The notes under the pieces are model-generated. The model was not told the DNA's origin, did not search any database, and worked only from the letters and a program-made list of their open reading frames with translations. 64,000 nucleotides of DNA. Origin: Acidobacteriota bacterium (lineage in GTDB: Bacteria; Acidobacteriota; Terriglobia; Bryobacterales; Bryobacteraceae). The translations under genes were made by a program, and so were the position numbers. Position 1 is the first letter of the stretch, and each line of letters begins with the position of its first letter. The stretch spans positions 1 through 64,000 of the forward strand of contig JAPKZB010000092.1 of NCBI GenBank assembly GCA_026393985.1, given 5' to 3'. Below are positions 1-64,000 of the stretch, piece by piece.

Positions 1-744
1 CACCGCGCGGCCGTCGCCCGCGCCAATGGCGCCAAAAGCCGCGGACCCAAAACACCCACCGGCAAATACATCAGCTCACTCAATTCCATCGTCACCGGCG
101 AAAACCTCGGCAAACTCGAAGCCGACATGCCAACCTGCATGCAAACGCTCACCGTCGAAGAGAAAGCCGTCTATCGCCGCCTGCTCCAAATGAACACCCG
201 GCACATGCAGCCGCAGTCCGAGGCCGAACTCGAAGCCATCCGGCACATCGCCTACCATCAATTCGCTCTCAAACGACTCGAACGCATCCAGGAAACCCTG
301 CACCAGATCGGCAAGGACGAAATGCTCGAACGCTACCCCCGCATGAACGAAATCGAACGCGAGGTCAGCGCCTATAAAGCCAGCATCGCCGAGGACAAAC
401 TCGGCCGCGCCCTCAATCGAGACCGCCGGTCTCACGAAGCCTCCGTCATCCACTACCAGAAGGTCTTCCGCACCCTGCGCCGGGATATCCCGCTCGTGCC
501 GCCGGAACCGGTCAGCGTCGCCCGCGAAATGCAGCCCGACCAGTCCGAACTTCCCTCGACCATGATGGTCGACCAAGCCATCCAGCATGCCGCACGCGTC
601 CAGAGCGAACCCAGCTATCGGGCCCCCGAATGGGTCGACACACTACTGAATAACATAGAGTTAGTCGAAATCATCGCTCGCCGCGACAATCGCAAAATAA
701 TCGACGGCCGCCTCGAAATTCCGTGGCTGCCGCGGGCCGCCTGA
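1..744 (+). CDS. Conserved acidobacterial multicopy-family protein, 5' partial
   Basis: The reading frame is open from the first base, so the gene begins outside the window; 247 residues are visible. The visible N-terminal part holds the motif [15 protein letters not shown] followed by S-x-x-N, matching a family I recall as many near-identical hypothetical proteins in acidobacterial genomes, with the core R-A-x-x-N-R-x-N-A-x-x-S-x-G-P-x-T-x-x-G-K. The rest is charged and helical (E-, R- and K-rich, residues about 70-170), ending in a proline-poor tail. No membrane segment or catalytic motif is visible. The function is unknown. It is separated by 94 bp from purQ and is probably not part of that operon. 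An internal ATG at 127 would give a shorter product but would discard the conserved motif. Confidence 0.7.
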
Positions 745-823
745 CCCAGAATCACTCTCGCCGACCCGTATGCCGCATCCCCAAACAGCGGGCGATTTCG
801 CCATTCGCCCAGCCCCGTGCTGC

Positions 824-829
824 TACAAT
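824..829 (+). promoter_or_regulatory. Putative -10 box TACAAT of purQ
   Basis: TACAAT lies 9 nt before the purQ ATG at 839. A start point about 7 nt downstream of the box would give a transcript with almost no leader. No good -35 hexamer is seen at the usual spacing. No purine riboswitch fold is apparent in the 94-bp gap. Confidence 0.4.
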
Positions 830-838
830 GAAATTTCT

Positions 839-1510
839 ATGAAAGCTGGTGTGGTTGTCTTTCCTGGAAGCAATTGCGATCACGACGCCTACTATGCCGT
901 GACGCAAAACGCCGGTGCGCAGGCCTCTTATCTCTGGCATCAGGAATCCGTGATTCCCAACGATATCGATGCCGTCATTCTTCCGGGCGGCTTCAGCTAC
1001 GGGGACTATCTCCGCTGCGGCGCCATCGCCAAGTTCTCGCCGATCATCGGCGCCGTCAAGAAGTTCGCCGCCGCCGGCGGCATCGTCATGGGCTTCTGCA
1101 ACGGCTTCCAGATCCTCACCGAATGCGGCCTCCTGCCGGGCGCGCTAATCCGGAACACCGGACTAAAATTCCGCTGCCATCCGGTCGACCTCCGCGTCGA
1201 ATCCACCAATACCCCGTTTACCGCTCTGGCGGAGAAGGGCCAGATTCTGACCATCCCCATTGCCCACGGCGAAGGTTGCTACACCGCCGACGCGCACGTC
1301 CTCGACCAGCTCGAAGCCGAGGACCGCGTTGTTTTCCGCTATGTGCAGAACCCCAACGGCTCCCAGCGCGACATCGCCGGCATCTGTAGCGCCGGCCGCA
1401 ATGTGCTGGGCATGATGCCGCACCCGGAACGCGCCGCCGACCCTCTGCTGGGTTCCACCGATGGCCTCGTCGTGTTCAGCTCCCTCCTGTCCGCCCTCGC
1501 AGTCAAATAA
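839..1510 (+). CDS. purQ: Phosphoribosylformylglycinamidine synthase, glutaminase subunit PurQ
   Basis: PurQ releases ammonia from glutamine for the FGAR to FGAM step of de novo purine synthesis, working in a complex with PurL. The 223-residue product begins [14 protein letters not shown], the usual N-terminus of the class I amidotransferase PurQ. The nucleophile is Cys87 in GFCNGFQIL, and the His/Glu of the triad lie in MMPHPERA near the C-terminus. A longer frame from 770 adds 23 residues unlike the family, so ATG 839 is preferred. purL starts 3 bp after its stop. PurS, the third subunit required by small PurL, is not encoded here. Confidence 0.96.
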
Positions 1511-1513
1511 TCA

Positions 1514-3707
<2,194 letters not shown>

Positions 3708-3715
<8 letters not shown>

Positions 3716-5138
3716 GACCCCTTTCGATGACGACAAGCTCCACGAAGAGTGCGGCGTATTTGCGATATACGGCCATGAAGAGGCGGCCAATCTAGCCTAT
3801 TTGGGTTTGTACGCCCTGCAGCATCGGGGCCAGGAGTCGGCCGGCATCGCTTCGAGCGACGGCCGCCAGCTCATTTGCCACAAGGCGATGGGCCACGTGG
3901 CGGACATTTTTACCCCGGAGCGGTTGGCGGCCCTGCCCGGCCACATGGCGATCGGCCACACCCGGTATTCCACCACGGGCGATTCGAAGATGCTGAACGC
4001 GCAGCCCTTCAGCGTGGCCTGCAACAAGGGGCTGATTGCGGTGGCCCACAACGGCAACATCACCAACGCAGCCGATCTGCGGCGGGAGTTGGAGGCCGAC
4101 GGGTCGATCTTCCAGGCGTCGAGCGACACCGAAGTGATCCTCCATCTGGTGGCCAAATCGCGGGAGCGCACTCTGGCCGGCGCGCTGCGCGAGGCGCTGC
4201 TGCAGTTGGAAGGCGCCTTTTCGCTGGTCTTCCTGGCCAAGGATCGCATCATCGTCGCCCGCGACCCGCACGGCTTCCGGCCGTTGGCGATGGGAAAGAT
4301 GGAGATCTCGCATCACAAGATCGGCTATGTCTTCGCCTCGGAGACCTGCGCCTTCGATCTGGTCAACGCCGTGTATCAGACCGATGTGGAGCCGGGGGAA
4401 ATGGTGATTGTGGGTCCTGAAGGGGTCACCCGCGAACAGTGGGCGCCGCGCCGGAACAAGGCCCACTGCGTGTTTGAGCATGTCTACTTCGCCCGCCCGG
4501 ATTCGCTCGTCTTCGGCCGCCCGGTGCAGAAGTCGCGGGAACGCATGGGCAGGCTGCTGGCGATTGAGCATCCGGCCGAAGCCGACATCGTCGTGGCGGT
4601 GCCGGATTCGGGCGTGGCGGCCGCGCTGGGCTTTGCCAGCCAGTCCGGGATTCCCTACGGCCAGGGCTTGATCCGCAACCACTACGTCGGCCGCACCTTT
4701 ATCGAGCCGTCGCAGGCGATCAGGGATTTCGGGGTGAAGCTGAAGCTCAATCCGGTCCGTCATCTGCTCGAGGGCAAGCGCGTGGTCCTCGTCGACGATT
4801 CCATCGTGCGCGGTACGACGTCACGCAAAATTGTCCGCATGGTGCGGCAGGCCGGGGCGCGGGAGGTGCATCTCCGCATCTCGTGTCCGCCGACCATCAG
4901 CCCCTGCTTCTACGGTGTCGATACGCCGAACAAGCAGCAGTTGATTGCCGCCAACTCCACGAACGAAGAGATCCGCAAGTTTGTCGAAGCGGACTCGCTC
5001 GGCTATCTCTCCATCGGCAAGCTCACCGAAGCGGTGGAAGATCACCAGCGCGACTTCTGCTATGCCTGCTACAGCGGGCAGTACCCGACGCTGATCAACC
5101 TCGGCGAGATGTCGCAAGACAATCCACCGCTCGGGTAG
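3708..5138 (+). CDS. purF: Amidophosphoribosyltransferase PurF
   Basis: PurF catalyses the committed step of purine synthesis, PRPP plus glutamine to phosphoribosylamine. With the ATG at 3708 the product is 476 residues; a longer frame from 3585 only reads through pur[23 protein letters not shown] carries a short propeptide before Cys15, the N-terminal nucleophile after processing, as in the Bacillus-type enzyme. The PRPP loop is [14 protein letters not shown]. Cysteines in [12 protein letters not shown] and [10 protein letters not shown] fit the ligands of the [4Fe-4S] cluster of this subtype, so the enzyme is probably oxygen-sensitive. Codon use shifts from C-rich to G-rich third positions at the purL/purF boundary. 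Confidence 0.96.
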
Positions 5139-5143
5139 CACGC

Positions 5144-6313
5144 ATGCAGGCCACTGTTTCGTCCTCCGCTCTTGCTGTCGCGCCCTCCCGGATCCGGGAG
5201 CTGGCCGAGATTGCGATAACAATGGAGGGGGTGCAGAAGCTCTACTTCGGCGAGTCGAACCTGCCGACCCCCCAGTTTCTCAAACAGGCCGCGGCCGATG
5301 CCATGGCTGCCGGCTTTACCACCTACACCTCCAACGCCGGGCTGCTCTCGACGAGGGAGGCGCTGGCCGCCTACTACCACCGCCATCATGGCGTGACGCT
5401 CGATCCCTCCCGCGAAATCATCGTCACCAGCTCCGGCGTGCAGGCGTTGAATCTCTCGATCGGTTGCCTGCTCGACCCGGGCGACGAAGCGCTGATTCTC
5501 ACCCCGGCATGGCCAAACGCCAGCGCGATGGTGGCGATGAACCAGGCGCGGGTCATTGAAATGGCGCAGCCGCTGGCCGGAGATCGCTATGAGATCGACT
5601 TCGCGGCGCTTGAAGCGGCGGTCGGGCAGCGGACGCGGTTTCTGATGTACACTTCCCCGTCGAACCCTCTGGGCTGGGTGGCGAAGCGAGAGGACCAGGA
5701 GCGGCTGCTCGAGTTCACGCGTAAGCATGGGCTGTGGCTGCTGGCCGATGAGGTCTACGAGCGGCTGACCTATGGCCCGGCCAACCCGGAGCCTTCGATT
5801 CTCCGCCTGGCCACGCGCGAGGACGCCGTGCTGGTGGCTCAGTCGTTCTCGAAGTCCTACTGCATGACGGGCTGGCGCCTCGGCTGGCTGGTAGGCCGGG
5901 CTGACCTGATCGCCAAGGCGACGCAGCGGAATGAGTTTATCGTTTCCTGCGCGCCGGGATTCGTGCAGAAAGCGGGCGAAGTGGCGCTGCGCGACGGCGA
6001 GCCGTTTATCGCCGAGCTGCTGGCCATGCTGCGGGCCAACCGGGACTACTGTGTGCGGGAGTTGCGCTCGATGCCGGGCGTGACGGTGCCGGAGCCGGAC
6101 GGCGCCTTCTACCTGTTCCCGCGGATTGCCGGATTGACGGACTCGTTTGCCTTTGCCAAGCGTCTCTTGCTTGAAACCAAAGTCGGCCTGGCGCCAGGGG
6201 TGGCGTTTGGCAACGGCGGAGAGGGATCGGTGCGGCTCTGCTACGCGGTGGAGCTTCCAATTCTTGAGACGGCACTGGCGGCGCTGCGCGGGTTCCTCGC
6301 GGCGGCGGGATAG
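5144..6313 (+). CDS. Pyridoxal-phosphate aminotransferase, class I/II (AspC/AlaT-like)
   Basis: The 389-residue product is a fold-type I PLP aminotransferase acting in the cytoplasm. SFSKSYCMTGWRLGW contains the Schiff-base Lys237; SPSNPLGWV and LADEVYERL are the Asn and Asp/Tyr cofactor-contact motifs, and the C-terminal VRLCYAV holds the Arg that binds the substrate carboxylate. The ATG at 5144 lies 5 bp after purF; a longer frame from 4883 only shadows purF. Family members use aspartate, alanine, aromatic amino acids or prephenate, and the sequence alone does not settle which. Its place behind purF suggests co-transcription, but a metabolic link to purines is inference only. Confidence 0.88.
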   Translation: MQATVSSSALAVAPSRIRELAEIAITMEGVQKLYFGESNLPTPQFLKQAAADAMAAGFTTYTSNAGLLSTREALAAYYHRHHGVTLDPSREIIVTSSGVQALNLSIGCLLDPGDEALILTPAWPNASAMVAMNQARVIEMAQPLAGDRYEIDFAALEAAVGQRTRFLMYTSPSNPLGWVAKREDQERLLEFTRKHGLWLLADEVYERLTYGPANPEPSILRLATREDAVLVAQSFSKSYCMTGWRLGWLVGRADLIAKATQRNEFIVSCAPGFVQKAGEVALRDGEPFIAELLAMLRANRDYCVRELRSMPGVTVPEPDGAFYLFPRIAGLTDSFAFAKRLLLETKVGLAPGVAFGNGGEGSVRLCYAVELPILETALAALRGFLAAAG

Positions 6314-6318
6314 GACGC

Positions 6319-9300
6319 ATGGCGGGACGAACGATTGCAGAAAAGCTGGCACCCTTTTTTGACCGGGACTCGCGGAACCGGGGCTGGGAGTACGTGCGTG
6401 CTAACCGGATCGCGATCCGGCAGGGGAGCAAGCACGCCATCAAGGGAGTAGCGCGGGGGACGCAGGAGTACCGCTTCACGATCCGCCTCGATGGGGCGGA
6501 CGTTCACATCTACTGCGGGTGCGAGGCTTTCCGGAAGCACGGACCGTGCAAGCACCTGTGGGCGGCGGCGATTGAGGCCGAGCGGCTCGGCTACCTTTCC
6601 GAGATTCGCTGGACGAGCCTCGAACTGAACCTCGAAGAGGACGACGATCCAGACGCGATTCCCGGCGAAGCGGTGCTGCCAAACTGGCGCCTCTACCTGC
6701 GGGAGATCGACGCCAAGGGCCCTGTTTCGCACATGCAGCGCCCCGCCGAACGACCCGCCGAGGAGCAGATCCTCTACTTTCTCGATCCGCTGGACACGCT
6801 GCGCAACACCCGGGCAATCTCTCTACAGGTGCTCGCCCGCACGCCGAACAAAAAATCCGGCGGATGGAACCGGACCTACCCGCTCCGGCTATCGCAGGAC
6901 CAGTTGCAGGCGATGCCCCCCTGCGACGACCGCGAGATTCTGTTGAGCTTGGCGGGATCCCGCGGCGTGGTGGCCACCTATTCGACCTATGTCCCCGACG
7001 AGATCCACAACGCCTACGAACTGACCGCGGCGCTGGGCCAGCGGCTCCTGCCGGTAATCTGCGGCACGGGGCGCTGCTTTCTCAAGAGCCCGACTTCGGA
7101 GGACCGGTCGCTCGCGCAACCGCTCGATTGGGATCCGGAGCCATTCTCCTTCCGGCTGCTGTGGCAGCAGGGCGGCGATGGGGGCTGGCAGGTCTCCTCC
7201 GAGTTCTACCGGGAAGACGAGATGCTGGCGCTCGATGCATCGACGCTGATCCTCGCCGGTGCCTATTTGCTGCGGAAGTACACCATCGGACCGCTGCGCG
7301 CCGCCACGGCGGTGCCTTGGATTCAGTTCTTCCGGGCGCAGGGGCAGGTTGCGATCGGCGCGGCCGAGACCGATGAGTTTGTGCGGGAGGCCATGAAGCG
7401 GCTGCCCGAGGATGTGCTGCACCTGCCGCTCGCGCTGCGCTACGAACGCTTGGCCGGACAGCCGCATCCCAGCCTGAAACTGCGGCAGGCGCAGCGGCGG
7501 ATGGACCAGGATCCGTTCACGGGCCGTCCGGAGTTCGTGTACGCCGAGGGGGTGGCGGCCTACGCCGAAACGCAGTCGGCGACTTTGTTTTATCCCGCTG
7601 AACGGAAGCTGATTGAGCGGGATTTAGAGGCCGAACAGGCCGCGCTCCAACTGCTGGCCGAGTCGGGGTTCCGCCCGATGCAGTATGTGGGCGTCGAGGG
7701 GCAGAGTTGGGATATCGCGCCCGGCAAGCTGTTGGCCGGCTTGCGGAGGCTCTTCCAGGCGGGCTGGTACATCGAACTGCAGGGCCTGCCGATGCGGTCG
7801 GCGACCAAGATGAACGCGACGGTGAGCACTGGCATCGACTGGTTTGAGCTGACCGGCGACGTCCACTTCGACGATCTGTCCGTGCCGCTCCCGCAGCTGC
7901 TCAAGGCGATGCAGCAGGGAGATTCGATGTTCAAGCTCGAGGATGGCAGCATCGCCATCCTGGACGAAGGACAGTTGGGCCGGCTAAAGTCGCTGCTGCA
8001 ACTGGCCGAGATGGAGAAGGGGCACGTCCGTTTCCGGCGCAACCAGGTGGCGCTGCTCGATGCGCTGCTGGCGTCGCAGCCCGAAATCGAGGCCGATGCG
8101 ATGCTCGAGCGCGCCCGCAAGGAGCTACAAAACTTCAAGGGCATCGCGATGGCGGAGCAGCCGGCGGGATTTGCCGGGGAGCTGCGTGGCTATCAGCGGG
8201 AGGGGCTCGGCTGGCTGCAGTTTCTCAACCGGTTCCAGTTCGGCGGCTGTCTGGCGGACGACATGGGCGTCGGCAAGACGGCGCAGGTGCTGGCGTTGCT
8301 CGAAATGCGGCGGGCGGCGCGCGCGGCCGGCGAGGCGATCGGTCCGTCGCTTGTGGTGGCGCCGCGGTCGCTGATCTTCAACTGGCAGCGGGAAGCGGCA
8401 CGGTTTACGCCGCAGTTGCGGACGCTCGACTTTACGGGACTAGGCCGGTCGCTCGAGGAGATTCAGGACTACGACGTGATCCTGACCACGTACGGAACCC
8501 TCCGGCGGGATATTGTCGCCCTGCAGAATCATCAGTTCGACTACGTGATTCTCGATGAAGCCCAGGCGATCAAGAACTTCGGGTCGGCGTCGTCGAAGGC
8601 GGCGCGGCTGTTAAAAGCCAATCACCGGCTGACGATGACGGGTACGCCGGTGGAGAACCATCTGGGTGAGTTGTGGAGCCTGTTTGAGTTTTTGAATCCG
8701 GGGATGCTGGGCAAGGCTTCGGTGCTGCGGCTTTCCGGGGCCGGGTCGCGGACCGTGGCGCCGGAGACGCGGGAGCTGCTCGCGGCCGGCTTGCGGCCGT
8801 TTCTGCTGCGGCGGACCAAGGAGCAGGTGGCCAAGGAGCTGCCGGCCAAGGTCGAGCAGACGCTGTTCTGCGAACTGGAGGCGGACGAGCGGAAGCTGTA
8901 CAACGAACTGCGGGACCACTACCGGGCCTCTCTGCTGGCCGGCACTTCGCGCACCTGGAACAAGCGGAAGATGCAGGTGCTCGAAGCGCTGCTGCGGCTG
9001 CGGCAGGCGGCGTGTCACCCGGGCCTCGTGGACAAAAAGCGGGCGACCGGGTCGAGCACGAAGCTGGACACGCTGCTCAGCCAGTTGGAGGAGGTGCTGC
9101 AGGAGGGGCATAAAGCGCTCATCTTTTCGCAGTTCACCTCGCTGCTGGCGCTGGTGCGGGCGCAGCTCGACGCGCAGGGCGCAACCTACGAGTACCTGGA
9201 TGGAAAGACCAGGGACCGGCAGGCGCCCGTCGAACGCTTCCAGAACGATCCCGACTGTAAGCTGTTCCTGATCAGCTTGAAGGCCGGCGGCGTGGGTTTG

Positions 9301-9561
9301 AATCTGACGGCGGCGGACTACGTGTTTCTGCTCGATCCATGGTGGAACCCGGCCGTCGAGGCGCAGGCAATTGACCGGACGCACCGGATCGGGCAGGGTA
9401 AGCCCGTGTTTGCCTACCGTCTGATCGCCAAGGACACGGTCGAAGAGCGGGTGCTCGAGCTGCAGAGCAGCAAGCGCGAGCTGGCGACGGCAATCCTCAA
9501 CGAGGACAATGCGCTCGTCTCCAACCTGAAGCCGGAAGACCTGGAGCTCCTGCTCTCTTAA
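6319..9561 (+). CDS. SNF2-family DNA-dependent ATPase/helicase with N-terminal SWIM zinc finger
   Basis: A 1080-residue Swi2/Snf2 ATPase that probably remodels protein-DNA complexes. The N-terminus has a SWIM finger, C66-x-C68...C77-x-H79 (CGCEAFRKHGPCKH). A long variable region follows, then the SNF2 core: QREGLGWL (Q-like motif), DDMGVGKTAQ (Walker A, about residue 648), LDEAQAIKN (motif II), MTGTPVENHLGELWSLFEFL (motif III region). The helicase C lobe has LISLKAGGVGLNLTAADYV and DRTHRIGQGKPV. It begins 5 bp after the aminotransferase and ends the purine gene run, facing the convergent CNNM gene 6 bp away. Bacterial homologues are known, but their substrates are mostly undefined. Confidence 0.93.
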   Translation: MAGRTIAEKLAPFFDRDSRNRGWEYVRANRIAIRQGSKHAIKGVARGTQEYRFTIRLDGADVHIYCGCEAFRKHGPCKHLWAAAIEAERLGYLSEIRWTSLELNLEEDDDPDAIPGEAVLPNWRLYLREIDAKGPVSHMQRPAERPAEEQILYFLDPLDTLRNTRAISLQVLARTPNKKSGGWNRTYPLRLSQDQLQAMPPCDDREILLSLAGSRGVVATYSTYVPDEIHNAYELTAALGQRLLPVICGTGRCFLKSPTSEDRSLAQPLDWDPEPFSFRLLWQQGGDGGWQVSSEFYREDEMLALDASTLILAGAYLLRKYTIGPLRAATAVPWIQFFRAQGQVAIGAAETDEFVREAMKRLPEDVLHLPLALRYERLAGQPHPSLKLRQAQRRMDQDPFTGRPEFVYAEGVAAYAETQSATLFYPAERKLIERDLEAEQAALQLLAESGFRPMQYVGVEGQSWDIAPGKLLAGLRRLFQAGWYIELQGLPMRSATKMNATVSTGIDWFELTGDVHFDDLSVPLPQLLKAMQQGDSMFKLEDGSIAILDEGQLGRLKSLLQLAEMEKGHVRFRRNQVALLDALLASQPEIEADAMLERARKELQNFKGIAMAEQPAGFAGELRGYQREGLGWLQFLNRFQFGGCLADDMGVGKTAQVLALLEMRRAARAAGEAIGPSLVVAPRSLIFNWQREAARFTPQLRTLDFTGLGRSLEEIQDYDVILTTYGTLRRDIVALQNHQFDYVILDEAQAIKNFGSASSKAARLLKANHRLTMTGTPVENHLGELWSLFEFLNPGMLGKASVLRLSGAGSRTVAPETRELLAAGLRPFLLRRTKEQVAKELPAKVEQTLFCELEADERKLYNELRDHYRASLLAGTSRTWNKRKMQVLEALLRLRQAACHPGLVDKKRATGSSTKLDTLLSQLEEVLQEGHKALIFSQFTSLLALVRAQLDAQGATYEYLDGKTRDRQAPVERFQNDPDCKLFLISLKAGGVGLNLTAADYVFLLDPWWNPAVEAQAIDRTHRIGQGKPVFAYRLIAKDTVEERVLELQSSKRELATAILNEDNALVSNLKPEDLELLLS

Positions 9562-9567
9562 AGAGCC

Positions 9568-10872
9568 CTATCGCGACTCTTCGAGGCGGTTGATGGCGAC
9601 GCGGTCCACCCGGTTGCCCTCCATGGCGGTCACCTCGAACCGCCAGCCGTCAATCGTAAAGGAATCCCCGACTGCCGGAATGCGGTGGAGATGGGCCAGC
9701 ACCAGGCCGCCGAGCGTGCTGAACCCATCCTCGTGGCCGGGGACCTCGCGCCAGGCGAGGGCTTCTTTGACATCGGAAATGGGCATGGCGCCGTCGACCT
9801 GCCAGGAGCCTTCGGCTACCCGGGTAATGCGGGAGCGCACGCCCTCTCCCGGGCCGCGCAGGTCCCCGACCACGGCCTGCATCAGGTCCGTCAAGGTCAC
9901 CATGCCGTCCACGCCGCCGTGCTCGTCGACCACCAGCGCCATCTGCTGGCCGGTCTGCTGGAGCTGCTCGAGCACGTCCAGAGCCGGCGTCGTCTCCGGC
10001 ACCAGCAGCGGAGGGGTCGCCAGGCTCCGCAGGTCGAACGGCTCGCCGGAGTCCAGCGCCAGGAACAGCTCGCGGACATGAACGATGCCGACGACCCCGT
10101 CAAGGTCGCCATCAACGACGGGGAAGCGCGAATGGGGCGATTGGCGCATGGTGTCCCGGTTCTCCGGCCAGGAGGCCGTCAGGTCGAGACAGACCACCTT
10201 GCCGCGCGGCTGCATCAGGTCCACCACGCGGCGGTCGCCCAGCCGGAAGACCCCTTCGACCATTTCCTGTTCAGCCTCTTCAAAGGTGCCGTGTTCGGTG
10301 CCCTGGGCGATCAAGACTTTGATTTCCTCTTCGGTGACCGGGGCATCGTCGTTGGGGCGGATGGGGAGCAGTTTCATGACGAGGCGCGTCGAGAGCGTAA
10401 GCAGGCCGACGGCCGGCGCGCCGATCCGCGCGAGCCAGAGCATGGGTGGCGCCAGAGCCGAGGCGATGCCTTCGGCGTTACTCAGCGCCAGATTTTTGGG
10501 CACCAGTTCGCCGAGGATCAGCGAGAGATAGGAGATCACGAGGACGACCACCGTGATGGCGATCGAATCGCTGTAGGCCGCCACCGCCGGAAACTCGCGC
10601 AGTTGGGCCGAGAGCTTTTCGGCCAGGGTCGCGCCGCCGAAGGCGCCGGCCAGGGTGCCGATCATGGTGATGCCCACCTGCACGGTCGATAGAAAATCGT
10701 GCGGGTTAGCGGCCAGGCCGAGGGCGACCGAGGCGCCTTTGCTGCCCTGTTCGGCCCGCTGCCGCAGCCGCGCCTTGCGGGAGGAGACGACAGCCATCTC
10801 CGCCATCGAGAAGATGCCGTTGGCCACCACGAGCAGCAGGATGAGCGAGACTTCGAGGCCAATGTTCCCCAT
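9568..10872 (-). CDS. CNNM/CorC-HlyC family membrane protein with CBS domains
   Basis: The 434-residue product follows the order of the CNNM/DUF21 family linked to Mg2+/Co2+ efflux and annotated in many genomes as hemolysin-like. An N-terminal hydrophobic stretch (GLEVSLILLLVVANGIFSMAEMAVVSSRKARL) opens a DUF21 domain with three to four membrane segments to about residue 175. A CBS pair follows (residues about 210-335, with the QPRGKVVCLD and VVDEHGGVDGMVTLTDLMQAVVGD motifs), then the C-terminal CorC/HlyC domain with the usual DGFSTLGGLVLAHLHRIPAVGD. It is the last gene of the rpoN-hpf-rapZ run, 10 bp after rapZ. The transported ion is inferred from the family. Confidence 0.9.
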   Translation of the reverse strand: MGNIGLEVSLILLLVVANGIFSMAEMAVVSSRKARLRQRAEQGSKGASVALGLAANPHDFLSTVQVGITMIGTLAGAFGGATLAEKLSAQLREFPAVAAYSDSIAITVVVLVISYLSLILGELVPKNLALSNAEGIASALAPPMLWLARIGAPAVGLLTLSTRLVMKLLPIRPNDDAPVTEEEIKVLIAQGTEHGTFEEAEQEMVEGVFRLGDRRVVDLMQPRGKVVCLDLTASWPENRDTMRQSPHSRFPVVDGDLDGVVGIVHVRELFLALDSGEPFDLRSLATPPLLVPETTPALDVLEQLQQTGQQMALVVDEHGGVDGMVTLTDLMQAVVGDLRGPGEGVRSRITRVAEGSWQVDGAMPISDVKEALAWREVPGHEDGFSTLGGLVLAHLHRIPAVGDSFTIDGWRFEVTAMEGNRVDRVAINRLEESR

Positions 10873-10882
10873 GGGCCCTATC

Positions 10883-11767
10883 TTACTTCTGAATGTCCCG
10901 ATGCAGCCCCTTGACGCGATAGCCCATCTTTCCCAACCGCTTCCGGATCTCTTCGGCCATCATCACGCTGCGGTGATGCCCGCCGGTACATCCGAACGAG
11001 ATGGTGAGGTAGCTTTTGCCCTCCTCGATGTAGTGCGGCAGCAGGTACTGCAGTAGATCCGAGATCCGCTCCATGAATTCGTTGGTCTGCGGGAAGCTAC
11101 GGATGTACTTGGCGACGTTCGGGTTCTTGCCGGTCAGATCCTTATACTGCGGTATGTAGTTGGGGTTGGGCAGAAAGCGGACGTCAAAGACGAGATCAGA
11201 GTCCGGCGGAATCCCATGGCGGTAGCCGAAGCTGGTGACGTAGATCAGGATCTGCGACTCGTCCCGTCCGGCGCCGAACTTCTCGCCGACCACTTCGCGC
11301 AGCTCGTGAACGTTGAACTTCGAGGTATTGAGGACGATGTCGGCCAGCGCGCGGATGGGTTCGAGCAGCTTCCGCTCCTCCTGCACGCTAACCGCCACGC
11401 TGCGGTCGCCGCCCAACGGATGGGGGCGGCGGGTTTCGCTGAAGCGGCGGACGAGCGAGGCGTCGTCGGCTTCCAGATAGAGCAGCCGGGTGGGCAGCGA
11501 CTTCCGGATCTGCTCATAGATGGCGGGGAAGCGCCGGAGCGCGTCCCCTTCCCGCACATCGACTACCAGCGCCGCCGAGGCGATCTGCGGACTGCTGCCG
11601 GTTAACTCCGCGAACTTCGGAATCAGCGCCAGTGGCAGGTTATCCACCGAGTAGTAGCCCAAGTCCTCGAGGGCCTTGAGCACGGTGCCTTTTCCCGAGC
11701 CGCTCATGCCGGTGATGATGACGAGTTCGGAACGGCCAGCCTGCTTTAAGGGTGTCTTTTTTGCCAC
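10883..11767 (-). CDS. rapZ: RNase adapter protein / nucleotide-binding protein RapZ
   Basis: A 294-residue member of the RapZ (YvcJ) family, P-loop nucleotide-binding proteins that in Escherichia coli guide RNase E to the GlmZ small RNA. Outside enterobacteria their role is less clear. Walker A is GMSGSGKGT (residues 20-28), with G-T where S-T is common. The C-terminal signature SFGCTGGHHRSVMMAEEI is intact. It starts with GTG, 26 bp after hpf. The rpoN-hpf-rapZ order is the conserved rpoN neighbourhood, but the phosphotransferase genes ptsN and npr, frequent between hpf and rapZ, are missing. Confidence 0.93.
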   Translation of the reverse strand: MAKKTPLKQAGRSELVIITGMSGSGKGTVLKALEDLGYYSVDNLPLALIPKFAELTGSSPQIASAALVVDVREGDALRRFPAIYEQIRKSLPTRLLYLEADDASLVRRFSETRRPHPLGGDRSVAVSVQEERKLLEPIRALADIVLNTSKFNVHELREVVGEKFGAGRDESQILIYVTSFGYRHGIPPDSDLVFDVRFLPNPNYIPQYKDLTGKNPNVAKYIRSFPQTNEFMERISDLLQYLLPHYIEEGKSYLTISFGCTGGHHRSVMMAEEIRKRLGKMGYRVKGLHRDIQK

Positions 11768-11793
11768 GGGAGCCCGTATTTTCGGCCGGAACG

Positions 11794-12342
11794 TCAGGCC
11801 TGGAAGAAGTCGAAATCGCCATCGGCGCGGCGGATGACCACGCTGATGCCTTCGGTTTCGGCGTCGCGGAAAGCAACGTAGGGCACGCTCTTGCGGATGG
11901 CCACGAGGACGGCCTCATCGACGCTCATCGGCTTCTTGCTGACTTTGGCGGCGTGGACCTTGGTGCCGGTCTTGACGGGCGGCGCCTTCTTGGCTGCTTC
12001 CTTGGCCGCTTCGCGGGCGACGGTCTCGACGAGCTTGACGCCCACGCGGACGGATTCGCGTTTCTTTTCGCGGAGCTTGATGACCTGCTTTTCCAACTTA
12101 TCGAGCGCCTCGGTCAGGGCGGGCAGATAGGCCGGGCCCTTGGCGATCGAAACGAGGGAATGATGCTGGAAGTTGACGGTGATTTCGGCCTTCTTCTTCA
12201 GCTTATCGGGGTTGAGGATCACATGGGCTTCCTTCTCCCCCTTGCCGTCAATCATCTTGCCAAGCTTGATGAACCGCTTTTCCAACTTTGCGAGTTGCGC
12301 AGCAGTCAGCTCTCCGTTACCGCCGGTGTAGTGAAGATTCAT
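11794..12342 (-). CDS. hpf: Ribosome hibernation promoting factor, long form (HPF/RaiA family)
   Basis: This protein inactivates 70S ribosomes in stationary phase; long forms also drive 100S dimer formation. The 182-residue product has the N-terminal ribosome-binding domain (MNLHYTGGNGELTAAQLAKLEKRF to about residue 100), a lysine-rich linker, and the C-terminal dimerisation domain with KPMSVDEAVLVAIRKSVPYVAFRDAETEGISVVIRRADGD, typical of long HPF. It lies 7 bp downstream of rpoN and upstream of rapZ, the standard neighbourhood. Confidence 0.93.
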   Translation of the reverse strand: MNLHYTGGNGELTAAQLAKLEKRFIKLGKMIDGKGEKEAHVILNPDKLKKKAEITVNFQHHSLVSIAKGPAYLPALTEALDKLEKQVIKLREKKRESVRVGVKLVETVAREAAKEAAKKAPPVKTGTKVHAAKVSKKPMSVDEAVLVAIRKSVPYVAFRDAETEGISVVIRRADGDFDFFQA

Positions 12343-12349
12343 AGTCGAT

Positions 12350-13882
12350 TTAGTCCCTTACGCGCCGCTGGTGAGTCGACGGGATTTTGAGGTCTTCCCG
12401 GTACTTGGCCACCGTTCGGCGCGTTACATTAATCCCTTCGGCCTGTAGTTTGGCGGTGATCTGATCATCGGTCAGAGGTTTGCTGGGATCCTCGTCCTCG
12501 ATCATCTTTTTCACCATCCGTTTGAGCAGGAGCAGCGGGGTCGAACTGCCGCTGGGCCCCTGTACCGCTTCGGAAAAGAAATAGCGCAGCTCAAAGACGC
12601 CCTGCGGGGTATGGGCGTACTTGTTGGCGACGGCGCGGCTGACCGTGGAGGCGTGGACGCCGATCTCTTCCGCGAGGTCCTTGATCATCATCGGCCGCAG
12701 TTGGTTGAGCCCGTGCTCGAGGAATTCGCGCTGGCGCTCGATGATACAGTGGCAAACCTTCAGGATGGTCTGCTTGCGCTGTTCGATGTTCTTCAGCAGC
12801 ATCGAGGCCGCGTTGAAGCGGTCTTTGACGTAGCTGCGAACCTCTTTGTCCGGCTCCTGGTCGCGGTCGAGCATGCGGATGTACTGCCGGTTGAGCCGGA
12901 GTTGCGGCATGTCGTCGTCGTTGAGTTCGATGTGGTAGCTGTCGCCGTCCTTGTAGATATAGACATCGGGTTCGACGGTGCGCGCGCCGGGGCCGGAGTA
13001 GCGCAGGCCGGGGCGCGGGTCGAGATGCTTGATCGCCTCGACAGCCACCTGGATATGTTCGAGCGGCCGGCCGAGCAGCTTGGCCAGTTCGCGGTACTGC
13101 CTTGTCTCGAGCCATTTCATGTGCTGGTCGAGAATCTTCCAGGCCACGCTACCAACCGCCCGGCGGTTTTCCAGTTGCAGCATCAGGCACTCCCGCACAT
13201 CCCGCGCGCCCACGCCGGCCGGGTCGAGCGACTGGACCTCTTCGATGGCCTTTTCGACATCGTCCACTCTGTGCGCGCCATAGGTGGCAATCTCTTCGGC
13301 CGTGGCGGTGACGTAGCCGTTATCGTCGAGGTTGCCGATGACGCTTTCGCAGGCGTCCCGCACCTCTTCCGGCATGACGACCAGGCTCAACTGGCTGCGC
13401 AGATGGTCGCCGAGCGTGACGGGCGCTGAGGCGAACGTCTCCCAGCCGGGCTTTTCCGGGTTCTCGCCGGCCGGGCTCTTGAAGCCCGGTTCGAGGTAGT
13501 CGTTGAAGTAGTTGTCAAAGTCGATCTCGTCGAACGGATCGGTGGTGGTGGCGGCGACGGGTTCGTCGCTCGAGGCTTCGGGCAGATCGCCGGACCGCTC
13601 GGCCTGGAACTCGGCTTCGGTGCCCGTGGCGGCCAAGAGCTCCTGGTCCGCCGGGACGGCGACGCTCTCCCGCTCGAGAACCTCCTGCAATTCTGCTGGG
13701 GTCAACTCATCGGAGGCGTCCAGAGACTCCTCCAGAACAGGGTTTTGAGCCATCTCCTGGGCGATCATGTCCTTGAGCTCAAGCCGGTTTAGCTGCAGAA
13801 CCGTCACCAGCTGGACGAGGCCAGGGGTTAGGATTTGCTTCTGCGCGACGCCAACAACCAGTCGCTGGGAAAGCATACTCAT
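12350..13882 (-). CDS. rpoN: RNA polymerase sigma-54 factor RpoN
   Basis: Sigma-54 directs polymerase to -24/-12 promoters and needs an ATP-dependent activator. The 510-residue product starts MSMLSQRLVVGV and has the glutamine/leucine-rich activator-contact region (LTPGLVQLVTVLQLNRLELKDMIAQEM), an acidic region II (about residues 55-130), the core-binding domain, the helix-turn-helix (IGVHASTVSRAVANKY) and the RpoN box RRTVAKYRE near the C-terminus. Two in-frame ATG codons (13882 and 13876) are possible. The start overlaps the stop of the upstream phosphodiesterase by 4 bp, yet a TACAAT box sits 9 nt before it, so both read-through and an internal promoter are plausible. Confidence 0.97.
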   Translation of the reverse strand: MSMLSQRLVVGVAQKQILTPGLVQLVTVLQLNRLELKDMIAQEMAQNPVLEESLDASDELTPAELQEVLERESVAVPADQELLAATGTEAEFQAERSGDLPEASSDEPVAATTTDPFDEIDFDNYFNDYLEPGFKSPAGENPEKPGWETFASAPVTLGDHLRSQLSLVVMPEEVRDACESVIGNLDDNGYVTATAEEIATYGAHRVDDVEKAIEEVQSLDPAGVGARDVRECLMLQLENRRAVGSVAWKILDQHMKWLETRQYRELAKLLGRPLEHIQVAVEAIKHLDPRPGLRYSGPGARTVEPDVYIYKDGDSYHIELNDDDMPQLRLNRQYIRMLDRDQEPDKEVRSYVKDRFNAASMLLKNIEQRKQTILKVCHCIIERQREFLEHGLNQLRPMMIKDLAEEIGVHASTVSRAVANKYAHTPQGVFELRYFFSEAVQGPSGSSTPLLLLKRMVKKMIEDEDPSKPLTDDQITAKLQAEGINVTRRTVAKYREDLKIPSTHQRRVRD

Positions 13883-15030
13883 CTTATTTCTATTGTAGAA
13901 GATAGGCCGCTGAGCGAGCGCAGCCTCTCATAAATCTGTTGCATCGGTACCTCCGGTGTTCTTTGCGCCCGCAACCCCTTGCCCCATGCCAGATAGACGG
14001 CCCGATAGCGGGTAGGCCAGTGGCCGTGGTTGCCGGTTTCGCGGGGCTGCTGGAGTAACTTGACGTTGCCAAAGCCGAACCAGACGCCTTCGGCGCTTTC
14101 GAGGATCATCTTGGCGCCCGCCAAATGCGGGGCCAGACGTTGTATCTCGTCGGCCGGGATCTCGCGGCCGAGGCCGTACTTGGAATCCTTCTTCGCGGAA
14201 CGAAGCCAGGCGGCGGCCTCGTCGTCTTCGGCCAGCACGAAGCCGCCCATGGGCCGGACGCCCCGAGGGGCCTCGGCGCGCAGATGCACCTCCGACTTGG
14301 CGGCCTCGAAGCCGTGGTCGGACACTACCACGAGCCGCCCTCCCTTGGGCAACGCCGCCGCCATGGTCCCGATGAGTTCATCTGTGTATTCCAGTAATGC
14401 ATTTGATTCAATCGAGAAGGGTCCTGTTTCATGCGCCTCGCTGTCGAGGTCGACCAGGTGCACGAGAACGATGTCGGTTGGCTGGGCGAGGAAGTAGCGG
14501 ACGGCCAGGGTGCGGGTGCGGTCGTCCATCCACTCCTGCCGGAAGCTGGGGAACCGGCTCGCGATCTGTGCGCAAAGATTGGCGGGTTTGGCCTTGGCGC
14601 AGATGGAGGGGGTATCCATGGCGCCGCCGCGGCGTTTTTTGAAGTACTCGGGCAGGTTGTAGGTGACGGGGGCGTTGACGGTGACCGGCCAGGTGATGAC
14701 GGCCGTGGTCTTGGCCGCCTTGGCAGCTTCGTCGAGCAGGGTGGGCCGCTTGAGGAGGTTGACGTCCCAGTAGTAGTCGCCGCCTTCGGAGGCCGGCCGC
14801 CGGTTCGAGAGAATGCCGTGCTCTTCGGCCGTGGCGCCGGTGATGAGCGTGGTGTGGGAGGGCCAGGTGACCGTGGGGACGATGCCAAGGACGCCGCGGG
14901 ACCATTCGCCCTCGCGCATCAGTTTACGGAGGTTCGGGATCTTCAGGCCCAGACGGTCCGCATCTTCGAGATATCGCTGGTCCAGACCATCGACGGAGAC
15001 AACGAGCAGGGTAGCGAGGAGGAGATTCAT
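13879..15030 (-). CDS. Alkaline phosphatase-superfamily phosphodiesterase/nucleotide pyrophosphatase, exported
   Basis: A 383-residue member of the type I phosphodiesterase/nucleotide pyrophosphatase family. A short N-terminal hydrophobic stretch ([15 protein letters not shown]) is a weak signal peptide that runs straight into the metal site, where VDGLD supplies the first Asp. The nucleophile Thr lies in TWPSHTTLITGA. Further metal ligands are HLVDLDSEAHETGP and VVSDHGFEAAKSEVHLR, and a late H lies in ETGNHGHWP. The family cleaves phosphodiester or pyrophosphate bonds in extracytoplasmic substrates, and the substrate here cannot be told. It overlaps the MFS gene upstream and rpoN downstream by 4 bp each, so it is translationally embedded in this run. 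Confidence 0.85.
   Translation of the reverse strand: MNLLLATLLVVSVDGLDQRYLEDADRLGLKIPNLRKLMREGEWSRGVLGIVPTVTWPSHTTLITGATAEEHGILSNRRPASEGGDYYWDVNLLKRPTLLDEAAKAAKTTAVITWPVTVNAPVTYNLPEYFKKRRGGAMDTPSICAKAKPANLCAQIASRFPSFRQEWMDDRTRTLAVRYFLAQPTDIVLVHLVDLDSEAHETGPFSIESNALLEYTDELIGTMAAALPKGGRLVVVSDHGFEAAKSEVHLRAEAPRGVRPMGGFVLAEDDEAAAWLRSAKKDSKYGLGREIPADEIQRLAPHLAGAKMILESAEGVWFGFGNVKLLQQPRETGNHGHWPTRYRAVYLAWGKGLRAQRTPEVPMQQIYERLRSLSGLSSTIEIR
13892..13897 (-). promoter_or_regulatory. Putative internal -10 box TACAAT of rpoN
   Basis: On the minus strand TACAAT lies 9 nt before the rpoN ATG, inside the last codons of the upstream gene. It resembles the -10/start spacing before purQ and may give rpoN its own short-leader transcript. 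Confidence 0.3.
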
Positions 15031-16223
15031 TTGCGAAACACCGGCCAGGCGCAGAGCGCCGCCACGAAGATAAAGACCGCGCCGGACCAGTAGGGCGAGC
15101 CGGCCCCGAGACGGTCAAACACGAGCCCGGCCCAGAGGGGGCCGAACACGCGGGTCAGGCTGAGCACCGCCTGCGTGGTGCCCAGAATCGAGCCCTGCTC
15201 CCGGTTGCTGACGCGCTGGGAGATGAACGAGGTTAGGGTGGGGTTGGTCAGGCTGCTCCCGGTGGCGATTAGGCCGCTGGCGAGGTAGAGCATCCAGCCT
15301 TCGGTGGCGACGGCGATGAGGACGAAGCCAGGGGCGAACAGCGCAAAGCCCCACATGGCCAGCGTGCGCTCTTGGGCCACCTGGGTTAACCGCCGGATCA
15401 GGAAGCCCTGATTGAAGGCCACCATAAGGCCGATGAAGGCAAACGTCCAGGCGTTGTCTTCCGGCCCCCAGCCGAAGCGGGCGAGGGTGAAGACCGAGAA
15501 GTTGGTCTGCAGCGCCGCGAAGGCGAAGTTCAGGAGGAACAGGCTCACGAGCAGCGCCCGGAGAGCCGCATTTTGGAAGGCCGCGACGACGGGCCGGAGC
15601 GGGTTCAGGTCGCTCCACTGCGCCCGGCCGGTCTTTCGGCGCTCCGGCGGGAGGGTCTCCGGCAGCAGGAAGAAAGCAAAAACGGAGGTGATCAGCGCCA
15701 TGCAGCCGGCCCCGTAGGCGGGAGCGTGAATGCTGATCTTGCTGAGCAGACCGCCGAGGGCGGGGCCGATGATAAAGCCGAGGCCGAAGGCCATGCCGAT
15801 GAGGCCAAAGTTCTTGGCGCGGTCCTGCGGAGTCGAGATGTCGGCCAGGCAGGCCTGGGCGGTGGAGATGTTGCCGCCGGTGATGCCGTCGACGATGCGG
15901 GCGAAAAACATCAGCCACAGCGTGGCGGCCCAGCCGAACAGAAAGTAGCCGAGGGCGGAGCCGAGAATACTGAAGACGAGCACCGGCCGGCGTCCGTAAC
16001 GGTCCGAGAGCACGCCGAGCACGGGCGAGGCGAGGAACTGCGCGGCCGAGTAGGACAGACTCAGCAGGCCCACCGTGGTGGCATCCGTTTCAAACTGGCG
16101 GACCAGGTAGGGGATGATCGGAATCAGGATTCCAACGCCTAGCAGATCGAGGAAAACGGTTACAAAAACGAGGGTCAGCGTCCGGCGCTGCAGTTTTTCG
16201 TCAGTCAGAACGGGAGCTGTCAT
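15027..16223 (-). CDS. MFS transporter, TetA-like drug/proton antiporter family
   Basis: A 398-residue inner-membrane protein with about 12 hydrophobic segments. Motifs typical of the DHA1/TetA group are [19 protein letters not shown] (motif A between segments 2 and 3), [23 protein letters not shown] (motif B region), and [19 protein letters not shown] (motif C). Motif C marks exporters in this superfamily, so drug or metabolite efflux is more likely than uptake; the substrate is unknown. Two ATGs are possible, 16244 and 16223. I chose 16223 because GGAAG precedes it at suitable spacing. Either way the start overlaps the end of rsmG. Confidence 0.85.
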
Positions 16224-16878
16224 TCCGATCTTCCAGTCTCCCATACCGGCTCATCTCCACCACGGTGCGGACGCCGAAACTGTCGGGGAGTTCGTAGCGG
16301 TCGACGAGGCGCAGGAACATCCGGTGCTTCCGGGTTTCGGCGGCGGCTTCGGCGATTTCGGTTTCGGCGTCGGGCCCTTTATAGAAGAACGCCCGGGTGC
16401 CGGCCTTGACCGCGGGGGCGAACAGCCCGACGGCGCGGGAGAGCGGGGCGACGGCGCGGGCCGTCACCACGTCGGCCTTGGCGGTGCGGAGGACCTCTTC
16501 GGCACGCTGCGGGAGAACGGTGACGTTGGGCAGGTTCAGTTCGGCGACGGCCGCGTCGAGGAAACGGGCCTTTTTCTGCAGGCTTTCGGCGAGCAGGAAG
16601 CGAACCTCCGGCAGGACGAGCGAGAGCGGCACGCCGGGAAAGCCCGGGCCGGAGCCGGCGTCCACCACGCGCCGGGCGCCGGCGAACAGGCGCCAGGGGA
16701 GCACGGCATCGAGCACATGCTTGATGGCGGCTTCGCGCGGGGAGGTGATGCGGGTCAGGTTCAGGTGCTCATTGGCGGCGATGATCAGTTCGAGATGCCG
16801 GGCGGCGTGGGCGAGCACGCGGGCGCGGTGGGGCAGGTCGGCGGGGAGCACCTGCTCCAGTTCGTCAGCGAATTGCAT
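16201..16878 (-). CDS. rsmG: 16S rRNA (guanine-N7) methyltransferase RsmG/GidB
   Basis: RsmG methylates N7 of G527 in 16S rRNA. In many bacteria its loss gives low-level streptomycin resistance. The 225-residue product has the RsmG start with an amphipathic helix and NLTRITSPREAAIKHVLD, then the SAM-binding glycine motif VDAGSGPGFPGVPLSLVLPE and the later ARAVAPLSRAV. It lies 6 bp downstream of the TPR gene and overlaps the MFS gene. The usual partner mnmG is not beside it. Confidence 0.93.
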   Translation of the reverse strand: MQFADELEQVLPADLPHRARVLAHAARHLELIIAANEHLNLTRITSPREAAIKHVLDAVLPWRLFAGARRVVDAGSGPGFPGVPLSLVLPEVRFLLAESLQKKARFLDAAVAELNLPNVTVLPQRAEEVLRTAKADVVTARAVAPLSRAVGLFAPAVKAGTRAFFYKGPDAETEIAEAAAETRKHRMFLRLVDRYELPDSFGVRTVVEMSRYGRLEDRNDSSRSD

Positions 16879-16884
16879 GCCGGC

Positions 16885-18171
16885 TTATTGGCCCTCGGCG
16901 ATCATCTTGTCGATCTGTTCGAGCTGCTTTTTCACGGTTTCGGCGTCGCCGGCGGTGGGGCTGGCTTTGAGGTAGGCCGTCAGGCTGTCCTTGGCGCCGG
17001 GCAGGTCGCGCTTTTGGGCGAGGACGATGCCGAGCACGTGGTCGATCTTGGGGATCCGGTTTTTGGCGTCGAGTTTGCGGGCTTCGCGGGCCGATTTTTC
17101 GGCGTCGTCCAGCTTCTGCAGGTTGAGGTTGGCCACCGCGTTGTAGAAGTACATCGTGGGGTATTCAAACGGATTCAGCTTCACCGCCTTGGCGGTGAGT
17201 TCGGCGGTTTTCTCCCAGTTGCCTTCCTTGGCGAAGATGCCGGCGAGATTCAGGTAGGGGCTGACGTATTTGGCGTCGGCGTCGATGGAGGATTGAAAGG
17301 CTTTGCGCGCCGGCTCCACTTGGTTCTGGGCTTCGTAGACCCGGCCGAGATCGTGCCAGGCGGCGGCGTACTTCGGGTAGAGCGACGTGGCCTTTTCGAG
17401 TTCCTTCTGGGCTTCGGGCAGCTTCTTTTTCTTAATCAGCTCCCGGCTCTTCTCAAAGGCCTTGCGGGCGTCTTTGGGCGCGAGGCCGGAGGTGGCGCTG
17501 AAGGTGAAGCCTTCGACGTTGGCGAGGCGATGGAGCACGATGGTGCCGACGTCGGGGTTGTCCATCACCCGCCGGCCCGCCAAATTGATCGAATCGCTGC
17601 GAAAACCGGGTAGGGAGGCGCGCAATTCGCAGCCCATTAGTTGCTGTTCGACGTTGGAGTTGCCGCCAAAGCCGCCGCCTCCGAAGCCACCCCGCTGGGG
17701 TTGGCCCGGGATGCTCCCGCCAAAGCCATCGCCGTTCATGTTGGTGCTGGCGTCGGCCATCATGCTTGAGTTGCGCCCGAGTTCGAAGCTGAAGCGGCCT
17801 TTCGAGTCCGTGTAGCCCTCCGGGCGCGGGTTGCCGTTGCAGACGCGTTCGATCGTGACCGGCTCGGGGGGCGGGGTGCCATCGTCGAGCATGACTCTGC
17901 CCGAGAGAAAGATCGCCCGCTGCATCTCCGGCATGCGCTGCTGCTGCTGTTGGTTGGGGTCCTGCGTGGGAAAGGGATTACGGCCCTGGCCCGGCTGCTG
18001 CGTGCCCTGGCCGGGGCTCGGCATGGTGGGCTGCTGCATGCCGCCACCAGCGGCCCCGCCGGCGCCTCCCGGCCCGCCCCCACCGGTGGGCGCGGGCGCC
18101 GGGGCCGGCTCCTGTGCCTGCATGATTCCGGCTAGCGCAAAAGCCGCCAGAGAAACTCGAAAACGTGCCAT
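16885..18171 (-). CDS. Secreted TPR protein with Pro/Gly/Gln-rich N-terminal region
   Basis: The 428-residue product begins with a signal peptide (ARFRVSLAAFALAGIMQAQ). A disordered stretch of about 75 residues follows, rich in Pro, Gly and Gln (GGGGPGGAGGAAGGG, QQQQQ). Residues about 90-215 look like a carboxypeptidase-regulatory-type beta-sandwich (FLSGRVMLDDGTPPPEPVTI, SKGRFSFELG), and the C-terminal half has at least four tetratricopeptide repeats (for example AWHDLGRVYEAQNQVEPARKAF). It is likely a periplasmic or outer-membrane scaffold; no enzyme motif is seen. A strong Shine-Dalgarno sequence (GGAGGGAG) precedes the ATG. Confidence 0.8.
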   Translation of the reverse strand: MARFRVSLAAFALAGIMQAQEPAPAPAPTGGGGPGGAGGAAGGGMQQPTMPSPGQGTQQPGQGRNPFPTQDPNQQQQQRMPEMQRAIFLSGRVMLDDGTPPPEPVTIERVCNGNPRPEGYTDSKGRFSFELGRNSSMMADASTNMNGDGFGGSIPGQPQRGGFGGGGFGGNSNVEQQLMGCELRASLPGFRSDSINLAGRRVMDNPDVGTIVLHRLANVEGFTFSATSGLAPKDARKAFEKSRELIKKKKLPEAQKELEKATSLYPKYAAAWHDLGRVYEAQNQVEPARKAFQSSIDADAKYVSPYLNLAGIFAKEGNWEKTAELTAKAVKLNPFEYPTMYFYNAVANLNLQKLDDAEKSAREARKLDAKNRIPKIDHVLGIVLAQKRDLPGAKDSLTAYLKASPTAGDAETVKKQLEQIDKMIAEGQ

Positions 18172-18204
18172 AGGAACTCCCTCCTGCCAGCTGACCTCAG
18201 TATG

Positions 18205-19404
18205 TCATAAGGCGCGAATGTCGAGAAGGTACATCTGGCGACCGCCGGCGTGCGCGGAGTCGACTACCACGCTGCGCCCATCGGGGCTCGAGCGCGGGTG
18301 GGTGTCGCAGCGCCATTCACCGGTGTACTCTTTGGGCGAGGGCAGGCTGGCGAGGGGGGTGCGTTCGTTGGTTTTGGTATCGAACAGATAGACGTTCTGA
18401 TTGCGTTCTTTGTCGGGGTAGGTATCGTTGAGCACCCAGCGGTTGGCGCGGCGGGGCAGGTAGGTGCAGTGGCCGTTGACGGTCATGACGCCATCGCCGA
18501 CGACCTCCACTTGCTCGGTCCGGTCTTTGTAGAGGTAGAAGCGATCTCCCTTTGACGGGTGCCAGGCCCAGGCGATGACGCTGTCTTTATCCCGCCAGAC
18601 GAAGTGCGAGGTTTTGCCGTAGGGGTCGAGCACGTGCAGGTTGCGCCCGGAGGCGTCGGCGGTGAACATGCGCGTCGAGAAGCTGGCGCCCTCTTTTTTG
18701 CCGCGCCAGCGGTGGAGGAAGATGAAACGCTGGTCGTCCGGGGAGATCAGCAGATGGTTGAACCAGTGCTTGGCGTTTTCCGAGTAGCCGCCGGGGTAGG
18801 GGATGCGGGCGGCGTCGGCGACGGAAATTAACAACTTGCGCTTGCCGGTGGTGAGATCGACCTTCCAGATGCCGACGTCTTCCGGGATGAGCTGGTCGCG
18901 ATTGGGGTCGACGATGCCGGCGTAGCCGTAGCCGGGGCGGACGTCGTTGAGGCGGCGGAAGTCGCAGGTGATGCCCCATTTGCCGCTGGCGGCCAGGGTG
19001 TAGACGGCGTGCGGGATGGTCCGCTTCCGGCCGCTTTTTACGTCCAGGATGTGGGACACGAAGGCGCCGTCGACGCGGTCGTTCCAGAGCACCTCGGTGC
19101 GGCTGCCGGGCACCCACTGCAGCATGCAGCCCTGCTGCCAGTTCCAGGCGCGGGTTTCGCCGAGGTCGATCCAGCGGTCGTTATCTTTGAGGTCGACCAT
19201 GCCGACGCGGATCTTGTCTTCGGCGCGGGGGGAGCGGCCTTCGAAGTCGACCTCGTTGCCGAGGACGTAGCGGCCGGTCGGGTCGAACTCGAGCTTGTCG
19301 TAGTAGCCGAACCAGTGGAACTTTGGCCCCTGGGTGATCGCCCGCATGGGGACGGGCTGTTTGAGGGCGAGCGCGGCGAGGAGTTGGCGGCGGGAGAACA
19401 CCAT
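18205..19404 (-). CDS. Exported TolB-like beta-propeller protein
   Basis: A 399-residue protein with an N-terminal SRRQLLAALAL that may be a short twin-arginine signal. Repeated blocks with the D-P-x-G-R / S-P-D-x-x x-I-F pattern (LEFDPTGRYVLGNEV, LLISPDDQRFIFLHR, HPRSSPDGRSVVVDS) mark a WD40/TolB-like propeller of six or seven blades. Related proteins are sometimes annotated as oligogalacturonate lyase-like, but I cannot confirm the lyase residues. It starts 14 bp after the GtrA gene on the same strand. The substrate is unknown. Confidence 0.7.
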   Translation of the reverse strand: MVFSRRQLLAALALKQPVPMRAITQGPKFHWFGYYDKLEFDPTGRYVLGNEVDFEGRSPRAEDKIRVGMVDLKDNDRWIDLGETRAWNWQQGCMLQWVPGSRTEVLWNDRVDGAFVSHILDVKSGRKRTIPHAVYTLAASGKWGITCDFRRLNDVRPGYGYAGIVDPNRDQLIPEDVGIWKVDLTTGKRKLLISVADAARIPYPGGYSENAKHWFNHLLISPDDQRFIFLHRWRGKKEGASFSTRMFTADASGRNLHVLDPYGKTSHFVWRDKDSVIAWAWHPSKGDRFYLYKDRTEQVEVVGDGVMTVNGHCTYLPRRANRWVLNDTYPDKERNQNVYLFDTKTNERTPLASLPSPKEYTGEWRCDTHPRSSPDGRSVVVDSAHAGGRQMYLLDIRAL

Positions 19405-19418
19405 AACCGGCTACTTCA

Positions 19419-19826
19419 TCACATTTTGGGCGCAGCCGGCTCGCTGTTGCGGCGAAAGACGAGAAACTGCCCAATCAGGAAGTTGATCACGCCGGATCCT
19501 CCAATAGCGAGCGGCGTGGCTACCAGCGTGGGCAGGCCCATCCCGCCGACCAGCAGGCGCATGGCAAACAGGTTGGCGAGCAGCGCCACGGTGCCCGTGC
19601 CCAACTGATAGCGCCAGGCCCGCCGCGGCCAGCCGGGCGTGGCGGCGGTCTTCCACGTCCAATGCTCATGCCAGGTGAAGTTGTGCGCGAGCGTAATCTC
19701 GACGGCCAGCACCGTCGCCGCCAGATAGTGCAGCCCCGCCAGGTCTCGCGCCAAGTACAGTGCCGTCGTCTGCACTACGGAACCCAGCACCCCCACGGCA
19801 CAGAATCGCAGCCAAAGTCGGAACAC
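19419..19826 (-). CDS. GtrA-family membrane protein
   Basis: A 135-residue protein with four predicted membrane helices: FCAVGVLGSVVQTTALYLA, LAATVLAVEITLAHNFTWHEHW, a segment around GTGTVALLANLFAMRLLV, and a last one ending INFLIGQFLVFRR. GSVVQT near the start and NFTWHEHWTWK after helix 2 match the GtrA/DPMS family, which moves or anchors polyprenyl-linked sugars in cell-surface glycan synthesis. No glycosyltransferase partner lies beside it here. Confidence 0.85.
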   Translation of the reverse strand: MFRLWLRFCAVGVLGSVVQTTALYLARDLAGLHYLAATVLAVEITLAHNFTWHEHWTWKTAATPGWPRRAWRYQLGTGTVALLANLFAMRLLVGGMGLPTLVATPLAIGGSGVINFLIGQFLVFRRNSEPAAPKM

Positions 19827-19847
19827 GTAAATTTCAGTGTAGCCGGT

Positions 19848-19853
19848 TAGAAT
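19848..19853 (+). promoter_or_regulatory. Putative -10 box TAGAAT of the class III aminotransferase gene
   Basis: TAGAAT lies 8 nt before the ATG at 19862, in the 35-bp gap between divergent genes. A start point about 7 nt downstream would coincide with or nearly abut the start codon. No convincing -35 box is seen. Confidence 0.35.
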
Positions 19854-19861
19854 AGAAGGTT

Positions 19862-21223
19862 ATGGCCAGAACCTACGAGCTCACTCCGCGCCCGGTCCCC
19901 CGCGTGGAAACCGCCCTCCGCCGCATCGTGACGGACTTCCCGGTCCCCGAGTCGATCCCGATCCTCAAACAACTCGCCGAGTACGAGCCCGCCGCCATGC
20001 AGGGCCAGCCTCCGGTCGTCTGGGACTCCGCCATCAACACGACCGTTCGCGACCGCTGGGGCAACCAGTGGATCGACTGGTCCTCCGGCGTGCTCATCAC
20101 CAACGCCGGCCACGGCCGCCCGGAAATTGTTGACGCCATCGTCAAACAGGCCCAGCACGGGCTGCTGACCAACTACTGCTTCCCGAACGAGGTCCGCGCC
20201 AACTTCGTCAAGCGCCTGTCGGATCTCATGCCGGAGCCCCACAAGAAGGTGTTTCTGCTGACGGTCGGCTCGGAGACCGTCGAATGCGCCATCAAGCTCT
20301 CCCGCGCCCACGGCGTCAAGGTCGGCGGCCCCAATAAGACCGTCATCGTCTCCTACGAAAAAGCCTTCCACGGCCGCACGCTTGGCTCGCAGCAGGCCGG
20401 CGGCATCCCCGCGCTGAAGGAGTGGATCGTCAATCTCGATCCGGGATTTGTGCAGGTGCCCTTTCCGGACGGGTTCCGTACGGAAGACACCTCGTTTGAG
20501 TTCTTCCTCAAGTCGCTCGCCGACAAAGGCGTGGGCCCCGAGCACATCGCCGGGGTAATGCTTGAAACCTATCAGGGCGGTTCGGCCTCGTTCGCGCCGG
20601 TTGAGTACATGCAGCGCATGCGGCAGTGGTGCGACGAAAACCAGATTCTGCTCACCTGCGATGAGGTCCAGGCGGGCTTCGGCCGCACCGGCAAGTTCTC
20701 GGGCTTTGAACACTACGGCATCGTGCCGGACCTGTCCACCTGGGGCAAGGGCATCTCGAGTTCGCTGCCGATTGCCTGCATCATCGGCTCGCGCGAAGTG
20801 ATGGACCTGTTCCCTCCGGGCTCGATGACCTCGACGCACTCGGGCAACCCCGTCTGCGCCGCGGCCGCCCTGGCCTCGCTCGACCTGATCCTGAACGAGA
20901 ATCTCGTCGAAAACGCCCGCGTGATGGGCGACCGCATGCTGAACTACTTCCACGCCATGAAGGCCAAGTACCCGCAGATTGGCTGGGTGGACGGCAAGGG
21001 GCTCGTCGCCGGTATCGCCTGCGTCAAGCCGGGCACGAAGGAGCCCGACGCGGACCTGGCCTGGAACGCCATCCGCGCTTCGATTGAACGCGGCGTGCTG
21101 ATGTTCTCGCCCGTCGGCTTCGGCGGCGGCACCATCAAAGTCTGCCCGCCGCTGAACATTACGCAGGAAGCGGTGGACGAGTCGCTGGCTGTGTTTGAGG
21201 AAGCCTTCGTCTCATGCCTCTAA
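19862..21223 (+). CDS. Class III PLP aminotransferase (GABA/ornithine aminotransferase-like)
   Basis: A 453-residue class III omega-aminotransferase of the cytoplasm. The catalytic Lys296 lies in STWGKGISSSLPIA. Upstream are LLTCDEVQAGFGRTGKFSGFEHYG with the PLP-contacting Asp, and VGSETVECAIKLSRA. IDWSSGVLITNAGHGRPEIV is the typical N-terminal substrate region. The family includes 4-aminobutyrate, ornithine and diamine aminotransferases, and the substrate cannot be assigned. Its 3' end overlaps the Gfo/Idh gene by 10 bp, so the two are translationally coupled; a sugar-amine or amino-polyol substrate is a reasonable guess. Confidence 0.87.
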   Translation: MARTYELTPRPVPRVETALRRIVTDFPVPESIPILKQLAEYEPAAMQGQPPVVWDSAINTTVRDRWGNQWIDWSSGVLITNAGHGRPEIVDAIVKQAQHGLLTNYCFPNEVRANFVKRLSDLMPEPHKKVFLLTVGSETVECAIKLSRAHGVKVGGPNKTVIVSYEKAFHGRTLGSQQAGGIPALKEWIVNLDPGFVQVPFPDGFRTEDTSFEFFLKSLADKGVGPEHIAGVMLETYQGGSASFAPVEYMQRMRQWCDENQILLTCDEVQAGFGRTGKFSGFEHYGIVPDLSTWGKGISSSLPIACIIGSREVMDLFPPGSMTSTHSGNPVCAAAALASLDLILNENLVENARVMGDRMLNYFHAMKAKYPQIGWVDGKGLVAGIACVKPGTKEPDADLAWNAIRASIERGVLMFSPVGFGGGTIKVCPPLNITQEAVDESLAVFEEAFVSCL

Positions 21224-22431
21224 CGCCAACTCTGGTCATCGGCGGGGGCATGATCACACACGATCAGCTCCTGCCGGCGCTCTTCCACCGGCAGCGGCAG
21301 GGTCGCCTCGGGGAGATCACCATCTGCGCGCAACACCAGCGCACCGTGGCCGCCCTCGCCAGCGCCCCGGCTATTTTGAAAGCCTTTCCTGAGCAATCGT
21401 TCCGCGCCTTCCCGACCACGGAGGGCGCGCAGCCCCATTTGTATAAAGAACTGCTCAAAGAGCTGCCGCCGTTCTCGACGGTCCTGGTCGCCCTGCCCGA
21501 CCAGTTGCACTTCGCCGCCGTGATGGACGCGCTTGAGGCCAACCAGCACGTGCTGTGCGTCAAGCCGCTGGTGCTGACCGCCAAAGAGGCCGAGACGATC
21601 GCGGAGACGGCTCACGCCAAGGGGCTTCTGGTGGCCGTTGAATACCACAAGCGTTTCGACGACCGCGCCCACAAGGCCCGCGGCTTCTACCGCGACGGCC
21701 GCCTGGGCGACTTCAAGCTCGGCACCGCGCGCCTGATGGAGAAGTGGTACTACCGCGACTCCAACTTCCAGAACTGGTGCACGAAAGAGAACACCGACAC
21801 GTTTACTTACATCGGCTGCCACTACGTCGATCTGGTTCACTTCATCACCGGCCTGCTGCCGGTGGCGGTTTCAAACTACGGCATCGTCGATACCTATCCG
21901 AACGGCCGCGAGGGCTACCTGTGGTGCGATACGCGCGTCCGCTGGAACAACGGCGCCGTGTTGAATGTCCAAACTTCGCTCTGTTACCCGAACGAGGCGG
22001 CCGGGCCCAACACCCAGGGCATGACGCTCTACTGCAGCGGCCCTTCGGGCGCCCTGCTTGATCACTCGGACCAGTACCGCGGTCTGGCCTATTCGCTCAC
22101 ATCGAAAGCCAGTTCCCCCGGCGCCACCTTCTACACCGAGCCCAGCCCGGACTACTTCCAGTACAACGACCTTGGGGGCCCCGGCCTGGTCCCGGTTGGT
22201 TACGGCGTCCGCAGCGTCGACTACATCCTCGACACGATCGACTCGCTCGCCGGCCTCGACCTGACGGCGCGGCAGGCGGCGTTAAAGGCCATCGATCGAA
22301 AGGGCATTCTGGCGACGCCATCCAACTCGCGTTATAACGAACTCGTCGTCGAGGCCGGCCGGCTGTCGATTCTCAACGGCGGCCGCGAGGCCGTGATTGA
22401 CTACGACAGCCATACGGTCGCGTTGGCGTGA
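21214..22431 (+). CDS. Gfo/Idh/MocA-family oxidoreductase
   Basis: A 405-residue NAD(P)-dependent dehydrogenase of the glucose-fructose/inositol dehydrogenase family. The N-terminal Rossmann domain has VIGGGMITHDQLLPAL, and TVLVALPDQLHFAAVMDALEANQHVLCVKPL holds the usual E/V-K-P lysine motif. The C-terminal domain has FTYIGCHYVDLVHFITGLLPVAVS with the catalytic-site H-x-x-D-x-x-H pattern. Substrates in the family are sugars, inositols and their amino or keto derivatives. It is coupled to the upstream aminotransferase and to the small gene downstream, whose GTG overlaps its TGA. Confidence 0.9.
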   Translation: MPLTPTLVIGGGMITHDQLLPALFHRQRQGRLGEITICAQHQRTVAALASAPAILKAFPEQSFRAFPTTEGAQPHLYKELLKELPPFSTVLVALPDQLHFAAVMDALEANQHVLCVKPLVLTAKEAETIAETAHAKGLLVAVEYHKRFDDRAHKARGFYRDGRLGDFKLGTARLMEKWYYRDSNFQNWCTKENTDTFTYIGCHYVDLVHFITGLLPVAVSNYGIVDTYPNGREGYLWCDTRVRWNNGAVLNVQTSLCYPNEAAGPNTQGMTLYCSGPSGALLDHSDQYRGLAYSLTSKASSPGATFYTEPSPDYFQYNDLGGPGLVPVGYGVRSVDYILDTIDSLAGLDLTARQAALKAIDRKGILATPSNSRYNELVVEAGRLSILNGGREAVIDYDSHTVALA

Positions 22432-22787
22432 CCAACGAAGAGGTCCAGGCCTACCTCGACGACAACGGCTATCCGGCCCACGTCGTCGAGGCGGGCGCTC
22501 TGGGCCTGGTCCATCGCTGGAACGCGTTTGTGGCCGAGGTGGAGCGTGGCTACCCGTACCGCCTCCGCGACTACCGCTACGATCTTGACCTGCGCGGCGT
22601 GATTGACCTGGCCGGGCTCGCCCCGGAGGTCGCCGCAGCCGATGCGCGGCTGGCGGCGCTGCTGACGGAAACCGAGCTGCGCATCTGGGAATCGTCCGCG
22701 GCCGACCCCTGGTGGGACTTCGGCTACCCGCGCAACGCCGGCCGGGATTTTCTGCGCGATCTGCGAAACGAAGCCAATTTGGGATAG
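22428..22787 (+). CDS. Conserved-looking small protein of unknown function (119 aa)
   Basis: The GTG start overlaps the stop of the Gfo/Idh gene in a GTGA junction, and the codon use matches its neighbours, so this is a real coupled gene and not a shadow. The 119-residue product is acidic and soluble, with no signal or membrane segment. Features include VHRWNAFVAEVERGYPYRLRD, YRYDLDLRGVIDLA and a tryptophan-rich WESSAADPWWDFGYPRN near the C-terminus. I do not recognise the family. An accessory or small-subunit role for the coupled oxidoreductase is inference. Confidence 0.7.
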   Translation: MTNEEVQAYLDDNGYPAHVVEAGALGLVHRWNAFVAEVERGYPYRLRDYRYDLDLRGVIDLAGLAPEVAAADARLAALLTETELRIWESSAADPWWDFGYPRNAGRDFLRDLRNEANLG

Positions 22788-22797
22788 AGTGGGGCGC

Positions 22798-23802
22798 ATG
22801 GAGCCCACTTCAAAATCCCGCCGTCACTTTCTTCAGGCCGCCTCCCTGGCCGCCCTTGCTGAACAGGCCATGGCCCAGTCTCCGGGCGCCGGGCTGCCGC
22901 AGCGCACGCTCGGGCGTACGGGGGTCAAGGTCTCGATCGCCTGTCTGGGCGGCTGGCACATCGGCAGCGTCAAGGATGACGCCGAGGCCATCCGCATCAT
23001 GCACGCCGCCATGGACGAAGGTCTCACCTTCTTCGACAACGCGTGGGACTATCACAACGGCCACTCGGAAGAGGTGATGGGCAAGGCGCTCAAGATGGAT
23101 AACCGCCGCGGCAAGGTCTTTCTGATGACCAAGAACTGCGAGCGTGACTATGCGGGCTCGATGCGCAACCTGGATGAATCGCTGCGCCGGCTGCAGACCG
23201 ACCACCTGGACCTTTGGCAGTTTCACGAGATGGTCTACGACAACGACCCGGATTGGGTTTTTGAGAAAGGCGGTTTGAAGGCCGCGCTCGAAGCCAAGAA
23301 GGCTGGCAAGGTGCGCTTCATCGGCTTCACCGGCCATAAGGATCCGCAGATTCACCTGAAGATGCTCGGCAAGCCCCATGCGTGGGACTCGGCGCAGATG
23401 CCCATCAACGTCTGCGACGCATACTACCGCAGCTTCCAGAAGTCGGTGGTGCCGGTGTGTCTGCAGAAGAACGTCGGGGTGATTGGCATGAAGGGGCTGG
23501 GTGGCGGCAGCACGCAGGGCCGGCTGCTTGAGCAGTTGGGTCTGACGGCCGAGGAGTGCTACCGCTACTGCCTGAGCCTGCCGATCACTTCGCAGGTGAT
23601 GGGGATTACTTCGATGGCGCAGCTGAAGGCCGATGTGGCGTTGGCGCGCAACTTCAAGCCGATGCCGCCGGCGGAAATGGAGGCGCTGCGGCTCCGCGTG
23701 AAAGACCACGCCGGAGACGGGCGCCACGAGCTGTTCAAGAGCTCGAAGATGTACGATGGCCCGCACCATCGCAAGCAGCACGGCTTCTCCACCGAGGGTT
23801 AG
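22798..23802 (+). CDS. Aldo/keto reductase with twin-arginine signal
   Basis: A 334-residue aldo/keto reductase. The N-terminus SRRHFLQAASLAALAEQAMAQ is a twin-arginine export signal, after which the barrel starts (QRTLGRTGVKVSIACLGGWHIG). The catalytic tetrad is visible as Asp/Tyr in FFDNAWDYHNGHSE, Lys in FLMTKNCE and His in DLWQFHEM. Export by Tat would fit a periplasmic enzyme folded with bound NADPH or with a lost cofactor need. I chose the ATG at 22798 over a GTG at 22789 because GGGATAGAGTGGGG precedes it. It closes the four-gene unit that starts at 19862. Confidence 0.87.
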   Translation: MEPTSKSRRHFLQAASLAALAEQAMAQSPGAGLPQRTLGRTGVKVSIACLGGWHIGSVKDDAEAIRIMHAAMDEGLTFFDNAWDYHNGHSEEVMGKALKMDNRRGKVFLMTKNCERDYAGSMRNLDESLRRLQTDHLDLWQFHEMVYDNDPDWVFEKGGLKAALEAKKAGKVRFIGFTGHKDPQIHLKMLGKPHAWDSAQMPINVCDAYYRSFQKSVVPVCLQKNVGVIGMKGLGGGSTQGRLLEQLGLTAEECYRYCLSLPITSQVMGITSMAQLKADVALARNFKPMPPAEMEALRLRVKDHAGDGRHELFKSSKMYDGPHHRKQHGFSTEG

Positions 23803-23808
23803 AGAACG

Positions 23809-23840
23809 AAAAAGGGCGCCCGTTGCGGGGCGCCCTTTTT
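23809..23840. terminator. Bidirectional intrinsic terminator
   Basis: A 13-bp perfect inverted repeat (AAAAAGGGCGCCC, 23809-23821, and its complement, 23828-23840) encloses a 6-nt loop. It gives a GC-rich stem with a T-run on both strands. It sits between the convergent aldo/keto reductase and TonB receptor genes and can end both. Confidence 0.92.
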
Positions 23841-23859
23841 GTTTTGGTTACGACCTTTT

Positions 23860-26800
23860 TTACCAGAGGAACTTCAACCGCACCTGCATGGTGCGGGGGC
23901 TGAAGTTCTGGTTCGAGGTCAAGGCCGGGAACAGGGTTCCGAAGTTGGCGTCGTTCGGGTTGGTGTTGAAGTTATCGTTGCGGCCGAAGTAGTACTTGTT
24001 GATCGCATTGAAGGCTTCAAAGCCGAACTGGAAGCGGTAGCGCTCGCCGAACTTCGTTGTCTTCAACAACGAGGCGTCGAGCGTCGGAACGCGGTGCTTG
24101 CGCAGGCTGGGCTGCCGGTTCGGCGTCTGCCGGCCGGGAGCGGTCTGGCCGGGCGAGTAGTCGCCGACCCAGAGCCAGTCGTACTTGGTGAGGTCCGTAC
24201 CGCAGCCTGACGCCACCGAGTAGGCCATCGGGGTCCGCGAGCCGTCGTTGTTCTGACGGACGACACAGTTGCCCCAGCCGCGGACCTGATGCTGGTTCCA
24301 GTTGATGTTCTTCACGCTCGAATCGCGGAGCGGGAGCACGTTGGCCGGGTAGTCGGCCGGTTCGCCGGAGGCCCACTGGAAGAAGCTGGTTACCTGCCAG
24401 CCGCCGATGAACTTGTCGGCGAGGCCGCTGATGTTGCTGGCGAACTGCTTGCCCTTGCCGAACGGCAGGTCATACGAGCCGGTCAGCTTGAAGACGTGCG
24501 GCCGGTCGTTGAAGTAGAGGCTGCGCTGTTCGACCCGGTTGAACGGATCGATGAAGCCCCACTGTTCGAGCATCCGCGACCAGGTGTAGTTGGTCGTGAT
24601 GGTGAGCCCGCTCATGCGGACGTTGTAGTTGATCTGCAGCGAGTTGTAGGCGATGTTGCCATCGTTTAAACCCTGCTGGAGCAGGTTGCCGTTGAACTGC
24701 GGGAAGGGACGGTTCAACTGGTAGCGGGACAGCGTCGAGGCCGTGAAGAACGGGGTGCCGGTGAAGGCGGTATTCCCGCGGAACGGATTCGGCAGCTGAT
24801 CGTTACAGAAGTTCGGGATGCCACCCTGCAGCGCATCGCACTGCCGCATGAAGGAGGCGTTGGGGATGTTCAGCGGGATTTCGGTTTCGTGGTTGCGGGT
24901 GCGGCTGCCGATGTAGCTCACGTCGAGCACGCTGCGCGGATTCACCTGGTACTGGAAGCCGAGCGAGAACTGGTCGATGCCCGGCAGCTTGAAGTTCGGT
25001 GTCCAGTGGTTGAAGTCGCGGCCGACGAAGGTGGCCGAGCCCAAGCCAGCGCCGGCCGGGCGGGCGAAGCCGTTCGGCAGCGGGTTGGCAAGCAAGCCGG
25101 GAATCGGGGTGCGGCCGTCATCGAGGCTCGCCACGACCGGGGTGTTGGTTTCAAAACCCAGGCTCCGGAGGTTGTTGTTGCTCGGGTTCATGTAGTAGCG
25201 TCCGAAGCCGCCGCGCAGCACGAGCCGGTCGGTAAGCTGGTAGGCCATGCCGATGCGGGGCTGCCAGGTGTTCCGGTACAGGTCGCCTGAGTTGGCCGCG
25301 TTGCTGCCCACGCCCGCAAACTGCAGGCCGCCACGCAGGTTGAGGCCGGGGACGGTGATCGAGGAAGCCGTCGGGTCGAAGCCGCGGTTGATGCGGTTGT
25401 ACTTCTCGCCGGCCGGGGCGTTGATGTCGTAGCGCAGGCCGAGGTTCAGCGTGAGCTTACGGCTGACCTTCCAGTCGTCCTGGAAGTAGAGCGCCGTGTA
25501 CCAGTTCTGGTAGAAGGGGTACAGCGGGAAGAACTGCTGGCCGCCCACGGTGCGGTCGCCGCCAAAGCCGCCCGGCATGCCGAGCAGGAAGCTGGCGAAG
25601 GAGTCGCCGGAGTCGGCTTCGGCCTGGTTCCAGTTGCGGCGGGTCCACTGGTCGCTAAAGGTGAACTCGAGGATGTTGCCGCTGTTCTGGGTGATGAAGT
25701 GAATCCGGCGCAGATCGACGCCGCCCTTGAGCGTGTGGCTGCGGACGTTCTTGGTGAGGCTGCCGGTGATGCTGTAGTTGTTGGTGATGTTGATGCTCTG
25801 GCCGCGGCCGAGGGGGCTGTAGCCGTTCAGGTTCCAGCGGCCGAAGTAGGCGGGCGAGGGCAGCTGGTTGACGAGCGAGGAGGGCAGGCCCAGGCTGGTG
25901 AGGTCGAACTTATCGTTGTCCCGGCCAAAGCCTTTCTCGATGAAGCGGTTATAGGAGGCGCGCACGTTGAGCACGGTGGTGGGGTTAATGGTGGAGACCC
26001 AGTCGAGCACGTAGGCGTCGTTGATGCGCTGGAAGGGCTGCTGGCCGTCCATGCCGGGGCCGGCGCAGATGCCGTTCGAGCAGCGCTCTTCGGTGCGGTC
26101 GTTCGAGGCGTGGCGGATGAAGCTGCGGTGCTTGTCGCCGAAGTTCCAGTCGAACTTGAGGATCAGGTTATAGAAGTCGTCCTGGTTGACATAGGTCGGC
26201 AGGATGAAGTTGGTGGTGGAGTAGCGCTGGCCGGGTTCGATGTTGTTCGGCGTGGGCATGAAGGCCATGACGCGCCGGGCGACCGGGTCGATGCGGCTGG
26301 CCGGGATCTGGTTATTCGGGAACTGCAGGCGGATGGGGTTGCCGCTCGCGTCGAGGGTCGAATTGAGCGGGTCGAAGATGCGGATAGGCTGGAGGTTGGG
26401 CTGGGTCATCCGGCTGAAGTCGCCGGTGCGCATTTCGGGTTGGGCGAAGCTGTTGCGCAGGGGGTTCGGAGTTCCTTCGCGGTAGCCTTCGTAGGCGCCC
26501 ATGTAGAAGAGCTTCACGGGGGCGTCCTTTTTGAGGAGCTTGGGGAAGAAAATGGGTCCGTCCACCTGCACGCCGTACTGGTCCATGTTGCCGTTGGGGC
26601 GCGGGGCGTTTTCGACGCCGTTGGTGCGGCCGCGGGCATTGTTCTGGAACGAGTTGGCGTTCAGCGGCGCGCGGCGCAGGAACTCGAAGGCGGAGCCGTG
26701 GTGCTGCGCGCCGCCGGACTTCAGGATGACGTTGACGACGCCGCCGCCCGTGCGGCCGTAGGCGGCGTCGTAGGAGTTGGTCTGGATGGCGAACTCCTGC

Positions 26801-27453
26801 ACGGCGTCGACGACAGGGACGTAGGCGATGTTGTTGCCGCCGAGCTGCGCGTTGTTCGGCGCGCCGTCCATCAGGAACTCGTTGCGGCTCTGCTGGCCGC
26901 CGTTAATGGACCATTCGGCGATGGCGCCGTTGTCAAAGGGCCGCTGCCAGATGGCCGCGCCGCGGAAGGTGACGCCGGATTGCGTGGCGCCCAGCATGAA
27001 GGGGTTGCGCGCGTTCAGCGGCAGGTCAGCAATCGTTTTAGTGTCGATAACACCCGAGCGCGAAGCGGTCTGCGTTTCGAGCACAGCCGCGTTGGCTTCG
27101 ACGGTGATCGAGTCGGTCAGCTGGCCGACCTCCATCGTGATGTCGATACCCGCCACCTGGCTGATGGCGAGGGTGATGTTACTGCGCACGGCGGTCTTGA
27201 ATCCGGCTTGCGTGGCGGTTACAGTGTACTGCCCGGGACGCAGAAACGGGATGGAATAGACGCCGGAGGCGTCGGTTGTTACCGTGCTGGTTTCGTTGGT
27301 GCCAGCATTGACGGCTTTGACGGTGGCGCCGGAGATCAGCGCACCGGAACCGTCCAATACGCGGCCTGTAATGGTTGCGCGGAACTCCTGGGCCCATCCG
27401 GCCAGGGAGCAGAACGCAGCCATGGCGCCGACCTGGAAAGATCGTTTCATCAT
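23860..27453 (-). CDS. TonB-dependent receptor, Oar-like, with carboxypeptidase-regulatory N-domain
   Basis: A 1197-residue outer-membrane receptor. A signal peptide (KRSFQVGAMAAFCSLAGWAQ) is followed by a carboxypeptidase D regulatory-like beta-sandwich (residues about 26-105, TITGRVLDGSGALISGATV). The plug domain follows (VLETQTASRSGVIDTKTIADLPLNARNPF onward), then a long barrel rich in aromatic and Asn/Gly turns, ending in LKFLW with the terminal aromatic residue expected for BAM insertion. This architecture is abundant in acidobacteria and is usually linked to uptake of polymers or siderophores; the ligand is unknown. An AGGGG Shine-Dalgarno sequence precedes two ATGs (27453 and 27450). 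It ends at the shared terminator. Confidence 0.94.
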   Translation of the reverse strand: MMKRSFQVGAMAAFCSLAGWAQEFRATITGRVLDGSGALISGATVKAVNAGTNETSTVTTDASGVYSIPFLRPGQYTVTATQAGFKTAVRSNITLAISQVAGIDITMEVGQLTDSITVEANAAVLETQTASRSGVIDTKTIADLPLNARNPFMLGATQSGVTFRGAAIWQRPFDNGAIAEWSINGGQQSRNEFLMDGAPNNAQLGGNNIAYVPVVDAVQEFAIQTNSYDAAYGRTGGGVVNVILKSGGAQHHGSAFEFLRRAPLNANSFQNNARGRTNGVENAPRPNGNMDQYGVQVDGPIFFPKLLKKDAPVKLFYMGAYEGYREGTPNPLRNSFAQPEMRTGDFSRMTQPNLQPIRIFDPLNSTLDASGNPIRLQFPNNQIPASRIDPVARRVMAFMPTPNNIEPGQRYSTTNFILPTYVNQDDFYNLILKFDWNFGDKHRSFIRHASNDRTEERCSNGICAGPGMDGQQPFQRINDAYVLDWVSTINPTTVLNVRASYNRFIEKGFGRDNDKFDLTSLGLPSSLVNQLPSPAYFGRWNLNGYSPLGRGQSINITNNYSITGSLTKNVRSHTLKGGVDLRRIHFITQNSGNILEFTFSDQWTRRNWNQAEADSGDSFASFLLGMPGGFGGDRTVGGQQFFPLYPFYQNWYTALYFQDDWKVSRKLTLNLGLRYDINAPAGEKYNRINRGFDPTASSITVPGLNLRGGLQFAGVGSNAANSGDLYRNTWQPRIGMAYQLTDRLVLRGGFGRYYMNPSNNNLRSLGFETNTPVVASLDDGRTPIPGLLANPLPNGFARPAGAGLGSATFVGRDFNHWTPNFKLPGIDQFSLGFQYQVNPRSVLDVSYIGSRTRNHETEIPLNIPNASFMRQCDALQGGIPNFCNDQLPNPFRGNTAFTGTPFFTASTLSRYQLNRPFPQFNGNLLQQGLNDGNIAYNSLQINYNVRMSGLTITTNYTWSRMLEQWGFIDPFNRVEQRSLYFNDRPHVFKLTGSYDLPFGKGKQFASNISGLADKFIGGWQVTSFFQWASGEPADYPANVLPLRDSSVKNINWNQHQVRGWGNCVVRQNNDGSRTPMAYSVASGCGTDLTKYDWLWVGDYSPGQTAPGRQTPNRQPSLRKHRVPTLDASLLKTTKFGERYRFQFGFEAFNAINKYYFGRNDNFNTNPNDANFGTLFPALTSNQNFSPRTMQVRLKFLW

Positions 27454-27500
27454 GGAAAACCCCTAGTGAGAAATTGGGCAACTGGCGAGAAGAGACAACT

Positions 27501-27514
27501 GCCCAGTGTTGGGC
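27501..27514. promoter_or_regulatory. Small inverted repeat in the divergent intergenic region
   Basis: GCCCA-GTGT-TGGGC lies in the 172-bp AT-richer gap between the divergent TonB-receptor and RsbW-like genes. Nearby are TTGTTAAC and TTGCTTAAC elements that could belong to promoters, but no -35/-10 pair stands out. The repeat could be part of the receptor leader or an operator; it is short and may be chance. Confidence 0.25.
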
Positions 27515-27625
27515 ATCCTATCACGTATTGTTAACACGTTGCTTAACCTTTCTTTACATAACGCCGACCGGCGTTCGGCCCTGCCCACGCGCCCTCGCGG
27601 GTTCTGCTAACGTCTAGGAAGACAC

Positions 27626-28051
27626 ATGACTGGATCCACGGACACGCTTTTTGCGTCCAACCTTGCCAGCGTTGACGCCGCCGAAGCGATGGTTGTCGAA
27701 TCGGCCGCCGATCTGGGGTTCGATGAAGACGCGCGCATGGATCTCGGTCTAGCCATCCGCGAAGCGATGGTCAACGCCGTGGCCCACGGGAACGCCTACA
27801 GTCCGGATAAGCAGGTTCGTCTGCTCCTCGCCGTTGGCACCGGCTCGATTCGCGTCACTATCATTGATCAAGGCGAGGGCTTCGACCTGAATCAAGTCCC
27901 GGACCCGACCCGGGGCGAAAATCTCTTGCGCGAATCCGGGCGCGGTCTGTTGCTGATGCAGGCGTTTGTCGACGAATTCAGCGTCAAACGCAGCGCGCAG
28001 GGTGGCGCCGAAGTGGTTCTGGTTAAATATGCATCCGAAACAGGGAGATAA
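27626..28051 (+). CDS. RsbW-like anti-sigma factor / Ser kinase (HATPase_c_2)
   Basis: A 141-residue GHKL-type ATPase like RsbW/SpoIIAB, which bind a sigma factor and phosphorylate an RsbV-type antagonist. The N-box is AIREAMVNAVAHGN, the G1 motif IIDQGEGFD, and the G2 motif ESGRGLLLMQAFVD. TAGGAAGACACATG gives a clear ribosome binding site. The STAS gene follows after 6 bp, the usual kinase/antagonist pairing, although no sigma-B-like gene is nearby. The partner may therefore be a distant sigma factor or another STAS-regulated protein. Confidence 0.88.
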   Translation: MTGSTDTLFASNLASVDAAEAMVVESAADLGFDEDARMDLGLAIREAMVNAVAHGNAYSPDKQVRLLLAVGTGSIRVTIIDQGEGFDLNQVPDPTRGENLLRESGRGLLLMQAFVDEFSVKRSAQGGAEVVLVKYASETGR

Positions 28052-28057
28052 GTTACC

Positions 28058-28402
28058 GTGAGTGCTCGTTTCACTACCCGCCAGGTTGGCGATGTTACTG
28101 TCATCGATGCCGTGGGCCGCATTACGCTTGGCGAAGGCTCGGCGCTGCTCCGCGAAACTGTGAAAAATCTGGTGGTGGCGGGCAACCGAAAGCTCCTGAT
28201 GAATCTGGGGGATGTCAGCTACATCGACTCGTCCGGCGTGGGGGAACTCGTCTACAGCTACACCACCGTGACCAGCCAGCAGGGCCAGTTCAAGCTCCTC
28301 AACCTCAATAAACGGGTTGAAGATCTGCTGCAGCTTACCAAGCTGTACACCGTCTTTGAGGTGCATGATGACGAAACGCGGGCGGTGCGAAGTTTTTCCT
28401 GA
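28058..28402 (+). CDS. STAS-domain anti-sigma factor antagonist (RsbV/SpoIIAA-like)
   Basis: A 114-residue single STAS domain starting with GTG. The phosphorylatable serine lies in the conserved loop DVSYIDSSGVGELVYSY, about residues 52-60. The protein would relieve sigma inhibition when unphosphorylated by binding the RsbW-like kinase encoded 6 bp upstream. The response regulator gene starts 39 bp downstream and is probably co-transcribed. Confidence 0.9.
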   Translation: MSARFTTRQVGDVTVIDAVGRITLGEGSALLRETVKNLVVAGNRKLLMNLGDVSYIDSSGVGELVYSYTTVTSQQGQFKLLNLNKRVEDLLQLTKLYTVFEVHDDETRAVRSFS

Positions 28403-28441
28403 GAATTTTTTTCGCCCTCCCCTACTTCTTGCTGTAGGGTC

Positions 28442-29167
28442 ATGCCAGATCGAAAAATAGTCCGCGTCCTCATCGCTGAGCCCCAGCAGCTCCTGCGCGA
28501 AGCACTCGTAGCCCTCTGCGAGCGCAACCCCGATCTTGAGGTTACCGACCAATGCGCCGATGGCGCGGCTGCTCTCCGGCTGATGCTGCAAAAAGCCCCG
28601 GACGTGGCGCTGCTTGAGCTCGATCTGCCAGAGTTGCATACCCTTGAGCTTCTCAGCCAGGCCCGCGAGAGAAATTGCTCCACCCGGATCGTTCTGATGA
28701 CCTCGCGGAGCGATCGCAAAACCGTCATTGAAGCTCTGCGCTGCGGCGCGCACGGCATTGTGCTCAAGAGCGGCTCGGCGCGCCATCTGATGGACGCGCT
28801 ACAACAGGTTACCTCCGGCGGCGTCTACATCTCGCCGGCCGTCGAGGTGGACAAGATCTTTGCCGCCCACCGCAATCGCAAGGAAAACGAGGATCCGTTT
28901 GAAACGCTTTCGGCCCGCGAGCATCAGGTTTTCACCATGCTCGTCGAAGGCCACCGCGCCAAAGAGATCGCCGCCCGCCTTGCGGTCAGCCCCAAGACGA
29001 TCGATACCTATCGGGCCAGCATGATGCGCAAGCTCGACATCCACGACGTGGCCGGTCTGGTGAAATTTGCCATTACCCGCAAACTCACCAGTCTCCCGGG
29101 CAACGACTACAACGGGAACGGCACTTCCGCGGTGCCCCCCCAGGTGATGGCTAAAGCCGCCGGTTAG
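28442..29167 (+). CDS. NarL/FixJ-type response regulator with atypical receiver
   Basis: A 241-residue protein with a receiver domain (residues about 7-125), a LuxR-type HTH (LSAREHQVFTMLVEGHRAKEIAARLAVSPKTIDTYRASMMRKL, about 158-200) and a 25-residue tail. The phospho-acceptor Asp of the receiver is Glu59 (ALLELDLPE), and the acidic pair is E13-P14 instead of D-D. The conserved Thr87 and Lys109 are kept. The Mg2+/phosphate site is therefore impaired, and Glu may mimic the active state. It lies downstream of the RsbW/RsbV pair with no histidine kinase nearby. DNA binding is expected from the intact HTH. Confidence 0.85.
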   Translation: MPDRKIVRVLIAEPQQLLREALVALCERNPDLEVTDQCADGAAALRLMLQKAPDVALLELDLPELHTLELLSQARERNCSTRIVLMTSRSDRKTVIEALRCGAHGIVLKSGSARHLMDALQQVTSGGVYISPAVEVDKIFAAHRNRKENEDPFETLSAREHQVFTMLVEGHRAKEIAARLAVSPKTIDTYRASMMRKLDIHDVAGLVKFAITRKLTSLPGNDYNGNGTSAVPPQVMAKAAG

Positions 29168-29173
29168 CCGGTG

Positions 29174-29608
29174 CTACCGCACAATCCGCCCAAACAGCTG
29201 CCCGCCCCGCCCGGGTCCCAGCCACGTGCCCGCGTACTGATCCTTGTAGAGCACCACCCGGGCCGAGTAGGGGCCGCCGGGCATGGCTACGTCCGTCAAC
29301 TGAATCATCGGCGTATCGCCGGCCCACTCAATCGTCACCGGCACGGGCAGGGGCCACTCGGTCTCTCCCAGTTTCATCCGAGTCCGCAACAGCCACGTTT
29401 TTCCCGCGAGCTTCGTCATGCCGTCGATCGAGTACCGCTCCTCGCCCGACAGCCCCGGCTTGTTCCAGGTGGTGGAGTGCCCTACCAGCGCGGCGCCGGA
29501 CAGCATCGCCGTCAAGTGCGCCTCCAACTGCTCCTGCGGCGTGGGTCCCTTCGTCCCGCCGCATCCCAGCAGCAACAGCAACAATAGAATGCTCAACAGC
29601 CTCTTCAT
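29174..29608 (-). CDS. Small predicted lipoprotein of unknown function
   Basis: A 144-residue product beginning MKRLLSILLLLLLLGCGG, a type II signal peptide with a lipobox ending in Cys16, so it should be lipidated and held in a membrane. The mature part is a small beta-rich domain (SARVVLYKDQYAGTWLGPG) with no recognisable motif. Its start overlaps the stop of the upstream MFS gene, and its 3' end faces the response regulator 6 bp away. Confidence 0.75.
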   Translation of the reverse strand: MKRLLSILLLLLLLGCGGTKGPTPQEQLEAHLTAMLSGAALVGHSTTWNKPGLSGEERYSIDGMTKLAGKTWLLRTRMKLGETEWPLPVPVTIEWAGDTPMIQLTDVAMPGGPYSARVVLYKDQYAGTWLGPGRGGQLFGRIVR

Positions 29609-30771
29609 ACCGGCATCCTAACCCGCCAACACGCCAAACCCAAGGCCGCGGTCAACCCCGCCAAGACTCGGAACATGAGATCGTAGGACCCGGTCCGCTC
29701 CAGCGTCCCGGCCAGCAGCACCGGCCCCACCGCCGAGGCCACCACCGTCATCATCTGCGCCGCGCCCTGAATCCGCCCCAACTCCACCCGCCCGAATACC
29801 GCGCTCCATACCGAGAAGAACACCACCGTCACCACTCCCCCGGCCACGCCCATCGCGATGCCGTACCCCATCACCCCCGCCATCGTCGTCACCAGCGGCA
29901 GCGCGCCGACCGCCCCGGCCAACAAGGCCATACCCAGCCCCATCAACCGCTGAATCGGCCACCGCATCGCCAGCCATCCGCCGCCGAAATTGGCGAGCAA
30001 CCCTAAAAGAGTACTCACCACCAGCACCATCTGATAGACATTGGCGTCAAAGCCGCGCTGTTCGAGGATCGACTGGTTGAACAACGCAATGCCCGAATAG
30101 ACGAGCCCGAACATGGCGCTCGCTAACCCGAACACCCAGAACGCCGGCGTCCGCAGCGCCTGCCGGAACCGCATGCCGCCCGGCGCCCCGGCCACCTCCT
30201 CTTCGGTCGCCGGGGCCTCCCGCACGGTGGCCCAGGCCAGGGGCGCGAACACGGCCACCAGTGCCACCCCCACCCCCATCCACGCCGCCCGCCACCCGTA
30301 GCGCAATACCGCCTGCCCTACGCAGGGAAACGCCGCAATGAACCCCATGCCAACCAGCAGCGCGTAGACACCCATCGCCAGGTTGATGCGCCGCGCAAAC
30401 CACTTTCCCGCCAGCGCCAGACTCACTACCGAAAGTGCGCTCTGCCCCAAGCCGCGGGTCAGCGTAATCGCCCCGGCCAACACGGCCAGGCTCCCCGTCC
30501 CCGCCATGGCCATCACGGTAGCCCCCAGCAGCAGGAGCAACCCGGTCATGACCACTCGCGCTCCCCAGCGGTCCACCAGGCGCCCGCACGGCACGTTGCA
30601 GGCCGCGCCCAGCAGCGTCGCCCAGAGGTTGATGGTGGCGTAGGAGACCCGGTCGAGGCCGAACTCCCGCAGCAACGGCTCCGTGACCAGTCCCAAGCCC
30701 TGCGTCCGTCCCGGCAGCGTCCCGACCATCGCCAGCGCCGCCATCGCTAACACCACCCAGCCGCGATACAT
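29605..30771 (-). CDS. MFS transporter
   Basis: A 388-residue inner-membrane protein with about 12 hydrophobic segments. The loop after segment 2 (CGRLVDRWGARVVMTGLLLL) is the MFS motif A (G-x-x-x-D-R-x-G-x-R). The family resembles monocarboxylate/oxalate-type carriers more than drug exporters, but the substrate cannot be assigned. On the minus strand TACCAT lies 6 nt before its ATG, and the gene is divergent from a small membrane-protein gene 17 bp away. Confidence 0.85.
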   Translation of the reverse strand: MYRGWVVLAMAALAMVGTLPGRTQGLGLVTEPLLREFGLDRVSYATINLWATLLGAACNVPCGRLVDRWGARVVMTGLLLLLGATVMAMAGTGSLAVLAGAITLTRGLGQSALSVVSLALAGKWFARRINLAMGVYALLVGMGFIAAFPCVGQAVLRYGWRAAWMGVGVALVAVFAPLAWATVREAPATEEEVAGAPGGMRFRQALRTPAFWVFGLASAMFGLVYSGIALFNQSILEQRGFDANVYQMVLVVSTLLGLLANFGGGWLAMRWPIQRLMGLGMALLAGAVGALPLVTTMAGVMGYGIAMGVAGGVVTVVFFSVWSAVFGRVELGRIQGAAQMMTVVASAVGPVLLAGTLERTGSYDLMFRVLAGLTAALGLACWRVRMPV

Positions 30772-30773
30772 GG

Positions 30774-30783
30774 AACAATGGTA
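30774..30783. promoter_or_regulatory. Overlapping divergent -10 elements
   Basis: In the 17-bp gap between divergent genes, AACAAT on the plus strand (30774-30779) and TACCAT on the minus strand (30783-30778) lie back to back, 9 nt and 6 nt before their start codons. If both work, both transcripts are nearly leaderless and the promoters compete. This is a pattern reading only. Confidence 0.3.
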
Positions 30784-30788
30784 GCCCA

Positions 30789-31145
30789 GTGCTCTGGACC
30801 ATTCGCCTCAGCGCGCTGCTCTACGCCGCCGCCCTTTTCGCCTACTGGCGCCGCTCGCCCGGCGCCCGCTTGCTCTCCGTGGCCGCCTACGCGCTCTACC
30901 TCGCCCACGTCTATCTGGCCTTCGACCAGCGCTACGCCTGGAGCCACGCCGCCGCCTATGCCGAAACTGCCCGCCAAACCCGCGAACTGTTTGGCCTCGA
31001 CTGGGGCGGCGGCATCTATTGCAACTACGCCTTTACGCTCCTGTGGCCGCTCGATTTCTTCTACCCGCGCAACCGCTGGCTGCACGGCTTTCTCATTTTC
31101 ATGTTCGTGAACGGCGTCTTTGTCTTCGGCAAGTGGTGGCGCTGA
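30789..31145 (+). CDS. Small multi-pass membrane protein of unknown function
   Basis: The 118-residue product starts with GTG. It has three or four hydrophobic segments: LWTIRLSALLYAAALFAYW, ARLLSVAAYALYLAHVYLAF, IYCNYAFTLLWPLDFF, and GFLIFMFVNGVFVFGKWW. It is rich in Trp and Tyr. A Tyr- and Ala-rich loop (RYAWSHAAAYAETARQTRELF) separates segments 2 and 3. I do not recognise the family. The gene stands alone, divergent from the MFS gene and convergent with the mannonate dehydratase-like gene. Confidence 0.6.
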   Translation: MLWTIRLSALLYAAALFAYWRRSPGARLLSVAAYALYLAHVYLAFDQRYAWSHAAAYAETARQTRELFGLDWGGGIYCNYAFTLLWPLDFFYPRNRWLHGFLIFMFVNGVFVFGKWWR

Positions 31146-31149
31146 TCGT

Positions 31150-32427
31150 TCACTGCTTGACGATCGTTCCGTCGCGCCGCCGCACCTCGCCCCAACCCCC
31201 GTGCAGCCGCTGCCGCTCGCCGTTCTCCCCGTAGCCAAACGGATACTTCGCCGCGGCCTTCTCGTTCACTTCAATGCCCCAACCCGGCGCCTCCGTCGCG
31301 TACAGATAGCCGCCCTTCGTGACCGGCGCCCCCGGGAACACCTCCGCGACCGGCTCGCTGAAGGCCACAAACTCCCGGATCCCGAAGTTCGGGCAGGCCA
31401 GATCCAGCGCCAGGTTGGCCGCGTGGCCGATCGGGGAGACATCGCCTGGGCCATGCCACGCCGTCTTCACCCCGAACATCTCCGTCAACGCCGCCAGCTT
31501 CCAGGCCGGCGTCAGCCCGCCTACCTGCGAGAGGTGAATCCGCAGGTAATCGATCAAGCGCTCCTGCACCAGTTCGCCCCACTCGGCCGGGTTGTTGAAC
31601 AGCTCTCCCATGGCCAGCGGCGTCGAGGTCAGCTTCCGCGCCAGCCGGAAGTAGCCGATGTCTTCGGGGGCGAACACATCTTCGAGGAAGAACAGCCGGA
31701 ACGGTTCGACGTCTTTGGCAAACTGCAGACCCAGCGCGGCTGGCAGCCGCTCATGGGCGTCGTGCAGCAGTTCGATCTCGTCGCCGAACCGCTCGCGGCA
31801 GGCGGCGAACATGCGCAGACTCCGGCGGGCATACTCGGCCGGCTCGAACATAGGCCCGTCGTGCAGCGCCCCGGTGGCGGCGCGGCCCAGAGCGGCCGGC
31901 GCCCGTCCGCCGCCGTAGGTCCGGCCGCCTCCGGAGCTGTAAGCGGCCTGGTTGGGCACCCCCACCTGCACCCGGATGTACTGAAAGCCCTCGGCCCGCA
32001 GCTTCTCCGCGCTCGCCAGCACCGCCGCAATCTCGTCCCCGCCCGCATGGACGTAGCACGCTGCCGCCTCCCGGCACTTGCCCCCCAGCAACTGATACAC
32101 GGGCAGGCCCGCCATGCGCCCCTTGATATCCCACAGCGCCAGATCCACCCCGCTCAGCGCGTTGTTGAGTACCGGATCGTTCCGCCAATAGGAGCTTTGC
32201 ATCGCGGCATGCCAGATGTCCCCCACCCGGTCCACCTCCTTGCCGAGCAGCAGCGGCCGCAGGTACCGGGTTACCGCCGGGCCCACCAGTTCGGCCCGCT
32301 GCGTGAAGGTGCCGCACCCGTATCCGTACAGCCCCGCCTGGTCGGTCACCACCTTCACCACGGTGAGCCGCAGTCCCACCGGGGCCGTCTCGATTACTTG
32401 AATATCGCGAATCTTCGGAGTTGCCAT
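31150..32427 (-). CDS. Enolase-superfamily dehydratase, mannonate dehydratase (ManD/RspA) subgroup
   Basis: A 425-residue mandelate racemase/muconate-lactonizing-type enzyme. Motifs of the ManD subgroup are CYVHAGGDE, FQYIRVQVGVPN, the D-x-H metal/catalytic element LLHDAHERL, FFLEDVFAPED and MGELFNNPAEW with two Glu metal ligands, and the catalytic His region WHGPGDVSPIGHAAN. ManD members dehydrate D-mannonate or D-gluconate, though many characterised ones are slow or inactive. An upstream ATG at 32445 overlaps a TACAAT -10 box, so I prefer ATG 32427 (MATPKIRDIQ). No uronate pathway genes are adjacent. Confidence 0.82.
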   Translation of the reverse strand: MATPKIRDIQVIETAPVGLRLTVVKVVTDQAGLYGYGCGTFTQRAELVGPAVTRYLRPLLLGKEVDRVGDIWHAAMQSSYWRNDPVLNNALSGVDLALWDIKGRMAGLPVYQLLGGKCREAAACYVHAGGDEIAAVLASAEKLRAEGFQYIRVQVGVPNQAAYSSGGGRTYGGGRAPAALGRAATGALHDGPMFEPAEYARRSLRMFAACRERFGDEIELLHDAHERLPAALGLQFAKDVEPFRLFFLEDVFAPEDIGYFRLARKLTSTPLAMGELFNNPAEWGELVQERLIDYLRIHLSQVGGLTPAWKLAALTEMFGVKTAWHGPGDVSPIGHAANLALDLACPNFGIREFVAFSEPVAEVFPGAPVTKGGYLYATEAPGWGIEVNEKAAAKYPFGYGENGERQRLHGGWGEVRRRDGTIVKQ

Positions 32428-32443
32428 CGAGGGACTCTCGACC

Positions 32444-32449
32444 ATTGTA
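32444..32449 (-). promoter_or_regulatory. Putative -10 box TACAAT of the mannonate dehydratase-like gene
   Basis: On the minus strand TACAAT lies 16 nt before the ATG at 32427 and overlaps an in-frame ATG at 32445. That makes the downstream ATG the likelier start, since the transcript would begin after the first. Confidence 0.35.
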
Positions 32450-32475
32450 GGCGGTCTATGCTACGATTCTTAAAT

Positions 32476-32490
32476 TGCAAGCAACTTGCA
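32476..32490. promoter_or_regulatory. Operator-like inverted repeat TGCAAG-CAA-CTTGCA
   Basis: A perfect 6-bp inverted repeat with a 3-nt spacer lies 7 nt before the ATG of the PepSY gene and just after TACGAT (32462-32467), a possible -10 box. Its position would let a dimeric regulator block initiation. The regulator is not identifiable from the window. Metal or oxidative control would suit a PepSY-TM gene, but that is inference. Confidence 0.4.
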
Positions 32491-32497
32491 TCTAGCC

Positions 32498-33550
32498 ATG
32501 CGCCGTTTCCTGTTTTGGCCTCATCTGGTTGCCGGTGTCCTCGCCGGCTCCGTCATCCTGCTGATGTGCATTACGGGCGTGCTGCTCACCTATGAAAAGC
32601 AGCTGCTGGCCTGGGCTGACCGCGCCGTGAACACCGTGCCGGTTCCGGCTGGCGCAACTCGCTTGCCGATTGACGAGCTGCTCGCCGCTCACCCCCGGGC
32701 TGCCGCCCTCACGCTGGCCAACCGCCCGGCCGCCGCCGTGCAACTGTCTCTTCCGGGCAACCAACTCCTCTACGTCGATCCCTACACCGGCCGCCCCACC
32801 GGCGAAGCCTCGGCTGGCGCGCGCGCCTTTTTCCGCCAGGTCCTGCTTTGGCACCGCTGGCTCGGGGAGAACACCCCGACGACCAAAGCCATCACGGGCG
32901 CCGCCAACCTCGCCTTTCTCTTTCTCCTGCTCACGGGCGTCCCCATGTGGATCCAGCGCCCCATTGTCTGGTTCCGCCGCGGCCTCTCGCCCAAGGCCCG
33001 CGACTATAACGGGCATCACGTTCTGGGCATCTGGAGCGCCGTCCCGCTGCTGCTGATCGTGGTGTCGGCCGTCTTTTTCTCCTACTCCTGGGCTACGCCG
33101 CTCCTGTTTACCGTCACCGGAGAAAAGGTGCCCCCGGAAGCCAAGCCGGCGCTGGCCGGGCCCGGGCCCTACGAGCCGCTGCTGCGTCAGATCGACGCGC
33201 CGCAATGGCAAACCATCACCTGGCGCCCCGCCGCCGGCACGTTTGCGGTCGAGGAGGGGGGGTGGGGCCGGGTCGATCTCCGGAGCACCTGGACGATTCA
33301 GAACCAGTCCGTGGTGCGCTCCGCCCGTTTTGAGACGCTGCCGCTGGCGCGTCGCCTCCGCCTCTGGGTGCGCACCGTGCACACCGGAGAGGCCGCCGGT
33401 TTGCCGGGGCAAACCATTGCCGGCCTGGCCTCCGCCGCGGGCGCCGTGCTGGTCTACACGGGTCTGGCGCTCACCTGGCGGCGGCTCCGCGCGGCCAGGA
33501 CGGCCCGGTCCGCCGCTCGGCCCACGCCAGCCGCTCCTGCCGCCGGGTAA
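32498..33550 (+). CDS. PepSY-associated TM domain protein (possible iron-uptake reductase type)
   Basis: A 350-residue membrane protein with an N-terminal helix (FWPHLVAGVLAGSVILLMCITGVLLTYEKQL), a periplasmic PepSY-like part, a helix pair around FLFLLLTGVPMWI and VLGIWSAVPLLLIVVSAVFFSYSW, and a C-terminal helix (VYTGLALTWRRL). Paired His residues near membrane segments (FWPHL, LWHRWLG, GHHVLG, VHTGEA) are typical of the group, which is thought to reduce ferric-siderophore iron or act with TonB receptors. I chose ATG 32498 over an upstream TTG at 32486, which lies inside the inverted repeat. Confidence 0.82.
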   Translation: MRRFLFWPHLVAGVLAGSVILLMCITGVLLTYEKQLLAWADRAVNTVPVPAGATRLPIDELLAAHPRAAALTLANRPAAAVQLSLPGNQLLYVDPYTGRPTGEASAGARAFFRQVLLWHRWLGENTPTTKAITGAANLAFLFLLLTGVPMWIQRPIVWFRRGLSPKARDYNGHHVLGIWSAVPLLLIVVSAVFFSYSWATPLLFTVTGEKVPPEAKPALAGPGPYEPLLRQIDAPQWQTITWRPAAGTFAVEEGGWGRVDLRSTWTIQNQSVVRSARFETLPLARRLRLWVRTVHTGEAAGLPGQTIAGLASAAGAVLVYTGLALTWRRLRAARTARSAARPTPAAPAAG

Positions 33551-33620
33551 TTGTGCCGCTGCCGCTCCTAGGCACTCCAGGCGGACAGATGCTACCATGA
33601 GAGGTTGGAAGAGTATTGTT

Positions 33621-34325
33621 GTGGATAAAGTAGAACGCGAACAATTGAAGCATGATCGCTTCGTCGAAGAGGTCACCCACTCGGTCGAGTACGCCGTCGG
33701 GCACAAAAAGCAGGTAACGCTTTATGGCGGCATTGCGGCGGCGGTGCTGGTGGTAGGTGCCGGCGCCTGGTACTTCCTGGGCAAACAGGCTGAGGCTCGC
33801 CAGGCCGACCTGCGGGAAGCCATCCTGATTCAGGATGCCGCCGTCGGTCCGGGCTCGAACCCCTACGTCAAGAGCTTTCCCACCCAGGCCGAGAAGGAAG
33901 CGGCGGCTCTCAAGTCCTTTAGCGCTCTGGCCGCCAAGCACTCGTCGAACGAAGTGGGGGCGATTGCCAAGTACTATCAGGGCGTGATCTACGCCGATCA
34001 GGGCAAGTTTGCCGAAGCCGAAACGAACTTCAAAGCGGCGGCCGACTCGGGCGAGAAGGATTACGCCTCGCTGGCGAAGTTGTCCCTGGCTCAGATGTAC
34101 TCCCGCCAGAACAAGAAGGACGAAGCCGAAAAGCTACTCCGCGCTTTGGTGTCCTCCCCGACCATCATGGTTTCCAAGGAACAGGCTGAAATCGAACTCG
34201 CCAAACTGATTGCGCCGACCAAACCGGATGAGGCCAAAAAGCTGCTCGAGCCGCTGCGCACCTCCGAACGCAGCACCGTCTCCCGTTGGGCCGTCACCGC
34301 CTACGGCGACGCCAAGCTGAAGTAG
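33621..34325 (+). CDS. Membrane-anchored TPR-like protein (YfgM/TPR_21 type)
   Basis: The product has a charged cytoplasmic N-terminus (VEREQLKHDRFVEEVTHSVEYAV), one membrane helix (LYGGIAAAVLVVGAGAWYFL) and tetratricopeptide-like repeats (IAKYYQGVIYADQGKFAEAETNF, LAKLSLAQMYSRQNKKDEAEKLL). This matches YfgM-like proteins that attend the secretion and outer-membrane machinery. GGAAGAG sits 7 nt before the GTG at 33621, giving 234 residues. An in-frame ATG at 33597 adds 8 residues but overlaps a TACCAT box. The dGTPase start overlaps its TAG. Confidence 0.78.
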   Translation: MDKVEREQLKHDRFVEEVTHSVEYAVGHKKQVTLYGGIAAAVLVVGAGAWYFLGKQAEARQADLREAILIQDAAVGPGSNPYVKSFPTQAEKEAAALKSFSALAAKHSSNEVGAIAKYYQGVIYADQGKFAEAETNFKAAADSGEKDYASLAKLSLAQMYSRQNKKDEAEKLLRALVSSPTIMVSKEQAEIELAKLIAPTKPDEAKKLLEPLRTSERSTVSRWAVTAYGDAKLK

Positions 34326-35461
34326 TGAACCCGGCCAACTCCGACAAACCGTTCGCTGCCCTCCGCCTTCGGCCGGAGATGAGCCGCGGGCGCCGTTACC
34401 CTGAGTTGGCCCACCCCTATCGCACGGAGTTCCAGCGCGACCGCGACCGCGTGATCCACGCCCGGGCCTTTCGCCGTCTTGAAAACAAGACGCAGGTCTT
34501 CCCGGCCGGGGTCTCTGATCACTTCCGCAACCGCCTCACGCACACGATGGAGGTGGCGCAGATAGCCCGCACTGTGGCGGCCACGCTTGGCGTGGATGAG
34601 GATCTCACCGAGACGCTGGCGCTGGTCCACGATATCGGCCACCCGCCGTTTGCCCACGCCGGCGAGGACGAACTCCGCCGCCAGATGGAGCGGTTCGGCG
34701 AAACGTTTGACCATAACCTGCATGGCCTCCGCATTGTGGAGAGCTTTGAGGCGCGCTACGCCCGTTTCCCGGGTTTGAATCTCACCTTCGAAGTCCGCGA
34801 AGGCATCGTGAAGCACTCCCGCGACCTGACCCCCGGGGAGTCGCCCGAACTCGACGCCTATCTGCCGGAGCAGCGTCCGCCGATTGAAGCGCAGATCATC
34901 GATCTGGCCGATGAGGTGGCTTACAATACCGCCGATCTGGATGACGCCTACTCGGCCGGCTTCTTCACCATCGACGAGGTTCGTGGCGCGGTCCCGGCCT
35001 TTTCCGACATCTGGGAGGCGGTCGAGATGCAGTTTCCTGGCGCTGAGGAGCGGGTGCAGTTCCTTGAAACGCTGCGGCAGGTGATCAACCTGCTGGTGTC
35101 GGGTCTGCTCGATGGCACGGCGAACGCGATACAAGCGGCCGGTGTCGCGACGGTGGAGGAGGTCCGCCGGCACCCGCGGCGGCTGGTGGGCCTAACGGAG
35201 TCGGCCGCCGCCACGGGTCGCGAGCTGAAGCGTTTTCTCCATCGCAGGGTCTACAACTCGGAAGAGTTGCTCAGGGAGCGCCACCGCTCGGTGCGCATGA
35301 TCGCCGAGCTGTTCGCCTACTATGAGGCAAACCCGGACCGTCTGCCATCCCTTTACCGGGATCAGGCCGAGGAGGGCCACTCGCATCGGGTGATCTGCTC
35401 CTACATCGCGGGCATGACGGACGGCTACTGCCAGCGAATTTATAACGAACTGCTGGCCTGA
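34325..35461 (+). CDS. dgt: Deoxyguanosinetriphosphate triphosphohydrolase-like protein (HD domain)
   Basis: A 378-residue HD-domain phosphohydrolase of the dGTPase type 2 family, which removes triphosphate from dNTPs. SRGRRYPELAHPYRTEFQRDRDR and HARAFRRLENKTQVF form the conserved N-terminal region. Metal ligands are His73 (RLTHTMEVAQ) and His102-Asp103 (LVHDIGHPPFAHAGE), with the last Asp in LADEVAYNTADLDDAY. The GTG at 34325 shares a base with the TAG of the upstream gene. It is preferred over ATG 34379 because the family usually has some 15-20 residues before S-R-G-R-R. Confidence 0.9.
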   Translation: MNPANSDKPFAALRLRPEMSRGRRYPELAHPYRTEFQRDRDRVIHARAFRRLENKTQVFPAGVSDHFRNRLTHTMEVAQIARTVAATLGVDEDLTETLALVHDIGHPPFAHAGEDELRRQMERFGETFDHNLHGLRIVESFEARYARFPGLNLTFEVREGIVKHSRDLTPGESPELDAYLPEQRPPIEAQIIDLADEVAYNTADLDDAYSAGFFTIDEVRGAVPAFSDIWEAVEMQFPGAEERVQFLETLRQVINLLVSGLLDGTANAIQAAGVATVEEVRRHPRRLVGLTESAAATGRELKRFLHRRVYNSEELLRERHRSVRMIAELFAYYEANPDRLPSLYRDQAEEGHSHRVICSYIAGMTDGYCQRIYNELLA

Positions 35462-35482
35462 GCGCCGCGCTGGCCTTGGGTT

Positions 35483-36373
35483 TTATGCCCCGTGGTGCTG
35501 TAACCCGCGCAGCACCGTATCGATGTACTCGCGGGCGCGGCGGGCGAGGGCGTCGATGGCCGCGGGGTCGGTGGGCCGGGGGACGAGCGGCTCGAAGATG
35601 TTTTCGAACGTGAGGGGGATAGTCAACCCCGTGCGCAGAACCGGCGCGAAGAGCCTGTAGTGGTCGATCTCGCCGAAGCCGGGGCCGCAGTCTTCGTCCT
35701 TGGGGGTGTTGCGGTGGTCTTTGATGTTGAAGGCGCGGATGTCACGCCAGCAGGTTTGGATATCGGCAATCGGATCGTGGTTTTCGTAGTCGAGGACGTT
35801 GCCGGCGTCGTAGCAGATCTTGACGCCGTCGTCGGCCACTTCGCGGACGATGCGGGCACAGTGTTCGCCGGTGGCGGTGTTGCCGCCGTGCTGCTTGATG
35901 ACGACCAGAACGCCGGCCTGGCGGGCGGCCGGCGCCATTTTTTGCAAATTGCTCACGAAGGCTTCGTACTGGCCGGGTGTGGTTTTGCCGAAGGTGAGGA
36001 GAAAGGGGATGCGGGCGGCGGCGGCCTGTTCGATGCGGCGGAGGTGGGCGGCGAGGGCGTTGGGCGCTTCGAGGTTGACGGTGCTGAACATCATCACCGG
36101 TTCGAGGCCGAGGTCGCGGCAGCGCGCGGCCAGCGCGGCGGCGTCGCGGGCGGGCGCATCGACGGCGAGGGCGGGTTGGGTGCGTCCCTGCGCGTCTTTG
36201 TGGGTGACGCCCCAGGCGACGTGGGCGTAGCCGGCGCGTTGGATGCCGGCGAGGGCGCGTTCGAAGGGGTGGGCCGAGTAGGGGAGAGTCATGCACGCCA
36301 ACGGGAAGCGGGTGGGCGCGGGTTGGGCGAGGGCGGCGGGTAGGACGCTCGAGAGCAGATGGCGGCGGGTCAA
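35483..36373 (-). CDS. Exported sugar phosphate isomerase/epimerase-like protein
   Basis: A 296-residue xylose-isomerase-like TIM-barrel protein. The N-terminus TRRHLLSSVLPAALAQ is a short twin-arginine signal. Barrel motifs include YAHVAWGVTHKDAQG, LVVIKQHGGNTATGEHC with a metal-ligand His, VKICYDAGNVLDYENHDP, AFNIKDHRN and a late GEIDHYRLF. Substrates in this family are sugars or polyols and are not predictable here. The start is an unusual TTG, supported by AAAGGAG 5 nt upstream. It is divergent from a second isomerase-like gene at 36445. Confidence 0.82.
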   Translation of the reverse strand: MTRRHLLSSVLPAALAQPAPTRFPLACMTLPYSAHPFERALAGIQRAGYAHVAWGVTHKDAQGRTQPALAVDAPARDAAALAARCRDLGLEPVMMFSTVNLEAPNALAAHLRRIEQAAAARIPFLLTFGKTTPGQYEAFVSNLQKMAPAARQAGVLVVIKQHGGNTATGEHCARIVREVADDGVKICYDAGNVLDYENHDPIADIQTCWRDIRAFNIKDHRNTPKDEDCGPGFGEIDHYRLFAPVLRTGLTIPLTFENIFEPLVPRPTDPAAIDALARRAREYIDTVLRGLQHHGA

Positions 36374-36430
36374 GGGAACTCCTTTCTCTACTCTATCCCG
36401 CGGTTGAGCCGGATTCCCGTTACGCGTTCC

Positions 36431-36436
36431 TATAGA
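36431..36436 (+). promoter_or_regulatory. Putative -10 box TATAGA(AT) of the second isomerase gene
   Basis: TATAGAAT begins at 36431, and the ATG follows at 36445. The overlapping reading TATAGA leaves 8 nt to the start codon, again implying a nearly leaderless transcript. TTGAGC at 36404 is too far (21 nt) for a good -35 box. Confidence 0.35.
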
Positions 36437-36444
36437 ATTCAGAG

Positions 36445-37386
36445 ATGTTTCTGAGCCGCCGCAGTTTCCTATCCGGCGCCGCCGCCACGGCGTGGGGCGC
36501 GCCTTCGCCCTGGCGGCTGGGCGCCAACACCGCCGTGCAGGGCTACGGGCTCTATCAGGCCATCGACCTCATCCGCCAGCTCGATTTTCCGGTCATTGAA
36601 ATCCATCCCATGGGCCGACCCGACCCCGTGCCCCGCACCTTTCCCGGCTTTCAGTTCGACCAGCTGGACCGGGCGGAGAAGACGAAGCTCCGCAGCGCGC
36701 TGCGCCGGTTTCGCCGCATCACCACACATCTTCCCTACACCGGCCTGAACTGGCTGAGTCCGGACCCGGCCACCCGCGCCCACGCCGTCCGCACTATCGA
36801 TATCGCTCTCGAAGGATCCGCCTATCTCGGTGCCCGCCTGGCGGTGCTCCACCCGCAGTCGGTGACCAACGAGCCGTGGGAGCGCCGGGAGAGCGAGTGC
36901 GTGGCCGCCATCCAGCGCTGGGGCGAGCAGGCGCGGCGGCTGGGCGTACAGATTGCGGTTGAGACCGGCTGGCCGCCCAGCGTGGCCTCGTTTGTCCGGC
37001 TTCTGGAGAAGGTGAACCACGCGGCGGTCGGCGCGACGATCGACGTGGGCCACCAGGGGCGCTACGCCGAGCTGGTGGCCAAGGTGAAGACGGAGGATCG
37101 GGCCAAGCCCGCAGCGGTGGCGGCGTATAACGACACGACGATCGAGATCATCCGGAGACTCGGCGCCAAAGTGGTGCATCTGCACGTGCACGACATCGAC
37201 CCGGCGACGTGGGTGGAGCATAAGCCGATGGTGCATGGTTTTGTGGATTATCCGCGTATCTTTGCCGCCCTGCGCGAGGTGCGCTACCAGGGCGTGCTGG
37301 TGCTCGAAATCGGGGGCGAGCCGGAGCGCATGCCGGGGTACTTGCGGGAGGCGCGGGGGCGGTTTCTGGGATGGCTGGGGGCTTAG
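36445..37386 (+). CDS. Exported sugar phosphate isomerase/epimerase-like protein
   Basis: A 313-residue AP-endonuclease-2/xylose-isomerase-like barrel protein with a twin-arginine signal (MFLSRRSFLSGAAATAWGAP). Motifs are FPVIEIHPMG, RRITTHLPYTGLNWLSPD, LAVLHPQSVTN, VQIAVETGWPPS with the Glu metal ligand, VGATIDVGHQGRY, VVHLHVHDIDPATWVEHKPM and GVLVLEIGGEPE. The H-x-H and E/D/E/H set suggests an intact metal site. It differs from the divergent neighbour, so the two are probably not functional duplicates. Its TAG overlaps the stop of the convergent M20 gene. Confidence 0.82.
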   Translation: MFLSRRSFLSGAAATAWGAPSPWRLGANTAVQGYGLYQAIDLIRQLDFPVIEIHPMGRPDPVPRTFPGFQFDQLDRAEKTKLRSALRRFRRITTHLPYTGLNWLSPDPATRAHAVRTIDIALEGSAYLGARLAVLHPQSVTNEPWERRESECVAAIQRWGEQARRLGVQIAVETGWPPSVASFVRLLEKVNHAAVGATIDVGHQGRYAELVAKVKTEDRAKPAAVAAYNDTTIEIIRRLGAKVVHLHVHDIDPATWVEHKPMVHGFVDYPRIFAALREVRYQGVLVLEIGGEPERMPGYLREARGRFLGWLGA

Positions 37387-38675
37387 TCGACCCCCTCCAC
37401 CTGGCCGCACCAGGAGCAGACAAAGTGGAGCAGCGCTGTCGTGGCGGTGACCAGCGAGTCGATTTCGACATACTCGTCCGGCATGTGCGCGTTGCCGCCG
37501 GAGGGGCCCCAGAGCAGGGCGGGGATCCCGAACTCGGGAAAAACGAACAGGTCGCACGGCCCTTCAATGCCCTGTACGAGGGGCGCCTGGCCGGTGGCGG
37601 CGCGGACGGCGGCGGCGACCTCGCCGAGTAATGGGGCGTCTGGCGAAAGCGTCGAGCCGGGGAGCCAGCGGATGGGATGGTGCACGGCGGGCGGCACGGC
37701 GAACAGGTCCGGGTGGCGGGTCAACACGCCGGTCAGCCAGGCGGCGAACTGCTCATCGATCGCCGCTACCGTCTCGCCGGGCATGGTCTGCCAGAAGAGT
37801 TCGAGGCGGCAGACGGGCGGGATATTGGGCGGCTCGTCGGTGGACCAGGGCGCGGTGTGGATACGGCCGACGGTGACGGGAACGGGATCGGCCAAGTGGG
37901 CAAAGAGCGGATGCGGCGGTGCCGCGCGGCGGCGGAGGGCGGCGAACGCCGGCAGTTCGTTCAAAAAGACGCGCAGTTGTTCAACGACGCCGCCGGCACC
38001 CGTCGGGGCCAGGATGCCGTCGTTGGGCGCCGTGAAGGTGAGGTGCACGGTGCGACCGCCCCGGTGGGCCGGACAGAGGCGGAGGCCGGAGGGCTCGCCG
38101 ACAATCGCCGCATCGGCCCGATAGCCCGCCAGGCGAGCGGCCAGAGTACCATGAACCCCGCCGAACTCCTCATCGATCACCGACTCGAAGATCAGATCGC
38201 CGCGGAGGCGGATGCCGAGATCGCGGATGGCCTCGAGAACAAAAAGATTGGAGGCGACGCCGGCCTTCATGTCCCAGGCGCCCCGGCCATAGAGCCGGTT
38301 GCCTTCGATCGTAGCGGCGAAAGGGGGACGGGTCCAGGGGTGTGAGCCGGCGGGAACGGTGTCGATGTGGCCGCTGAGCAGGAGCGAGCGGCCGCCGCCG
38401 GCGCCCGGCAGGGTGGCGGCAAGGTTGGGGCGGTGGCGGTAGTCGCGGCCGGGCCAATAGAGGGGGTGGGTGGGCAGGCCGGGCACGGAGTCCGGCTCGT
38501 AGAGATGGGGGGTGCAGCCGGCGCGGGCGAGGCGGTCGGCGAGCAGTTGCTGGCAGAGGAGTTCGGCGCCGCGCGGGGCGCGGTTTTCTGAGGGAGTGCG
38601 GACCAGGTCGGAGAGCAGCGAGAGGAGATGGTCGCGGCGGGAGGCGACGTAGGCGGACAGTTGAACAGCGTGCAT
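37383..38675 (-). CDS. M20-family metallopeptidase (ArgE/DapE-like)
   Basis: A 430-residue cytoplasmic M20 peptidase or deacylase. Zn ligands are visible in LLLSGHIDTVPAG (His-x-Asp), YGRGAWDMKAGVASN (Asp), SVIDEEFGGVHG (catalytic Glu pair), AAIVGEPSGLRLCPAHRGG (Glu/Asp) and a late GGNAHMPDEYV (His). The family includes acetylornithine deacetylase and succinyl-diaminopimelate desuccinylase; the substrate is unclear because no arginine or lysine genes are nearby. I placed the start at the ATG at 38675; a longer frame upstream lies antisense to the esterase gene and is not family-like. Confidence 0.86.
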   Translation of the reverse strand: MHAVQLSAYVASRRDHLLSLLSDLVRTPSENRAPRGAELLCQQLLADRLARAGCTPHLYEPDSVPGLPTHPLYWPGRDYRHRPNLAATLPGAGGGRSLLLSGHIDTVPAGSHPWTRPPFAATIEGNRLYGRGAWDMKAGVASNLFVLEAIRDLGIRLRGDLIFESVIDEEFGGVHGTLAARLAGYRADAAIVGEPSGLRLCPAHRGGRTVHLTFTAPNDGILAPTGAGGVVEQLRVFLNELPAFAALRRRAAPPHPLFAHLADPVPVTVGRIHTAPWSTDEPPNIPPVCRLELFWQTMPGETVAAIDEQFAAWLTGVLTRHPDLFAVPPAVHHPIRWLPGSTLSPDAPLLGEVAAAVRAATGQAPLVQGIEGPCDLFVFPEFGIPALLWGPSGGNAHMPDEYVEIDSLVTATTALLHFVCSWCGQVEGVD

Positions 38676-38696
38676 CGGAGATTGGATTATAGGACG

Positions 38697-39767
38697 ATGA
38701 CACGACGTTGTTGGCTGGCCGGAATCTCTCTGCGTGCCGCCGCGCAGGAAGCGCGGCAGGAGATCCCGCCGCTGCGCGGGCTGAGCCGGACAAACCTGCT
38801 CGAGTACCGCGAGGCCAGCGGCAAGATGCGCCTGGCCCGGAGCCGCGGCGACTGGGAGATCCGCCGGCGCGATGCGCTCGCGGCGATGCACGAGGTGACC
38901 GGCCCGCTGCCCGGGGACGAGAAGCGGTGTCCGCTGGCGGTGACCTTGCACGAGGAGACCGATATGGGCAGCTATGTCCGCCGCTCCATCTCCTACGCCG
39001 CCGAGCCGGGCGGCAGGACGACGGCGTATCTCTGCCTTCCGAAGAAGGCGCTGGCGGGCCAGCGAGCGCGGGCGGTGCTGTGCCTGCATCCGACGGACAA
39101 CACGGCCGGCTACAAGGTCGTCGTCGGACTCGGCGGGCGACCGCACCGGCAGTACGCGGCGGAGCTGGCGGAACGCGGCTTTGTGACCATCTCGCCGAGC
39201 TATGTGCAGCTGGCCGACTACCAGCCGGACCTGCGGAAGCTGGGCTACGCGAGCGGGACGATGAAGGCGATCTGGGATAACATCCGGGCGCTCGACTTGC
39301 TCGACAGTCTGCCGCAGGTGCGCCGCGGTCAGTACGCGGCCATTGGGCATTCGCTGGGCGGGCACAACGCGATTTATACGGCGGTGCACGACAAGCGAAT
39401 CAGCGTGGTGGTTTCCAGCTGCGGGTTCGATTCGTTCCTCGACTACTACGGCGGGAACATCAAGGGTTGGGTGCAGGAGCGTTACATGATGCGGATGGGG
39501 CAGTACGTGGGTGCGCCGCAGAATGTGCCGTTTGATTTTTACGAGCTGGTGGCCGCGCTGGCGCCGCGGGCGTTTTTTGTGAACGCCCCGCTGCGCGACG
39601 CCAACTTCCGGTACGCGAGCGTGGACCGGATTCGCGAGGCCGCGCTGCCGGTCTACCGGTTATACGGGGCGGCGGACCGGCTGCGCGTGGAACATCCGGA
39701 CTGTGAGCACGATTTTCCGGATGCCGTGCGGTTTGCCGCCTATGAGTGGATTGCGCGGTATCTGTAG
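38697..39767 (+). CDS. Alpha/beta hydrolase, acetyl-xylan-esterase/dienelactone-hydrolase-like
   Basis: A 356-residue alpha/beta hydrolase. The nucleophile Ser219 lies in AIGHSLGGHNAIY, the catalytic His is His338 in DCEHDFPDA, and the acid is probably the Asp in YRLYGAADRL. RAVLCLHPTDNTAGYKVVVGLGG fits the oxyanion region. The N-terminus TRRCWLAGISLRAAAQ looks like a short export signal. The family cleaves ester bonds in carbohydrates or aromatic ring products. It lies divergent from the M20 gene and convergent with the amidohydrolase gene 3 bp away. Confidence 0.8.
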   Translation: MTRRCWLAGISLRAAAQEARQEIPPLRGLSRTNLLEYREASGKMRLARSRGDWEIRRRDALAAMHEVTGPLPGDEKRCPLAVTLHEETDMGSYVRRSISYAAEPGGRTTAYLCLPKKALAGQRARAVLCLHPTDNTAGYKVVVGLGGRPHRQYAAELAERGFVTISPSYVQLADYQPDLRKLGYASGTMKAIWDNIRALDLLDSLPQVRRGQYAAIGHSLGGHNAIYTAVHDKRISVVVSSCGFDSFLDYYGGNIKGWVQERYMMRMGQYVGAPQNVPFDFYELVAALAPRAFFVNAPLRDANFRYASVDRIREAALPVYRLYGAADRLRVEHPDCEHDFPDAVRFAAYEWIARYL

Positions 39768-39770
39768 GGG

Positions 39771-40703
39771 TCAGGCCAGCTGCGGCTGATTGGGGTCGCG
39801 GCGGATCCAGCGGAAGGCGGGAATAGAGTTCTTCCAGAAGATTTTTTCGGCGGCGGCCGGGCCTTTGGCCAGGAAGTAGGCGCGGAAGATCTCGATCGCT
39901 TCTTTGCTGCGGCCGGCGTAGACGAGGCGGTCTTCGCCGAAGATGTCGTAGATAAAGTCCATGACGGGCAGGTAGACGCCCGGCTCGAACGGGGCGCCGG
40001 CGGCCGCGCGCGGGCGGTGGAGGCCAGAGAGTTTGACGAAGACGTTGCGCTGCCGGAGTTGGCGCAGATGGCTGGCGTAGGCTTTGAGGACGGCCGGGTC
40101 GGTGGGCAGGGCGAGCGCCTGCAGATGGCCGAGGACGATGCGAAGGTCCGGGATCTGATCGCTCAGGCGCAGGGTGGCTTCGATGAGGTCGAGGCGGGGG
40201 TTGGCGACTTCGAGCGTGAGGCCGGTTTGGGCGTAGGCCTTCATGTTTTCGAGGAACAGCGGTTGGTGGATCGCGGTGACCAGGTCCTGGCCCTTCCAGA
40301 CGTTGCCGTAGCGGATACCCAGGAAGAGCTTGTTGCGGTGGTAGCGTTCGAGATACTCGCGGAACTGCGGGATGGTGGGGTCGAGGTTGCCGATCATGCC
40401 GGTGATGAGGGGCTCGTTCTCGATCATCATGAGGACCCAGAGGTTGTCTTCCACCCACGGGCTGGCCTCGACCTTAATGCCGCCCACGATGCCGAGCGGG
40501 AGCGCGGAGGCGCGGTAGTGCTGCGGGAGGAAGGGCGGGTTGTTGGGGGTGAAGGGGAAGGGCGCGCCCTGGGGGCGGGTCTGGTCGTAGAGATGGAAGT
40601 GGGTGTCGATGATGGGAATGGCGGCAGGTGCGGCGGAGGCGGCGGTGGCTGCTGCTGCGGCGGCGAGGAGGGTGCGGCGAGGGAGGGGGTAGGCGCTGTT
40701 CAT
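39771..40703 (-). CDS. Exported amidohydrolase-family (amidohydrolase_2) protein
   Basis: A 310-residue TIM-barrel metal hydrolase. The signal peptide is PLPRRTLLAAAAAATAASAAPA, possibly twin-arginine. IPIIDTHFHLYDQTRPQG holds the H-x-H metal ligands, with later ligand regions IVLGHLQALALP and DRLVYAGRSKEA. The family includes 2-pyrone-4,6-dicarboxylate lactonases and related lactonases or decarboxylases. No neighbour points to a substrate. The 108-bp gap between it and the divergent cytochrome gene shows no clear promoter. Confidence 0.8.
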   Translation of the reverse strand: MNSAYPLPRRTLLAAAAAATAASAAPAAIPIIDTHFHLYDQTRPQGAPFPFTPNNPPFLPQHYRASALPLGIVGGIKVEASPWVEDNLWVLMMIENEPLITGMIGNLDPTIPQFREYLERYHRNKLFLGIRYGNVWKGQDLVTAIHQPLFLENMKAYAQTGLTLEVANPRLDLIEATLRLSDQIPDLRIVLGHLQALALPTDPAVLKAYASHLRQLRQRNVFVKLSGLHRPRAAAGAPFEPGVYLPVMDFIYDIFGEDRLVYAGRSKEAIEIFRAYFLAKGPAAAEKIFWKNSIPAFRWIRRDPNQPQLA

Positions 40704-40811
40704 AGGGGACGCGGATCGGTTCCGGTTCCCGATTCTACATCAGGCGCCACACTCCGGGCGAGATGGCGATAAACTCGAATTGGTCGAAATAGGACGCGAG
40801 CGAATGGAGTG

Positions 40812-43172
40812 ATGCGGAGAACGAGTGCCCCTGTTTACGCGGCGTGGATGGTGCTGTCCGGCACGGCGCTGGCGTATGCGCCGAACGAGAGCCGGGAGGC
40901 CTTTACGCGGCGCTACTGCGCGGGCTGCCATAACGGTCAGGCGAAGGCCGGCGGACTGTCGCTTGATGGATTGGGCAGCGTCGAAACGGCGGCGCGTCCG
41001 GAGATTTGGGAAAAGGTTCTGAAGCGCGTGCGGGCCGGCGAGATGCCACCGGCGGCGATGCCCCGTCCGGAGGCCGGCCTGTCGCGGAGTTTCGTCGCGG
41101 GCCTGGCGACCGAGTTGGACCGCGCTGCGCAGCGGACGGCGTTTGCCGGGGCGCCGGTGATCCGGCGTTTGAACCGGACCGAATATGCCAACGCGGTGCG
41201 GGACCTGCTGCATCTGGAGACGGCGCTCGACGCGGAGCTGCCGCCGGATCAGGTGGCCGCGGGGTTTGACAACATCGCCGACGCGCTGTCGATGTCGCCG
41301 CTGCTGCTCGAACGCTACCTGAACGTGGCGCGGCGGGTGAGCGCGTTGGCCACAGGCACGGGCGAAGCATCGCCGGTCGTTGAGATCTATCCGGCGACGG
41401 GGACGCAGGCGGTCTGGCAGGGCGAGGGGATGCCGTTCGGCACGCGCGGCGGCATCCGCGTGACGCACTACTTTCCGAAGGACGGCGACTACGACCTACG
41501 GGCGTTTCTCGCCAAAGAGAGCTTGACGCCCATTGAGGGCGTGCGCTTCTTCCGGCTGCGGCTGACCAAGGTGAAGGCCGGCGCACACACCGTGATTGTG
41601 ACGTTTCCCGATGAGTATGCCGAGCGGGAAGGCCCCGTGCTGAACGTGGGCGGGCCGGGCGGGCTGCCGCTGGGCGGGCCGCTCGATGTGCTGGGTACGG
41701 CGGTGCGTCCCACGATTGAGTTCCGTGTGGACGGCCGCCGCGTGAAGCGGTTCGACATCGGCGGCATGACGGCGGGAGAGGCGGCCTTCGACGGCTTGCC
41801 CGGTCCACCCGTGCTGGGCCGCATTGAGATTGCCGGACCATACAACGTGACCGGCCCCGGCGAGACGCCGAGCCGGGCGCGCATCTTCACCTGCCGGCCC
41901 GCGGCGGATGCGGAGGAGGGCGCTTGCGCTCAACGCATTCTCGCGCCGCTCGTGCGGCGGGCGTTCCGCCGCGACGTGAACCCGCGAGAGTTGGAGCCTT
42001 TCCTGAAGAGCTTCCGCGCTGCGCGGGCCGCGAGGAAGCCATTTGAAACTGCGATCGCCGCGGCCATCCGCGACGTGCTGCTCGCGCCCGATTTCCTCTT
42101 CCGCTTGGAGTTTGACGCGGCGGGAGCGGCGGCGGGGGCGGCGCATCCTGTCAACGAATTTGAACTCGCCTCGCGCCTGTCGTTCTTCCTGTGGAGCAGT
42201 CTGCCGGATGACGGCCTGCTGAACCTCGCGGCGGCGGGTAAGCTGCGGACGCCGGGGACGCTTGAGCGGGAGGTGCGGCGTATGATGGCCGACGGGCGTT
42301 CGGCGGCGCTGCTCGATAACTTTGCCGCGCAGTGGCTGGGGCTGCGGATGTTGTCCGGCACGGCGCCGGATAAGGAGTTGTATCCGGAGTTCGACGCCGC
42401 GCTCGGGGCAGCGTTCGCCACCGAGACGCGGCTTTTCGTCAACAGCCTGCTGCGCGAGAACCGCAGCGTGCTCGATCTGCTGCGAGCGAACTACACCTAT
42501 TTGGACGAACGCCTGGCCGGGCACTACGGCATCGCCGGGGTGACCGGCCCCGGCTTCCGGCGCGTGGCGCTCGACCGGCATCCGGAGCGGAGCGGCCTGC
42601 TTGGGCACGGCAGTGTGCTGCTGTTGACCTCGCACTCGACGAAGACTTCGCCCGTGCTGCGCGGCCGCTGGATCCTCGACAATCTGCTGAACTCGCCGCC
42701 GCCGGCCCCGCCGGCCAACGTGCCGCCGCTTGAGGAGAAGGCCGGCGACGGCCGCCGCCTGACGGCCCGGGAGCAGGTGGAAAGGCACCGCGCCAACCCG
42801 AGTTGCGCGGCCTGCCACGACCGCATCGATCCGCTCGGCTTTGCCCTCGAGAACTTCGACGTGCTTGGCCGGTGGCGGAGCAAGGACGAAGGCGGGCCGA
42901 TTAACGCCTCCGCCAAGCTGCTCGGCGGCGGCGAGTTCACGGGCCCGCAGGGATTGAAGACGATGCTGCTCAGCCGGGGCGAAGAGTTTGCCCACGCTAC
43001 GGTCGAGCGGCTGTTGACCTACGCGCTGGGCCGCGAGTTGGACGGCCGGGATCAACCGGCCATCCGCTCCATCCTCCGCGAAACCGCAGCAAACGAATAC
43101 CGCTTCCATGATCTGGTTCTGGCCATCGTGCGAAGCACCCCCTTTCAAAGGAAACAGAAGCAGGAGCGCTGA
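40812..43172 (+). CDS. Exported c-type cytochrome-domain protein with DUF1587/1592/1588/1585-type modules
   Basis: A 786-residue exported protein of the planctomycete-type cytochrome family. A signal sequence (VYAAWMVLSGTALAYA) precedes a heme-binding CAGCH (residues 36-40). The order then fits DUF1587 (IRRLNRTEYANAVRDLL), DUF1595/1592 (RILAPLVRRAFRRDVNPREL, ASRLSFFLWSSLPDD), DUF1588 (HSTKTSPVLRGRWILDNLL, with a second motif CAACH at 665-669) and DUF1585 (the C-terminal ERLLTYALGRELDGRD). Such proteins are predicted to be extracytoplasmic redox proteins, nearly always paired with a DUF1552 or DUF1501 protein, but their reaction is not established. It opens the 40.8-54 kb run; the DUF1552 gene follows after 4 bp. 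Confidence 0.88.
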   Translation: MRRTSAPVYAAWMVLSGTALAYAPNESREAFTRRYCAGCHNGQAKAGGLSLDGLGSVETAARPEIWEKVLKRVRAGEMPPAAMPRPEAGLSRSFVAGLATELDRAAQRTAFAGAPVIRRLNRTEYANAVRDLLHLETALDAELPPDQVAAGFDNIADALSMSPLLLERYLNVARRVSALATGTGEASPVVEIYPATGTQAVWQGEGMPFGTRGGIRVTHYFPKDGDYDLRAFLAKESLTPIEGVRFFRLRLTKVKAGAHTVIVTFPDEYAEREGPVLNVGGPGGLPLGGPLDVLGTAVRPTIEFRVDGRRVKRFDIGGMTAGEAAFDGLPGPPVLGRIEIAGPYNVTGPGETPSRARIFTCRPAADAEEGACAQRILAPLVRRAFRRDVNPRELEPFLKSFRAARAARKPFETAIAAAIRDVLLAPDFLFRLEFDAAGAAAGAAHPVNEFELASRLSFFLWSSLPDDGLLNLAAAGKLRTPGTLEREVRRMMADGRSAALLDNFAAQWLGLRMLSGTAPDKELYPEFDAALGAAFATETRLFVNSLLRENRSVLDLLRANYTYLDERLAGHYGIAGVTGPGFRRVALDRHPERSGLLGHGSVLLLTSHSTKTSPVLRGRWILDNLLNSPPPAPPANVPPLEEKAGDGRRLTAREQVERHRANPSCAACHDRIDPLGFALENFDVLGRWRSKDEGGPINASAKLLGGGEFTGPQGLKTMLLSRGEEFAHATVERLLTYALGRELDGRDQPAIRSILRETAANEYRFHDLVLAIVRSTPFQRKQKQER

Positions 43173-43176
43173 AGCC

Positions 43177-44484
43177 ATGTTTGTCGAGAAAAAGCATCTG
43201 CCCCGCCGGACGTTCTTGCGTGGCGCCGGGGTGTGTCTGGGGCTGCCGTTGCTCGAAGCAATGGTGCCGGCCCTGACGGCCGAGAAGTTGACGGCGGCCG
43301 CGCCGGTGCGGCGCTTGGGTTTTGTGATCTACCCGCTGGGCGTGGATCAGGACCGCTGGCGGCCGGCCGGCGAAGGGGCGAACTTTCAATTCAGCGAGGC
43401 GCTGGCGCCACTGGCGCCGCACCGCGGCAAGATGGTGGTGATGAGCGGTCTGTCGTCAGACCCGGACCGCAGCAAAGCCGGCTTCCACGACCGGGCGCTG
43501 GCTTCGTTCCTCACCGGCGTTGAGCCGGCTAAGGGTAAGGTGCAGGTGGGCATCTCGGTCGATCAGCTGGCGGCGCGGACGCTCGGTAAGGATACGCCGT
43601 TTGCTTCGCTTGAGCTTTCCACCGAGAACAATAACGGCGGGGCGGCGCACGTGGGTCCGGTGTTTAAGAGCGCTACAACGCCGCTGCCGTTTGAATATAA
43701 CCCGCGGCGCGTGTTTGAACGTTTGTTCGGCGAAGGCGGCCGCATCGATCCGGTCGCCGCGGCCGCCCGCGATGCGGCCGATCGCAGCAGCCTCGACAGT
43801 GTCACCGAGCGGATCGCCGAGTTGAAACTGCGCCTGGGCGCCGCCGACCGGCGGAAGCTCGACGAGTATGTCGAATCGATCCGGGACGTGGAGCGGCGGA
43901 TTCAGGTGGCCGCGCAGAAGCGGCCGATGGATCTGCCGGCGATGGCCCGGCCGGCCGGCGCGCCCGACTCCTGGCCCGAGCACGTCAAGCTCATGTTCGA
44001 CCTGCAGACGCTGGCCGTGCAGGCCGACCTCACCCGCGTCTGGACCTTTATGTACGCCCGCGAGGCGACCTCGATCAACTATCCGCACCTGGGCATTTCG
44101 ATGGGCCACCACGAGATCTCCCACCACAACTTCGAAAAGGACAAGCTCGACGCGCTCGCCAAGATAAACGTGGACCAGTCGCGGTTGTTCGCTTATTTCC
44201 TCAGCAAACTCGATGCGATTAAGGAGGGCGGCTCCACGCTGCTCGACCACTCGCTGATCCTTTACGGCAGCAACCTCAGCGTGCCCACCTCGCACAGCCA
44301 GCGCGACCTGCCCATCATCCTCGCCGGTGGAGCGGCGGGGCGGATTGCGGGCGGCCGCTACCTGAAGTTCCCGGGCGATGAGACGCCGCTCACGAACCTG
44401 TACCTGACGATGCTCGATAAGGTGGGCGTACCCACCGAAAAACTGGGCGACAGCACCGGCCGGCTGAACCGGCTGGAGGTATAA
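43177..44484 (+). CDS. DUF1552-family protein with twin-arginine signal
   Basis: A 435-residue protein with a Tat signal (HLPRRTFLRGAGVCLGLPLLEAM). LGFVIYPLGVDQDRWRP, FHDRALASFLTGVEPAKG, QADLTRVWTFMYAREAT, LGISMGHHEISHHN and LILYGSNLSVPTSHSQRDLPIILAGGAAG are typical of DUF1552, a family with an alkaline-phosphatase/sulfatase-like fold related to DUF1501. Several His and Asp residues could bind metal. Its partner is the cytochrome gene just upstream. An earlier frame start at 43108 reads through that gene, so the ATG at 43177 is preferred. Confidence 0.88.
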   Translation: MFVEKKHLPRRTFLRGAGVCLGLPLLEAMVPALTAEKLTAAAPVRRLGFVIYPLGVDQDRWRPAGEGANFQFSEALAPLAPHRGKMVVMSGLSSDPDRSKAGFHDRALASFLTGVEPAKGKVQVGISVDQLAARTLGKDTPFASLELSTENNNGGAAHVGPVFKSATTPLPFEYNPRRVFERLFGEGGRIDPVAAAARDAADRSSLDSVTERIAELKLRLGAADRRKLDEYVESIRDVERRIQVAAQKRPMDLPAMARPAGAPDSWPEHVKLMFDLQTLAVQADLTRVWTFMYAREATSINYPHLGISMGHHEISHHNFEKDKLDALAKINVDQSRLFAYFLSKLDAIKEGGSTLLDHSLILYGSNLSVPTSHSQRDLPIILAGGAAGRIAGGRYLKFPGDETPLTNLYLTMLDKVGVPTEKLGDSTGRLNRLEV

Positions 44485-44489
44485 GCGCG

Positions 44490-46166
44490 ATGCGGACCGC
44501 AGCCGTAGCCTGGTGGGCCTGGTTTCCGCTGGCGCTGAGCGCCGCCACGGATGCCCCGGACCTGTTCCGCGCCGTGCGGGACGATGACCGGGCCGCCGTG
44601 CAGCAACTGCTGCGGCAGGGCGCCAACCCGAATGCCCGCGAGCCCGACGGGACCACGCCGCTCGGCTGGGCAGCCGTGCGCGCGAACGCCGAAATCACGG
44701 AGCTGCTACTGAAAGCCGGGGCCGACGCCAACCTGACGAATGAGCTCGGGCTCGGGCCGCTGGCGCTGGCCGTGGCCAACGGTCCGCTCACGCTGGTCGA
44801 ACAGCTGCTGGCCGCCGGGGCGGACCCGAACGTGGCGCGGGAGAACGGCGAAACCCCGTTGATGACGGCGGCGCGGCTGGGGCGCGTCGATGTCCTCGAG
44901 CGGCTGCTCGCCAAGGGCGCGGCCGTCAATGCGCGCGATGAGAAGTTCGGGCAGACGGCGCTGATGTGGGCGGCGGGCCGGCCGGAGGCGGTGCGTCTGC
45001 TGCTCGCCCGCGGCGCCGACCCGCGGCTGACGACCAAGACCTGGGACGTGAAGTACACCTTCTACCTGCCGACCACAGTGACGCTCGGCAAAACCGGTAT
45101 CCCGTGGAACAACGACGGCGACTACACCGTGAAGAAGGGCGGATTGAACGCGCTCTTTTTCGCCGTGCAGAAGAACGACGTCGCCTCGGCCCGCCTGCTG
45201 CTTGAAGCCGGTCTCGACGCTAACGCGACGGCCGCCGACGGCACCACGCCCCTGCTGGCGGCGCTCTATAAATGGGACGCGCCGGCGGGCACCTTTATCC
45301 CCGGCCGCGGGGCCCCGGCCACGGCGGGCAGCTCGCAGCGCTTCCGGCCCGACCTGGCCATGGCCGCCCTGCTGCTCGACCGCGGCGCCACCATAAAGAA
45401 CGTCGACGGCGCGGGCTACACGGCGCTGCATGGCGCGGCGCTGGCCGTAGCGAAAGCGGCGCGCAGCGGGGTGCGGCAGAGCGGCGCCTACGGGCAGACC
45501 GCGGCGGCGCTCGCCTTGGGCGCCGACGACGGATCCTCCCCGGCCAACGCCCTCGCCGAATCGCTCGCCATCGTGCGCCGGCTGCTCGCCGCGGGCGCCG
45601 ATCCGAACGCGCAGACCATCTATCCTACCGGCGGACCCGCCGGCGATGTCCGCATCAACCCGGCCCCGCCCGGCTCCTCGCCCATGCATATCGCGGCCAG
45701 CTCCGGCAGCGTTGAACTGCTGCGTCTGCTGGCCGAACGCGGCGGCAACCCGAACCTCGGCCGCCGCGACGGCCACACGCCATTCTCCGTAGCCGTGCTG
45801 GCCGGCGATGTCGCCATGGCCCGCGAACTGGTGGCTCGCGGCGCCGATGTGCGCGCGCGCTGGAACCCGCAGGATAAGATTCCCGATCCCGTCGAGGCCA
45901 TCACTCTCCCGCGCCAGCAGCAGAGCATTCTGCACCTGGCGGCCATTCAAGGCCGGCCCGAAATGATCGAATTCCTCCACGCGCAGGGGGCGCCGCTCGA
46001 GGCGAAGAACTCGCTGGGCGAAACGCCGCTCGACCTCGCCGACCATCAGGAGCGCTACCGCGAAGCAATTCAGCGGCAGGGCGCCGAAGGCGACCCGGCG
46101 AAGCTGAAGAAGATCGTACGGGGCCGGGCCGGGTCCGACACCTTGAAGCGGTTGATGGGCAGGTAG
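44490..46166 (+). CDS. Exported ankyrin-repeat protein
   Basis: A 558-residue protein with a signal peptide (TAAVAWWAWFPLALSAATDA) and about ten ankyrin repeats. Typical units are DGTTPLGWAAVRANAEITELLLKAGAD, NGETPLMTAARLGRVDVLERLLAKGA and SPMHIAASSGSVELLRLLAERGG. A non-repeat insert (residues about 185-210, TKTWDVKYTFYLPTT) breaks the array. It lies 5 bp after the DUF1552 gene and upstream of the second cytochrome pair, so it probably acts with them as a periplasmic binding or scaffold protein. No enzyme motif is seen. Confidence 0.88.
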   Translation: MRTAAVAWWAWFPLALSAATDAPDLFRAVRDDDRAAVQQLLRQGANPNAREPDGTTPLGWAAVRANAEITELLLKAGADANLTNELGLGPLALAVANGPLTLVEQLLAAGADPNVARENGETPLMTAARLGRVDVLERLLAKGAAVNARDEKFGQTALMWAAGRPEAVRLLLARGADPRLTTKTWDVKYTFYLPTTVTLGKTGIPWNNDGDYTVKKGGLNALFFAVQKNDVASARLLLEAGLDANATAADGTTPLLAALYKWDAPAGTFIPGRGAPATAGSSQRFRPDLAMAALLLDRGATIKNVDGAGYTALHGAALAVAKAARSGVRQSGAYGQTAAALALGADDGSSPANALAESLAIVRRLLAAGADPNAQTIYPTGGPAGDVRINPAPPGSSPMHIAASSGSVELLRLLAERGGNPNLGRRDGHTPFSVAVLAGDVAMARELVARGADVRARWNPQDKIPDPVEAITLPRQQQSILHLAAIQGRPEMIEFLHAQGAPLEAKNSLGETPLDLADHQERYREAIQRQGAEGDPAKLKKIVRGRAGSDTLKRLMGR

Positions 46167-46222
46167 CCATTTTGCGAAACGAAGCCAACGTAGAATTGAG
46201 GTCGATCGCCGTGGTGCCCCGT

Positions 46223-48640
46223 ATGTCTCTTCTTCGTCTCCTTGCCATTCCCACGCTCGCCACCTCCCTGGCTGCCGCGGACGACGCGGCGATCTTCCGG
46301 GACAAGATAGCGCCCCTGCTCGCCACGCACTGCGCCAGCTGCCACACCGGCCCGCAGGCCCAGGCGGCGCTCCAGGTCGCCTCGCTCGACGACCTGCTCC
46401 GCGGCGGGAAGCGCGGCCCGGCGCTCGTACCCGGCCGGTCGAGCGCCTCGCTGCTGGTGCAGTTTCTGCGCGGCGAACGGAACCCGCGCATGCCCATCGG
46501 CGGCAAGCCGCTGCCCGACGCCGCCATCACGGCGCTCGCCGCGGCGATTGATAGCCTGACGCCAGCCGCCGCGCCCGCCCCCGGCAGCCGCGACCACATC
46601 TCCTGGGTGTTCCGGCCCCCCGTCGAGCCAAAGGTGCCCGCGGTGCGGAACGGCGCCTGGGTCCGCAACCCGATCGACGCCTTCCTGCTCAGCAAGCTCG
46701 AAGAGAAGGGGATAGCGCCCGCGCCGCCGGCTTCGAAACGCGCGCTCCTGCGCCGCGTCTACTTCGACCTGATCGGCCTGCCGCCCACCGAAGAGGAGGC
46801 CCGGCAGTTCCTCACCGATCCGGCCCCCGATGCCTACCCCAAGCTCGTCGACCGCCTGCTCGAGGACCCTCGCTACGGCGAACGCTGGGGCCGCCACTGG
46901 CTCGATCTCGTCCGCTTCGCCGAGAGCGATGGCTTCGCCATCGACGGCGAACGGCCCACCGCCTGGCGCTACCGCGACTATGTCATCCGCGCCTTTAATC
47001 ACGACAAGCCCTACGACGAGTTCGTGCTCGAACAGCTCGCCGGCGACGAGTGGCAGCCCCGCCCCGGAGCCCGCGGCGCCAACGCCGAAAACGAAGGCCT
47101 GCTTGCCCTCGGCTTCCTGCGCATGGGTCCGTGGGAGCGCGACACCAATTTCGATGCGCAGCTCCGCCTGGACTGGTTGAACGAGATGGCCGGCACAACG
47201 TCGCAGGTCTTTCTCGGGCTCACCGTCGGCTGCGCCCGCTGCCACGATCATAAGTACGACCCGATTCCACAGAAGGACTTCTACCGGCTCCAGGCCTTCT
47301 TCGCTGCCACGCGCATCGATGACCGGCCGGTGCCGCATCTGAACGCCGAAGGCGGCCGCCTCGCCTGGCGCCACCGGCTCCGCGCCCTCGAAGACCAGCT
47401 CGAAGCCGCCAACGAAGCGGTCAAGGAGCTTGAAACCAAACTCAAGGCCAAGCTCACCGCCGCCGGCCTCAAGGAAGGCGAGCTGCAGAAGCTGCTCAAG
47501 GAGAAAGAGTCTCCGGCCTTCACGGCCGCCGAACGCCAACAGCACGCCGCGGCGGCAGAACGCGCCGCCCGGTTGACGCTCGAAGTGGCGCGCCATCAGC
47601 CCATCGCCTACAGCGTCAACGAGGTGGCCCCGCCGGCGGTGATGGAGGTGGAGCCCACCTACGTGCTCGCCGGCGGCGAGCGCTCGGCGCCGGGGGCGCG
47701 CGTCGAGCCGGGCTTTCTCAAAGCCATCACCGACAACAGCGACCCGGCCAAGATCGCCTTCCCCGGCCGCTACCGCTCCGGCCGCCGCAAAGCGCTGGCC
47801 GAATGGATGGTGAGTCCGGCCAATCCGCTGACGGCCCGCGTCATGGTCAACCGCATCTGGCAGCACCATTTCGGCGAAGGCATTGTCCGCACCCCGTCCG
47901 ACTTCGGCCTGAACGGCGACCGGCCCACGCACCCGGAGCTGCTCGACTGGCTCGCGCTGCGCTTCATCGAAAAGAAGTGGAGCATCAAAGCCATGCACCG
48001 GCTGATGCTGACCTCGAACGCCTACCTGCAGTCGACGCGGCACCCGGAGGCCAAGGCGATTAGCGAGATCGACCCCGCCAACCGCCTGCTGTCGCGCATG
48101 AACTGGATACGCCTCGAATCCGAGGCGCTCCGCGACTCGATCCTGACGGCGAGCGGGGGCCTCAACCCCGAAGCGGGCGGCCCCGGCATGTTCTTCCACG
48201 TCAAGGACGAGATCGCGCAGGGCTTTCAGATGTTCAAGTGGTATCCCTCGCCTGAAAGCGCGCAGCGCCGCCGTTCCGTCTACGCCTTTCAACGGCGCTC
48301 GCTGGCCATGCCGCTGATGGAGGTGTTCGACGCGGCCAACATGAGCGAGAGCTGCGCGCGCCGCAGCGTCACCACCGTATCGCCGCAGGCTCTCACGCTG
48401 CTCAACGGCGAGCTTACCGACGCCGAATCGCGCCGGTTTGCCGCGCGCGTGATCGAACTGGCTGGGCCCGACCCGGCGCAGCAGATCCGCAAAGCCTTCT
48501 CGCTCACCCTGCAGCGCGAACCGGCCGGCCTCGAACTGGAGCAGGCCCGGAAGCTATACGCCGGCCGCGAGGCCGCCGACGCGCTGGCCCGTCTGGGCGT
48601 CGTCCTCTTCAACCTGAACGAGTTTCTCTATCTGGAGTAG
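46223..48640 (+). CDS. Exported cytochrome-domain protein with DUF1549/DUF1553 (PSCyt1-PSCyt2-PSD1)
   Basis: An 805-residue exported protein. A signal peptide (LLRLLAIPTLATSLAAADD) is followed by a heme site CASCH (residues 37-41), then the DUF1549/PSCyt2 block (PIDAFLLSKLEEKG, LLRRVYFDLIGLPPTEEEA, YGERWGRHWLDLVRFAES, a further CARCHDHKYDPIPQKDFY) and, after a coiled region rich in Lys/Glu, the DUF1553/PSD1 block (PANPLTARVMVNRIWQHHFG, IVRTPSDFGLNGDRPTHPELLDWLA). The exact role is unknown; the pair with DUF1501 downstream is conserved. I chose ATG 46223; a TTG at 46172 would add 17 residues before the signal peptide. Confidence 0.88.
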   Translation: MSLLRLLAIPTLATSLAAADDAAIFRDKIAPLLATHCASCHTGPQAQAALQVASLDDLLRGGKRGPALVPGRSSASLLVQFLRGERNPRMPIGGKPLPDAAITALAAAIDSLTPAAAPAPGSRDHISWVFRPPVEPKVPAVRNGAWVRNPIDAFLLSKLEEKGIAPAPPASKRALLRRVYFDLIGLPPTEEEARQFLTDPAPDAYPKLVDRLLEDPRYGERWGRHWLDLVRFAESDGFAIDGERPTAWRYRDYVIRAFNHDKPYDEFVLEQLAGDEWQPRPGARGANAENEGLLALGFLRMGPWERDTNFDAQLRLDWLNEMAGTTSQVFLGLTVGCARCHDHKYDPIPQKDFYRLQAFFAATRIDDRPVPHLNAEGGRLAWRHRLRALEDQLEAANEAVKELETKLKAKLTAAGLKEGELQKLLKEKESPAFTAAERQQHAAAAERAARLTLEVARHQPIAYSVNEVAPPAVMEVEPTYVLAGGERSAPGARVEPGFLKAITDNSDPAKIAFPGRYRSGRRKALAEWMVSPANPLTARVMVNRIWQHHFGEGIVRTPSDFGLNGDRPTHPELLDWLALRFIEKKWSIKAMHRLMLTSNAYLQSTRHPEAKAISEIDPANRLLSRMNWIRLESEALRDSILTASGGLNPEAGGPGMFFHVKDEIAQGFQMFKWYPSPESAQRRRSVYAFQRRSLAMPLMEVFDAANMSESCARRSVTTVSPQALTLLNGELTDAESRRFAARVIELAGPDPAQQIRKAFSLTLQREPAGLELEQARKLYAGREAADALARLGVVLFNLNEFLYLE

Positions 48641-48646
48641 CGCCGC

Positions 48647-50047
48647 ATGAGCCACGAATGGAACCGCCGTAACTTCCTCTACCGCAGCCTGGTGGGCGTG
48701 GGCGGCCTCGCGCTGATGGATCAGCTGCGCGCCGCCAACCCGCTCGCCTCCCGCGCCCCGCACCATCCGGCCAAGGCCAAGTCGTGCATCTTTCTCACCA
48801 TGCTTGGCGGCGTGGCGCAGATGGACACGTTCGACCCCAAGCCCGCTCTCGAGAAGTTCGACAACACGACCCTCGACTGGACCAACGAGAAGCGCACCGA
48901 CCAGCCGGAGCTCTACACCAAGCCGCGGTTGATCCTCAAGAGTCCCTGGAAATTCGCGAAATACGGCCAGTGTGGCATGGATGTCTCCGAGCTGTTTCCG
49001 CAGCTGGCCACCTGCGTCGATGACCTGGCGTTCGTCAAGACCATCACCGGCGAGAACGGCAACCACCCGGCCGCCACGTTTCTGATGAACACGGGCCTGG
49101 TGCTGCCGGGGCGCCCGTCGGTGGGTTCGTGGGTGACCTACGGCCTGGGTTCGGAGAACCAGAACCTGCCTGGTTTTGTAGTGCTGCCGGACTTCCGCGC
49201 GCTCCCCTTCAGCGGCTCGCAGCAGTGGGGCGCCGGGTTTCTGCCGGCTTCCTATCAGGGCACGATGATGCAGTGGAAAGGCGACCCGATCAATGACCTG
49301 CAGCCGGCCGGCAACCTGACCGAGAAAGACCGCTACGACCAGATGGAGCTGCTGCGCTCCTACAACCACGCCTATCTCGACGGCAACTTCACCAACCCCG
49401 ATCTGCAAGGCCGCATTGATGCCTACGAGTTAGCCTTCCGGATGCAGACTGAGGTGCCGGACGTGCTCCGCTTAGCCAAGGAGAACGAGGCGACGCGGAA
49501 GATGTACGGACTGGACGACGAGACGACGCGGTCGTTTGGCACGCGCTGTCTGATGGCGCGGCAACTGGTGGAGAAGGGCGTCCGCTTCGTGCAGCTGTAT
49601 ACGCCGAGCCAGTCCTGGGACAGCCACACGGATATTCTCAAAGGGCACGCCAAGAATGCCCGCGAGGTGGATCTGCCCATTGCCGGGCTCATCCGGGATT
49701 TGAAGCAGCGCAACCTGCTCGATTCGACGCTGATCGTCTGGATGGGCGAGTTTGGCCGTACGCCGGACCATCCGGCGGACCTGCGGGACAAAGCCGGGCG
49801 GGACCACAACACGAAGGCGATGACGATGTTCTTCGCGGGCGGGGGCGTGAAGCCGGGGGTGAGCGTGGGCGCGACGGATGAGCTTGGCTGGAAGGCGGTG
49901 GAGAAGGTCTACCGCATGCGCGATGTCCACGCGACCATTCTGCACCTGATGGGGCTGAACGATATGCGGCTGTCGCACTATCACGCGGGCCGCCAGATGC
50001 GGCTGACGGACACGGGCGGTGAGGTGATCCGCGGGGTGGTGGCTTAG
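48647..50047 (+). CDS. DUF1501-family protein
   Basis: A 466-residue protein of the DUF1501 family (alkaline phosphatase-like fold). The N-terminus EWNRRNFLYRSLVGVGGLALMDQ is a twin-arginine signal. Family motifs are SCIFLTMLGGVAQMDTFDPKP, VKTITGENGNHPAATFLMNTG, PSVGSWVTYGLGSENQNLPGFVV, GVRFVQLYTPSQSWDSHTD, LIVWMGEFGRTP and GRDHNTKAMTMFFAGGG. It starts 6 bp after the DUF1553 gene, the normal pairing. A 37-bp gap separates it from the next gene on the same strand. Confidence 0.9.
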   Translation: MSHEWNRRNFLYRSLVGVGGLALMDQLRAANPLASRAPHHPAKAKSCIFLTMLGGVAQMDTFDPKPALEKFDNTTLDWTNEKRTDQPELYTKPRLILKSPWKFAKYGQCGMDVSELFPQLATCVDDLAFVKTITGENGNHPAATFLMNTGLVLPGRPSVGSWVTYGLGSENQNLPGFVVLPDFRALPFSGSQQWGAGFLPASYQGTMMQWKGDPINDLQPAGNLTEKDRYDQMELLRSYNHAYLDGNFTNPDLQGRIDAYELAFRMQTEVPDVLRLAKENEATRKMYGLDDETTRSFGTRCLMARQLVEKGVRFVQLYTPSQSWDSHTDILKGHAKNAREVDLPIAGLIRDLKQRNLLDSTLIVWMGEFGRTPDHPADLRDKAGRDHNTKAMTMFFAGGGVKPGVSVGATDELGWKAVEKVYRMRDVHATILHLMGLNDMRLSHYHAGRQMRLTDTGGEVIRGVVA

Positions 50048-50084
50048 GGGCGCGGTTGGCGCGGAAGTTCGCTACCGTATCTGT

Positions 50085-51326
50085 ATGCAGCTTACGCGCC
50101 GGCAGATCCTTGCTTCGGCGGCACTCCCCTGGGCTCCCAACCGGCCCAGGATCGCCGCACTTGTTACCGAATACCGGAAGTTCTCCCACGGCCAGCATAT
50201 CGTCGACCGGTTCCTTGAAGGCTACGGGTGGGACGGCGAACACCACCATCCCGCCATGGATCTGGTGGCGCTCTACGTCGACCAGCATCCCAACGGCGAC
50301 CTGACCGCGGACCGCGCCAAGCGCTTCCCTGGTATGAAGGTCTACCCCACCATCGCCGAGGCGCTCACCGGCGGCACGGGCAAGCTGGCCGTCGACGGCG
50401 TCATGCTCGTCGGCGAACATGGCAAGTATGAACGCAACGAGAAGGGGCAGACCAAGTACCCGCGCTACGAGTTTTTTAAAGAGATCGTCAAAGTGTTCGA
50501 GTCGAGCGGGCGCGTCGTGCCGGTGTTCAACGACAAGCACCTGTCGTGGAACTGGGAGTGGGCCAAGGAGATGTACGACACGGCCCGGCGGATGAAGTTC
50601 CCGCTGATGGCGGGTTCGAGCCTGCCGGTGACCTGGCGGACGCCTTCGCTTGAGTTCCCCGCGGGCGTGAAGGTGGAAGAGGCGATGTGCGTCTGTTACG
50701 GCGGCGTCGATAGCTATGACTTCCATGGCCTTGAAACCGCGCAGTGCATGGTGGAGCGGCGGCGCGGCGGCGAGGCGGGCGTCGAATGGGTGCAGGCCTA
50801 CCGCGGCGAAAACTTCTGGAAGGCCTATCAGGATAAAGTGTGGCCCACGGAGCTGGTTGAAGCCGCGCTGTGCCGGAGCCATACGCTCGTGCCGGCGCGC
50901 GAGGGCTTCAACAATATCTTTCCTACCGTTGATGACATGAAGCGCATCGTGAAGAATCCGGTGGCCTACCGCTACCGGCACGCTGATGGGTTGCACTCGA
51001 CGATGATCCTGATGAGCGGACTGATCCGCGACTTTAATTTTTCGGCCAAAATCAGCGGGCAGAAGGACCTCTTCTCGACGCAGATGTACCTGCCGATGCC
51101 GGACGGCCGCACCACGCTCGCCAACTTCTTCAGCCCGCTCGTCTACAACGCCGAGCTGATGTACCTGACGGGCAAGGAGACCTATCCGCTCGAACGGACG
51201 CTGCTGACCACCGGGCTCACCGCGGCCGGCGTCGAGAGCCTCTATCAGGGCCAGAAACAGCTGGCGACGCCCCACCTCGGCATCCGTTACCAGGCGCCGA
51301 AAGAGTCCACTTTCTGGAGAAGCTAA
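50085..51326 (+). CDS. Exported Gfo/Idh-like protein lacking the glycine-rich loop, paralogue 1
   Basis: A 413-residue protein with a twin-arginine signal (QLTRRQILASAALPWA). After it the order of elements follows Gfo/Idh dehydrogenases: a first strand and loop (RIAALVTEYRKFSHGQH, residues 22-38, where G-x-G-x-x-G is expected), an acidic second-strand end (LVALYVDQ), KVYPTIAEALTGGTGKLAVDGVMLV, then PVFNDKHLSWNWEWAKEM (D-K-H at 150-152, where E-K-P is expected), and PLMAGSSLPVTWR. The loop residues for NAD pyrophosphate are absent. I did not recognise a named family, so the fold is inferred. Its TAA overlaps the ATG of a second paralogue. Confidence 0.6.
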   Translation: MQLTRRQILASAALPWAPNRPRIAALVTEYRKFSHGQHIVDRFLEGYGWDGEHHHPAMDLVALYVDQHPNGDLTADRAKRFPGMKVYPTIAEALTGGTGKLAVDGVMLVGEHGKYERNEKGQTKYPRYEFFKEIVKVFESSGRVVPVFNDKHLSWNWEWAKEMYDTARRMKFPLMAGSSLPVTWRTPSLEFPAGVKVEEAMCVCYGGVDSYDFHGLETAQCMVERRRGGEAGVEWVQAYRGENFWKAYQDKVWPTELVEAALCRSHTLVPAREGFNNIFPTVDDMKRIVKNPVAYRYRHADGLHSTMILMSGLIRDFNFSAKISGQKDLFSTQMYLPMPDGRTTLANFFSPLVYNAELMYLTGKETYPLERTLLTTGLTAAGVESLYQGQKQLATPHLGIRYQAPKESTFWRS

Positions 51327-52486
51327 TGAAGCGCATTGCCATTGTCTCGAGTATTTATCGCTATCTGTCGCACGCGCAGCACATGGGCGACCGCTTCCTG
51401 ATCGGCTATCCGCACGAAGGCAAGTGGCACAAGCCGGACGTGCAGGTGGTCTCGCTCTACGTCGACCAGAAGCCCCCGGGCGACCAGAGCGCGGAGCGGG
51501 CCAAGGAGTTTGGCTTCACGGTCTATCCCACCATTGCCGAAACGCTGCGCTGCGGCACCGACAAGCTCGCCGTCGACGGCGTCGTGATCATCTGCGAGCA
51601 CGGCGAGTATCCGCGCAATGAACTTGGGCAGGTGCTCTATCCGCGCTACGAGTTCTTCAAAGCCTGTACGGAGGTGTTTGAAAAAGACGGGCGGGCCGTG
51701 CCGGTCTATAACGACAAGCACTTGTCGTTCAGCTTCACCAAAGCCAAGTGGATGCTCGACGAGGCCCGGCGGCTGAAGTTCCCCGTGCTGGCGGGTTCGT
51801 CGCTGCCGGTGACCTGGCGGCTGCCGGATATCGAGATTCCGCTGGGCAGCCAGATTGACGAGGCGCTGATGGTCGGCGTGGGCGGGTCGGACCCGATGGA
51901 CTACCACGCGCTCGAAGCCATGCAGTGCATGATTGAACGGCGCAAGGGCGGCGAGACGGGCATCAAATCGGTGCAGTTGCTCGAAGGCGAGGCGGCGTGG
52001 AAGGCGCCGTATTCGCAGGACCTGCTCATTGCCGCGCTGTCGCGCAGCGACACGCCCCTGGGGCTCACCGACAAGGACGGACGCACGCAGGACCTCGTCC
52101 GGACGGGCGAACTGAAACGGTTGGTGGCCAAGCCGGCGGCCTACCTGATCGAACACAACGATGGTCTGAAGACCACGCTGCTGATGCTGAACGGCGCCGT
52201 GAAAGACTACACCTTCGCGGCCAAGGTGCGGGGCCGCGGAACGATGTCGACGCAGTTTCTGCTGACGCCGGTGCCGAACGTGACCTACTCGGCGTGTCTC
52301 GTCAGCAAGATTGAAGAGATGATTGTCACGGGCCGCGCGCCCTACCCGGCCGCGCGGACGCTGATCGTCTCCGGGATGCTCGAAAGCTGTCTGCAGTCCC
52401 GGCAGAAGGGCGGCGAAAAGCTGGCGACCCCGCACCTGGGCGTTCGCTACAACGCTCCGGCGCAGAGCCAGCACGCGCGGCGGTAA
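51326..52486 (+). CDS. Gfo/Idh-like protein lacking the glycine-rich loop, paralogue 2
   Basis: A 386-residue paralogue of the gene before it, with no clear signal peptide. The shared landmarks are MKRIAIVSSIYRYLSHAQH (H16 and H19 in place of the glycine motif), VVSLYVDQKPPGDQSAERA, VYPTIAETLRCGTDKLAVDGVVIICEHGEYPRNELGQ, YNDKHLSFSF (D130-K-H) and PVLAGSSLPVTWR, with GSQIDEALMVGVGGSDPMDYHALEAMQCMIERR further on. Coupling by TAATG overlap suggests equal amounts of both products, possibly a heteromer. One carries a Tat signal and the other does not, so the second may ride with its partner or stay in the cytoplasm. Confidence 0.6.
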   Translation: MKRIAIVSSIYRYLSHAQHMGDRFLIGYPHEGKWHKPDVQVVSLYVDQKPPGDQSAERAKEFGFTVYPTIAETLRCGTDKLAVDGVVIICEHGEYPRNELGQVLYPRYEFFKACTEVFEKDGRAVPVYNDKHLSFSFTKAKWMLDEARRLKFPVLAGSSLPVTWRLPDIEIPLGSQIDEALMVGVGGSDPMDYHALEAMQCMIERRKGGETGIKSVQLLEGEAAWKAPYSQDLLIAALSRSDTPLGLTDKDGRTQDLVRTGELKRLVAKPAAYLIEHNDGLKTTLLMLNGAVKDYTFAAKVRGRGTMSTQFLLTPVPNVTYSACLVSKIEEMIVTGRAPYPAARTLIVSGMLESCLQSRQKGGEKLATPHLGVRYNAPAQSQHARR

Positions 52487-52497
52487 GCTAAGAAGCT

Positions 52498-54054
52498 ATG
52501 AAGCTCCCCGCTCTATTCTGCCTGGCGAGCGCGCTGCTGGCGCAGACGCCTACCCTTGAGCAGTTGAAAAAAGAGGCCATCGCCGGCGTCGAAGCCCGGC
52601 AGAAGATGGTGCAGGAGATCGTCGATTCGGTCTTCAGTTTCGGCGAACTGGGCTTTCAAGAGGTGGAGACGTCAAAGTATCTGACGGGGATCCTTGAAAA
52701 GAACGGATTCACCGTGCAGCGGGGCGTGGCGGGCATGCCGACGGCGTGGATCGCCACCTACGGGCAGGGCAAGCCGGTGATCGGGTTCATTACCGATCTG
52801 GACGGCATTCCGCGGGCATCGCAGAAGCCGGGCGTGGCGTATCACGATCCGCTGATTGAGGGCGCGCCGGGCCACGGCGAAGGTCACAATACGGGCAACG
52901 CCGTGAACGTGGTGGCCGCGATTGTTTTAAAAGAGCTCATGATCAAGTACAAGATCAAGGGGACGCTGAAGCTGTTTCCGGGCGTGGCCGAGGAGCTGGT
53001 GGCCACCAAGGCTTACTATATCCGCGCCGGGCTGATGAAGGATCTCGACATCATGCTGGGCTGCCACGTGGGGCACGAGCTGGCGACCGACTACGGCCAT
53101 GCGCACAACAACAGCGGCCTCATCTCGATTCAGTTCACCTTCAAGGGCGAGTCGGCGCACGCGGCGGGGGCGCCGTGGCGGGGGCGGAGTGCGCTTGACG
53201 CGGTCGAACTGATGAACACGATGTGGAACTTTAAGCGCGAGCATCTGCGGCCGGAGCAGCGGTCGCACTATGTGATCACCAACGGCGGCGACCAGCCGAA
53301 CGTGGTGCCGCAGGAGGCGACGGTCTGGTATTACTTCCGCGAGGAGGATTATCCGCGGATCAAGGAGATGCAGGAGTTTGGGGCGACCATGGCCAAAGCG
53401 GCGTCGATGGCGACCAGCACCACCGTCTCGCAGCGAGTAGTCGGCCAGGCGTGGCCCACCCACTTCAACAAGCCGCTGGCCGAGACGCAGTACAAGAACA
53501 TTCAGATGGTGGGCATGCCGCAATGGAGTGAGGCCGACCAGCTGCTGGCGCGCGAGCTGCAGCGCGAGATCCGGGCGCCCAAAGTGGAACCGTTGAAGGA
53601 CAAGCCGCAGGAGTTGAAGGCGCCCGAGGCGTGGAAGGGTGGCGGGACCGATGACGTGGGAGACATCTCCTGGGTGGTGCCGATGACCTATCTGCGTTAC
53701 CCGGCGAACATTCCGAACCTGCCCGGGCACCACTGGGCCAACGCGATTGCCGAAGCGACGCCGATTGCGCACAAGGGCTCGGCGGTGGGTGCCAAGGTGC
53801 AGGCCGCAACGGCGCTCGACTATCTGCTGCGGCCGGAGTTGATCACCGAGGCCTGGAAGTACTTCAACGAAGTGCAGACCAAGGAGCTGAAGTATCAGCC
53901 GCTGATGGCCGAGACGGACCAGCCGGCCGTGGAGCTGAACCTCGAGAAAATGACCAAGTACCGGGAGCAGATGCGGAAGTTCTACTACGACCCGACGAAG
54001 TACGGGACCTATCTCGAACAGTTGGGCATCACCTATCCGACGTTGAAGAAGTAG
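52498..54054 (+). CDS. Exported M20 amidohydrolase (AbgB/HipO-like)
   Basis: A 518-residue M20-type amidohydrolase with a signal peptide (KLPALFCLASALLAQ). The metal site is seen in GAPGHGEGHNTGNAVNV (His), GVAEELVATKAYYIRAG (Glu-Glu), MLGCHVGHEL (His-x-x-His), and the dimerisation domain in FTFKGESAHAAGAPWRGRSALDAVELMN. A late NIPNLPGHHWANAIAE may supply the final His. It resembles p-aminobenzoyl-glutamate hydrolase subunit B and hippurate hydrolases, which cut amide bonds of N-acyl amino acids. It is the last gene of the 40.8-54 kb run, 11 bp after the Gfo/Idh-like pair, and faces lysA. Confidence 0.85.
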   Translation: MKLPALFCLASALLAQTPTLEQLKKEAIAGVEARQKMVQEIVDSVFSFGELGFQEVETSKYLTGILEKNGFTVQRGVAGMPTAWIATYGQGKPVIGFITDLDGIPRASQKPGVAYHDPLIEGAPGHGEGHNTGNAVNVVAAIVLKELMIKYKIKGTLKLFPGVAEELVATKAYYIRAGLMKDLDIMLGCHVGHELATDYGHAHNNSGLISIQFTFKGESAHAAGAPWRGRSALDAVELMNTMWNFKREHLRPEQRSHYVITNGGDQPNVVPQEATVWYYFREEDYPRIKEMQEFGATMAKAASMATSTTVSQRVVGQAWPTHFNKPLAETQYKNIQMVGMPQWSEADQLLARELQREIRAPKVEPLKDKPQELKAPEAWKGGGTDDVGDISWVVPMTYLRYPANIPNLPGHHWANAIAEATPIAHKGSAVGAKVQAATALDYLLRPELITEAWKYFNEVQTKELKYQPLMAETDQPAVELNLEKMTKYREQMRKFYYDPTKYGTYLEQLGITYPTLKK

Positions 54055-54059
54055 CGCGG

Positions 54060-55304
54060 TTACTCGCCGCGGACCAGGTCTTCGTAGGTTTCGCGGCGAC
54101 GGACCACGCGCCAGTGGGCGCCGTCGACGAGCACTTCGGCGGCGCGGGGGCGCGTGTTGTAGTTGCTCGCCAGAACGAAGCCGTAAGCGCCGGCGGTGAC
54201 GAGCGCGAGGAAGTCGCCGGGCAGACACTGCGCCATGTCACGGTCGCGGGCAAAGAAGTCGCCGGATTCGCAGACGGGGCCGACGACGTCAGCGACAAAG
54301 GTCCCGGGGAAGGCGCGACGCAGGGGTACGATCTCGTGGTGCGCTTCGTAGAGGGAGGGGCGGATGAGGTCGTTCATCGCGGCGTCGACGATGACAAACT
54401 CTTTGGTTTCGGTTTTCTTGCGGTAGAGGACGCGGGTGAGCAGCACGCCGGCGGGCCCGACGATGGAGCGGCCGGGTTCGGTGAGCAGTATCAGGCCCAG
54501 GCCGGCGCAGCGAGCGCAGACGGCGGCGAGATGGTCCGAGACGACGGGCTCGACCTGGCCTTCGCGATAGGGCACGCCGAGCCCGCCGCCGATGTCGAGG
54601 TGGGTGATGGGGACGCCGGCCGCGCGGAGGCGCGTAATGAGGGCGAGCAGGGCGTCGAGAGCGGCGAGGAGTGGTTGGGTGTCGAGCAGCTGCGAGCCGA
54701 TGTGGGCGCTGACGCCTTCGAGTTGGAGGTGGGGGAGCGTGAGCGCGCGCTGATAGACGGCTTCGACGGCCGTGATGTCGATGCCGAACTTGTGGTCGCG
54801 GAGGCCGGTGGAGATGTAGGGGTGCGTGGCGGCGTCGACATGGGGGTTGACGCGGAGCGCGATGCGGGCGACTTTGTTCAGGCGGGCGGCGATGGAGCTG
54901 AGCAGGGAGAGTTCGGCCTCGCTTTCGCAGTTGAAGGAGTGGATGCCGGATTCGAGGGCGTATTCGATCTCTTCGCGCGTTTTGCCGACGCCGGAGAAGA
55001 CGACCTTGGCCGGGTTGCCACCGGCCTGGAGCACGCGGTAGAGTTCGCCTCCCGAGACGATGTCGAAGCCAGCGCCGGCTTGGGCGAGCAGGCGCAGGAT
55101 GGAGAGATTCGAGTTGGCCTTGACGGCGTAGCAGATCTGATGGGGGAAGCTGCCGAAGCCGGCTTCGTAGGCGTGGTAGCGGGAGAGGATCGCTTGTTTC
55201 GAATAGACGTAGAGCGGGGTGCCTTCGCGGCGAGCGATGGCTTCGAGGTCGCAATCTTCGACGAACAGATTCTGATTGCGGTAGGCGAAAGGAGGGAGCA
55301 GCAT
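54060..55304 (-). CDS. lysA: Diaminopimelate decarboxylase LysA
   Basis: LysA makes L-lysine from meso-diaminopimelate with PLP. The 414-residue product has the PLP lysine in CYAVKANSNLSIL (Lys62 from this start), the HIGSQLLDTQP motif, LDIGGGLGVPYREGQ and the dimer-completing CESGDFFARDRDM with the catalytic Cys. An ATG at 55322 adds six residues but overlaps a TACCAT box; MLLPPFAYRNQNLFVED resembles the usual LysA start better, so 55304 is chosen. No other lysine gene is adjacent. Confidence 0.93.
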   Translation of the reverse strand: MLLPPFAYRNQNLFVEDCDLEAIARREGTPLYVYSKQAILSRYHAYEAGFGSFPHQICYAVKANSNLSILRLLAQAGAGFDIVSGGELYRVLQAGGNPAKVVFSGVGKTREEIEYALESGIHSFNCESEAELSLLSSIAARLNKVARIALRVNPHVDAATHPYISTGLRDHKFGIDITAVEAVYQRALTLPHLQLEGVSAHIGSQLLDTQPLLAALDALLALITRLRAAGVPITHLDIGGGLGVPYREGQVEPVVSDHLAAVCARCAGLGLILLTEPGRSIVGPAGVLLTRVLYRKKTETKEFVIVDAAMNDLIRPSLYEAHHEIVPLRRAFPGTFVADVVGPVCESGDFFARDRDMAQCLPGDFLALVTAGAYGFVLASNYNTRPRAAEVLVDGAHWRVVRRRETYEDLVRGE

Positions 55305-55320
55305 GAAGGGGGTAAATCCC

Positions 55321-55326
55321 ATGGTA
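55321..55326 (-). promoter_or_regulatory. Putative -10 box TACCAT of lysA
   Basis: TACCAT on the minus strand lies 16 nt before the chosen lysA ATG at 55304, the same spacing as the TACAAT box before the mannonate dehydratase-like gene. It overlaps the alternative ATG at 55322. Confidence 0.3.
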
Positions 55327-55338
55327 GCCGAGGGCGGG

Positions 55339-55986
55339 CTAGCGGCGGACGAGGGCGGTGGCGGCGCCGGTGCCGGTGAGGCGGGCGCCGGCGGGCAGGC
55401 GGAGCGGTTGGCGCAGAATGAGCCAGCGGGGGCTGGGGCGGAGCCCCCAGACGAGGGGGGTTGCGGCGGTCCAGAGTTTGCCGGGGCGGTCGATGCGGAG
55501 GGCGAGGATGGTGGTGGGTGACGGCAGGGTCAGGCCGGGGCGGAGCGGCAGCATCTCGCCGCGCGGGAGTGCGGTGGGGATTGGCGCGGGGGAGAAGTTC
55601 GGCGGTTTGAGAAAGGCGGGGTCGCCTTCGGGCGCGCCGCCTTCGACCCATTCGGCGATGCGGACGATCTCTTCCTGCGTGAGCGAGAGGTCGTTGGCGA
55701 ACTCGCCGAAGCCTTTGGCGGCGGGCCAAGGCGGCATTTGGCGGGTGAGCACCGCCTCTTTGATGGCGACGGCCCAGGGTTTGGCGTCGGTGAAGGATTC
55801 GAGGGCCATCGGGGCGGGTCCGCCGGCGCGATGGCAGGACTGGCAGCGTTTGGCGAAGAGGCGGGAGATCTCGCGGGTCCAGGTGAGGGAGGTGGAGATG
55901 GGGTCGTGGGCAAAGGCAAGGGCGGGCGTCAGCACGAGGAGGCTGAGCCCGCCCGGAGGGAGGAGTTGCCGCCAGCGTTTAGTCAC
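55339..55986 (-). CDS. Exported c-type cytochrome-domain protein
   Basis: With the GTG at 55986 the product is 215 residues and has a signal-like N-terminus (VTKRWRQLLPPGGLSLLVLTPALAFA). FAKRCQSCHRAGGPAPMALESF is a heme c motif (C-x-x-C-H) closely like that of the next gene upstream, followed by the shared MPPWPAAKGFGEFANDLSLTQEEI block. The C-terminal half is a short beta-rich tail without the copper-enzyme part. A longer frame to 56049 adds a low-complexity Pro/Ser stretch and is less likely. The GTG would overlap the upstream gene by 8 bp if that gene were read through its TAG. Confidence 0.75.
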   Translation of the reverse strand: MTKRWRQLLPPGGLSLLVLTPALAFAHDPISTSLTWTREISRLFAKRCQSCHRAGGPAPMALESFTDAKPWAVAIKEAVLTRQMPPWPAAKGFGEFANDLSLTQEEIVRIAEWVEGGAPEGDPAFLKPPNFSPAPIPTALPRGEMLPLRPGLTLPSPTTILALRIDRPGKLWTAATPLVWGLRPSPRWLILRQPLRLPAGARLTGTGAATALVRR

Positions 55987-56071
55987 CGGCGGGCTTTCGC
56001 TTGGGCTGGAGCAGGTCGCGCTCGGTGGTGCCGGGCGGGACGGAAACATCGAAGAAGCCGATCATCATCTC
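55979..56071 (-). pseudogene. C-terminal extension beyond in-frame TAG of the copper-monooxygenase-like gene
   Basis: Directly after the TAG at 56072-56074, in the same frame, 30 sense codons read EMMIGFFDVSVPPGTTERD and on to KPAGD, then TAA at 55979-55981. I recall that homologues end with W-E-E-M-M-I-G-[FY]-F-D, so TAG seems to replace a GAG (Glu) in SW-x-EMMIG. The remnant is codon-biased like its neighbours. It would end inside the start of the next gene, a normal operon overlap. Confidence 0.65.
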
Positions 56072-57247
56072 CTACCAACTCTGTTCGCCGAAGCGGACGG
56101 GCTGGGTGGGGTCGGGGTTGGCCTTGTTGTTGGCGGAGTTGTCGAAGTGGGCAACGGCCTGGATTCTGGTGCCTTTGGGGAGCAGTTTTTCGCCGGCGGG
56201 CTCGTAGATGAGCTGCCAGGCGAAGTCGTAGCGGGGAACGCTGAGCAGGACTTCGGATTCGCCCGTGGGGTAGGTGGCGCGGAAGAGGAAGTCCTTACCC
56301 CGGAGGTGCATGTGCGGCATCAGCGCCAAGAGGGTGGAGTCCTTTTGGAGGACGAGTTCGGCATTGACTTCGTGGTTGGCTTCGTGGGGCGGGATTTTGA
56401 AGCGATCATTCTGTACCGCGAGGGTGAGCACCTGCTCCTGCGGCGGTTGCTTGGCAAAGAGGATGCCGATTTTGGAGGCATCGGATTGTTCTTTCCCGTT
56501 GGCAGTGTAGTGCATCTGTAGGACGATGTCGGAGCCGGCGGGGACGCGACGGGCTTTGCCGGGGGGTAGGACCTGAGGGGGCATGCCGGGAGCGTAGGCG
56601 GTGAGCCATTGGCCGCCGAAGGCATTTTCGCGCTGTGGCGTGAAGGGTTCGCCTGGGACGGCGTTCTTGAGCCAGCGGCTGCCCGGGGGGCGGACGAAGG
56701 CGATGACATGGTGGAGGACGGCGCGGTTCCCGGGGCGGACCTCGGCGCGTTCGACCCAGAGGTCCTCTTTGTTGCCGACGGGGATAACGTAATGGACGTA
56801 GTTGATGGTGCCTTGGGCGGGGACGGTGAAAGGTTTGGGCATCTCGAGGACGAGGTCGGGTTTGCCGATGTTCCAACCGTCGATGAAGGAGACGGGCTGG
56901 GGGGCGTCCTTGGGATTACCCTCTTTGGCGCCGGAGTCGGCCCAGGCGACGAGGGTGTTGATGTCGGCCTGGGTCATGGATTTGTCGTTCGAGAATTTGC
57001 CGAAATGGGGATCGGCGTGCCAGGGCGGCATCCGTCGGATGGAGGCGGCTTCTTTGATGGCTTTGGCGAAGGGGCGGGTGGATTTGTAGGTGAGGAACGA
57101 CATGGGCGCGGCCTCGCCGGGGCGATGGCAGCCTTGGCAATTCTTTTGCAGGACGGGGAGTACGTCTTTGTGGAACGTAACTTGCAAGGGGTTAGGTGCC
57201 GCCAGCGCGGCGACGGATAAGAAAAGGAAGGGTATGAGAGATTGCAT
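56072..57247 (-). CDS. Exported cytochrome c / copper type II monooxygenase-like protein, probably truncated by a TAG
   Basis: A 391-residue product with signal peptide (QSLIPFLFLSVAALAAPNPL), a heme motif (CQGCHRPGEAAPMSF) and the block MPPWHADPHFGKFSNDKSMTQADI. The rest resembles the two-domain PHM-like copper enzymes: HYVIPVGN, VLHHVIAFVRPPG, DIVLQMHYTANGK, LALMPHMHLRGKDFLFRA and IQAVAHFDNSANNKANPDP. His-x-His and single His residues fit copper sites. Such proteins are common in planctomycetes and acidobacteria with unknown substrates. The frame ends at a TAG after GEQSW, where family-like sequence continues in the same frame, so loss of the last 31 residues or read-through is likely. Confidence 0.75.
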   Translation of the reverse strand: MQSLIPFLFLSVAALAAPNPLQVTFHKDVLPVLQKNCQGCHRPGEAAPMSFLTYKSTRPFAKAIKEAASIRRMPPWHADPHFGKFSNDKSMTQADINTLVAWADSGAKEGNPKDAPQPVSFIDGWNIGKPDLVLEMPKPFTVPAQGTINYVHYVIPVGNKEDLWVERAEVRPGNRAVLHHVIAFVRPPGSRWLKNAVPGEPFTPQRENAFGGQWLTAYAPGMPPQVLPPGKARRVPAGSDIVLQMHYTANGKEQSDASKIGILFAKQPPQEQVLTLAVQNDRFKIPPHEANHEVNAELVLQKDSTLLALMPHMHLRGKDFLFRATYPTGESEVLLSVPRYDFAWQLIYEPAGEKLLPKGTRIQAVAHFDNSANNKANPDPTQPVRFGEQSW

Positions 57248-57329
57248 AAACGCACACTACTTTTCATCATACGGAATCCTGAACGGGTTGGTTCCAGCCC
57301 AAAAATAGTTCAGGCTTCGCGCTATCCTT

Positions 57330-57336
57330 CCGATAA
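57330..57336 (+). promoter_or_regulatory. Weak sigma-28-like -10 element before flgM
   Basis: CCGATAA matches the 3' part of the flagellar sigma-28 -10 consensus GCCGATAA and lies 40 nt before the flgM ATG. The expected TAAA-type -35 element is missing at the right spacing, so this is only a candidate. Confidence 0.25.
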
Positions 57337-57376
57337 GCGCTTTAAGGCGTTCTAGGTATCCGATTCGAGGTGCTCT

Positions 57377-57700
57377 ATGAAGATCAATGATTTGTACACC
57401 AGTTCGCAGGCGGCCGCGACCTACCAGAGTCAGACCCAGAAGACCGAAGCCGCGCAGGGTGCGGCAGCGGGAAAGGTAAGTGGAAACAAGGGAAGTGGCG
57501 GCTCGGATGAGGTGAACCTATCGAGTTTGGCCAATGTTTTACAGGACGCGATCACCGAAACTCCGGAGAAAGCGGCGTATCTGGAGAAGTTGGCAGCGCA
57601 GTATGCGGCCGGGAAGTATCAGCCGGATGCGGGGGCGGTGGCGAAATCGCTGATTGGCGAGACGTTGGCGGACAGCTCCGGGGCGAAAGGCGGCATTTAG
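57377..57700 (+). CDS. flgM: Anti-sigma-28 factor FlgM
   Basis: FlgM binds and holds FliA (sigma-28) until the hook-basal body is complete and then is exported. The 107-residue product has a disordered Gln/Ala/Gly-rich N-terminal half (SQAAATYQSQTQKTEAAQG) and the C-terminal sigma-binding helices SDEVNLSSLANVLQDAITETPEKAAYLEKLAAQYAAGKYQPDAGAVAKSLI. The start of a flgM-flgN-flgK-flgL order supports the call. No sigma-28 gene is present in this window. Confidence 0.9.
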   Translation: MKINDLYTSSQAAATYQSQTQKTEAAQGAAAGKVSGNKGSGGSDEVNLSSLANVLQDAITETPEKAAYLEKLAAQYAAGKYQPDAGAVAKSLIGETLADSSGAKGGI

Positions 57701-57720
57701 TTGGCGTTGGGCAGGGCGTT

Positions 57721-58086
57721 ATGAGTGATTTACGGAATTCCAATCTGATGCAGGTTCCCGATTTGGGATCGGCGATTCAGGATTTGTCCCAATTTGAGAC
57801 ATCTTCGGCGCTGCTACAGCTGGAGGCGGCGCTGGGGGCGCTGCGGGTGCTGGCAGTGGAGTTGGAGCGGGGTAAACGGATGGATCCGATGGAGCAGCGG
57901 GCGACCGAGCGGGCGCTGCTGGAATTTCGGGAGCAGTTACGGGTGGCGAATTTGCTGACGCGTCAGGGTCTGGCGTATTGCCGCAACTGGTCGGACGCGC
58001 TGATGCCGCCGGCGGATTCTTACGGCAGCCAGGGACAGGAGCGACCACGGGACCTGGATTTTCATGCGGTGAGGCTGGAGGGATAG
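57721..58086 (+). CDS. FlgN-like export chaperone (predicted)
   Basis: A 121-residue helical protein between flgM and flgK. Residues about 30-95 form a helix-rich region (LLQLEAALGALRVLAVELERG, ERALLEFREQLRVANLLTRQGL) as expected for FlgN, the chaperone that guards FlgK and FlgL. The sequence itself is too divergent for me to recognise, so the assignment rests on position and predicted structure. It ends 1 bp before flgK. Confidence 0.55.
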   Translation: MSDLRNSNLMQVPDLGSAIQDLSQFETSSALLQLEAALGALRVLAVELERGKRMDPMEQRATERALLEFREQLRVANLLTRQGLAYCRNWSDALMPPADSYGSQGQERPRDLDFHAVRLEG

Positions 58087-58087
58087 T

Positions 58088-59452
58088 ATGGGCGGTATCT
58101 CGTCTGCGATGATTTCGACCGCTGAGGCGATGCGGGTGATTCAGCGCCAGGTGGGCGTGGTGCAGAACAATATTGTCAACGCCTCGACGCCGAACTATGT
58201 GCGTCTCGATCAGGCGACGATGGCCAAACGGTTCAACCCGAACGTGGAGTCGTCGTCGGGGGGCATCAGTGCGGCGCCGCTGCTATCGGGGCGGGACCGG
58301 TTTCTCGAACAGGCGGTTTGGGAGCGGCAGTCCTCGAATGGTTATTCGGAGCAGTCGCTGCGGAGTCTGCGGGGAGTGGAGGCGGCGCTTCCGGTGACGG
58401 GGGACCGGGGTATTCCAGCGGCGATGGAGAAGTTTTACAGCAGCGCGGCGCAGTTGGCGCTGGCGCCGAACTCGGACCTGTCGCGGCAGGCGGTGCTGGA
58501 CCGGGCGCGCTCGGCGGCGCGGAGTTTCAACGAGGCGGCCAATGAGTTTGGGACCTTGACGGCGGGGGCGGGGACAGAGTTGGGCTCCGCGGTGCGGGAC
58601 ATCAACACGTTAGCCAAGGAAATTGCCGCCATTAACCAGCAGCAGAAACAGGGTAGTCGGGGTGGGACCGATGCGGGGCTGGATTCGCGGCTGCATGAGG
58701 CGCTCGAAAAGCTTTCGACGCTGGTGGATCACAACACGCTCACGCAGGAGGATGGATCGGTAGTGGTTTTCGTGGCTGGGCAAGTGCCGCTGGTGGTGGG
58801 AGAGCAGGCCTATGCGTTGACTTCCACGATCAGTAACGAGCAGTACCAGATTTTTGATAGCCGGGGCGAGAATATGACCTCGGCGATCAAGACGGGCCGG
58901 TTGGGGGCGTTGCTGGAGATGCGCAACACCACGATGCCGGACTATAGCGCGCAACTGGATACGTTAGCTCGCGGGTTTGCGGATCAGGTGAACGGGATTC
59001 TGGCGGGCGGTTTGGCGGCGAATGGGCTGCCTCCGGTGCAGAATTTATTTACCTACGATGCGTTGGCCGGAGCGGCGGCCACTTTGGCGGTGACCGGGAT
59101 TACGACGGGAGAGCTTGCGGCGGCGGGCGCCGGTGAGCCGGGTGGTAATGCGAACGCCAACCGGCTGGCGCAGCTTTCCAAGAAACCGGCCATCAACGGG
59201 TTGACCTTGTCCGGGTACTACGGGGCGATGGCGACCACGCTGGGAACGCGGTTGGAGTCGGCGCGGGGGCGGAATACGTCGGATCAACAATTGGTTTTAC
59301 AGGCGCGGACCCTGCGGCAGCAGGTTTCGGGTGTGTCGGTGAACCAGGAAGCGGCCAAGCTGCTGGAGTATCAACGGGGATTTCAGGCCGCTGGGCAGGT
59401 GATGGGCGTTTTGAACGAGATGACTGACACGCTGTTCAGCATACTGCGTTAG
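58088..59452 (+). CDS. flgK: Flagellar hook-associated protein FlgK (HAP1)
   Basis: FlgK joins the hook to the filament. The 454-residue product has the N-terminal rod-like motif SAMISTAEAMRVIQRQVGVVQNNIVNASTPNYVRLD and the C-terminal DQQLVLQARTLRQQVSGVSVNQEAAKLLEYQRGFQAAGQVMGVLNEMTDTLFSIL, both highly conserved in HAP1. The middle (about 130-400) is variable. It follows the FlgN-like gene by 1 bp, and flgL starts 14 bp after its stop. Confidence 0.95.
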   Translation: MGGISSAMISTAEAMRVIQRQVGVVQNNIVNASTPNYVRLDQATMAKRFNPNVESSSGGISAAPLLSGRDRFLEQAVWERQSSNGYSEQSLRSLRGVEAALPVTGDRGIPAAMEKFYSSAAQLALAPNSDLSRQAVLDRARSAARSFNEAANEFGTLTAGAGTELGSAVRDINTLAKEIAAINQQQKQGSRGGTDAGLDSRLHEALEKLSTLVDHNTLTQEDGSVVVFVAGQVPLVVGEQAYALTSTISNEQYQIFDSRGENMTSAIKTGRLGALLEMRNTTMPDYSAQLDTLARGFADQVNGILAGGLAANGLPPVQNLFTYDALAGAAATLAVTGITTGELAAAGAGEPGGNANANRLAQLSKKPAINGLTLSGYYGAMATTLGTRLESARGRNTSDQQLVLQARTLRQQVSGVSVNQEAAKLLEYQRGFQAAGQVMGVLNEMTDTLFSILR

Positions 59453-59466
59453 GAGAGGGAGCCGTC

Positions 59467-60372
59467 ATGATCAAGAATCTGACCAGCCGGGACGAGCAGT
59501 TCCTGAGTAGTTTGAGCCGGATCCAAGGCCGGATTGACCGGGCGACGGCGCAGGTATCGAGCGGGCTGCGGGTGACGTCGGCTTCTGACGCTCCGGACGA
59601 GATTGGCCCGCTGCTGCAGAGCCGGGCGGAGCTGGCCTTGACCGAGCAGGCGCGGTCGAATCTGAACCGGGTGAAGGGCGAGGTGGATTCAGCGGAAGGG
59701 GCACTGCGGAGCGTGATTCGATTGACGGAGAGGGTTCGCGTTCTGGGGACGCAGGGTCAAACGGGCACTCAGACGGCGGCGATGCGGCAGACGATCGCGG
59801 CGGAGGTGCAGGGTGTTTTCCAGCAGATTGTCGGGGCGGCGAACTCGAGTTTTGAGGGACGATTTCTGTTTGCCGGGAACAACGACCAGGTGGAACCTTA
59901 CCAGGTGGATCTCACGCAACCAGACGGGGTGGCCCCCTACGCGGGTACGGCGGCGACGCGGAGCGTTGCGGACGCCAATGGGTTGCTGATTCCGGTGGCG
60001 CGCAGCGGGCAGGAGATCTTCAACTCACCCACGTCCGGGAAGAACCTGTTTGGCGCCATCAATGCGCTTCGCAGTGCGCTACTGGCGAACGACGAGACCG
60101 CCCTGTCGACCGCCAATAAGAACCTTGCTTCGGCTTTGAACGCGGTGAATGTTCAGCTCACGCGCTACGGGCACACGCAAAACGATATCGCTTCGGCCTT
60201 AGAGACGGCCTCCAAGCGCAGCCTGGATCTCAAGAGCAAGATCTCGTCGATTGAAGATACGGACCTGGCGGATGCCATTCTGGAGTTGCAGACCGGGCAG
60301 ACGGCACGGCAGGCGGCGCTCCAAGCGAAGGGCCAGGAGGATCGGCGAACACTGTTTGACTTCCTGCGCTAG
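59467..60372 (+). CDS. flgL: Flagellar hook-associated protein FlgL (HAP3)
   Basis: FlgL is the second hook-filament junction protein. The 301-residue product has the flagellin-type N-terminus QFLSSLSRIQGRIDRATAQVSSGLRVTSASDAPD and C-terminus SIEDTDLADAILELQTGQTARQAALQAKGQEDRRTLFDFL. The middle contains the FlgL-typical FEGRFLFAGNNDQVEPY. The flagellar gene run stops here: fliW, csrA or flagellin genes, common next, are absent, and a gene-poor stretch follows. Confidence 0.95.
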   Translation: MIKNLTSRDEQFLSSLSRIQGRIDRATAQVSSGLRVTSASDAPDEIGPLLQSRAELALTEQARSNLNRVKGEVDSAEGALRSVIRLTERVRVLGTQGQTGTQTAAMRQTIAAEVQGVFQQIVGAANSSFEGRFLFAGNNDQVEPYQVDLTQPDGVAPYAGTAATRSVADANGLLIPVARSGQEIFNSPTSGKNLFGAINALRSALLANDETALSTANKNLASALNAVNVQLTRYGHTQNDIASALETASKRSLDLKSKISSIEDTDLADAILELQTGQTARQAALQAKGQEDRRTLFDFLR

Positions 60373-60583
60373 GGGTCGTCAGGGGTTTACGATTCGAAGC
60401 CAGCGGTTAGGCAGGGGCGGGGCGGAGGCCGGGGTGTCGGGGGCCCGGATGGTCGCTTTGCGGTTCGAAGCCACGGGACGGGGTTACGGGCGGGCACAGT
60501 TCGGGTGAGCCGGATTGGCCAGGTTCAATTTTCAACGGGCAGACAGCGGTTGCAGGCGGCGGGGTAATCCGATGGCGGATCCG

Positions 60584-60790
60584 TCAGCAGCAGTCGGTGA
60601 AGGACGGGATGGCCGGGGCGGACCAGACGGGGAGTTTGGCGTCGTCTTCGCGGCAGAGGAGTTGGCCGGCGGCGGCGAAGAAGAACAGGGTGAGACGGTT
60701 GTCGAGGGGGCCGCGTTCGGGTTCCAGGCGAGGAAACAGATCCGATTGCAGGATGTGTGGGAGGTGCGAGAGGCGAGTGAATCCGGTATT
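60584..60790 (-). pseudogene. Coding-like fragment without start (unknown family)
   Basis: On the minus strand this frame has near-uniform G/C third positions, like true genes here, and reads LSHLPHILQSDLFPRLEP, then LTLFFFAAAGQLLCREDD, ending in a stop at 60584. Upstream the bias vanishes and no start codon with a binding site is found. Downstream, other minus frames keep some bias to about 60380, suggesting frameshifts. The family is not recognised. Confidence 0.35.
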
Positions 60791-60941
60791 CTGCGTGGGG
60801 TTGGTTGGAGAGACTTTTGTGGAGCCTTTGCGTTCTGCTTGGCGTTGAAATTCTGACGCTTTTTCGGGGATTCTCGAACCACTCAAGTCGCATCCGCCCA
60901 CAGAAACGGGAGGGGCGGAGCAGAGTTTTCCACCGGGCGGG

Positions 60942-61182
60942 ACGAGTTTTGCCAGTGGCTCCGGTGAAGCAGCCGATGTCATACGCCAGTTTCAAAGACA
61001 CTTCGCCCAGGCGATGGGAGTTTTGGAGACGGGCATCGACGAGGGGCTGAGCTACCTGCACTGCCTACCGTCGCGCGCGGGAGGTTGGCGTATTCCCGCA
61101 ACGCGGGGCCCGCCTGAAGTTGTACGACGCGCCGGCCGAGGAATCCGCGGCCAAGGTGGTTGCCGGGGCGGCAGGCCGATAA
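60942..61182 (+). pseudogene. Possible IS256/mutator-type transposase remnant
   Basis: The plus frame at 60942-61060 reads IRQFQRHFAQAMGVLETGID followed by EGLSYLH. After a frame change near 61050 comes YRRAREVGVFPQRGARLKLYD to a stop at 61180. The first part resembles the A-x-x-x-L-E-x-G-x-E-[DE]-x-L-x-[YF]-L element and the second the R-R-x-x-x-V-x-[GR]-[IV]-F-P element that flank the conserved R-T-T-N-x-x-E-R in IS256-type transposases; that central block is missing here. So this would be a deleted C-terminal scrap. The likeness is short and by eye. Confidence 0.35.
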
Positions 61183-61392
61183 GGGAGGACGTCTTCTTGA
61201 GGTGAGGCTCTGTCCTCGCGCTCCCGGGATGTATCGTTTTCGCGCCGGAATGGCTGCGGTGCGGTGCGGCTTGGCGCGACCCCCGCCATTCTGGTCCCTG
61301 AGGCGGCGCGCGCATTGCTTCCCAGCGTTGCGCTAACCTCCGCTCGGGTAACTGGAATCTTGAACTCAACCGCTCGAGTCGCTGGGAGATTT

Positions 61393-61420
61393 ACGTACAC
61401 TTAAACACGTACACTCAAAC
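61393..61420. repeat. 14-bp tandem repeat, two copies
   Basis: ACGTACACTTAAAC and ACGTACACTCAAAC follow each other directly, differing at one base. They lie in the decayed stretch, and nothing else supports a function. The repeat may be a leftover of a duplication or of an insertion end. Confidence 0.5.
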
Positions 61421-61782
61421 ATGGACATGTCTTTACTATTTCGGAGCGGAGATCGCCGAAGCACTTAGCCCTGACCTCGAAGACGGAAGCGACAAGCGGT
61501 TCCGAACTGCGAACAGCCGATTTGATGCTTCCGGTAACGAAGTGGAGGTCAGTGTGTCCGGCGTGGCGACAACATCGATCGTCTACATTCTGCCGATCCG
61601 ATGAGCGCCGGAGAGTTCTCGGACGAATCGGCTGGCTCGAGCGAGTTCGTTTGGTTTGGACCATCATGGCTGCCTGGCGTACTTTGTTCCACAGGGCGGT
61701 CCACAGGGCCCAAGTTGATTCCTTTCGGTTTATCGGCCAGTGCCAGATTAGCGCGATACCGTCCCGCGGGAGTCGGAGCGGG

Positions 61783-62322
61783 TCAATCCACGGCAGCTTC
61801 GGCCCAGTGGCGGGCGAGCCAGCAGCGGGCGAACTGCCAGTCCTCGTAGACGGTTCGCGTGGCAATGCCAAGGTAAGCTGCCGCCTCTTCGTTCGAAAGA
61901 CCGACGAAGAAGCGCAACTCTACTACTTGACGGGAGCGGGGGTCTATCTTGCCAAGTTCGTCCAGGGCCAGTTCGAGGTGGACGAGGCCGGCTAAGCGGT
62001 CGTCGAGATCGGCACTGGCCCCCTCGGCGTTTTGGTGCTTAACGCGGGTACGGAGCCGGCGGCCGGAATCGATGAGGATGCAGCGCATTTCCCGAATGCC
62101 ATAGGCTACGAGACGACGGGGGTCCCAGCCGGCCGTCTCCCGGCGCAGAAGACGCAAGACGGCTTCGTTGGCGAGGGCGGTGGGTTGCAGGGTGTGAGAG
62201 GAGCGCTCGTTGGACATCAGCGCCCGGGCGATGCGGCGTAACTCCGGGTAGATTGCGCTGAGCGTCTGGCATGGCTCAGCGGTTGGGCACGAAGTAGCGT
62301 TGGGGGGTCCGGCGACCTGCAT
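61783..62322 (-). CDS. ECF-type RNA polymerase sigma factor (TIGR02999-like)
   Basis: A 179-residue sigma-70 family protein. Region 2 is seen in LSAIYPELRRIARALMSNERSSHTLQPTALANEAVLRLLRR, with the H-T-L-Q-P-T-A-L-x-x-E-A pattern of the acidobacterial/planctomycete ECF group. Region 4 is ALDELGKIDPRSRQVVELRFFVGLSNEEAAAYLGIATRTVYEDWQFARCWL. These sigma factors are usually linked to Ser/Thr kinases and not to classic anti-sigma factors, as here, where a kinase gene is divergent across 124 bp. The gene is probably controlled by that kinase or by transcription of the pair. Confidence 0.9.
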   Translation of the reverse strand: MQVAGPPNATSCPTAEPCQTLSAIYPELRRIARALMSNERSSHTLQPTALANEAVLRLLRRETAGWDPRRLVAYGIREMRCILIDSGRRLRTRVKHQNAEGASADLDDRLAGLVHLELALDELGKIDPRSRQVVELRFFVGLSNEEAAAYLGIATRTVYEDWQFARCWLARHWAEAAVD

Positions 62323-62340
62323 AAAAATTCCGCGCGTATT

Positions 62341-62370
62341 TTGTCTCTGCCGCGCCTTATCGAGTATAGT
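62341..62370 (+). promoter_or_regulatory. Sigma-70-type promoter of the Ser/Thr kinase gene
   Basis: TTGTCT (-35, 62341-62346) and TATAGT (-10, 62365-62370) are 18 nt apart, the best -35/-10 pair in the window. The start codon follows 76 nt after the -10 box, leaving a leader of about 70 nt. Confidence 0.6.
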
Positions 62371-62394
62371 GCGATCGTATTAACAGCGGAAGGC

Positions 62395-62413
62395 CGGTGG
62401 GTCAAAACCACCG
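62395..62413 (+). promoter_or_regulatory. Hairpin in the kinase gene leader
   Basis: CGGTGG-GTCAAAA-CCACCG forms a 6-bp stem with a 7-nt loop in the leader, 33 nt before the ATG. No T-run follows, so it is not a terminator. It could shield the leader or be incidental. Confidence 0.35.
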
Positions 62414-62446
62414 TAATAGAACCGGTCGCTCCCTCTTACTCCGGGC

Positions 62447-64000
62447 ATGGAATACACCAACAAAGATCGGGATGTGCTGCGGCAGATTAAGCGGTTACTG
62501 GCCGTGGCAATGGCGCGGCCGGAAGGGGAGCAGGCGGCCTTTGTGGCGCGGCAGGAGGGGGTGAGCGAGGAGGTGCGGCAGGGGGTATTGCGGCTGCTGG
62601 AGGCGCAGCACGCGTTGCCGGCGCCGCTTGAGGCGGGGACGCTGGCCGCGGTGTTACAGGGGGAACGGCACGAGGAGACGCCGAAGGTGGGGGAGATGCT
62701 GGGGGAGCGGTATCGCGTCGAGAGAATGCTGGCGGCGGGGGGGAGTTCGCAGGTGGTGGAGGCGGCCGATCTGCGTCTGGCGGGGGCGCGGGTGGCGATC
62801 AAGATTCTGCGGGGAGGGCAGACGGGCGTTGCGGCGGTGCGGGAGCGGCTGTGGCGGGAGATCCAGGCGATTGCGCAGGTTTCGCATCCCGGGGTTTGCG
62901 GTTTGGTGGATGAGGGGGTGTGGCGGGAGCGGTATCCGTATGTGGTGCAGCAGTTTCGGGCGGGGGAGAGCTTGCGGGAGCGGTTGGCGGCGGGGCGGTT
63001 GGCGGCGGCGACGGCGCTGGCGATTTTCCGGCAGTTGGCGGATGTGCTGCAGACGTGCCACGAGGCGGGGGTGCTGCATCTGGATCTGAAGCCGGAGAAC
63101 ATTCTGGTGCACGAGGGGGGGAGCGCGGAGCCGCGGGTGACGGTGGTGGATTTCGGGATTGCGCAGGCGGTGGGGGGCGTGCCGGAGGAGGTTTCGCTGG
63201 GAACGGGAGGGTACCGGGCGCCGGAGCAGTTGGAGGGGAGGGCCCATGTCGGTTCGGATGTTTATGCGCTGGCCCGGATTGCGGGGGAGCTGTTTCCGGC
63301 GGCGCCGGGCGGGGTGCGCCGGGAGATCGAAAAGGGGTTGGCGATGGATCCGGCGGAGCGGCCGGAGTCGGTGCGGTGTTTTCGGGAGGGGGTGGAGCGC
63401 GGGTTGCGGCGGCAGCGGTGGGGGCGGCTGGCGGTGGGGGCCGGGTTGGCGACGTTGGTGGTGGGGGTGATTTGGTGGAATACGGGGGGTGCGCCGCGGA
63501 AGCCGGCGGTGGTGCGGGTGCTGACCCAACTGAAGGGCATGGAGTATAGCCCGGAGTTTTCTCCCGATGGTAAGCTGCTCTATTTCTCTCATGGTGTTTT
63601 TCAAGCGGGGAATCGCAATTTGTATGTGCTGGATCTGGCCAGTGGACAGACAAGAGCGTTGACGGCCGGGGATAGCAAAGACGAGCGTCCGGTGGTTTCG
63701 CCGGATGGGCAGTGGCTGGTGTTCCTGAGACGGAAATGGAACGGTCCGCAGACACTGCTGCAGATGCCTGCCGCGGGGGGCACGCCTCGTTTGGTGCATG
63801 CCGGCGAGGTGCAAAGCTATGCGTTCAGCGGCGACGGCCAACACCTGATTCTTAGCGAGGCGGCCATTTCGGGAGGTGCACATACCCTGCGCACCTTGGC
63901 GCTCGCTACAGGTAAGTGGGAGATCTTCCCGGCGCCGCCGGGTTTTATTGACGATATTGATGTGGTCTTGAGCCGCGATGGGCGGCAACTGGCGTTTTGC
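62447..64000 (+). CDS. Receptor-type Ser/Thr protein kinase with C-terminal propeller, 3' partial
   Basis: 518 residues are visible; the frame is open at the window end. A helical N-terminal segment (about 1-80) precedes the kinase domain. Invariant Lys119 lies in VAIKIL, the catalytic loop is HLDLKPEN (His211-Leu-Asp213) instead of HRDLKPEN, and DFG is at 235-237. The activation segment is short and ends in GTGGYRAPEQL. A membrane helix (about 327-343, RLAVGAGLATLVVGVIWW) links to extracytoplasmic TolB/WD40-like blades (YSPEFSPDGKLLYFS, VVSPDGQWLVFL). The non-RD loop suggests activity without activation-loop phosphorylation. Third positions are extremely G-rich. It is divergent from the ECF sigma gene. 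Confidence 0.88.
   Translation, partial: MEYTNKDRDVLRQIKRLLAVAMARPEGEQAAFVARQEGVSEEVRQGVLRLLEAQHALPAPLEAGTLAAVLQGERHEETPKVGEMLGERYRVERMLAAGGSSQVVEAADLRLAGARVAIKILRGGQTGVAAVRERLWREIQAIAQVSHPGVCGLVDEGVWRERYPYVVQQFRAGESLRERLAAGRLAAATALAIFRQLADVLQTCHEAGVLHLDLKPENILVHEGGSAEPRVTVVDFGIAQAVGGVPEEVSLGTGGYRAPEQLEGRAHVGSDVYALARIAGELFPAAPGGVRREIEKGLAMDPAERPESVRCFREGVERGLRRQRWGRLAVGAGLATLVVGVIWWNTGGAPRKPAVVRVLTQLKGMEYSPEFSPDGKLLYFSHGVFQAGNRNLYVLDLASGQTRALTAGDSKDERPVVSPDGQWLVFLRRKWNGPQTLLQMPAAGGTPRLVHAGEVQSYAFSGDGQHLILSEAAISGGAHTLRTLALATGKWEIFPAPPGFIDDIDVVLSRDGRQLAFC

Follow-up and report, generated by a model that had tools for sequence, protein, structure and literature searches.

Regulators in which the receiver fold persists while residues of its pocket are missing are called ALRs or pseudo-receivers (PsR), and the definitions followed here are those of PMC12632262 and PMC4395418. 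Glu is the commonest substitute at the phospho-acceptor site, being found in 26% of ALRs, and it occupies this site in the OmpR-type regulator ChxR (PMC4395418). In some regulators a Glu substituted for the Asp imitates the phosphate, though often this change by itself does not suffice (PMC4395418). The second residue of the acidic pair is described as the one more often lost in PsRs, and the loss of the Gly eight residues after the acceptor (D+8) as typical of them (PMC12632262). As routes of control the same source names constitutive activity with regulated synthesis, the binding of proteins, and modification at Ser/Thr, and it calls the switching of bacterial PsRs an open question. Among the atypical orphan pseudo-response regulators of Streptomyces, BldM is reported there to act without phosphorylation and WhiI to work as a heterodimer with BldM (PMC12632262).

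The partner switches RsbW-RsbV and SpoIIAB-SpoIIAA are built from a kinase and a STAS protein. Elsewhere a STAS protein can act by way of FlgM and sigma-28 (PMC8256260, PMC3174227). Receiver and RsbW-like parts are linked in TciR of Vogesella indigofera, described as a single protein in which the receiver is fused to the RsbW-like domain (PMC12826045), whereas at the locus considered here they lie in separate genes and the receiver is joined to a DNA-binding output. No combination of a PsR regulator with a partner switch was found among the matches listed from open-licence PubMed Central, as far as their titles and abstract openings go, which is weak evidence.

The window (the whole stretch of 64,000 nucleotides that was analysed) carries on its forward strand an open reading frame, 28442-29167, that starts with ATG and encodes a NarL/FixJ-type regulator of 241 amino acids with a putative PsR domain, as judged from the frame itself, Pfam, an alignment to NarL and a predicted model. 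The receiver-like domain spans residues 9-120 (28466-28801, forward strand; Pfam Response_reg, 9.2e-19), and the predicted model shows the (beta-alpha)5 pattern for it. It is followed on the same chain by a LuxR/GerE helix-turn-helix (HTH), residues 155-210 (28904-29071, forward strand; Pfam GerE, 3.1e-16), which is thus intact, as the original prediction had it. Both domains exceed the Pfam cut-offs, as expected of the NarL/FixJ family, but the phosphorylatable Asp and the complete acidic pocket of that family are absent. The model has a mean pLDDT of 83.6; its pTM of 0.58 leaves the arrangement of the domains unsure. Its best solved matches in Foldseek include LiaR, VraR, RcsB and DesR; these and NarL rank high among the matches of the regulator by sequence or by structure, although NarL and VraR keep the phospho-Asp in the alignments. 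The Foldseek match confirms the fold; no mechanism was gained from the structure. BldM and WhiI are of the NarL type, and the window regulator resembles them in being an atypical regulator, although no heterodimer partner was identified for it. It differs from ChxR and other ALRs in its NarL/FixJ output domain, in its RsbW/STAS neighbours and in the graded loss of the pocket at one syntenic locus.

Residues 13, 14, 59, 61, 87 and 109, read out by script, are E, P, E, D, T and K. The receiver residues claimed in the original prediction, Glu59 at the acceptor site with Thr87 and Lys109 present, are therefore in place. Its further claim that E13-P14 (codons 28478-28483, forward strand) replaces the acidic pair holds for Pro14, which occupies the second acidic (metal-ligand) position in the alignments, but not for E13, which is still acidic, so that the second residue alone is lost. 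Glu59 is encoded by GAG at 28616-28618 on the forward strand. A phmmer comparison with NarL (1a04) places residues 8-200 of the regulator on residues 7-199 of NarL, with Glu59 on Asp59, the phospho-Asp of LLDLNMPG; alignment with the sister loci gives the same position. Strand 3 of the predicted model comprises residues 55-59, and residue 59 is its last, where the acceptor sits. The alternative acceptor Asp61, which had been named as a test of the prediction, is ruled out by the alignment to NarL and the predicted strand. It is the D+2 position, where the sister loci that retain Asp59 likewise have Asp, and it is variable across the relatives described below. With Pro14 and Glu59 present and the phospho-Asp absent, the sequence is that of a PsR/ALR. 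The regulator has 22 matches in its own genome, itself included (E up to 1e-3), and the second best is only 34% identical; hence no close paralogue is seen.

Relatives were collected by similarity searches of 101 family genomes (Acidobacteriota) and of titled genome contigs, giving 91 rows, which were reduced to 80 by removal of nine duplicates and two short rows. Of the 71 regulator places in the family genomes, all were read but three (G009, G077 and the copy on contig 100 of G039), and a tree of 74 rows leaves out six near-copies and three paralogues. After removal of the pocket columns, the 80 rows split into two clades at 100/100, one of 57 rows that includes the window protein and a sister clade of 23 rows linked to histidine kinases (HK). 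A kinase gene adjoins the regulator in 22 of the 23 sister rows, the remaining one (L114), which has no kinase match, being counted with its clade; HisKA_3 and HATPase_c were found in the adjacent kinases of all nine loci scanned. In the clade of 57, 45 regulators lie beside a STAS gene, and 44 of these also have RsbW within 3 kb; the other (L079), whose RsbW is more than 5 kb upstream, is counted as linked by STAS alone. The remaining 12 are orphans with neither STAS nor RsbW nearby, including L068, whose nearby histidine kinase adjoins another regulator. The set of 57 was assembled by similarity and not at random; three regulators discussed below (L182, L184 and L196) stand outside them.

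An intact pocket, defined as acidic-acidic-Asp-Ser/Thr-Lys, is found in only 18 of the 57 rows, as against all 23 of the HK-linked clade, and is broken in the other 39. It is intact in 13 of the 45 STAS-linked rows and in 5 of the 12 orphans. At 80% non-redundancy the counts are 16/43 and 17/17 (Fisher p 4e-6, a guide only because the rows are related and not independent). On the 74-row tree, from which the pocket columns were removed, there are at least seven changes at position 59 and at least ten in the status of the pocket. Position 59 is Asp in 44 of the 57 rows and Glu in nine, the remainder being Ser, Ala or Gln.

The pocket reads E-P-E-T-K in all eight distinct loci of the window clade, so Glu59 is conserved among the closest orthologues. 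The six nearest sister loci (68-73% identity, three of the six being nearly identical) read E-P-D-S-K. Since Pro14 is common to the window clade and this Asp59 sister group, the change from Asp59 to Glu is likely to be the later step. Orthologues with Asp at this position were to have counted against the prediction; taken literally, the six sister loci are such orthologues, but they share Pro14 and their pocket is also incomplete. The loss has gone furthest in the L182 regulator (L182:3324-3914), situated in the same place after STAS, where one of the five pocket residues is left, namely Asp59; in the alignment the acidic pair has become Ser-Ala, positions 87 and 109 are Ala and Glu, and a deletion follows 59, yet the HTH can be aligned over its whole length in spite of the eroded receiver. 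At the level of the predicted protein, L182 shows how far the receiver can change at this locus while the output domain persists. The locus thus offers a natural erosion series at one syntenic place, from DDDSK through EPDSK and EPETK to a single remaining residue, with the HK-linked sister clade as its control. Two regulator copies about 4 kb apart, with the broken pockets DPETK and HPDTP, lie at L059:4992-5660 and L059:9352-10053.

The proposal that Glu59 mimics the phosphorylated state is possible for the window clade, where Glu is present in 8/8 loci. It cannot be the mechanism of the family, in other lineages of which the position is occupied by Asp, Ser, Ala or Gln. The placing of the Glu59 rows in a single clade is rejected (p-AU 8.6e-5, for a group named after the data had been seen), and a role for Glu59 as a family-wide activating residue was discarded together with it, position 59 being variable.

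With Glu59 fixed in 8/8 loci, the direct metal ligand removed by Pro14 and the pocket broken in 39 of 57 rows, phosphotransfer to Asp is very unlikely, in line with the original suggestion that the output is not controlled in this way. Some members of the clade may still be phosphorylated, because 18 of the 57 have an intact pocket and 44 have Asp59. It might be argued that residual phosphorylation persists more widely, the regulator or its Asp59 relatives being phosphorylated by acetyl phosphate or by a kinase encoded far away, in the window protein at Asp61 or Glu59. Thr87, Lys109 and the acidic E13 are indeed retained, Asp59 predominates in the clade, and changes at DD, T or K are stated not always to abolish the reactions (PMC12632262). 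However, the alignment and predicted strand 3 give 59 and not 61 as the acceptor, position 61 is Asp in only 20 of the 57 rows, and Pro14 takes away the metal ligand, so we regard this as very improbable. The window protein is probably a NarL/FixJ-type PsR regulator that is independent of Asp phosphorylation and whose output is set mainly by its amount. The retention of Thr87 and Lys109 speaks against this reading.

The regulator follows, by the 39 bp of 28403-28441, a pair of genes on the same strand, as the original prediction stated and as ORF coordinates and Pfam bear out. The first encodes an RsbW-type serine kinase (27626-28051, forward strand; HATPase_c_2, 7.8e-28), the sole strong match to its family in the genome. 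The second encodes a STAS-domain protein resembling RsbV/SpoIIAA (28058-28402, forward strand; Pfam STAS, 2.3e-14, and ant_ant_sig above cut-off) with the motif DSSG, which we take to be the Ser substrate motif. An RsbW-type kinase and a STAS protein of this kind are the components of a classical partner switch. Phosphatases of the PP2C type are present in the genome as three strong and one weak SpoIIE-type matches, none of them on the contig of the regulator. A genome-wide search for HATPase_c (E up to 1e-3) gives 45 matches, and RsbW is the only one of them inside the 64,000 nucleotides, the next on the contig being at 202586, which upholds the claim that no histidine kinase is nearby. The neighbour of the kinase and STAS genes is here a DNA-binding regulator and not a sigma factor, unlike in the known switches, and no SigB/F/G sigma factor was recognised in the genome (97.9% complete), where the SigBFG model yields 103.9-131.1 bits, well below its cut-off of 234.35. 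Because the assembly is 97.9% complete, a sigma factor could be missing from it. Three proteins with sigma region 3 are present, two RpoD-like and one FliA-like.

Two further STAS genes are present in the same genome. One of them (61% identical to that of the window) is divergent from an FHA-GAF-SpoIIE phosphatase gene at L158:108-2241, a pair that could possibly provide input to the same RsbW. The other stands third in a row with a response-regulator-like gene and a histidine kinase at L161:4856-7466.

This neighbourhood invites the reading that the regulator takes the place of the sigma factor, being bound by RsbW or by the unphosphorylated STAS protein and so retained or set free. The 45 STAS-linked rows of the clade, 44 of them with RsbW close by, the single strong RsbW match and the lack of a recognised SigB/F/G sigma factor in the genome are in its favour, and if the link were true, a partner switch would act on a DNA-binding regulator instead of a sigma factor. 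The association is looser when viewed from the kinase. RsbW is present in 96 of the 101 family genomes, and in only 34 of these does a matched regulator of the same orientation start at most 3 kb downstream. Among 40 of the remaining 62 RsbW loci, chosen for having no adjacent match, STAS is followed by a regulator in three (L182, L184 and L196), and in 37 none is detectable by tblastn at E up to 1e-3; two loci in which a regulator/kinase pair lies before RsbW and not after STAS (L174 and L203) are counted as without. In total, adjacency was thus found in 37 of the 96 genomes (34 matched and three among the 40 others). Outside the family, the 27 STAS loci listed all have RsbW, and none has a regulator in flanks of about 1.5 kb. 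At many places, then, RsbW and STAS occur together with no regulator next to them. A rapidly built tree of the two proteins, split 41/37 between loci with and without the regulator (counting the second L059 copy, which adjoins STAS), requires a minimum of 14 changes between its presence and absence, five of which are forced by well-supported branches. Upon comparison of the RsbW and STAS columns, only position 18 of RsbW differs with the presence of the regulator by more than 0.5 total variation (TV 0.53), so that the predicted kinase and STAS proteins look nearly alike with or without it. In addition, 12 of the 57 clade members are orphans, and RsbW could instead act on FliA or some other partner. 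Control by the partner-switch pair, as originally suggested, is not borne out by the 37/96 adjacency and the one weakly differing position; as an account of the output it is unlikely, and a direct link between regulator and switch is possible.

The genes further downstream tell of the history of the locus. A TPR protein gene (33597-34325, forward strand), matched in the relatives, is followed in them, as in the window, by a dGTP triphosphohydrolase (dGTPase) gene (34286-35461, forward strand; the true start may lie further in). Where it was matched, the TPR gene is within 1.2 kb of the start of the regulator in 18 of 22 relatives, with the dGTPase gene after it, and in 12 of the 37 loci without a regulator the two genes stand directly after STAS. 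In the window they are set apart from the regulator by intervening genes spanning about 4.4 kb. This suggests an old gene order RsbW-STAS-(regulator)-TPR-dGTPase; at the RsbW/STAS locus the regulator may be present or absent. On the preferred reading, that of a PsR regulator controlled mainly through its amount, its position beside RsbW/STAS would reflect co-inheritance at an old locus, perhaps with co-expression.

The clade of the window protein bears a signature of its own. Gly at D+8 is present in 1/57 of its rows, compared with 23/23 of the HK-linked clade, and D91-R92 in 53/57 compared with 0/23. Residue 110, directly after the conserved Lys (K+1), is Ser or Thr in 54/57 compared with Asp in 23/23; in the window protein it is Ser, encoded at 28769-28771 on the forward strand. 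Ser or Thr is found there in 44 of the 45 STAS-linked rows and in 10 of the 12 orphans; of the three exceptions, L067, L068 and L069, two are orphans. Residue 110 is thus a sharp candidate for a replacement switch: RsbW or another serine/threonine kinase would phosphorylate Ser110 in place of phosphotransfer to Asp. Residue 110 aligns with residue 106 of VraR (chain 7ve6_A), and residue 59 with residue 55. The acceptor of VraR is given the number 55, and its Thr106 is reported as one of four sites phosphorylated by Stk1 in vitro, with a lowering of DNA binding (PMC4601284); the PsR GlnR is also listed as Ser/Thr phosphorylated (PMC12632262). However, VraR has Thr at K+1 alongside its phospho-Asp, and because it has both, Ser/Thr at this position does not imply that control through Asp is lost. 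The difference between linked and orphan rows is also small. To our knowledge, no RsbW-type kinase acts on a receiver, which counts further against control through Ser110, and the chance that it operates seems slight. Slighter still would be that of a complete exchange of switches, from Asp59 phosphorylated by a histidine kinase to Ser/Thr110 phosphorylated by the neighbouring RsbW, with STAS and PP2C setting the availability of the kinase. If this exchange were true, the regulator itself would be a substrate of the partner-switch system.

Residues D91, R92, K93, L99 and R100 are more conserved than pocket positions 13, 14, 59, 87 and 109 in 43 non-redundant rows. Among 21 pairs from seven window-clade loci, dN/dS ranges from 0.016 to 0.114 in the receiver (18 values) and from 0 to 0.060 in the HTH, residues 152-215 (19 values); for three pairs the ratio is missing in at least one domain and dS is often above 1, because of saturation. 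That the regulator is a decaying relic without function might be read from the repeated erosion of the pocket and the patchy presence of the gene. The ratios far below 1 in both domains wherever computable, the open frames of 213-273 amino acids in all 57 rows and the conserved HTH and helix 4 render this highly improbable. By its sequence the protein is an ordinary PsR regulator, kept by purifying selection.

The course of events that we prefer would then begin with loss of the second metal-binding acid to Pro, followed by the change of Asp59 to Glu, by which the receiver would have become a pseudo-receiver. The regulator would take no phosphoryl group from a histidine kinase. Its receiver would stay as a folded module for dimerisation or interaction, with helix 4 (D91, R92, K93, L99, R100) conserved, and DNA would be bound without Asp phosphorylation. 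The output would be governed mainly by the quantity of regulator made. The protein appears to be of a known kind, PsR/ALR, and its interest would lie chiefly in the natural erosion series and in the Ser/Thr at K+1.

A possible site for such control of quantity precedes the start codon. The dyad CCCTAC-N8-GTAGGG (28420-28439), recognised by comparison of the intergenic sequences and by a pattern search of the genome, has its end 2 bp upstream of the ATG. Seven of the eight window-clade loci carry it exactly and L035 with one change (by eye, eight intergenic sequences), whereas the beginning of the 39-bp gap differs among them. The own genome has a single exact copy, that before the regulator gene. 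In 11 genomes of the genus, five exact sites are found in four genomes, and four of the five precede the regulator gene; a reversed control pattern gives four sites in three genomes. The number of sites is thus chance-like, the control being nearly equal, and their placement alone is notable. An operator of a regulon was considered and set aside, as the genome has a single exact copy and no regulon was seen. An RNA hairpin was likewise set aside: its two arms do pair, yet the folding around the dyad does not stand out from that of shuffled sequences (z -1.66 to +0.43, six loci). The dyad is nevertheless a candidate site for autoregulation or for control of translation, and in the preferred reading it would serve as an autoregulatory site or a translational hairpin. 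A sigma-70-like promoter was looked for before the regulator and none was found. In L041, L044, L045 and L048, a GAGAATT box and a similar block downstream of it are seen by eye between STAS and the regulator; the box may be a shared promoter element.
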